Positions 1 through 20,193 of a stretch of 20,193 nucleotides of DNA are shown piece by piece. Under the pieces are notes generated by a model. That model was not told the origin of the DNA and did not search any database. It saw nothing but the letters and a program-made list of their open reading frames with translations. Source of the stretch: a virus; the IMG/VR virus record IMGVR_UViG_3300036770_000289, positions 1-20,193 of that record, one strand, 5' to 3'. Every line of letters begins with the position of its first letter. Within the stretch, counting starts at the first letter, position 1. A program made the translations under genes and the position numbers.

Positions 1-55
1 GGCAGTCGTGCCAGGTGACGATGGCGAGTGTGCCGAAGTCTTCTAGGCGAGCCAT
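1..55 (-). CDS. N-terminal start of a further gene (partial)
   Basis: An ATG at 55-53 opens a frame that runs off the window: MARLEDFGTLAIVTWHDC. GGAG lies eight nt upstream, and the start overlaps the phosphoesterase end by 13 nt, matching the style of neighbouring junctions. Only 18 residues are visible. The 'fGtLaiVtWhDc' opening recalls very small phage proteins of unknown function, but this is too little for a call. Confidence 0.55.
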   Translation of the reverse strand, partial: MARLEDFGTLAIVTWHDC

Positions 56-1050
56 ACGACGTACTCCGCTGTGACTCTGCCTCGTGCCGGATCGACGAAG
101 TGCAGGCGTTGTGATGGTTTGCCAGTGGCCGCGACGAACTCCTTGGCGTACTCCGAGTCGCTCTCGATTGAGCCGGTCACGAAGCATCGTCCGCCGTTGG
201 CAAGTGTCATGCAAATGTTCTGGTGAAAATGTCCTAGGTACCCGTCAGTGAAATCAGGTATGACGCCTGATGCCCAGGCGTTCATCTTGCGCATGATGCC
301 GAACGCTGGCACGTTGCCGCCGAACGATTTGATTTCGTCGCCGTGCACCAACAGCACTTTGTAGTTGCCAATCTCGAACCGTTGATACCAGGAGTCCGAG
401 TGCTGCCAAGTGACGTCGAGGTCTTTGCAGCGATCTTGGGCGATGCGGTAGGCCATTCGGTCGGCGTTGTCTCCGCCGTAGGTTCCGTCGCCGTAGCGGC
501 CGAGTCTGCCGTGGTTGCCCCATTCGCATACGATGCGCAGCGGCTTGGCGAAGTTCGCCTGCAGCGTGCGCACCATCCGCTCGATGAGTCGGGCTGTCTC
601 GAAGAGCTGCTCGAACAGGTGTGCTTCAATCTCCCAGACTTGAGACGGGAATACATTGCCGCCGCCCTCGACCATGTCACCGCCGAACATGATGACGCAT
701 TCATCGACCGGGTGATCGGCACGCTGAATCTCCGTCAATGCAATGACCTTGTCGGTGAACTCAGCGAGACGTTTGTCGGCAATCTGGATGCCGTATGACG
801 AGGTCTTCTTGCCTAGTTGCCAGTCGGTGGTATGAACCAGCGCGACTTCGTGCCCTTTGCGTCGCTTGTCCACGGGAGGCCGCTTGACAGCGAGTCCTCG
901 CCCAGATGCCCGAGCCGCCTCATAGGCTGCCGTGTAGACCGCGTTGACGAGGTCGTCGGTGCGACGCTTGTTCGCCGCCGCTTCCTGCTGGGCTTTCTTG
1001 AGAAGTCGTTGAAGTTCGTCGAGTTCCCGCTGATGGTCATAAGCACTCAT
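43..1050 (-). CDS. Calcineurin-like metallophosphoesterase (335 aa)
   Basis: A dinuclear metal phosphoesterase with all core blocks in order: 'HTTDWQLGK' (D76-W-Q78, motif I), 'MFGGDMVEGGG' (G124-D125), 'CEWGNHGRLGR' (N179-H180), 'LLVHGDEI' (H236) and 'GHFHQ' (H274-x-H276). Motif I has Gln where most relatives have His (DxH). Residues 1-50 form a charged helix ('RELDELQRLLKKAQQEAA'), an N-terminal extension absent from minimal enzymes. Related phage proteins are often annotated as phosphoesterase or Mre11/SbcD-type nuclease; the substrate is unknown. It starts by an ATGA overlap with the HTH-like gene and overlaps the next gene by 13 nt. Confidence 0.85.
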   Translation of the reverse strand: MSAYDHQRELDELQRLLKKAQQEAAANKRRTDDLVNAVYTAAYEAARASGRGLAVKRPPVDKRRKGHEVALVHTTDWQLGKKTSSYGIQIADKRLAEFTDKVIALTEIQRADHPVDECVIMFGGDMVEGGGNVFPSQVWEIEAHLFEQLFETARLIERMVRTLQANFAKPLRIVCEWGNHGRLGRYGDGTYGGDNADRMAYRIAQDRCKDLDVTWQHSDSWYQRFEIGNYKVLLVHGDEIKSFGGNVPAFGIMRKMNAWASGVIPDFTDGYLGHFHQNICMTLANGGRCFVTGSIESDSEYAKEFVAATGKPSQRLHFVDPARGRVTAEYVVWLA

Positions 1051-1289
1051 TTCTCGGCCTGCTTGACAAGATCGGCGCGGATGCGTTGCACAGCCGAATA
1101 TGAGATGCTGAACCCTGTGGATTTGACGACCCGGCAGATGACCGCAGTCGAGAACTCTTGATCTAGGCAGGCTTTCTCAAAGTCTTTCCAACCGTCCTTG
1201 CCGAGATGTGCGGCAAGTTTCTCTTCCGTCTTGGTGACGTTAGGACGCTTTGCGGCCTCTGCTCTTAGTGCCTCGAATAACTCTCCCAT
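1047..1289 (-). CDS. Small HTH-like protein (80 aa)
   Basis: An alpha-helical protein. Its C-terminal half, 'EFSTAVICRVVKSTGFSIS' and then 'YSAVQRIRADLVKQAEK', reads as helix-turn-helix, with GF at the turn and a basic recognition helix. Residues 1-40 are two helices without a known signature. It could be a small transcription factor or another phage DNA-binding protein. The SD AAAGGAGG (1303-1296), six nt before ATG 1289, is the best in the window and suggests strong translation. Its stop overlaps the next gene's ATG (ATGA). Confidence 0.65.
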   Translation of the reverse strand: MGELFEALRAEAAKRPNVTKTEEKLAAHLGKDGWKDFEKACLDQEFSTAVICRVVKSTGFSISYSAVQRIRADLVKQAEK

Positions 1290-1497
1290 TAGCAGCCTCC
1301 TTTAGGTGCCAGTCGATGTGCGAATCCACCTTACCCTCGACTCTGTCCATCGTGTGGGATACCCGTTGCAGGGCATCCATGACATGGCCGTGATCCCGGC
1401 GGTTCTCTTTACGGAACTGCTGGATGAGGGCGACGGTGATACCGCCTACGGCTGCGACTGCGGCTGCGATGACGAGTGCCCAGGCTTCAGTCAGCAT
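1240..1497 (-). CDS. Single-TM coiled-coil protein, actinophage lysis-region type (85 aa)
   Basis: Has one N-terminal TM segment ('EAWALVIAAAVAAVGGITVA', 4-23), then a basic helix and an amphipathic coiled coil ('VMDALQRVSHTMDRVEGKVD', followed by 'SHIDWHL'). The 'VEGKVDSHIDWHL' ending closely recalls small membrane proteins beside lysis genes in actinophages (DUF2746-like in my memory; not checked). Possible roles are a second holin or a lysis regulator. It starts at ATG 1497 with AGGA five nt upstream and overlaps the endolysin stop by 11 nt. Its last 17 codons overlap the next gene, whose perfect SD lies inside it. Confidence 0.7.
   Translation of the reverse strand: MLTEAWALVIAAAVAAVGGITVALIQQFRKENRRDHGHVMDALQRVSHTMDRVEGKVDSHIDWHLKEAANGRVIRGTKSRGRKAS
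1296..1303 (-). promoter_or_regulatory. Near-perfect Shine-Dalgarno (AAAGGAGG)
   Basis: Located six nt before ATG 1289 and inside the coding end of the upstream gene. It fixes the start of the HTH-like protein and signals high initiation despite a 50-nt gene overlap. Confidence 0.8.
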
Positions 1498-1990
1498 CGG
1501 CTTCCTGCTTGCCTGCGGCGATTGCGGCGAACCTGTCAATGTATGCCTGGGCGTCGTCGGCAAACTTCGGGCTTATCTCGACATGAATCCAGTCGCCGCC
1601 CGGCGCACCAGTGATGGTCTTGCTCGTGTAGTTCTGCCAGGTACCCCGGTCGCAACGCCATCCGCGACCATGCGGTTGCGGGAAGTAGTCCAAGATGCAC
1701 TCAATCTGGAGACGCTTGGCGTTGGCGACGAGGAAGTCCATGATTGCTTCGGCGTGCTTGCGACCGTCAACCTTCCCGAGCTTGCCGACCTTGCGGTACG
1801 AGAGGTCGACGGCACGCCCTGTTGCGTGAACGGATAGTGATGTCTTTCCGGCCATGGGGCGCACGACCCAGGTGCCGTTGTTCCAAACCGCACCGTCAGA
1901 AACTTTGACTATCTCACGCACGAACTGCTCGAGCCCCGCACGCTTCCCTGGGGCAGCACCGTCCTTCGTGCCGGTGTACGGGCGAGTCAT
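1487..1990 (-). CDS. Endolysin, M15-type DD-peptidase/VanY-like (167 aa)
   Basis: Cuts peptide cross-links of peptidoglycan at lysis. The zinc-site pattern of the M15 family is present: 'SLSVHATGRAVDLSYR' with H55-x6-D62, and 'GGDWIHVEIS' with H136 as the third ligand and the neighbouring acid E138. The rest ('HAEAIMDFLVANAKRLQI', 'HGRGWRCDRGTWQNY') fits the small alpha/beta catalytic domain. No separate wall-binding domain and no signal peptide are visible, so export through the holin pore is expected. ATG 1990 is chosen four nt after the holin stop, with AAGAAG upstream. The open frame extends further upstream only by overlapping the holin gene. Confidence 0.85.
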   Translation of the reverse strand: MTRPYTGTKDGAAPGKRAGLEQFVREIVKVSDGAVWNNGTWVVRPMAGKTSLSVHATGRAVDLSYRKVGKLGKVDGRKHAEAIMDFLVANAKRLQIECILDYFPQPHGRGWRCDRGTWQNYTSKTITGAPGGDWIHVEISPKFADDAQAYIDRFAAIAAGKQEADAD

Positions 1991-1994
1991 CGCC

Positions 1995-2273
1995 TTACTT
2001 CTTCTTGACGGGCTTGCCGTTGCCGAACGCTTCTTTGATTTCATCAGCAGTCAAATCTCCATCGACCGAAGCGGCCGCAAGTTTCTGGATTACCTGTACG
2101 CACGCCATGATGCCCGACAGCATCGCAGCCTTCGCCACACTCACACCAATCACCGCACCACCAGCGATCGCCGGGAGTGCGTTGGCGAGGAATAGGGAGA
2201 AGAGCCGCTGGCCGAGGTCGAGGGCTTTGGCGATGGTCGCGTTCGATTTGATGTTCACTTCAGGTGTCGTCAC
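1995..2273 (-). CDS. Holin-like membrane protein (92 aa)
   Basis: The N-terminal 20 residues are polar. Two hydrophobic stretches follow ('LFSLFLANALPAIAGGAVIG', 24-43, and 'AAMLSGIMACVQVIQKLAAA', about 49-68). Next comes 'DGDLTADEIKEAF', a short acidic helix-loop segment, and a Lys-rich end (KPVKKK). A TM region followed by a charged C-terminus fits phage holins, which make the membrane pores that release the endolysin. It uses a GTG start at 2273 with GGGAGAG close upstream. It lies directly before the endolysin, with four nt between the genes. Confidence 0.65.
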   Translation of the reverse strand: MTTPEVNIKSNATIAKALDLGQRLFSLFLANALPAIAGGAVIGVSVAKAAMLSGIMACVQVIQKLAAASVDGDLTADEIKEAFGNGKPVKKK

Positions 2274-2430
2274 TGTTCTCTCCCTGTGAGGTCAGCCACA
2301 AGTGTAGTGAAACCACCACGACCGTCACCAGAGAAGCCTGATAGAAAGTTGAACCGGTCAACGTCAGCAGCACCATTGCGGTGCCAGCCCACGTCCACAC
2401 GTTCTCGATCAGATATTCACGCCACTTCAT
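2260..2430 (-). CDS. Two-TM holin candidate (56 aa)
   Basis: A short gene with AGGAG six nt before ATG 2430 and a TGA at 2262-2260. The product begins MKWREYLIENVWTWAGTAMV and contains two hydrophobic segments ('WTWAGTAMVLLTLTG', about 12-26, and 'ASLVTVVVVSLHLWLT', about 32-47), then a polar tail (SQGENSDDT). Two TM segments in a very small protein next to an endolysin fit a class II holin or an antiholin. It starts by an ATGA overlap with the exported protein and overlaps the next gene by 14 nt, so the three are co-translated. Confidence 0.65.
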   Translation of the reverse strand: MKWREYLIENVWTWAGTAMVLLTLTGSTFYQASLVTVVVVSLHLWLTSQGENSDDT

Positions 2431-2666
2431 CGTCGTCTCCTGGTCGCCGGTGCGACCACCGTCAACAACACAACCGCGTTGACGGTCTTTCGTTGTTCTT
2501 CAGTTATGCGCGACCCGTCAGGAAGCCACGACGCCCTACATTCGTAGGCGTTCTCATACTGTGGTTCAACCTCAACCTCGCGACATTCGAGCTGTTGCGC
2601 TCGTGCTGGGGATGCGAAAAGGACTAGAAAGAGGGCGGGAAAGGCAACAAACGCCCTACTCCGCAT
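2427..2666 (-). CDS. Small exported protein in the lysis region (79 aa)
   Basis: The product has a clear Sec signal peptide: a basic start (MRSRAF), a hydrophobic core (VAFPALFLVLFA) and a likely signal peptidase I site after ASPARA. The mature part is about 56 residues, with two Cys ('LECREVEVE', 'AYECRASW') and a weakly hydrophobic C-terminal segment ('NAVVLLTVVAPA') ending in four Arg. There is no lipobox. ATG 2666 is used here; the in-frame TTG at 2675 would add three residues (MKR) and cannot be excluded. The stop overlaps the next gene's ATG (ATGA), tying it to the holin candidates. The function is unknown; a lysis accessory role is inferred from its place. Confidence 0.6.
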   Translation of the reverse strand: MRSRAFVAFPALFLVLFASPARAQQLECREVEVEPQYENAYECRASWLPDGSRITEEQRKTVNAVVLLTVVAPATRRRR

Positions 2667-2931
2667 CCTCTTCAACGACTTCTTCTTCGACCACCGGTGC
2701 TACGAACACGTCATTCTCGGGGTCGTATGTCCAGCCGACACCGGGATACGCGGCCCTGAACGAAGCGTTGTACGAGCATTGCTTCCATACACCACCAAGT
2801 CCTAGCGATGCCATAAACGCCTGACCGATAGGTTCGCTTTCAGGAAAGTCCGTGTCACCAAGCACTGCGTTATTGACGACATTCACCGTCAGCACGATGT
2901 TGTTCTCATCTAGTTGAGCGAAATGTGCCAT
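2656..2931 (-). CDS. Conserved small phage protein after the fibre gene (91 aa)
   Basis: Starts MAHFAQLDENNIVLTVNVVN and contains 'GVWKQCSYNASFRAAYPGVG' and 'WTYDPENDVFVAP'. I recognise this 'fA.lDenN.V..v.vv.n......G..WkqtSyn..fR..yagiGytYd...d.F..P' pattern as a small protein widespread in aquatic phages, usually next to tail-fibre genes, with no established function. The C-terminus is acidic (VVEEEVVEEDAE). The ATG at 2931 follows an AGG six nt upstream; earlier in-frame starts overlap the fibre gene and lack the conserved opening. It overlaps the start of the next gene. Confidence 0.75.
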   Translation of the reverse strand: MAHFAQLDENNIVLTVNVVNNAVLGDTDFPESEPIGQAFMASLGLGGVWKQCSYNASFRAAYPGVGWTYDPENDVFVAPVVEEEVVEEDAE

Positions 2932-2938
2932 TGTCAAC

Positions 2939-4102
2939 CTACCAAGTGATGCTTCCGTTGCCTGTAAATGTGTAGACAGTGTACGCACCTGTTGTGCTGA
3001 CGCTCGGGCTTCCTGTCGTTGACGCGGCAGCTGTCTTACTGCGCAAGATTACGACACCTGAACCGCCGCTAGCGACAGTGTCGTATCCACCACCAGCACC
3101 ACCACCTGTGTTTGTTCCACCAGCAGTTCCACCGACAGGACCACTGCCAGCGTTGCCGCCGCTACCGCCGCCACCTGAACCACCAGAAGAAGTGAAACTG
3201 TTTCGAGACTGACCGCCGCCACCGCCGCCACGAGTGACAGATGAACCTGTTATTGACGATGCGACACCATTACCACCAGCACCACCATTACCGCTAGACC
3301 CTGTTGCACCAACCGCACCAGCACCGCCGCCGCCGCCGCCGTTATCGTTCGGGAATGGCGAACCACCTGTGCCACCCGAATAACCTTGACTTCCTAGACC
3401 GCCAGCACCAGCGATGCTTACGCCGCCGCCGCCACCACCACCAGAGCCACCTATTCTTGGCGCAAGGTTGCCACTCGGACTTCCATACCCGCCGCCATAC
3501 GCAATAACAGTTGAACCGATACTGCTGTCACTTCCGTTTGTATTTGCTGCACCGCCACCACCAACCGTAATCGTGTACGAAGTTCCCTTTACAGGATAAA
3601 ACGGCACTTCCGCAGATGAGCCACCGCCAGAAGTTTCACCAGGAACAGAACACCTGTACCCACCAGCACCGCCACCACCAGAACCAGTACCCGCACCGCC
3701 ACCGATGACGAGATACTCAACAGCTATTGAAGTTGGGCCACTGCGAAAAAAGATGGAGCTTGACGCGCTGGTGAAATAAACGACTCCGCCCTCCCATTGC
3801 GCCAATGTCGGTGCTGAACCAGCAGAAGAGTTCAGTGTCATGCCCGTTCCGGCTGCGACGGTAATCGTGCCCGAACCAATCGAGTGAACCCAAACGATGT
3901 CACCTGCGTTGAACGTTGAGTCGGGAACGGTGACGGTTCCTGCGGAAGCCATGTTCATGACTTCGCGGGTGCCTTTGTCGGTTGCTTGCAACGTGTAGTT
4001 GGCGGTCTGCGTTGAGACGGTCCAGTTGAAGTCATTGGTTTGCAGATCGTTCATCTGCTGTGCTGTGAGCGTCTGCCCACTTGAAAAGCTCTGCTTGGCC
4101 AT
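2939..4102 (-). CDS. Glycine-rich tail fibre/adhesin-like protein (387 aa)
   Basis: The N-terminus (FSSGQTLTAQQMNDLQ, then 'DKGTREVMNMASAGTVTVPD' and 'GDIVWVHSIGSGTITVAAG') resembles the virion-attached part of environmental phage fibres. 'VEYLVIGGGAGTGSGGGGAG' (about 129-148) opens a long Gly/Ser/Ala-rich region to about residue 345, broken by short loops containing Tyr, Phe, Pro and Asn. The tail ends 'STTGAYTVYTFTGNGSITW', a typical closing beta strand for this kind of Gly-rich protein. In Salmonella phage S16 a Gly-rich adhesin packs as polyglycine-II helices that display host-binding loops, so a receptor-binding role is a reasonable inference. The DNA is rich in GCC/CCA triplets on the plus strand. 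Confidence 0.75.
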   Translation of the reverse strand: MAKQSFSSGQTLTAQQMNDLQTNDFNWTVSTQTANYTLQATDKGTREVMNMASAGTVTVPDSTFNAGDIVWVHSIGSGTITVAAGTGMTLNSSAGSAPTLAQWEGGVVYFTSASSSIFFRSGPTSIAVEYLVIGGGAGTGSGGGGAGGYRCSVPGETSGGGSSAEVPFYPVKGTSYTITVGGGGAANTNGSDSSIGSTVIAYGGGYGSPSGNLAPRIGGSGGGGGGGVSIAGAGGLGSQGYSGGTGGSPFPNDNGGGGGGAGAVGATGSSGNGGAGGNGVASSITGSSVTRGGGGGGQSRNSFTSSGGSGGGGSGGNAGSGPVGGTAGGTNTGGGAGGGYDTVASGGSGVVILRSKTAAASTTGSPSVSTTGAYTVYTFTGNGSITW

Positions 4103-4110
4103 GGCGGTGC

Positions 4111-5361
4111 TTATCCTAGCCCAACGCTGACGTCGTCAAGTTGCGATGCGTCAAGGATGAAAGCGGTCAATAATTGTGCCTGTCCCAAGCCGAGGGTGAC
4201 CTGGTGGATTCCTGGGGTTATCTGGTGCGCAATGCGTTCAATGAAGACACTCTGGGTGATTGAGGCTGGTGCGCCTGTGGCGAAGTTCTTGACGACGCTG
4301 ATGACGTCACCAATCTCAAAAGAATCGATGGCTTCAATCTGGGCTTGGCTCAGGCCGTTCATGGTGATGCCGATTTGCACGAACCGCGACACGGGGTCTT
4401 TGTATTTGTCGACGATGTTCTGGGCAAGCGTCGCAGCTTCGGTGGCATCGACGAGCGGCAAGTCATTGAGGCTGTAGTTCGTGATGCCGTACTCGCCGAC
4501 CGATGTCGAGTCTGCGGCCGTGCCGACGGCGTTGCCTTTCGTGGTGACGGTCGCCGAGTTGTAGAGCGTCTCGGCACCGTAAAGCACGTCGAGTGCCTGG
4601 TATGGGATTGCGGTTCCACCGTCGGAGAAAGTGGCGATCGCTGTGGAGAACGTGAAATCGATGCGTGGTTGGAAGGTTGCGTTGCCGTTGCGTGCGATGA
4701 AGAATCGGCCGTCTTCTGATTCGGCGACTTGTTGCAATGCGGCTGCGACGCTGTCGCCGTCGGCGTAGGCGAATGTTCCGAGGGTGGCGACACCGGTGGA
4801 GATGTTGCGGGTTGCGGTGGAGTAGGCGACTTCTGGTCGGTCGAGGATGCGGGTGACGCGATCGGAGGTGAGTTCTTGTGGTGGGGTGAAGGCGAGCAGC
4901 GTTGTCTTGGCGAAACTGGAAAGGTCATCGACGCCGACAATGGTGCAGGTGGAGAGATCGGGTTGTGCGTATTCGATGTCAAGGTCTTGAACTCGCCCGA
5001 CGAAAAGCGGCTCGTCACCGGCGGTACCTGCGTAGACCTGGACGAAGCGTCGTGGGGCGATGCCGAGGTCACCCTGGTAGTAGGGCGAGGCGGTGTTGGC
5101 TGGGTCGAATGAGCGGCCCGATGCCCGGTCGTCAAGGACGATTTGGCAGACGCCTGGCTGGAACTGTGAGCGGAGCTGGTCGGTGCGACCGCGGGTAATG
5201 CCGACCGAAAGGACGTATTCGGTGACGTCCACGAAGTCGGTTGAGCCATCCAATGTGTCGACACCGTCAAGTTGCGATGAATCGAGGACGAACTGATCTG
5301 CGATAAAACCTGCGTCGAGCAGCACCTTCAGGGTCTCACCCCACGGCATCACCTTCGCCAT
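4111..5361 (-). CDS. Minor tail protein, distal tail/baseplate hub type (416 aa)
   Basis: Lies directly after the tape measure, where distal-tail and hub proteins are encoded. The N-terminal part reads 'VTEYVLSVGITRGRTDQLR', 'FQPGVCQIVLDDRASGRSFD' and 'PYYQGDLGIAPRRFVQVYA', the strand-rich 'G..d.......G...i.LdN..g.fdP.n..spy' pattern common in actinophage minor tail proteins. 'PLFVGRVQDLDIEY' and 'STCTIVGVDDLSSFA' continue it. Residues 24-39 and the last 16 residues are copies of the LDxSxLD module also present in the 274-aa protein, so the protein is nearly bracketed by this element. It starts at ATG 5361, one nt after the tape measure stop. Confidence 0.8.
   Translation of the reverse strand: MAKVMPWGETLKVLLDAGFIADQFVLDSSQLDGVDTLDGSTDFVDVTEYVLSVGITRGRTDQLRSQFQPGVCQIVLDDRASGRSFDPANTASPYYQGDLGIAPRRFVQVYAGTAGDEPLFVGRVQDLDIEYAQPDLSTCTIVGVDDLSSFAKTTLLAFTPPQELTSDRVTRILDRPEVAYSTATRNISTGVATLGTFAYADGDSVAAALQQVAESEDGRFFIARNGNATFQPRIDFTFSTAIATFSDGGTAIPYQALDVLYGAETLYNSATVTTKGNAVGTAADSTSVGEYGITNYSLNDLPLVDATEAATLAQNIVDKYKDPVSRFVQIGITMNGLSQAQIEAIDSFEIGDVISVVKNFATGAPASITQSVFIERIAHQITPGIHQVTLGLGQAQLLTAFILDASQLDDVSVGLG
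4114..4161 (-). repeat. Dispersed LDxSxLD module, copy D
   Basis: Encodes the C-terminal 16 residues (FILDASQLDDVSVGLG) of the minor tail protein, right up to the stop codon. It is most like copy A at 19689-19736, in which 11 or 12 of 16 residues are identical by eye. Confidence 0.7.
5245..5292 (-). repeat. Dispersed LDxSxLD module, copy C
   Basis: Encodes residues 24-39 (FVLDSSQLDGVDTLDG) of the minor tail protein. It is most like copy B at 19626-19673. Confidence 0.65.
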
Positions 5362-5362
5362 C

Positions 5363-7441
5363 TCAGGCCACGCGCATCAATGTGTCAAGCGGACCAGCCA
5401 CCGACGTGTATTGATCCAACACCTCAATGATTTCTTTCCCAACCTGATAGGCGTTCCCGCCGATACCAGCCGTCACATTCACCACCACAGATGTCGCTGC
5501 GGTCTCGGGCATGATGCGTTGATCGCTGACTGGTGTGGGCGGAACAGGAATCAATCCTTGCACCGGGTTGGCATTCGAGAACTTCGGCACCGTCGCAGCC
5601 AACGTTTGCAACGCAGTCAATGCTTCCGTGTATTCCTGCAAGGCTTCGGTCTGCTCATCCAGAGCTTCCTTGTATCGCTTGGCTGCATCGGTCTGACGCT
5701 TTGTCAATTCCTCCACCGCCGACTGAAGTGGGATAAGTTCCTCGTCACCTTCGCGCAACCCTTCGGTGGCGATGCGAAGTTGACGACGAGCCTCAGTCAA
5801 ATCGGTGGCAACCTCAATCTGACGGTCCTCGGCATCAACCACCTGGAATTTCGCTTCGGCGAGACGAATCTCCGCCTTGCGAATCTCATCCGGTGTCGCC
5901 TCCGGGTCTTGGCGCAACTTCGCCAACTCACGCTCAGCGTCCCTGACCGCGATGACTGATTCCTCGACATCAAACTTGGCACGAGCCACCGTGCGTTCTG
6001 CGGCTGCGACCTTGCGATTGGCGGACGCAATCTGCTCCGGTGAACCACCCTGCTGAGCTTTCGCCAAATCCTCCTGAGCCTTCGCCAACGCCTTGTCTGC
6101 ATCAGCCAACGACACTCGAGCCTCGCTCGCACGCTCCTGGCTACGACCGAACGCATCCGATGCAGACTTAGCCGACTTCACCGCCGCTGTGTAATCCTTC
6201 AAGCGTTCCTGAAATGTCTTGACGTCGTCGGCTGCTTTCTTTGATTTGCCGCCAGCCTTCTCGGCACCATCACCAAAATCGTCCAGGCTGGTTCGCGTAC
6301 CTTTGGCGACACGGCCAACCTGTGCTAGACGACGCTCAACTACATCCATCGGACCCGCAGCAATGATTTCTAGACGCTTCGATGCCTGAGATACCGAATC
6401 GCGGAAGCCATCAAATGCTCCCTGAACTTCTTGTGTCCTGCGTGCGATACCGGCTTGGATGGATTCAATCGGCTTGCCGAAAGCAAGAGCCGAACGCACC
6501 AAATCAATCGCCACGAATAATGGGCTGAGTGTTGCGACGACACCTTCCATGAACTTGTAGACGCCAACTGCGACGCCTTCAAGTTGGTCAAGGATTGCGA
6601 TGCCTGCTTGTCCGAATGCGGCAACGAAGACCGCCAATGCAGATTTCACGCCTTGGCTGCGAAATGCTTCGATTGCCATGCTGAATGCTGGGATGACGGT
6701 TCTGGTGAGATAATCCGTCACATCGGTCAACGCTGGAAGGAGCATTTCGCCGAACTGTTCTCGCAGTTCATCGACCGCAATACCGAATGCGCGGAATCGG
6801 CCTTGTGCCGAATCGGCGGATGCCGCTGCGGCACCCTCAAAGGTGTCAGCCAACTGACGGGTGATTGCCTCAAAGTTCTTTGTCTTGACCGCGTTCTGAT
6901 CGAGTGGCACACCGAGACGAGTTAGAGCCGTGACCGAACCTTGGCTTGCACGGGCAAGCGCAATCGTCACCGACTCGAGGTCACGGCCCGACCCGGCACT
7001 GATGTCGAGCGCAAGCTTCAACAAATCCTGCGACTGCTTCAGATCACCAGTCGCACGAACCAGCGTCGTCATCGCCGGACGCAACTGGTCATCCGACACC
7101 GCAGCCGCCTGCGACATCGACGTAATGAACTCTTCCGTTGCGGCAACCAACTGCTTTGACTCACCGAACGTCGTGTTCAATGCCTGAGCAAGACGCGCCT
7201 GCGACTCCGCATCCTCAGCCGCAGCCTTCACCGCCAACCCAGCTGCGGCAGACACCGCACCGAACGCCGCAGTGCCAGCAATTGAAATCGTCTTGAACGA
7301 TGGCAGCAAGTCCATCAACTTGCCGCCGAGACCACCCTTACCGAGCGTCGCCGTCGCTTCCTTGCCGACCTTGTCGAACGTAGAGATGAGCGACTTCGCG
7401 TCGCCAACGAGCTTGACAAGGAACTCGCGTGACACGGCCAT
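5363..7441 (-). CDS. Tape measure protein (692 aa)
   Basis: Sets tail length; at about 1.5 angstrom per residue it predicts a tail near 100 nm. The opening MAVSREFLVKLVGDAKSL is typical of the family. Residues 50-240 are Ala-rich with 'ALARASQGSVTALTRLGVPL' (161-180) and 'SADSAQGRFRAFGIAVDEL' (208-226), both familiar from actinophage tape measures. Hydrophobic stretches run at about 265-320 and may cross the host membrane. Residues 400-615 are a long coiled coil of Ala, Glu, Lys and Arg, with roughly repeating 'A..A...la.A' blocks. No lytic peptidase or transglycosylase motif is seen. It is the longest gene in the window. No clear SD lies upstream of ATG 7441. Confidence 0.92.
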   Translation of the reverse strand: MAVSREFLVKLVGDAKSLISTFDKVGKEATATLGKGGLGGKLMDLLPSFKTISIAGTAAFGAVSAAAGLAVKAAAEDAESQARLAQALNTTFGESKQLVAATEEFITSMSQAAAVSDDQLRPAMTTLVRATGDLKQSQDLLKLALDISAGSGRDLESVTIALARASQGSVTALTRLGVPLDQNAVKTKNFEAITRQLADTFEGAAAASADSAQGRFRAFGIAVDELREQFGEMLLPALTDVTDYLTRTVIPAFSMAIEAFRSQGVKSALAVFVAAFGQAGIAILDQLEGVAVGVYKFMEGVVATLSPLFVAIDLVRSALAFGKPIESIQAGIARRTQEVQGAFDGFRDSVSQASKRLEIIAAGPMDVVERRLAQVGRVAKGTRTSLDDFGDGAEKAGGKSKKAADDVKTFQERLKDYTAAVKSAKSASDAFGRSQERASEARVSLADADKALAKAQEDLAKAQQGGSPEQIASANRKVAAAERTVARAKFDVEESVIAVRDAERELAKLRQDPEATPDEIRKAEIRLAEAKFQVVDAEDRQIEVATDLTEARRQLRIATEGLREGDEELIPLQSAVEELTKRQTDAAKRYKEALDEQTEALQEYTEALTALQTLAATVPKFSNANPVQGLIPVPPTPVSDQRIMPETAATSVVVNVTAGIGGNAYQVGKEIIEVLDQYTSVAGPLDTLMRVA

Positions 7442-7456
7442 GACGACCGATTCTAC

Positions 7457-8179
7457 TCAGTAGAGATTGAGCGTTTTCCTGAGTTCCCTGAACTCCGTCA
7501 ACAACGATTGTGCAATCTCCGTTTGAGTCATTCCGTTGAAACGCGACAAGTCCTGCGGGTCATTCCACCAGCGTTCATCAAGTATCTCTGCGACACGACG
7601 ACTCTCATGCGGTTCACGCCACGTCGCCGCCTTCGGTGACGGACCGAACTTGACGGAACGAAACACCGACAAGTCACCCGGATCAAGGAACGCGCCATGC
7701 TGATACTTGAACCCAGGCGTGATACCTGGGCGATGTTGCGGTCGGTAGAAGAGTCGTGCGGGGTCTTTCGTCTGCGGGTCACCTGCAACATTGATTCGCT
7801 CCAAGAGCTGAATCCACACATCACTCCACATGTGCCCAGGCACAGGTTTGGCGAGCGGCAGAACCAAGTGCCAGTGCTCGTCACCTGACTGATGCGACCA
7901 TGTGGTGTAGGCGAGATACTCCAAGCCGTCGAGCTTGGCGTAGTCGAACGATTCGCCGTCCATGTCGACGACGAGACAGGTCACGTTCTTGACGTTGCGA
8001 TTGCCTCGAGTGGACAGGTGGTAATACTCGACCGGTGACCAGAGCTCACGGTTCGTCTTGTCGGCGTTCTCCACCGTGGATTCGAGCAGCGATTGCAACC
8101 CGTTCCACGAGATGGCAAAGTGCTTTGGCTTGACGCTCTTGACGTCGTCAAACTTCACTGCCTTGATTTCAGTAGGCAT
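7457..8179 (-). CDS. Primase-polymerase (AEP)-like protein (240 aa)
   Basis: The central block has the motif order of archaeo-eukaryotic-type primases in phages: 'TCLVVDMDGESF' with D72-x-D74 (motif I), 'YTTWSHQSGDEHWHLVLPLA' (91-110) with S95-H96 and H102/H104 (motif II region), and 'DPARLFYRPQHRPG' (139-152) resembling the 'dpsRlfylP' block. The C-terminal third has no helicase or zinc domain, so it is at most a stand-alone catalytic domain. It has a strong GGAGG six nt before the ATG and lies between the gp10-like and tape measure genes, an odd place for a replication gene. Activity cannot be judged from sequence alone; a nuclease/Rep-like fold is the main alternative. Confidence 0.6.
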   Translation of the reverse strand: MPTEIKAVKFDDVKSVKPKHFAISWNGLQSLLESTVENADKTNRELWSPVEYYHLSTRGNRNVKNVTCLVVDMDGESFDYAKLDGLEYLAYTTWSHQSGDEHWHLVLPLAKPVPGHMWSDVWIQLLERINVAGDPQTKDPARLFYRPQHRPGITPGFKYQHGAFLDPGDLSVFRSVKFGPSPKAATWREPHESRRVAEILDERWWNDPQDLSRFNGMTQTEIAQSLLTEFRELRKTLNLY

Positions 8180-8206
8180 GGCGGGCCTCCTACGGTCACC
8201 CTAGCG

Positions 8207-8812
8207 TCAGCGTGCCCCGATCGCAAGCTTCTTCAATACGCCCTCAATTGCGTTGGCGTACTCAATGGCAATGAATGACCGTGAGTCTCTGACCGCCTGC
8301 CAGAAGAAGTAGCCCTGCCTGCCGCGGTGACGCAAAAACTGCTTGGTCGTTGGTCGTCTGCGGCCACCGAACTCGGCACCGTAGAACACCATACCCATCG
8401 TCGCCGTACCCGGCTTCGGTATCTTCTTGCCCAAGAACGGACCTTCGATACCTGCCGTTCGCTGACGATTCGTGCGACTCTTCGACGGATAGCCGCGGTT
8501 GTGATCGAGCTTGATGGTCGGCACACGGTCACGCCTGGCACGCAACCCGTCAACCACGACTTGTGCCTGAGACCTGCCTGACGAGCCGGGGCGTTGCGGA
8601 CCGTGCTTGGGTTGTGACGCTGCGTTGGCTTTCGCCCGGTCAACGACGTGCTGGGCGACGACCTGGGCGGCGATGCGCATCTCCCTGTTGAAGTTCTCGT
8701 TCGCTTGGCTGGCTTCACGCAGGAACTTGAATAAGCCGTCTACGACGAAGGCGACTTCACCGGCGCGACCGACTGCCGCAGCTCCCGATGATGTGCGGGT
8801 GAGTTCTGCCAT
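8207..8812 (-). CDS. HK97 gp10-like/neck or tail-completion protein (201 aa)
   Basis: The N-terminal half is helical ('EVAFVVDGLFKFLREASQ', 'IAAQVVAQHVVDRAKANA'). A basic, Gly/Pro/Arg-rich middle follows ('KHGPQRPGSSGRSQAQVVV', 'RGYPSKSRTNRQRTAG'), and then 'MVFYGAEFGGRRRPTTKQF' and 'RHRGRQGYFFWQAVRDS'. The 'EFGg.r.....f....gr.GYFfw.avr' ending is typical of HK97 gp10-like and actinophage minor tail proteins that help join head and tail. It starts one base after the frameshift product's stop. Most siphophages place this gene before the tail tube; here it comes after the chaperones. Confidence 0.75.
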   Translation of the reverse strand: MAELTRTSSGAAAVGRAGEVAFVVDGLFKFLREASQANENFNREMRIAAQVVAQHVVDRAKANAASQPKHGPQRPGSSGRSQAQVVVDGLRARRDRVPTIKLDHNRGYPSKSRTNRQRTAGIEGPFLGKKIPKPGTATMGMVFYGAEFGGRRRPTTKQFLRHRGRQGYFFWQAVRDSRSFIAIEYANAIEGVLKKLAIGAR

Positions 8813-8813
8813 G

Positions 8814-9232
8814 TCAGCGATTGTACGGTGTGTTCGGGTTCTGTTTCACGAAACGCCAACGCAGATACGCCTGCATCGTGAACAACATTCGTGGAGACTC
8901 AGCCAACAGTTGAGACGGCGCGATGCCTGTCTCGCACGCCAGGTAGGCGATCAACCAGTGGGCTGAGTTCTCTCCAAAGGGCCGATCTTGGCCTCCTCAG
9001 TGGAGATGCTGATTGCTTCGACTGTCTCGGTCCATGCGTGGAACTCGAGGCTGGTGACGTTGCGACGCTTCTCGGAATGCCAAGCAAGCCAGGCGAGATC
9101 ACGCACTTTGAGGTCGTCTTCAATCTTTGCCATTGAGACATTGTGGATTTCTTCGTATTTGACGAAGTCCGCAAACTCGGCAACGGATGTGCGCACGCCG
9201 TCAGTGGTCGTGACGCTCAATGCGATTTTCAT
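8814..9232 (-). CDS. Tail assembly chaperone, -1 frameshift product (gpGT-like, about 139 aa)
   Basis: After CCCTTTG (8981-8975) a ribosome slipping by -1 continues in an open frame to TGA 8816-8814. It adds about 53 residues to the first 86, including 'AHWLIAYLACETGIAPSQLL' and 'AESPRMLFTMQAYLRWR'. The 'aYla.EtGi.PsqLl...prml.tm..yl' pattern is what is seen in T-extensions of actinophage chaperones, so this is unlikely to be chance. The extension has no start codon and SD of its own in a sensible place, and it ends one base before the next gene's ATG. This architecture is the well-known G/GT system of phage lambda and relatives. Confidence 0.88.
8951..9232 (-). CDS. Tail assembly chaperone, short form (gpG-like, 93 aa)
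   Basis: Short product of the chaperone pair that coats the tape measure before tail assembly. The sequence 'MKIALSVTTTDGVRTSVAE' leads to 'DLAWLAWHSEKRR' and 'TSLEFHAWTETVEAIS', common in actinophage chaperones ('f..W...v..i'). It ends PLERTQPTG with a TGA at 8953-8951. About 3 kb of other small genes are not needed to explain its place: it follows the tail tube directly. A -1 slippery site sits eight codons before its stop, giving the longer form listed separately. Confidence 0.85.
   Translation of the reverse strand: MKIALSVTTTDGVRTSVAEFADFVKYEEIHNVSMAKIEDDLKVRDLAWLAWHSEKRRNVTSLEFHAWTETVEAISISTEEAKIGPLERTQPTG
8975..8997 (-). promoter_or_regulatory. Programmed -1 frameshift signal (CCCTTTG with upstream SD-like AGGAGG)
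   Basis: The heptamer C-CCT-TTG (8981-8975) is an exact X-XXY-YYZ slippery site in the zero frame of the short chaperone. AGGAGG (8997-8992) lies ten nt before it. An SD-like element about ten nt upstream is the known stimulator of -1 frameshifting in E. coli dnaX. A short GGCC/GGCC inverted repeat lies between them. I see no strong hairpin just downstream. Confidence 0.85.
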
Positions 9233-9263
9233 TTTCTACCTCCGCAGGTTAGGTGGATTGGAA

Positions 9264-9668
9264 TCAGACCGTCTTGGTAATCGCGCCCGAAATTGGGAAG
9301 GTTACGTCGGCAGTAGCCAAGTCACCCACGGCTCCATTCACCGGCTGCCACTCGGTTACCAAAACACTGAATGCATAACTCGGGTTGCTGGTTGAGGCAG
9401 CAGCGGTGCCGTTGGGCTTGATGGTGCAGGTGACTGCGGTCGAGCCGACGAGCGGGAAGAAGATTCCGTCGATGGCGTTGTAGTCGTTGTGGATGCTGAA
9501 CGTCACCGAGTTGTCGATGAGGCCAGAGACGCGGGTGATTGCGCTCGATCCGAATGCGGTGGTTGCGACTTCGGCAGCGGTCGTTGACAGCGTCACCGAT
9601 GCCACGTTGGCCGAGATGTCGGTTCCGTTGAACACGATGTTCGCGTCTTTGAGGACCAGCTTTGCCAT
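9264..9668 (-). CDS. Major tail tube protein (134 aa)
   Basis: Opens 'AKLVLKDANIVFNGTDIS' followed by 'VASVTLSTTAAEVATTAFG', the usual start of small siphophage tail tube proteins. It continues through beta strands ('VTFSIHNDYNAIDGIFFPL', 'VTCTIKPNGTAAASTSNP') to 'FSVLVTEWQPVNGAVGDL' and 'DVTFPISGAI', the latter two matching the 'tv.a.v..w.PV.g.vGdla...vtf' ending of the family. It would polymerise around the tape measure. AGGAG lies ten nt upstream. It sits just before the tail chaperone, as expected. Confidence 0.85.
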   Translation of the reverse strand: MAKLVLKDANIVFNGTDISANVASVTLSTTAAEVATTAFGSSAITRVSGLIDNSVTFSIHNDYNAIDGIFFPLVGSTAVTCTIKPNGTAAASTSNPSYAFSVLVTEWQPVNGAVGDLATADVTFPISGAITKTV

Positions 9669-9670
9669 GA

Positions 9671-9841
9671 CTATTTGTCTCCTGCCTTATCGGCCTTTGA
9701 GGTTTTCTTGGATTCTTCGACCAGCGTGAGAACACCGGCTTGCAGCAACAACTCTACATTGTCGATTCCACTTCCGTCCACATGTCCACCGGGCTGAACG
9801 CCGGTGACGGGGAATGGTCCAGATACGAGGTATTTCGCCAC
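9671..9841 (-). CDS. Small connector-region protein (56 aa)
   Basis: A short gene fills the gap between the tail completion and tail tube genes. It starts with GTG at 9841, three nt after the previous TAG, and ends at TAG 9673-9671, two nt before the tail tube ATG. The product begins MAKYLVSGPFPVTGVQPGG and ends VEESKKTSKADKAGDK. The 'YxVxGPxxVxGxxPG' opening and the 'NVELLLQAGVL' core recall small proteins often found beside phage head-tail connectors, of unknown function. The Lys-rich tail is likely disordered. AGGAG inside its last codons serves the tail tube gene. Confidence 0.7.
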   Translation of the reverse strand: MAKYLVSGPFPVTGVQPGGHVDGSGIDNVELLLQAGVLTLVEESKKTSKADKAGDK

Positions 9842-9844
9842 GTT

Positions 9845-10255
9845 CTAAGCGTACACCGTGACCTTGAAATCGACCGCCAGATACAGCGTGTCGTTCGCGT
9901 CGATGTTGGTGAGGTTCTCGGCGTTCGTGACGATGAGGTCGTCGCAGACTCCGCCCAAGGTGCGGTCTGCCTCGATGGCGGCACGCAATGATTTCGCGCC
10001 ATCCCACGACATGTATTGATCCAACTGGTCTTGCGCAACTCGTTCTGCTGCTCGGTTGACCACGAGTGTGATCGTGAAGTTCATGACGACGCCACCGTTG
10101 TTCATGCCGGTCTGGTGGTAGGTGATGGTGTCGAGTGTTGGCCATGCGAACGGCGGGTTCACCTGATCGGGCTGGTAGTCGAATGCACGCAGACCCGAGA
10201 CGGTGTTGATGGCGGTCTTCAAGCCGTCTTTGACTTGGCTGATTGTGGCTGGCAT
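9845..10255 (-). CDS. Tail completion/terminator-like protein (136 aa)
   Basis: A small alpha/beta protein: 'SQVKDGLKTAINTVSGLRA', 'PTLDTITYHQTGMNNGG', 'MNFTITLVVNRAAERVAQ', 'WDGAKSLRAAIEADRTLGG', and a final strand 'LYLAVDFKVTVYA'. The order of helix, central strands, an 'aaie.d.tLgG' helix and a closing strand is that of phage tail terminator/completion proteins, which cap the tail tube at the neck. Its position between the connector and the tail tube agrees. Translation is coupled to the connector by TAATG. Confidence 0.7.
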   Translation of the reverse strand: MPATISQVKDGLKTAINTVSGLRAFDYQPDQVNPPFAWPTLDTITYHQTGMNNGGVVMNFTITLVVNRAAERVAQDQLDQYMSWDGAKSLRAAIEADRTLGGVCDDLIVTNAENLTNIDANDTLYLAVDFKVTVYA

Positions 10256-10881
10256 TAGGCGAACATCCGCATGCGTCGATACGGCTCGACGAGCTGAGCC
10301 ATGTCAGGGTCGAGGAATCGAGAGACGCGGATTGCGCCAAGATCGCCGAAGCCTGCGACGCCGAGCGGTGAATCGTATCGCTTGAAGATGCGTGACGACT
10401 GGATGATGCATGCCTGCTTGATCGGCTCTGGCACGCTCGCCCAACCGAAAAGAGCGGTGACTTGCACCAAGGCTTGTTCGCCGTAGTTGGCGTTGACGGT
10501 CGGGAACAGGTAGTCGCCGATGGCACGCAGTTTGTTGTAAGACCAGGTGAGTCCGTCGAGCACACCGTTCAACGGTTCGAGTTGGTAGTCGGTGGTTGCC
10601 CAGGTGACGTCGAAGTTGCCGTCTGCGAACGTGGAGGTCTTGAGGATGAATCCGCTAGTGGAATAGACGTCGTCGATGTCGCAGACGTATTCGGTGTTCG
10701 CCTGATAGACGCGGACGGTTGCCGAGGAGTATGCCCAGAACTGGCGGTTGCAGTAGCCATCGATGAGGCGTGATGCGGCACCGATGCAGTTGTCAATCAG
10801 CACATCATCGACGGTGTCGGCTGTCCCGATCCGTAGAGCTGCCTTGACTTCTGCCAATGTTGCGTAGCCGTTGGTCGCCAT
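10255..10881 (-). CDS. Head-tail connector (adaptor, gp6-like; 208 aa)
   Basis: Starts 'YATLAEVKAALRIGTADTVD' and continues 'VLIDNCIGAASRLIDGYCNRQF', the helical opening typical of phage head-tail adaptors that dock under the portal. A beta insertion follows (about 55-110), then 'PEPIKQACIIQSSRIFKRYDSP' (150-171) and a C-terminal 'DPDMAQLVEPYRRMR'. Length is normal for the family. The gene would normally lie directly after the capsid gene; here the sugar cassette separates them by about 4.6 kb. Its TAA overlaps the next ATG (TAATG). Confidence 0.8.
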   Translation of the reverse strand: MATNGYATLAEVKAALRIGTADTVDDVLIDNCIGAASRLIDGYCNRQFWAYSSATVRVYQANTEYVCDIDDVYSTSGFILKTSTFADGNFDVTWATTDYQLEPLNGVLDGLTWSYNKLRAIGDYLFPTVNANYGEQALVQVTALFGWASVPEPIKQACIIQSSRIFKRYDSPLGVAGFGDLGAIRVSRFLDPDMAQLVEPYRRMRMFA

Positions 10882-10893
10882 GACAGGTCAATC

Positions 10894-11529
10894 CTACTCA
10901 ACAGGTTCCCAAGCAGAACCCACGAACCTGAGTATCTCGCAGCCGTAGTCATTGCGCAATCGGTTGGCGACGATTCGCAACTGTTGCATCGCACCCTCGA
11001 ATGATGGGTCCACTCCACCAGTGCGGATGTATCCATCGAAGTTTGATTTGTCGCCAATCTTGCCCATGTCTACTCCAATGAGTCGCATCTCGGCACAGCC
11101 CATGTAGGCCGCAAGATGTATGGCGATTGCCGATGAGTTTCCACCGATGACCAATGAATCAGGGTCGGTAGGCCAGCCTTCTGTCGGATTCCATACTGGC
11201 CATCGTGGTCTGAATGTGATGTTGTTCCCGACTCCAGGATGAGTCGGTGTACGGTCGCCTGATACATCACAATCAGGAGTGACCATCAGCAAGTCTGGAC
11301 GTTTATCGCAAATCATCTGAATGTCTGGATGGTGACGTGAATAGTTTGAGGCCGTGATGTAGTTCTTGATGCCCCAAGAAAATGCGGATTGATTGATTGA
11401 CACGACCCGCTTGTCGTCGTAGAACTCGGGCGGTGTGGTCTCGAGGCTCGGGCCGGAGCCGACAACCCAGACGGTCTGTCCACTCCAGATACCTTTCAGG
11501 TCGCTAAGGGTCTGAGGCGTGGCGGCCAT
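10894..11529 (-). CDS. DUF115/Maf-like Rossmann protein (211 aa)
   Basis: The opening 'GQTVWVVGSGPSLETTP' (17-33) and the later 'GGNSSAIAIHLAAYMG', followed by 'EMRLIGVDMG', are the two typical blocks of the DUF115 (MptE-like/Maf) family. Bacterial Maf proteins are linked to adding nonulosonic acids to flagellin, and DUF115 proteins are frequent in phage and bacterial glycan clusters. It closes the cassette, so a sugar-transfer or sugar-handling role is inferred. It uses the ATG at 11529 with only a weak SD (GGGTGAAGA). Twelve nt separate it from the head-tail connector gene, the first clean gap after the run of overlaps. Confidence 0.7.
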   Translation of the reverse strand: MAATPQTLSDLKGIWSGQTVWVVGSGPSLETTPPEFYDDKRVVSINQSAFSWGIKNYITASNYSRHHPDIQMICDKRPDLLMVTPDCDVSGDRTPTHPGVGNNITFRPRWPVWNPTEGWPTDPDSLVIGGNSSAIAIHLAAYMGCAEMRLIGVDMGKIGDKSNFDGYIRTGGVDPSFEGAMQQLRIVANRLRNDYGCEILRFVGSAWEPVE

Positions 11530-12173
11530 TCTTCACCCGGTATCACTCGACCTTCCCTCAACAGGTTCGCAAAGATGATGACGTCGTTGACAGCTTGCTG
11601 GTCGTCGGTTGCGGTGAGTGCGTCGTTGTGTCGCTGCCACGTCCAACGAACAGCAGTATCAAATGTGGCCCGGTAGCCGTGGGCTCGCAGCTCGCACCAG
11701 TGAATCCAATCGACGTACTTGTGGCTGCGGTACGGAATCTTGCGCCACACTTCGGTTCTGATGATGGCGAGTCCTGGCATGCCGTTATGCCCGAGATCGA
11801 GCAGCCGTTCATATTGGTCGGGTGTGCCGTAGCAGAGACCGCCGTTCCAACGCCCAGCCACGTTCACCGCATCGCCATCCAGGACGAGCCCTTGGAAGAA
11901 GTCGGCGTCCATCGTGTCGTCAACAGGCAGATGCGTCGCCCACTCGGATTCGACCGCACGCACGGCAATGTTTGCGCACGGCCAGATACGCGAATCCCAA
12001 TAGTTGATAACCCGCCACCAGCCAGGCACCTTCACATCTGCGTTCGTGACGAGGATGACCTCCTGCGGCTGCACCGTCAACCGCTCAACCGACGCAACGA
12101 ACCGTTCACCGAACCGTTCCCAATAGTTGCGGTCGAACGGAGAGATGATTGCTACTGGCGCGTGCGATACCAC
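11496..12173 (-). CDS. GT-A-like glycosyltransferase-family protein (225 aa)
   Basis: The N-terminal part reads like a GT2-type Rossmann domain: 'APVAIISPFDRNYWERF', then 'QEVILVTNADVKVPGWW' (37-53), and 'THLPVDDTMDADFF' (80-93), with D85-D86 as the candidate DxD-like metal site. 'GMPGLAIIRTEVWRKIPY' and 'KYVDWIHWCELRAHGYRA' resemble acceptor-side segments of GT2 proteins. The match is weaker than for the two genes upstream, so the exact family is uncertain. It uses a GTG start at 12173 with AAAGG rather far upstream. It overlaps the DUF115-like gene by 34 nt, the longest overlap in the cassette. Confidence 0.65.
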   Translation of the reverse strand: MVSHAPVAIISPFDRNYWERFGERFVASVERLTVQPQEVILVTNADVKVPGWWRVINYWDSRIWPCANIAVRAVESEWATHLPVDDTMDADFFQGLVLDGDAVNVAGRWNGGLCYGTPDQYERLLDLGHNGMPGLAIIRTEVWRKIPYRSHKYVDWIHWCELRAHGYRATFDTAVRWTWQRHNDALTATDDQQAVNDVIIFANLLREGRVIPGEEWPPRLRPLAT

Positions 12174-12886
12174 GATGCGGGAGCCTTTCCATCCAGAATC
12201 ATCTTCGGCAACCGAGCATCAAGCTCGGCATCCTCAAACAAGCCTTCGCCACGAATCGACCTGCCAATCGTGTAGTTCTTCTCCATGAACGCCTCCGGTT
12301 CGGCGACCATCAGTTCTTGGTGGCAGAACTCACGCATCTTGTTCGCCGCCCATTCTGGGCCACCCATCCACGACAGATGCCACCCCGACCTCAGGACGGG
12401 CATTGAGTAGCGTCCAGAACGCGCCTGTTGCGCCGAAACGGGTCGGGTGCCCCAAGGACCGCCCACCGCCGTGAACTCGTCATCCAGACGCCAATAGACG
12501 CTCATGACGGTCCGTTTCATCACCCAAGCCCGCCACTGCCCATAGGCAAGCGTCTGAATGTCCTCAGGGTCCCAAATCTCGTCACAGTCACACACCGTCA
12601 CAATGTCCTGCTCGTGAGGCTGGAACTCTTCCACGATGCGGAACAGGTGGTCACGCTGGGCGTGTTCGGCAGCCCAACCCCACGGCCCGTGATGCGCGAA
12701 CGTCCGATACACCACCTTCGGGTGGTTTGCGTGCCGCGGCTCCAACCCGGTCTTCTTGCGTCGACCCATGAACGTCGACTCACCCTCCAAGATGATGAAC
12801 TTGTCCACCGCATCCTCAAGGTGACTGAGCCGCACATCAAGCATGTCAGCTTCCTGGTTGTAGAGCATGAGGTCAAAAACGCGCAC
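12152..12886 (-). CDS. GT17-like glycosyltransferase (244 aa)
   Basis: The pattern is that of glycosyltransferase family 17, named after eukaryotic beta-1,4-mannosyl-glycoprotein N-acetylglucosaminyltransferase. It shows 'VFDLMLYNQEADMLDVRLS' (3-21), 'DAVDKFIILEGESTFMGR' (25-42), then 'WAAEHAQRDHLFR' (71-83) and the acidic 'IVTVCDCDEIWDPEDI' (95-110), with D100-C-D102-E103 as the likely metal/donor site. Members also occur in giant viruses, bacteria and phages; the substrate of phage copies is not known to me. It uses a GTG start at 12886 with GGGGAG close upstream. It overlaps both neighbours, by 14 nt upstream and 22 nt downstream. Confidence 0.75.
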   Translation of the reverse strand: MRVFDLMLYNQEADMLDVRLSHLEDAVDKFIILEGESTFMGRRKKTGLEPRHANHPKVVYRTFAHHGPWGWAAEHAQRDHLFRIVEEFQPHEQDIVTVCDCDEIWDPEDIQTLAYGQWRAWVMKRTVMSVYWRLDDEFTAVGGPWGTRPVSAQQARSGRYSMPVLRSGWHLSWMGGPEWAANKMREFCHQELMVAEPEAFMEKNYTIGRSIRGEGLFEDAELDARLPKMILDGKAPASWYRTRQ

Positions 12887-13448
12887 GACTTCTCCCCATC
12901 AGCAATACACGGTCATCGTTGATAACCATCTTCTTGTGCAACTCAAAGTGCGTCTCAACCTGACGAATCAAATCATCAAGCGAAGGAACGTGCCAATGCG
13001 TCGGACTCGTGATGTATTCATTCACAATGATCCAATCGGCGCACGCAGCAGCCCTTACGATCACCCGTCGCCATTCCTCTTGGTAGACGAGGCTGTAGCT
13101 GCATACTGCAAGTTCGTATTCACCGCTCGCCGTCGCAGCGATACCGTCACCATGACGAAAGTCCACATCAGGAAAAGAACTGCGTGCTTTTCGTATTGCC
13201 GTCTCGGAGACATCAAAGCCGACGACTTTGCGGCCGGGTATCGCCCATTTGTGTGTCTTGCTTCCTTTTCCGCAACCGATGTCAAGAATGCTGCTAAACG
13301 CCCGAGAACCAATCAGCATGTCAACCAACTGAAACTCCATAACTCGAAGGTCTGACATCGACCAAGCATCAAATCCTTCTTCGTCTTCGGCTTGATAAAG
13401 ACGCTCAAAGTCACCAGGCGGTTGCAAGTATTTGTGCCAAAAAGCCAT
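12873..13448 (-). CDS. Class I SAM-dependent methyltransferase (191 aa)
   Basis: Motif I is clear ('SSILDIGCGKGSKTHKW'), followed by the acidic end of strand beta-2 ('KVVGFDVSETAIRKA'), a motif with 'DVDFRHGDGIA', and 'GEYELAVCSYSLVY' at the position of motif IV. This is the small-molecule/sugar type of Rossmann methyltransferase; there is no DNA-methyltransferase catalytic motif such as DPPY or PCQ. Given its place between glycosyltransferases, sugar O-methylation is the best guess. The ATG at 13448 overlaps the preceding TGA (TGATG), which favours it over the in-frame TTG at 13457. Its end overlaps the next gene by 14 nt. Confidence 0.8.
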   Translation of the reverse strand: MAFWHKYLQPPGDFERLYQAEDEEGFDAWSMSDLRVMEFQLVDMLIGSRAFSSILDIGCGKGSKTHKWAIPGRKVVGFDVSETAIRKARSSFPDVDFRHGDGIAATASGEYELAVCSYSLVYQEEWRRVIVRAAACADWIIVNEYITSPTHWHVPSLDDLIRQVETHFELHKKMVINDDRVLLMGRSRARF

Positions 13449-14101
13449 CAATCCCAACCCAACTCTCTGCGTCGCTGCAACTCGTAATCAACCAAATCCT
13501 CCCAAGGCTGATTCAGCCGCTCATTGAACCGTTGCAGATTCGCTTGGAACGTGAGAGAGTTTCGTTGCTGAAACTTCTCACTCGATGCCAGGGTGCTCGA
13601 GTTGCGATGGTTGATTGCCGCCGTCGACTGCACGATTTCAACGCCTGCACGCTGGGCACGCACCTCGTAATCATTGTCCTCGAAGTAAGCGGGATGGAAG
13701 CCCTCATGAAACAACCCGACCTTGGCAACCACCTCAGCCCCAATCCACACGCATGACCAGTTCGGTTTGCCGCCGAGCACGATGTTGTCGGGTCGACAGT
13801 TCGCATAAAACGCCTGCGTCCCACCCTCACCGAACTGGATGTCGTGATTCACAATCATCCAACCAGGTGAGAACGGTGTCGCCTTGATACCCAGATTCCA
13901 CGACGCCGCGACACCGAGATTGTTCGGCATCCGCCACACATAGATTTCCGACGCCTTATGCGTCCGCACATTCCACTCCGAGTTGCCGTTGTCGATGCAA
14001 AGCAGCTTCCCTATCTTGCCCTCGAACGACAGCAGCATCGCATCCACCCGCCAATGCTCCGTGAGCACCGGCACGATTACGACTGGGACGATCGGCACCA
14101 C
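13448..14101 (-). CDS. Glycosyltransferase, GT-A fold, GT2-like (217 aa)
   Basis: The N-terminus 'VPIVPVVIVPVLTEHW' is followed by 'LCIDNGNSEW', the first nucleotide-sugar strand of GT2 enzymes, then 'RMPNNLGVAASWNLGI' (58-72), a strong GT2/rhamnosyltransferase-type motif. The metal-binding position is 'VNHDIQFG' (84-91), a variant of DxD. 'FHPAYFEDNDYEVRAQRAG' (135-153) matches the acceptor/catalytic ED region. The enzyme is short and has no TM anchor, so it is likely soluble. It uses a GTG start at 14101 with GGAG eight bases upstream, inside the end of the GT4-like gene. Its stop overlaps the methyltransferase ATG by one base. Confidence 0.8.
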   Translation of the reverse strand: MVPIVPVVIVPVLTEHWRVDAMLLSFEGKIGKLLCIDNGNSEWNVRTHKASEIYVWRMPNNLGVAASWNLGIKATPFSPGWMIVNHDIQFGEGGTQAFYANCRPDNIVLGGKPNWSCVWIGAEVVAKVGLFHEGFHPAYFEDNDYEVRAQRAGVEIVQSTAAINHRNSSTLASSEKFQQRNSLTFQANLQRFNERLNQPWEDLVDYELQRRRELGWD

Positions 14102-15378
14102 GCCGCAATCTCCTTCATCGCAGGCTTCCAGAACTCGTCGTACACGCGGTCCGCTTCGTACTGCTTGGCGAACTCAATCGCCTTCTTCGACTTCTCGCCA
14201 CGACGCTCATACGCCTGCTCGAGCGAGTTCAAGATTGAACTGACCGACGGCGTCAAGAACCACGAACGCTGAGCCGCATCCCAATATGGTTGACCATCCA
14301 CAACCCAACCATCACCAACCAACTCAGGCTGAGCCGTGAAGTTCGAGACGATGACAGGTGTGCCGCACGCTTGAGCTTCAATGACCGGGATGCCGAATCC
14401 TTCACCCATGCTCGCGGCGAGCAGCACGTCGGCTGCGGTGTAGAGCGTCGCCATCGCATGAATCGGCAGACCGTTGCGATACAGGTACGGGTCGGCCCAC
14501 TTGATGCGGTCCTTCGGTATCCCGCACACTTCAGCCAGGGCATTCAGATCGAGTCCGCCCATCGACCCGCTCGCCTCAGAATGCATGTAGAGAACCGCGT
14601 CAGGATGTCTTGACGCGAACATGCTGAACGCCATGAAGTTTTCGGCGAACGCCTTACGCGAAGGATGCACACCTTTGTTCGCCGCGGTCATCATTACCAC
14701 GAACTGACCGTCCTCGTACCCCATGATTTGGCGACCGCTGATTTGTTTGCCAGCATTGTCTTTCACGAACGGCGACGGCTTGTAATCGGATTCGATGCCG
14801 TGCGGAACATAGACGTTGCGCACACCGGCACGATCCAACTCGGCCTTCCCGAACTTGCTCATCGCAATCGGCAACACGTTCGGACGTTTGCACCACGCCA
14901 ACACATCGGGCGGAATCGGCGCATGATCAATCGGTACCCACGAAGCAATGTTCGGCACCTTGTCCAGATTCGGAGCCTTCAACACCCACACATCAAACAG
15001 AGTGATGAGCAACTTGGGCAGTTTCGTCGCCTGAGTCCACTCCATCCAGTGGGCGACGATGATGTCGTCAGAGTACGGGTTCAGTCCCCGCGGGTAGATT
15101 TTGATGCCGTTCCACGTCGACGTCGAACCTTCGAGTCCGTACATTGCGTGGATTGCGATTTCGTGCCCTTCTTTGACGAGCCTTTGGACCGCTTGCTGGG
15201 TTTGCTGGCCGTAGCCCGTTCCCGCCCACGGGGCGTTGGAGTACCAGACCGCCCTGACCGCGTCCGAGGTTCGACGACTGACTCCTCCCACAAGTGAGCC
15301 ACGCCCAGCTGCAAGAGCAGGGTCGCCTCCGCTCCCGGTAAGTCCATTGGCACGCCCTTGATTACCACTCGCATTCAC
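14077..15378 (-). CDS. Glycosyltransferase, GT-B fold, GT4-like (433 aa)
   Basis: Probably transfers a sugar from a nucleotide-sugar donor. The N-terminal half has 'VWYSNAPWAGTGYGQQTQQ' (44-62), the Gly-rich acceptor-side loop of GT-B enzymes, and 'IIVAHWMEW' (106-114). The C-terminal half has the donor-site signature 'GEGFGIPVIEAQACGTPV' with the E-x7-E pair (E326/E334) typical of GT4. The first 40 residues are Gly/Ala/Ser-rich and may be a flexible extension. The GTG at 15378 is chosen for its GGAG six bases upstream. It is the first gene after the capsid terminator, and its end overlaps the next gene by 25 nt. The target could be virion proteins or host surface glycan; the sequence does not say which. 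Confidence 0.85.
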   Translation of the reverse strand: MNASGNQGRANGLTGSGGDPALAAGRGSLVGGVSRRTSDAVRAVWYSNAPWAGTGYGQQTQQAVQRLVKEGHEIAIHAMYGLEGSTSTWNGIKIYPRGLNPYSDDIIVAHWMEWTQATKLPKLLITLFDVWVLKAPNLDKVPNIASWVPIDHAPIPPDVLAWCKRPNVLPIAMSKFGKAELDRAGVRNVYVPHGIESDYKPSPFVKDNAGKQISGRQIMGYEDGQFVVMMTAANKGVHPSRKAFAENFMAFSMFASRHPDAVLYMHSEASGSMGGLDLNALAEVCGIPKDRIKWADPYLYRNGLPIHAMATLYTAADVLLAASMGEGFGIPVIEAQACGTPVIVSNFTAQPELVGDGWVVDGQPYWDAAQRSWFLTPSVSSILNSLEQAYERRGEKSKKAIEFAKQYEADRVYDEFWKPAMKEIAAWCRSSQS

Positions 15379-15397
15379 GCAGTTCTCCTTCGCAGGT

Positions 15398-15426
15398 TTG
15401 ATTCAACCTTAGCCGAGAAATGTCAA
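15398..15426 (-). promoter_or_regulatory. Possible weak promoter for the glycosylation cassette
   Basis: A perfect -35-like TTGACA occupies 15426-15421, immediately after the terminator stem. At 16-18 nt spacing the -10 region reads GAATCA/AATCAA, a poor match to TATAAT. The same bases also form the U-rich tail of the terminator, so the -35 match may be coincidental. Confidence 0.2.
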
Positions 15427-15466
15427 AGCGGCCCGGCACCACCCTGCGTGTGGGTGCCGGACCGCT
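15427..15466 (-). terminator. Intrinsic terminator after the major capsid gene
   Basis: A 14-position stem with one mismatch (AGCGG-c-CCGGCACC pairing with GGTGCCGG-a-CCGCT) and a 12-nt loop. On the minus strand it is followed by TTTGACATTTCTC, a broken U-rich tract. It lies about 40 nt after the capsid stop, a common place for phages to limit read-through from a highly expressed capsid gene. Termination is probably partial, because no strong promoter is visible for the genes downstream. Confidence 0.75.
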
Positions 15467-15507
15467 CGACTATTCACGTCCCATCAAGGGACTTCGTCGG
15501 GTTCGCC

Positions 15508-16692
15508 TTAGGCGGCGTTGCCGATGAAGTGCTTGATGTGGCTCGTCTGCGGCAGGTTGCCGTCCACGCGCATCGTGGCGCGGAACGTGACGAGGTCCGC
15601 ATTGAATGCGTAATCGTCGCTGCGATCGAGACGCAGACCGCCCGCCATGCGGACGTAGTAGCTGGGCATGTGTCCGAAGAGGACCGACTTGGCCGACAAA
15701 CCAGTGTCAGCCATTGCCGGGTTCTCGTACACCGGGAAGTTCAGGACGCGGTCATTGCCGTCAGCCAATGCTGGGCTGAAGACGTAGTAGCCGGCCGTGT
15801 CTTTCAGGGTGCGGACTTTGCCGAGGGATGCGGTGTTCATCATCCAGCCGACGCCTGGGAGACGACGCGCTGCGCCGTTCAGGCTGTAAGCCAGGTTGAT
15901 GAGGTTGTCCGCGGTGAACGCGCCAGTGACGCCCGTGCCGCCGGTGATACCGAGCGAGCTCTGGGTCACGATGCCTGCTGGCTGGTTCGTGCCTGAGCCG
16001 GTGGTGAGACCAGCGTTGACACGGAAGCCGAGCTCGTTGCCCGTCTGGGTGGCGAGGAAGGCGAGGATGTCCACGCCCGAGTCCTCAATGAGTTCACGCG
16101 ACAGCTGCACCAGGAACGAATACTTGTATGCGCTCAGGGTGACGAAGCTGTTGAACGTGGGGTCGGACTCCGCGATCGCGGTGCCTTCGCCGACGATTGC
16201 CGCCGTCGACCAACCGGCCTGCGACGGAATCTGGAGGTTCTCGCCACCAGCCGTGCGGAGCACGGTCGAGGTGTCGAGCATCGGGCCGACGAGTCGGGCC
16301 TGCTCGATGACGCGGTCGAAGAACGACGTCGGCACCGGAGCACCCGACGAAGTCTTCACGACGTCACGGGTCTCGAAGGTGAACGAACGGGTCTCGCCAC
16401 GAGCCATCGAACGGATGACATCGGAGTCGGTGGACATTGCTTTGGCAGCCGGGCGAACCTGGGCGGCGATGTCGCGGGTGGCCGCTTCAATCTTCGCCTC
16501 GCGCTCGGCATCAGCCTTGAGGGCTTCGATGCGAGCGGCACGCTCGTTGAGCTCAGCGTTCATGCGCTGGTAGCTCTGCTCTTCTTCTGCGGTGAGGTCG
16601 CGCTTTTCGGATGCAGCCTTGTCGAGAAGGGCCTTGGCCGCTTCCCAAGCACGCTGACGCGCCTCGACCTGCTGGTCGATGTATTGCTTCAT
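15508..16692 (-). CDS. Major capsid protein, HK97 fold (394 aa)
   Basis: Builds the icosahedral head. Residues 1-85 are a charged helical segment (MKQYIDQQVEARQRAWEAAK..., 'LTAEEEQSYQRMNAELNER') typical of the HK97 delta/scaffold domain that the upstream protease removes. The shell domain follows: 'FFDRVIEQARLVGPMLD', 'LQIPSQAGWSTAAIVGEG', 'TLSAYKYSFLVQLSRELIE', and a tail 'MRVDGNLPQTSHIKHFI'. These are hallmarks of the Phage_capsid family. The frame stays open upstream to about 16890, but the ATG at 16692 is preferred because GGAGG lies eight bases before it and the scaffold domain starts there. The cleavage site, probably near residues 85-105, cannot be fixed from sequence alone. A terminator follows at 15427-15466. 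Confidence 0.95.
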   Translation of the reverse strand: MKQYIDQQVEARQRAWEAAKALLDKAASEKRDLTAEEEQSYQRMNAELNERAARIEALKADAEREAKIEAATRDIAAQVRPAAKAMSTDSDVIRSMARGETRSFTFETRDVVKTSSGAPVPTSFFDRVIEQARLVGPMLDTSTVLRTAGGENLQIPSQAGWSTAAIVGEGTAIAESDPTFNSFVTLSAYKYSFLVQLSRELIEDSGVDILAFLATQTGNELGFRVNAGLTTGSGTNQPAGIVTQSSLGITGGTGVTGAFTADNLINLAYSLNGAARRLPGVGWMMNTASLGKVRTLKDTAGYYVFSPALADGNDRVLNFPVYENPAMADTGLSAKSVLFGHMPSYYVRMAGGLRLDRSDDYAFNADLVTFRATMRVDGNLPQTSHIKHFIGNAA

Positions 16693-16801
16693 GGTGTGTT
16701 CCTCCAGGGAACGTTGTTGGGGTCGCAGGGATTTTTTCTCCCGGACAGGCTCCTGAACCGGCACCTTCCTGCGGCTCCGCAGCGAAGACTCTTGACGAAG
16801 T
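16693..16801 (-). promoter_or_regulatory. Leader of the major capsid gene with two hairpins
   Basis: This 109-nt non-coding gap is unusually long for such a compact region. It holds a bulged hairpin at 16765-16787 (CTTC-CTGCG stem) and a second inverted repeat at 16741-16761 (CCGG/CAGG pairing with CCTG/CCGG). Neither is followed by a U-run on the transcribed strand, so these are not intrinsic terminators. They may stabilise the capsid mRNA or mark a processing site; this is inference. I found no convincing -10/-35 pair. An SD, GGAGG, ends eight bases before the capsid ATG. Confidence 0.35.
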
Positions 16802-17512
16802 CTAGACGAGCTTGGCTTGCAGTTCAAGTTGCTTGGCAAGCAGCGAAGCAGGAACCTGCTCTGGCTTCTTGCGCAACTTGCCAACCACATCGAGCAGCAA
16901 CGAAGCCTGCTCGTCGTTCAACTCTGAACCAGCCTCGAGCACGGTGATCGCATCGGCGAGTTTGTCTGCGTCGGCCGCTGTTCTTTCGGCGAGTTGGTCG
17001 AGGCTACGAACTGATGCGCTGGTCGCCTGGTATGCGGGGAAGCCGGTCACGACCGACACTTCGTAGAGGCGTACTTCTTTAAGTTCGCGCACCATTCCGT
17101 CATCCGACCACGAATCACCTTTCGGTGGAACCGAGAAACCAAACGACATTGAGTCGACGTCGCCGCGCTGAATCAGCGTCGACAGATCGCGGCCCACCGT
17201 GGTGTCCGGTAGGTCTGCTTCAACTTTCAGACCGCGTTCATCTTCCATCAGACGCAACGTCTTTGCGCGAGTCGTCGCAAGAAGCATCGACGAATCATGG
17301 TTGAGATACATGCGGATGTTGTTCTTCGATTTGAGTGAACGCTTGAATGCGCCAGGTGCGATGCGTTCAACGAATGGCAGCGGCTCCGAATCAGAGTTGA
17401 ACACTGCGGCGTATCCGCTGAATGACATGCCGTCACCGGCTGGACCTTGTCTGACCTCGAAGTCGTTGACGGTTAGCCGACGGGTCTCAATCTTCTCGGT
17501 CATGGATGACAA
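16802..17512 (-). CDS. HK97-family prohead protease (peptidase S78)
   Basis: This serine protease matures the procapsid by cutting the capsid protein's N-terminal scaffold domain. The S78 pattern is clear: 'FSGYAAVFNSDS' (31-42), 'RIAPGAFKRSL' (50-60), the catalytic His in 'YLNHDSSMLLATT' (His72), and the catalytic Ser region 'DVDSMSFGFSV' (Ser121/Ser123), followed by 'LYEVSVVTGFPAY' (149-161). Length (about 236 aa) is normal. The C-terminal third (about 170-236) is a helical tail. The start is uncertain: TTG at 17512 has GGA at a suitable distance, whereas the ATG at 17503 (MTEKIETRR) has no well-placed SD. It lies directly upstream of the major capsid gene, the usual order. Confidence 0.95.
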   Translation of the reverse strand: MSSMTEKIETRRLTVNDFEVRQGPAGDGMSFSGYAAVFNSDSEPLPFVERIAPGAFKRSLKSKNNIRMYLNHDSSMLLATTRAKTLRLMEDERGLKVEADLPDTTVGRDLSTLIQRGDVDSMSFGFSVPPKGDSWSDDGMVRELKEVRLYEVSVVTGFPAYQATSASVRSLDQLAERTAADADKLADAITVLEAGSELNDEQASLLLDVVGKLRKKPEQVPASLLAKQLELQAKLV

Positions 17513-17531
17513 TGCTAGTCCGTTGCGGAGA

Positions 17532-18650
17532 TTACTTGTCCACGAACAGTCTTGACAAGCGAGCCAACGTCACGAGGTAGCCGAGGCGGCCTTCCTCTTC
17601 ACGCACACGCTCAGCCTGACGCTCGAACCATTGCATCGCAGGTGACGGATCGAGCGGGTTGATTCCCCACAAATAGAACGCGACCGCGCCCGCACCGGGA
17701 AAGCCGTCGTTGTCTGCGTCGCTGTTCTGCGGGGCTTCGAGGTCTACCAAGTGTCTTGCTCCCCAAGCGTTCGCACGAATGACTTTATCCTCGCTGATTC
17801 TTCCCGCAGCCATGTCGCGGGCTTCACGAATAGTTCTTGCCACAAGACCGTCACCACCGAGACCCTGACCGTAGTAGTCGAGACCTTTGCGGGCTGCTTC
17901 ACGGATGTAGGACGGTACGTCGAATGTGAGTTGTCTGACGTAGTCGATTGGTGGTTCCTCGAAGTATGGGGCGTCTTCATCGTTGACGTCTCCAGTCTGC
18001 ACTTCTTGCCCTGGGTTGTCGTTGGGTCCACCGTGTACGGGTTCCCATGCGTTGCAGTAGTAGGCGGATGAAACTTCTGCATCCCACCGTTTGCAGTAGA
18101 AGTTCTTGAAGTAGCCGCAGTTTCCGCAGTTGCGGTTCGCTGGCACGTCGGCGGTGACGGCTGGACGATAGTTGTCTGGAAGTGCACGATCTTCCATCTC
18201 ATCTTCGTCTTCGTCTTCTGGTTCGTCCTCGGGTTCCTCAAGTTCGCCAATGCGAGTCAGCGTCGAGAACTTATGTCCGACGATGACGTCGGTGTCTTCC
18301 CAGCCGCCTTCGACCTGTTGATAAATCTGGATCAGGGCCACCGGGTCATCTTCGGTGGCTTCCAACTCGAAGTCGGTACCTGGCACGCGCACGGTGCCGG
18401 AACGGAAGATTTCTTTGATTTCACCACGCGCACGACCACCCGAACTATTCCACGAAACATAATCACCCACCATCAACTCATCAGGACGAGCACGCTCACC
18501 GCCTGGTTCCATGTCCTCGGCAATCGACACCGCCACCATCTGGTCGATGGCGGCCTGCTTCGTCGTATGGCAGCCGATGACTTCTCCGTCTTCCTTCTCA
18601 ACCGCCCAGTCTGAGCAGTTCGGATTTGATTCGGAAATGAAGTACGGCAT
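17532..18650 (-). CDS. Multidomain head-region protein: Tudor-like, four-cysteine and capsid-associated domains (372 aa)
   Basis: Four parts can be read. Residues 1-45 ('EVIGCHTTKQAAIDQMVAV') resemble a short N-terminal segment common in phage head-protease-region proteins. Residues 60-135 (VGDYVSWNSSGGRARGEI onward, ending VGHKFSTLTRI) resemble the DUF2945/Tudor-like fold. Residues 136-155 are an acidic linker of Glu/Asp. Residues 175-199 carry C175-x2-C178-x7-C186-x12-C199, a possible metal or Fe-S site. Residues about 245-350 (REAARKGLDYYGQGLGGDG, RISEDKVIRANAWGARH, DGFPGAGAVAFYLWG) match a domain I recognise from phage portal/protease neighbourhoods, usually ending in an 'IAWALWGGD'-type motif. 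It lies directly upstream of the prohead protease, so a head-assembly role is inferred. The fusion as a whole is not one I can name. Confidence 0.75.
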   Translation of the reverse strand: MPYFISESNPNCSDWAVEKEDGEVIGCHTTKQAAIDQMVAVSIAEDMEPGGERARPDELMVGDYVSWNSSGGRARGEIKEIFRSGTVRVPGTDFELEATEDDPVALIQIYQQVEGGWEDTDVIVGHKFSTLTRIGELEEPEDEPEDEDEDEMEDRALPDNYRPAVTADVPANRNCGNCGYFKNFYCKRWDAEVSSAYYCNAWEPVHGGPNDNPGQEVQTGDVNDEDAPYFEEPPIDYVRQLTFDVPSYIREAARKGLDYYGQGLGGDGLVARTIREARDMAAGRISEDKVIRANAWGARHLVDLEAPQNSDADNDGFPGAGAVAFYLWGINPLDPSPAMQWFERQAERVREEEGRLGYLVTLARLSRLFVDK

Positions 18651-18913
18651 CAGAACGTCTGCGTGATGTAGCTGAGAACATGACCAGCTTTGCTGGATAC
18701 AGCAAAGATTCGTTCACCCGCGTTCAACTCAAACTCAATGCGTTCAAGTTTCCCAAGAACCAACCCGTTATTGACTGTCACGTTTGATGCGCCCAAATAG
18801 AGCGTGTCAGTGTTGTCGTTGTTCGCAATGTGCAACCGCATCGGATTCGCCGACGCACCATTGATTTGAGTAGCCGCAGTTCCGACCGTCACCGTTCCAC
18901 TTGCCAAAGCCAT
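18650..18913 (-). CDS. Small beta-rich phage protein (87 aa), function unknown
   Basis: The protein is MALASGTVTVGTAATQI followed by alternating hydrophobic stretches ('MRLHIANNDNTDTLYLGA', 'VTVNNGLVLGKLERIEFEL', 'ERIFAVSSKAGHVLSY'), which suggests a small beta-sandwich. Proteins of this size and character beside capsid genes are often head decoration or fibre-related, but I see no specific signature. I chose the ATG at 18913 because GAGAGG sits six bases upstream. The in-frame TTG two codons earlier (18919) directly abuts that SD and cannot use it. The stop codon overlaps the next ATG by one base (TGATG), so it is coupled to the head-region protein that follows. Confidence 0.7.
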   Translation of the reverse strand: MALASGTVTVGTAATQINGASANPMRLHIANNDNTDTLYLGASNVTVNNGLVLGKLERIEFELNAGERIFAVSSKAGHVLSYITQTF

Positions 18914-18923
18914 AGTCAACCTC

Positions 18924-19748
18924 TCAGAGCATCAACAATACTTGCAAGTCATCGTCTTCGGCGACGAACGTGATTTCACCCGCAGCCGACGCAGTCACCC
19001 CAGCCACGATTGGTGTGCAGTATGCGAGCACCGTTTTCGGATTCGGCAGAACAATCTCTGGCACAACCTCAACTTGAGGTTCGCGTTTCTTCTGTCTCGG
19101 TTGCGCATACGGATACGGTCGACCACCCGCCTGCTGAACTGGTGCAGGCGGAGGTGTCGGCGGTGTGACCGTGCCGGTAGCAGCAGCATCCAACCCGCCA
19201 AGCGGCGCATCGCCAACGGCGTCCGCCGACACGATGCCGTCGGCTGATGCCATCAGACCGCCCAGAAGACTCTCTGCTGAGGCGACCACTGTGATGACAC
19301 CAGTTGCCGCCGATGTCGCTTCTCCGAGCCCCGCAGACGCCTCTGCGGCGATTGTGATGACGGCAGCAGCCGTTGCTATCAGTTCGCCCAGCGGCGCATC
19401 AGCCTCACCAGTATCGGAGACGACTGCCGACGCTGAAGCAGCCAAGGCACCGAGGTCGGCTTGCGCATCCGCCACCACCTCGACATTGACCTCAGCAACC
19501 TCCGCCAACAGTTCGCCGAGTGCAGCGTCAGCGGTTGCTGTGATGACTGGTGTGACCGTGCCTGTCGCCGATGCCGACAATCCGCCGAGCGGTGCCGCAG
19601 CAGTTGCGGGTGTGGTGAACGTTATGCCGTCGAGGACACCGTTGCCGTCAAGCGTTGACGTGTCGAGAATGAACGCTGGTGACGGACCGCCGAGTCCTAC
19701 GTTGGCGTCGTCGAGTTGCGACTGGTCAAGGTAGAACCGTGCGACCAT
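18924..19748 (-). CDS. Repeat-containing virion-associated protein (274 aa) with LDxSxLD modules
   Basis: Residues 5-20 (FYLDQSQLDDANVGLG) and 26-41 (FILDTSTLDGNGVLDG) are two copies of a short module also found at both ends of the minor tail protein encoded at 4111-5361. Residues about 51-195 form seven repeats, each marked by a Leu-Gly pair at 54/55, 77/78, 99/100, 120/121, 141/142, 162/163 and 183/184, so the spacing is 23, 22 and then 21 residues. The consensus is roughly A-x-LG-[GE]-L-x-A-x-A-x-G-V. A Pro-rich linker (about 197-218) and a basic patch (QKKRE) follow, then a short C-terminal domain. No catalytic motif is seen. I infer a structural or fibre-like role, possibly linked to the tail through the shared module. 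The SD is weak. Confidence 0.75.
   Translation of the reverse strand: MVARFYLDQSQLDDANVGLGGPSPAFILDTSTLDGNGVLDGITFTTPATAAAPLGGLSASATGTVTPVITATADAALGELLAEVAEVNVEVVADAQADLGALAASASAVVSDTGEADAPLGELIATAAAVITIAAEASAGLGEATSAATGVITVVASAESLLGGLMASADGIVSADAVGDAPLGGLDAAATGTVTPPTPPPAPVQQAGGRPYPYAQPRQKKREPQVEVVPEIVLPNPKTVLAYCTPIVAGVTASAAGEITFVAEDDDLQVLLML
19164..19598 (-). repeat. Seven tandem 21-23-residue coding repeats
   Basis: Inside the 274-aa protein, a degenerate unit of about 63-69 nt repeats seven times. It is clear at protein level from regularly spaced LG dipeptides (intervals 23, 22, 21, 21, 21, 21 residues), each followed by Ala-rich beta-like sequence ending in Val/Ile/Thr. The copies have diverged at DNA level, so this is an old or selected protein repeat rather than a fresh duplication. 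Confidence 0.75.
19626..19673 (-). repeat. Dispersed LDxSxLD module, copy B
   Basis: Encodes residues 26-41 (FILDTSTLDGNGVLDG) of the 274-aa protein, five residues after copy A. It pairs best with the copy near the N-terminus of the minor tail protein (5245-5292, FVLDSSQLDGVDTLDG): both end in LDG. Confidence 0.7.
19689..19736 (-). repeat. Dispersed LDxSxLD module, copy A
   Basis: Encodes residues 5-20 (FYLDQSQLDDANVGLG) of the 274-aa protein. It is the closest relative of the extreme C-terminus of the minor tail protein at 4114-4161 (FILDASQLDDVSVGLG). The DNA is also similar: both read, on the plus strand, a stretch close to GTCGTCAAGTTGCGA. Confidence 0.7.
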
Positions 19749-19757
19749 GACGGCCGC

Positions 19758-20141
19758 TTACAAGGCGAGAGTCAGCGAGACCGTGAGTGCGCCCGAGGAG
19801 ATCGTGAACGTGTCGCCTGCGGTGTAGGCGTTCGCGGTGATGGTTCCTGAGAAAAGGAAGTTTCCTGCTGAGATGTTGTCCCAGGCGGTGAAGTGAGTTG
19901 CGTCTTGCGAACCGGCGATGTTCGTCCAGGTGATTGCGGCATCAGATGCGATCGAGCCCGACGAGGCGGCTGCGAACGACGCTTCTTTGCGTGTCGTTTC
20001 GGTTGCCGCGTTTGATGTGCCGTTCGCGCCAGGGTCACCGACGTGCAGTTTTACATATACGGTCGCCACCGCGAAAGAAGTGTTGTTGCCGACCGCATCA
20101 AGCCATGCGTTCGCCAAATACGAAGAGACACCAGTAGCCAT
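19758..20141 (-). CDS. Small phage structural-like protein (127 aa), function unknown
   Basis: The protein is rich in Ala, Ser, Thr and Gly. It begins MATGVSSYLANAWLDAV and includes 'VKLHVGDPGANGTSNAA', then a beta-type second half ('FTAWDNISAGNFLFSG', 'AGDTFTISSGALTVSL'). This resembles small virion-associated or fibre-like proteins that environmental phages often encode near the head genes; that resemblance is from memory and is only a family-level impression. The ATG at 20141 overlaps the upstream stop by one base, so translation is probably coupled. The next gene starts 9 nt after its TAA. No signal peptide or TM segment is visible. It could be a decoration protein or a host-contact fibre component. 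Confidence 0.7.
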   Translation of the reverse strand: MATGVSSYLANAWLDAVGNNTSFAVATVYVKLHVGDPGANGTSNAATETTRKEASFAAASSGSIASDAAITWTNIAGSQDATHFTAWDNISAGNFLFSGTITANAYTAGDTFTISSGALTVSLTLAL

Positions 20142-20193
20142 CAGCCTTCAACCCTTTCCACGATTTCAGTGATGCGACCATCCTCGCCACGCA
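20141..20193 (-). CDS. C-terminal end of an upstream gene (partial)
   Basis: Only the last 16 codons are inside the window. The frame read from 20191 ends in RITEIVERVEG and a TGA at 20143-20141. This TGA shares one base with the ATG of the next gene (TGATG), the same coupling seen at several other junctions here, which supports this frame as coding. Product unknown; the visible tail is charged and would fit a helix. Confidence 0.5.
   Translation of the reverse strand, partial: RGEDGRITEIVERVEG

Follow-up and report, generated by a model that had tools for sequence, protein, structure and literature searches.

The window, that is, the whole stretch of 20,193 bases that was analysed and that makes up a complete IMG/VR virus record, carries on its minus strand a stand-alone gene of the AEP (primase-polymerase) type located between a gp10/Neck1-like gene and the tape measure gene (Table 1). 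On the same strand, HK97-type protease and capsid genes, a glycosyltransferase cassette and a connector gene lie upstream, as do the genes for the tail terminator, major tail protein, tail chaperone and gp10/Neck1-like protein, and the tape measure gene is followed downstream by more tail genes, a lysin-like gene and an exonuclease gene. The gp10-like gene is separated from the AEP gene by 27 nt (27-61 nt in relatives) and the AEP gene from the tape measure gene by 15 nt (11-19 nt in relatives). The original prediction had placed a primase-polymerase-like gene at this point of a late operon, behind a strong Shine-Dalgarno sequence; its position among genes that all share the minus strand is confirmed, the late-operon placement is supported, and the Shine-Dalgarno sequence could be read directly.

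Table 1. Features of the AEP gene and its immediate neighbours in the window.
Feature	Position	Strand	Details
Stand-alone AEP (primase-polymerase type) gene	7457..8179	minus	240 aa, ATG start, ORF
Shine-Dalgarno TAGGAGG	8186..8192	minus	6 nt upstream of ATG, read from sequence
gp10/Neck1-like gene	8207..8812	minus	phrog_5, E=0.0026 (weak); directly upstream of AEP gene
Tape measure gene	5363..7441	minus	phrog_4704, E=5.8e-9; directly downstream of AEP gene
Motif 1, D72-M-D74 (predicted metal ligands)	7958..7966	minus	D72 in 163/163 homologues, D74 in 162/163 (one Glu)
Motif 2, S95-H96...H102-[WY]-H104	7868..7897	minus	S95, H102 and H104 in 163/163; H96 in 160/163
Motif 3, D134 (predicted metal ligand) to R142 (DPAR block)	7754..7780	minus	D134 and R142 in 163/163
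C-terminal helical extension, residues 191-240	7460..7609	minus	Conserved WWNxPQDLSRFxGMT...EFRELRK; helices in AF2 model

Purifying selection, with a dN/dS of about 0.20 compared to 0.07-0.29 for the neighbour genes, acts on the open reading frame, which is a real gene. Its GC content is ordinary (0.56-0.58, the same as that of its neighbours), and neither a promoter nor a terminator of its own was found, the promoter scan having covered the sigma-70 consensus only.

Profile comparisons identify the 240-aa protein as a genuine AEP-superfamily domain that is homologous to the N-domains of phage VirE-type primase-helicases. Residues 46-168 match PHROG profiles for DNA primases and helicases of phages (phrog_9765, phrog_256 and phrog_2135, the best being phrog_9765 with E=4.9e-13), and HHalign aligned the protein with the N-domains of VirE-type primase-helicases at 97.9% probability (E=4.5e-13) and with a second set of such domains at 96.8%. 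No family in Pfam, NCBIfam or PADLOC covers the protein, the sole Pfam row (Double-GTPase, E=0.2) being noise, and a PDB sequence search returned nothing relevant. Among 50,697 phage records there was no full-length family member, only primase or helicase domains with about 20-31% identity. All family members are stand-alone proteins of 231-248 aa, contig-truncated copies excepted, and helicase, zinc and PriCT parts are absent from them, so that the expected stand-alone nature of the protein is borne out in all homologues. The C-terminal extension stands in place of the PriCT and helicase parts of related primases.

The conservation of the active-site motifs was assessed in 163 homologues, in which D72, S95, H102, H104, D134, D139, R142 and Y145 never vary. 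A joint alignment of 55 sequences, in which the 240-aa family was combined with VirE-type AEPs, left D72, D74, Y91, T93, P108, L109, D134, T137, R142, Y145 and P147 invariant. In the 163 homologues, the three elements expected of an AEP, namely D/E-x-D/E, then S/T...H, then D, are present in the right order, and such an arrangement of the three motif blocks is far beyond chance. This agrees with the block order noted in the original prediction (DxD, SH...HWH, DPAR) with one correction: alignment to the VirE-type primases, together with a by-eye alignment to S-2L PrimPol (PMC8065100), indicates that the third metal ligand is not the aspartate of the DPAR block but D134 (...INVAGD-P-QTKDPAR...), just upstream of the block, which itself provides R142.

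An AF2 model of the protein reached a pLDDT of 87.1 using an alignment that was enriched with VirE-type AEP sequences and on which the model leaned; modelling from 18 close homologues alone gave a poor result (pLDDT 45) that was discarded. As anticipated, the predicted fold is of the AEP type. The sole significant PDB match in Foldseek was the AEP domain of cyanophage S-2L PrimPol (6zp9, E=6.6e-5, prob 1.00), with a modest structural similarity (TM 0.41/0.51), and more than 60 viral models matched at E <1e-3, many of them annotated as primases, helicases or VirE proteins. The model and the 6zp9 match together point to an RRM-like palm of the AEP type, AEP homologues having been part of the alignment.

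Each scan of uncultured phage sequences detected 276-282 relatives, and 82 IMG/VR loci of a first clade and 81 of a second clade were examined. In every locus with enough flank (about 160, from both clades), the order is gp10-like gene, AEP gene, tape measure gene, all in the same orientation. The family is thus always found in the tail module, and never in the replication module where VirE-type primases are located. The divergence of the AEP gene tracks that of the tail genes, with Spearman coefficients of 0.75-0.82 compared to 0.76-0.78 between tail genes, values to which the two-clade structure contributes. The AEP gene is a long-standing resident of this locus and not a fresh moron. When 84,980 genomes of bacteria and archaea were scanned twice with patterns, no relative of the gene turned up, so that the scans pointed to no host and to no prophage copy. 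The phages carrying the gene are probably actinobacterial. One relative (L085) has, at positions 1591-1998, an open reading frame with a WhiB-like cysteine pattern, recognised by eye, which suggests an actinobacterial host.

The AEP gene is non-essential, as shown by naturally occurring loci from which it is cleanly missing. In a sample drawn by the major tail protein, and thus blind to the AEP, the gene was present in 62 of the 66 loci with enough flank, and in a sample drawn by the gp10 allele of an AEP-minus lineage it was present in 70/75; these samples overlap and include near-identical contigs. The loci without it (4/66 and 5/75) belong to three related lineages, and in them the gp10 gene is followed by the tape measure gene about 40-60 nt on. 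The tape measures of two of these lineages are 87-88% identical to that of the window, and that of the third is 62% identical. Directly before the tape-measure start, the AEP-minus loci and the window have GTAGAATCGG in common. Two long records lacking the AEP gene (24-26 kb; they may be incomplete) were searched with the profile, which found no AEP of the 240-aa family elsewhere in them. All five sampled loci of one gp10 allele group (L386, L387, L388, L389 and L297) are without the AEP gene and the other 70 all have it. Every AEP-minus locus falls into this allele group, a linkage between gp10 type and AEP presence that could be functional or simple hitchhiking. No comparable gene is annotated at this place in uncultured EBPR siphovirus 6 or in Pontimonas phage phiPsal1, the nearest cultured relative (TerL 40%, tail tube 44%). 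Clean absence from lineages with an 87-88% identical tape measure speaks for an accessory enzyme and against a part of the tail.

The original prediction proposed to check for a replicative primase elsewhere in the genome, and one is indeed present in related genomes. Longer relatives contain an open frame of about 613 aa that combines a PF09250 Prim-Pol domain with AAA_25, located in a region before which the window ends; PF09250 was found in 12/24 long records, of which the remainder may be fragments. HHalign gave no match between the tail-module AEP and this PF09250 Prim-Pol replicase. As the relatives have a separate PrimPol+AAA_25 replicase, the tail-module gene is a second AEP, and the idea that the phage has no other replicative primase was dismissed for the same reason. 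The replicase also belongs to the AEP superfamily, but it is of another family, lies in the replication region and is fused to AAA_25.

Comparison with characterised systems shows both shared and distinct features. Homology to the VirE-type primase-helicases (PHROG 9765/256; for example, Brevibacillus phage Emery gp96 and Clostridioides phage phiCDKH02 XAN63665.1) covers about 150 residues and includes D-x-D, D134, T137, R142, Y145, P147 and the pattern [ST]T.SH....[RH].[RH]L..PL. However, the VirE-type proteins, at about 780-820 aa, extend well past the AEP domain and are encoded in replication modules, whereas the tail-module protein has only 240 aa, and the 240-aa family has His-x-His where VirE-type AEPs mostly have Arg (R-x-R). 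By sequence alignment and by eye, E85, D87, H118 and D146 of S-2L PrimPol (6ZP9; roles in PMC8065100) align with D72, D74, H104 and D134, whereas R157, a triphosphate contact in S-2L, corresponds to a Tyr in an alignment with an identity of only about 12%. S-2L PrimPol is a replicative enzyme with additional PriCT-2 and VirE parts that the 240-aa protein does not have, and its AEP domain alone (PP-N190) polymerises DNA (PMC8065100). The fold search also retrieved a member of the same family, the uncharacterised 234-aa protein A0A6J5S580 of an uncultured Caudovirales phage (E=1.9e-25, 45% identity over essentially the full length).

The analysis shows homology, a predicted fold, conserved motifs, a fixed locus, optionality and the co-occurrence of a replicative primase, and the activity, substrate, and time or place of action of the protein are inferred. 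It is probably a catalytic, accessory late DNA polymerase or primase that works on phage DNA. As such, it would be a catalytically competent AEP nucleotidyltransferase consisting of one domain, a DNA primase/polymerase that is directed by a template and lacks helicase, zinc and PriCT parts. It would be produced as a second AEP alongside the tail proteins, from the late operon, with replication being performed by the distinct PrimPol-AAA_25. Two metals would be bound by D72, D74 and D134, the incoming triphosphate may be contacted by H104 and R142, and phage DNA would receive additional nucleotides either in the late stage of infection or when the next cell is entered. Candidate jobs are the filling of gaps or ends in packaged or incoming genomes, or priming, and the previously suggested priming early after injection is a possible role among these. 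For de novo priming, a PriCT or zinc module is usually required, which counts against this role for a 240-aa protein that has neither. If the protein is active, the late-infected cell is the slightly favoured place of action, packaging in the tail followed by ejection has a smaller though appreciable chance, and any other place is quite improbable. A late cytoplasmic role, in which gaps or ends are filled before packaging, needs the fewest assumptions.

The retention of the active-site positions in 163 homologues (with one D74E), together with the dN/dS of about 0.2, favours an enzyme over a relic, and conserved catalytic positions combined with dispensability favour an enzyme over a part of the tail. 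Nevertheless, the strict placement beside the tape measure gene is a point against an accessory polymerase, as a protein with a structural or assembly function might equally be encoded there. The lack of a matching database family, the modest PDB similarity, the dependence of the good model on VirE-type sequences and the Tyr in place of S-2L R157 also weigh against it. Such a role might have been taken on by an AEP fold that lost its synthesis activity and now serves tail assembly as a chaperone or neck accessory. Strict linkage to gp10 and the tape measure, covariation of AEP presence with the gp10 allele group and divergence that follows the tail genes would all fit this reading, but the active-site residues are retained, apart from the one D74E, the gene is cleanly missing where the tape measure, chaperone and distal tail gene are nearly the same, and a normal G/GT-type chaperone gene with its slippery site is already present; we consider it improbable. 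The natural empty sites argue against any obligatory structural role, and the reading as an indispensable part of the tail was rejected because of them. The original prediction had regarded frequent presence at this locus together with a demonstrated tail role as speaking against it, and of these, frequent presence was found and a demonstrated tail role was not. It is also conceivable, though in our view unlikely, that the AEP travels in or on the tail and is ejected with the genome in order to repair, prime or fill DNA ends at entry. The fixed spot directly before the tape measure gene in all relatives with enough flank is consistent with such delivery, the conserved C-terminal helical extension could serve in docking, and there are precedents in other molecules. 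In phage P23-45, an RNA polymerase likewise tied to the tape-measure gene, but cellular-type, unrelated to AEP and fused to the tape, is a shown virion enzyme that transcribes pre-early genes (PMC10770324), and ejected virion RNA polymerases and transferred primases have been reviewed (PMC5512222). Against this, it is not obvious why a dsDNA genome would require a primase on entry, the AEP is absent from phages with an 87-88% identical tape measure, and operon position alone is no proof of packaging. That a tail-delivered primase-polymerase makes DNA at entry, as the DNA-synthesis counterpart of virion RNA polymerases, is a still more doubtful proposition.

The gene had further been suggested to be a moron-like insertion, or else a domain reused in a non-replicative role such as defence. 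Its optionality and natural empty sites agree with the former, but conserved synteny, ordinary composition, the failure to find a promoter or terminator and co-divergence with the tail genes do not, and it was synteny and co-divergence that led to the rejection of a recent moron. Independently expressed cargo that protects a lysogen or excludes rival phages is very improbable, as the locus is constant in about 160 cases, no composition shift was found and the patterns used detected no copies in the bacterial and archaeal genomes; in the absence of a PADLOC match, the defence role found no support. Lastly, H102-x-H104 could be read as an HUH motif, making the protein an enzyme that nicks phage DNA instead of polymerising it. 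The HxH is present in 163/163 homologues, whereas most VirE-type AEPs have R-x-R, and there are weak Foldseek matches to Rep/E1 origin-binding domains and a chance-level tblastn match to microvirus VP4 (E=0.2). However, sequence and profile homology is to primases, the best structural match is an AEP with Rep matches at E of about 0.3 or worse, and the protein still has the acidic residues of AEPs (DxD and D134). Homology and fold favour an AEP, and on these grounds an HUH nickase was set aside as very improbable.

The AEP fold and superfamily are already known. As far as the collections and literature were searched, the novelty lies in a family of single-domain AEPs that has a fixed place in a tail operon and coexists with a replicative AEP. 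An abundant family not covered by Pfam or NCBIfam is now defined, and it suggests that DNA is synthesised in a step linked to virion production or to DNA entry, a step that current models of siphophage infection do not include. The natural AEP-minus lineages, two of which have a nearly identical tape measure, constitute a built-in control for function.

Several other features were observed on the minus strand of the window. A CCCTTTG slippery heptamer (8975-8981) lies near the end of the tail-chaperone open reading frame (8951-9232), and an overlapping extension in the -1 frame continues past it, down to about 8814, making a programmed frameshift of the G/GT type likely; the heptamer is present in 74/76 relatives. 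Between the capsid and connector genes, positions 10894-15378 contain a cassette in which glycosyltransferase, methyltransferase-like and MptE-like genes are predicted. Relatives also carry two of the glycosyltransferase genes, a comparable cassette occupies the corresponding position in phiPsal1, and the cassette possibly serves virion or host-surface glycosylation. A 372-aa gene upstream of the protease gene (17532-18650), located in a late operon, has an Hva1_TUDOR match (PF11160) above the cut-off. After the lysis genes, positions 43-1050 encode an SbcD-like phage exonuclease (phrog_284, E=3.5e-51) that is conserved in relatives.

Follow-up and report, generated by a model that had tools for sequence, protein, structure and literature searches.

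Glycosylation of virions has been described for a small number of phage isolates. In the Pontimonas phage phiPsal1 (MG835450), which has an actinobacterial host, the gene order is capsid-GT4-methyltransferase-GT2-neck; the paper reporting this phage states, in the part of its text available, that it is not discussed further there (PMC6106888). In the mycobacteriophage Corndog, an O-methyltransferase and three transferases are found among the head genes, for which the authors, in the section available, suggest a role in capsid modification (PMC4351075). Capsid glycans of Che8 (cluster F1) are cited in the accessible portion of PMC11256854, which places the transferases of its relative Maravista near the genome 3' end.

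Here we describe a comparable locus in the IMG/VR record IMGVR_UViG_3300036770_000289, of which positions 1-20,193 (20,193 nucleotides; hereafter, the window) were analyzed, and which contains a cassette of six enzyme genes at 10,894-15,378. The enzymes of phiPsal1 occupy the same position, and its proteins are 47.5% (capsid), 43.9% (GT4) and 41% (GT2) identical to those of the window. However, phiPsal1 has only three enzymes, its methyltransferase gene lies on the other strand, between GT4 and GT2, and it has a T-tailed hairpin where the window's group has a hairpin with a conserved loop. We consider it likely that the window locus directs virion glycosylation, probably of the capsid, in which a fixed enzyme pair is predicted to begin the glycan and an exchangeable module to cap it.

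The cassette encodes predicted glycan-type enzymes

The genes of the locus and its flanks are as follows:

15508-16692, minus strand: major capsid protein, HK97 type (PF05065 1.9e-55; phrog_10 4.2e-73)
14077-15378, minus strand: GT4 glycosyltransferase, constant, GTG start (PF00534 2.9e-13; phrog_2170 1.1e-34)
13448-14101, minus strand: GT2-like glycosyltransferase, constant, GTG start (phrog_29879 4.9e-33)
12873-13448, minus strand: SAM methyltransferase, ATG start, with TTG at 13457 as an alternative (PF13649 2.4e-11)
12152-12886, minus strand: GT17 glycosyltransferase, GTG start (PF04724 1.5e-16)
11496-12173, minus strand: GT-A fold (GT2-like) glycosyltransferase, GTG start (predicted model m8787a2693248)
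10894-11529, minus strand: DUF115/Maf/GT42-like fold protein with a GSGPS motif, ATG start (predicted model m4fec207e8ce2)
10255-10881, minus strand: head-tail connector (phrog_442 1.6e-15; PF05135 3.9e-5)
9845-10255: tail terminator ORF

As listed, the capsid ORF opens at 16890; the stretch of 66 codons at its start, which overlaps the protease gene, has no counterpart in several relatives, and these align to the capsid protein only from residue 67. The ORF coordinates confirm the six genes and the overlaps at the five internal junctions (25, 1, 14, 22 and 34 nt) reported in the first-pass annotation, and the flanking genes are, as it had proposed, those of an HK97-type capsid (PF05065) and a head-tail connector (phrog_442). 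All five junctions also overlap in 27 other loci having all seven genes (several of these being the same contig), the lengths being approximate in the second clade because starts there were inferred via alignment. Four of the six genes do begin with GTG, but the value that had been attached to this as a signal did not hold up, as start codons vary: one relative (L009) uses ATG for both GT2 and GT17.

Three of the genes pass the Pfam cut-offs: GT4 (PF00534, 50.2 bits; cut-off 26.4), GT17 (PF04724, 60.9 bits; cut-off 26), in which residues D100, D102 and E103 are invariant across 14 sequences, and the class I SAM methyltransferase (PF13649, 44.6 bits; cut-off 27). The window methyltransferase is a diverged allele, 47-51% identical to 12 homologues and with a GC3 of 0.518, and a search of IMG/VR for close relatives of this allele found none. 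GT2 is weak in Pfam (PF13641, 17 bits; cut-off 27) and is instead assigned by its match to phrog_29879, 'galactosyl transferase'.

The last two proteins were assigned by predicted fold, a PDB sequence search with both having given no useful match. By sequence, the GT-A protein matches only phrog_9549 (5.5e-4), but its AlphaFold model (pLDDT 94.2) matches GT-A glycosyltransferases, including heparosan synthase 2 (8vh7; Z 18.9, rmsd 2.4, 198 aligned; Foldseek 2.4e-10), and resembles polysaccharide and teichoic-acid transferases. The DUF115 protein, in which G24-S28 (GSGPS) is invariant across 17 sequences, is termed Maf-like rather than filed as Maf because it falls below the PF01973 cut-off (31.5 bits vs 34.6), although the fold agrees: its model (pLDDT 82.9) has Maf 5mu5 as best match (Z 10.9) and has its fold in common with the GT42 sialyltransferases CstI (Z 10.3) and CstII (Z 10.0). 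The likeness to Maf covers the core domain only (211 aa vs 632), and MptE ties (Z 10.5), with thiamine pyrophosphokinase at Z 9.5. MptE and thiamine pyrophosphokinase share the DUF115 fold, yet are not sugar transferases.

The families named in the first-pass annotation were thereby borne out, by Pfam for GT4, GT17 and the methyltransferase, by PHROG for GT2, and by structure comparison for the GT-A and DUF115 proteins. Support thus extends to all six genes as encoding enzymes of glycan type, comprising four glycosyltransferases (one recognized only from its fold), one methyltransferase and one protein with a Maf/sialyltransferase fold. Among named phages, the GT17 gene has matches in five Synechococcus phages (25%), while the methyltransferase, GT-A and Maf-like genes, as well as gene family v1 (see below), have none.

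A constant transferase pair precedes an exchangeable module

The comparison was confined to the nearest relatives in IMG/VR, amounting to 103 distinct loci. Loci were called distinct if they shared exactly fewer than half of their 300-letter pieces, a rule under which near-identical contigs from different samples are counted separately. GT4 is the next gene after the capsid gene in 80 of the 80 capsid genes with room for it; conversely, wherever 500 nt of upstream sequence is available, GT4 is preceded by a capsid gene (81 of 81 distinct loci). GT2 follows all 80 complete GT4 genes. The position beside the capsid gene suggests shared expression, but does not identify the acceptor.

The first-pass annotation had regarded the cassette as one six-gene insert between genes that are normally adjacent. 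A single six-gene insertion is ruled out, as GT4 and GT2 are never absent among the loci compared and only the last four genes are exchangeable. Adjacency of capsid and connector is seen in a distant relative, the Streptomyces contig L084, and the annotation of phage TG1 has no transferase between the two genes; among the relatives examined from this phage group, however, we found no such empty site. A search of bacterial genomes with the capsid protein yielded one Streptomyces contig and one weak match.

The swap site extends from the GT2 stop to the connector start, and its edges in the window are:

13448-13456, minus strand: left edge, TGGGATTGA (Trp-Asp-stop of GT2)
10888-10896, minus strand: right edge, TAGGATTGA (stop codon of the last module gene and likely connector ribosome-binding site)

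In the 66 contigs that span this site we labelled 16 gene sets of 0.6-3 kb, an approximate figure because labels were assigned by tblastn with a few representatives, which left some genes unlabelled; the second gene of L010 and L013, for example, is v4-like, yet these contigs are labelled only 'v6' in the count. The window's own module, the last four genes in the same order, occurs in 16 of the 66 contigs. The combination, which had been thought unfamiliar, is thus recurrent, more so than chance would give, and phiPsal1 has a smaller version of it.

Modules are exchanged as whole units, bounded by the GT2 stop on one side and by a point just ahead of the connector on the other. Trp-Asp-stop is found at the left edge in 62 of the 66 contigs (in 45 with the exact letters TGGGATTGA), and identity between swapped relatives ends at the GT2 stop. 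The right edge reads TAGGATTG[AG] in 43 of the 66 (exact letters in 34) and TAGGATAGG in the second clade. In 67 pairs with different modules, picked for similar flanks, identity is 91% over the last 300 nt of GT2, 40% and 29% at the module ends, 94% in the 20 nt preceding the connector and 90% in the connector itself. One pair (L023 and L025) is 97.8% identical across 5085 nt to the GT2 stop, has unrelated modules thereafter, and returns to 95% identity starting 29 nt ahead of the connector match. On a capsid-plus-connector tree, 13 module types in 57 contigs require at least 19 changes; after shuffling of the labels (100 shuffles) the mean was 36.3 and the minimum 30. In the open-licence articles searched, we found no description of such a swap site.

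The alternative modules encode a GT2 (v6), Methyltransf_24 proteins (v2, v7), another methyltransferase (v10), a 2OG-oxygenase (v17), a phrog_9549 glycosyltransferase (in L010) and a further methyltransferase (in L018); all module genes with a recognized Pfam family are transferases, methyltransferases or an oxygenase. Two PHROG matches depart from the glycan theme (v7, 'DNA methyltransferase', 1.7e-5; v17, 'DNA endonuclease V', 0.0013). Neither Pfam nor PHROGs gave a match for families v1 and v3, whose representatives show hydropathies of 1.80 and 1.66 near the N-terminus, a stretch that may reflect a wrong upstream start.

A conserved RNA element lies between capsid and GT4

The junction between the capsid and GT4 genes contains the following elements:

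15379-15507, minus strand: conserved structured RNA, capsid stop to GT4 start
15492-15478, minus strand: small hairpin
15465-15428, minus strand: main hairpin, with loop motif CGCAGG at 15448-15443
15396-15391, minus strand: CCTGCG, complementary to the loop
15390-15385, minus strand: AAGGAG, Shine-Dalgarno sequence of GT4, with the complementary site directly upstream

The main hairpin covaries strongly among relatives while its loop is constant, the letters GCA being invariant in 47 aligned sequences, and the loop type co-occurs with the complementary linker site. A pattern search of IMG/VR for loop plus site returned 76 contigs; within the limits set by contig ends, the pattern was never seen away from the capsid-GT4 junction. 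In many loci the loop is also complementary to the GT4 start region (CTGCGTG), but because this match is lost in six loci (L020, L021, L044, L052, L055 and L069), we prefer the upstream site as the partner. The pairing involves only four bases in L077, L021 and L116, and other loop types sharing GCAGG score equally well or better against several linkers. Rfam 15 gave no assignment for window positions 15300-15600 (best 20.9 bits vs a gathering score of 85), and no description of such an RNA was found in the open-licence articles searched.

The junction RNA would add a new candidate to the regulatory elements of phage head operons, its regulatory role being putative. The chances are about even that the hairpin is merely a weak intrinsic terminator, reducing the transcription that continues beyond the capsid gene into the enzyme genes: T-runs follow the stem in some clades, and phiPsal1 has at the same place a GC-rich hairpin with a tail of seven T. 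A terminator scan of the window (GC-rich hairpin plus T-run), however, did not list the main hairpin, and a terminator does not need a constant loop, whereas here GCA is invariant and the loop type is associated with the complementary linker site. We regard as tentative, and on balance doubtful, the fuller reading in which a capsid sugar coat is varied by module swapping behind a fixed initiating pair while an RNA switch meters the enzymes relative to the capsid, via a loop pseudoknot upstream of the transferase ribosome-binding site.

Probable virion glycosylation and alternative explanations

A glycan-building role, as first suggested, is the likeliest on the grounds of enzyme families and position. 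GT4 and GT2, expressed in one gene run with the capsid, would attach the initial sugars to a virion protein or lengthen them there, the capsid protein being the most likely acceptor, with host sugar nucleotides as donors. The downstream module (in the window, the GT17, GT-A and Maf/sialyltransferase-like proteins and the methyltransferase) may then add lineage-specific sugars and methyl groups, in an order that we can only predict. Whole modules would be replaced through recombination at both edges, the presumed benefit being an altered surface. The transferases and the methyltransferase sit inside the head gene run, as in the virion-glycosylation clusters of actinobacteriophages, and the presence of WhiB in all 11 longer relatives, together with the actinobacterial host of phiPsal1, points indirectly to actinobacterial hosts, which are probably those of this phage group.

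Alternatively, the enzymes might alter the envelope glycan of the infected cell and so block other phages, as proposed by the authors for pelagimyophage glycosyltransferase islands (PMC7029224, in the part available) and raised as one option for Planktophila phages (in the available text of PMC10202952). We judge this unlikely. It does not account well for the constant linkage to the capsid gene (81 of 81 loci), and a late structural operon would presumably come late with respect to superinfection. Moreover, a GtrA flippase was found in none of the 11 longer relatives (whose records may be incomplete), and the six cassette proteins lack a strong membrane segment (peak 19-residue hydropathy, 1.39). 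Between virion and host surface, the sequence evidence leans to the virion. Glycosylation of DNA against restriction is highly improbable, since PF00303, which we take to be the family containing T4-type base hydroxymethylases, is likewise unmatched in these 11, possibly incomplete, records, and the GT-A model resembles transferases of polysaccharide and teichoic acid; in its favor, one module methyltransferase has the 'DNA methyltransferase' PHROG match (1.7e-5), and such a role was put forward, in the text available, for Planktophila phage glycosyltransferases (PMC10202952).

That near relatives carry different gene sets could also mean that the site is an ordinary moron hot spot, where selfish or neutral genes accumulate between the head genes and the connector, and the L052 module ends in a gene that resembles, by eye from its sequence, an HNH nuclease. 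We think this very unlikely given that GT4 and GT2 are never absent among the loci compared, that Pfam-recognized module genes keep to the three enzyme classes named above, and that five cassette genes are under purifying selection (dN/dS 0.06-0.16, window vs L017); the methyltransferase, saturated in that comparison, has a dN/dS of 0.05 between L017 and L090.

Comparison with known systems

An environmental phage group here appears to hold a transferase pair constant beside the capsid gene while swapping modifying enzymes at gene edges, an exchange that resembles virus-surface diversification comparable to bacterial O-antigen loci. The swap pairs, with one backbone and differing modules, form a natural series for testing what the phage gains from the glycan.

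The position of the enzymes is itself not new, as phiPsal1 has them in the same place and Corndog-type mycobacteriophages have similar enzymes among their head genes. In Corndog (cluster O), however, the set lies between portal and protease rather than between capsid and connector, and the likeness is by description. In the Synechococcus phage S-CBS4, too, genes for a GT4-like protein, a galactosyltransferase and a SAM methyltransferase follow one another in the head region, but again between portal and protease, with transferases of 26% and 33% identity and a cyanobacterial host; the open-licence literature searched yielded nothing on these transferases. Like the present locus, the host-recognition island of pelagimyophages is variable and has transferases within the structural region, but according to the available part of its description it is about 45 kb and includes tail fibres (PMC7029224), whereas the modules described here comprise 0.6-3 kb behind a constant transferase pair.

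The six-gene cassette of the window

The window is one entire virus record of 20193 bases, probably a genome fragment, in which the structural genes lie on the minus strand in the 5' to 3' order protease, HK97 capsid, six enzyme genes, connector, tail terminator, major tail protein, tape measure and more tail genes. The features considered here are:

15379-15507 (-), RNA element at the capsid-GT4 junction
14077-15378 (-), GT4 transferase
13448-14101 (-), GT2 transferase
12873-13448 (-), methyltransferase (MT)
12152-12886 (-), GT17 transferase
11496-12173 (-), GT-A transferase (GTA)
10894-11529 (-), DUF115/Maf-like protein (MAF)
7457-8179 (-), 240-residue protein amid the tail genes
2939-4102 (-), protein very rich in glycine, located after the tail genes

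The first-pass annotation had described the six enzyme ORFs as a glycan-modification cassette with overlaps of 25, 1, 14, 22 and 34 nt, which match the ORF calls exactly. The GT4, GT17 and methyltransferase genes score above the Pfam cut-offs, and the GT2 assignment is carried by phrog_29879. Structures were predicted for the two unclear genes, from an alignment of 21 sequences for GT-A and one of 17 for DUF115, each comprising the window and collected loci. The GT-A model (pLDDT 94.2) resembles heparosan synthase 2, the fucosyltransferase WrtF and other GT-A enzymes (Foldseek 2.4e-10), its best structural alignment having a Z of 18.9 over 198 residues (rmsd 2.4). For the DUF115 model (pLDDT 82.9), Maf is the best match (Foldseek 1.8e-4, the sole match below 0.001; Z 10.9), tied with MptE (Z 10.5) and the sialyltransferases CstI and CstII (10.3 and 10.0), with thiamine pyrophosphokinase next (Z 9.5).

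Among the other genes, the 240-residue protein, kept in relatives, has a sequence that we take to be reminiscent of replication primase proteins; the glycine-rich protein matches phrog_2295 (unknown function).

A constant transferase pair behind the capsid gene

Querying IMG/VR with the capsid, Maf, GT-A and GT4 proteins yielded 172 loci including the window, or 103 once exact-sequence overlaps were removed. As the capsid and GT4 searches contributed the best 80 of 388 and the best 80 of 132 relatives, nearest first, the counts are valid for this phage group rather than for all phages. Among these nearest relatives, GT4 was found in 92 of the 103 distinct loci. Wherever 500 nt or more lie upstream of GT4, the gene directly before it is the capsid gene (81/81 loci). 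Where a capsid end has 700 nt or more behind it, GT4 comes next (80/80), and where a complete GT4 gene has 500 nt or more behind it, GT2 comes next (80/80). In L084, a Streptomyces contig outside the group (capsid 41%), the connector comes immediately after the capsid ORF.

Module exchange between GT2 and the connector

In 66 distinct contigs among the nearest relatives, we distinguished 16 labelled gene sets in the interval that runs from the GT2 stop to the connector.

Modules in this interval (v labels denote gene families of alternative modules)
MT-GT17-GTA-MAF (the window's): 16 of 66 contigs
v3-v2: 12 of 66
GTA alone: 9 of 66
v1: 9 of 66
v1-v7: 6 of 66
v6: 3 of 66
GT17-v1: 2 of 66
remaining modules: nine single cases among the 66

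Families v2 and v7 are Methyltransf_24, v6 is GT2, v10 a methyltransferase and v17 a 2OG-Fe(II) oxygenase; v7 and v17 have weaker PHROG matches to 'DNA methyltransferase' and 'endonuclease V', and v1 and v3 matched no family in Pfam or PHROGs. The oxygenase gene (L056:3154-3912) suggests sugar or protein hydroxylation. In two phages, methyltransferase genes lie on the opposite strand within the cassette (L018:10722-11294 (-) and L082:8162-8680 (-)).

On a capsid-plus-connector tree of 57 contigs including the Pontimonas phage phiPsal1 (a quick method, with SH-aLRT support only), the minimum number of changes for 13 module types is 19, compared with a mean of 36.3 and a minimum of 30 in 100 shuffles; modules thus follow descent loosely and change often.

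Loci L023 and L025 share 97.8% identity across 5085 nt up to the GT2 stop, then carry unrelated modules, and identity resumes at 95%, 29 nt before the connector match. In three further pairs (L043/L050, L053/L046, L036/L016) identity is lost no more than about 3 nt from the GT2 stop, and between the window and L010 about 24 nt before it; in all four it returns 15-29 nt ahead of the connector match. L060 and L062 differ solely by gain or loss of v7. We also selected 67 different-module pairs whose flanks are similar (identity of 85% or higher at the end of GT2, 80% or higher at the start of the connector). Identities were 91% in the last 300 nt of GT2, 40% and 29% in the first and last 100 nt of the module, 94% in the 20 nt just before the connector and 90% in the connector, the pairs not being independent (contigs are shared) and the 40% being inflated by pairs such as v1 versus v1-v7.

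At the left edge, GT2 terminates in Trp-Asp-stop in 62/66 contigs, spelled TGGGATTGA in 45 of them; the right edge reads TAGGATTG[AG] in 43/66, as TAGGATTGA in 34, and TAGGATAGG in a second clade. GGATTGA is present at both edges in the window, and might possibly aid recombination. A homing nuclease could also aid exchange: the last gene of a five-gene module (L052:14111-14611) is, as we judge by eye, HNH-like, and in Synechococcus phage S-CBS4 (L118) an annotated HNH gene adjoins the transferase-methyltransferase trio.

The window's six genes recur in identical order in the second clade (capsid 63-76%, GT4 58-63% identity), so the module is either old or has moved. Its methyltransferase looks like a single-gene replacement: compared with L017 it has 56.9% nucleotide identity, versus 87-91% for GT4, GT2, GT17 and GT-A and 77% for the Maf-like gene. 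The protein is 47-51% identical to all 12 aligned homologues, GC3 is 0.518 (other cassette genes 0.59-0.73), and no close relative of this allele was found in IMG/VR.

An RNA element at the capsid-GT4 junction

The 144 loci that match both capsid and GT4 (a set that still contains duplicates and from which the match filter removed nothing) reduce to 65 distinct intergenic sequences. Each of these (65/65) is able to fold into a hairpin with 15 or more pairs, allowing two mismatches, around a GCA-containing loop. Compared with shuffled sequences, the window's element folds more stably, by 3.9 standard deviations. In an alignment of 47 of the 65, both-side changes occur at 12/12 consensus pairs, 89.2% of cells pair versus 70.6% in shuffles, and the covariation score is 0.594 versus 0.274 (sd 0.018) in shuffles and at most 0.215 when slid; the consensus structure was derived from that alignment, a bias in its favour, although the effect is nonetheless large. 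Despite changing stem letters, the loop is constant in these 47 (GCA invariant, GCAGGG nearly so).

This loop shows complementarity to the linker that precedes the Shine-Dalgarno of GT4. The loop is CGCAGG in 34/46 distinct loop-plus-linker combinations, whose linkers contain CCTGCG in 28, at least CCTGC in 32 and CTGCAC in 1; with GTGCAG loops (n=8) the counts are CCTGCG 0, CTGCAC 4, CCCTGC 3 and neither 1, and the four altered loops (CGCAA) face at most three complementary bases. Loop-linker pairing is likely but, with few independent lineages (about four), not proved; the simplest rival explanation is a plain attenuator. A protein-free pattern of loop, site and Shine-Dalgarno, covering the CGCAGG type only, occurred in 76 IMG/VR contigs, 66 times between capsid and GT4 and 10 times with one side beyond the contig edge, and nowhere else among them. 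No Rfam family was above threshold in window 15300-15600, and the covariance model had no match up to E = 10 in phiPsal1, two bacterial contigs or the examined stretches of S-CBS4, TJE1, TG1, Mae-JY02 and Mae-JY09.

Function and comparison with known systems

The best reading of these sequences is that the cassette would build glycans via cytosolic enzymes. Its genes are under purifying selection, and the six proteins contain no strong membrane segment (strongest 19-residue hydropathy 1.39). No epimerase-family (PF01370) gene occurs in 11 longer relatives, so the enzymes would draw on sugar nucleotides of the host. WhiB genes in 11/11 of these relatives, and kinship to phiPsal1 (MG835450), point to actinobacterial hosts; the group may be aquatic, a guess based on phiPsal1.

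The cassette itself is confirmed as first observed; its proposed role, a methylated oligosaccharide on capsid or tail protein or a change to a host surface glycan, is partly supported and is widened here. We found no literature description of the constant-pair-plus-swappable-module layout or of the junction RNA, both known from sequence alone. The system's kind is already known. The constant linkage to the capsid gene, together with the mycobacteriophage precedents of Corndog for a suggested capsid modification (PMC4351075) and Che8 for capsid glycans (as cited in PMC11256854), suggests the capsid as acceptor.
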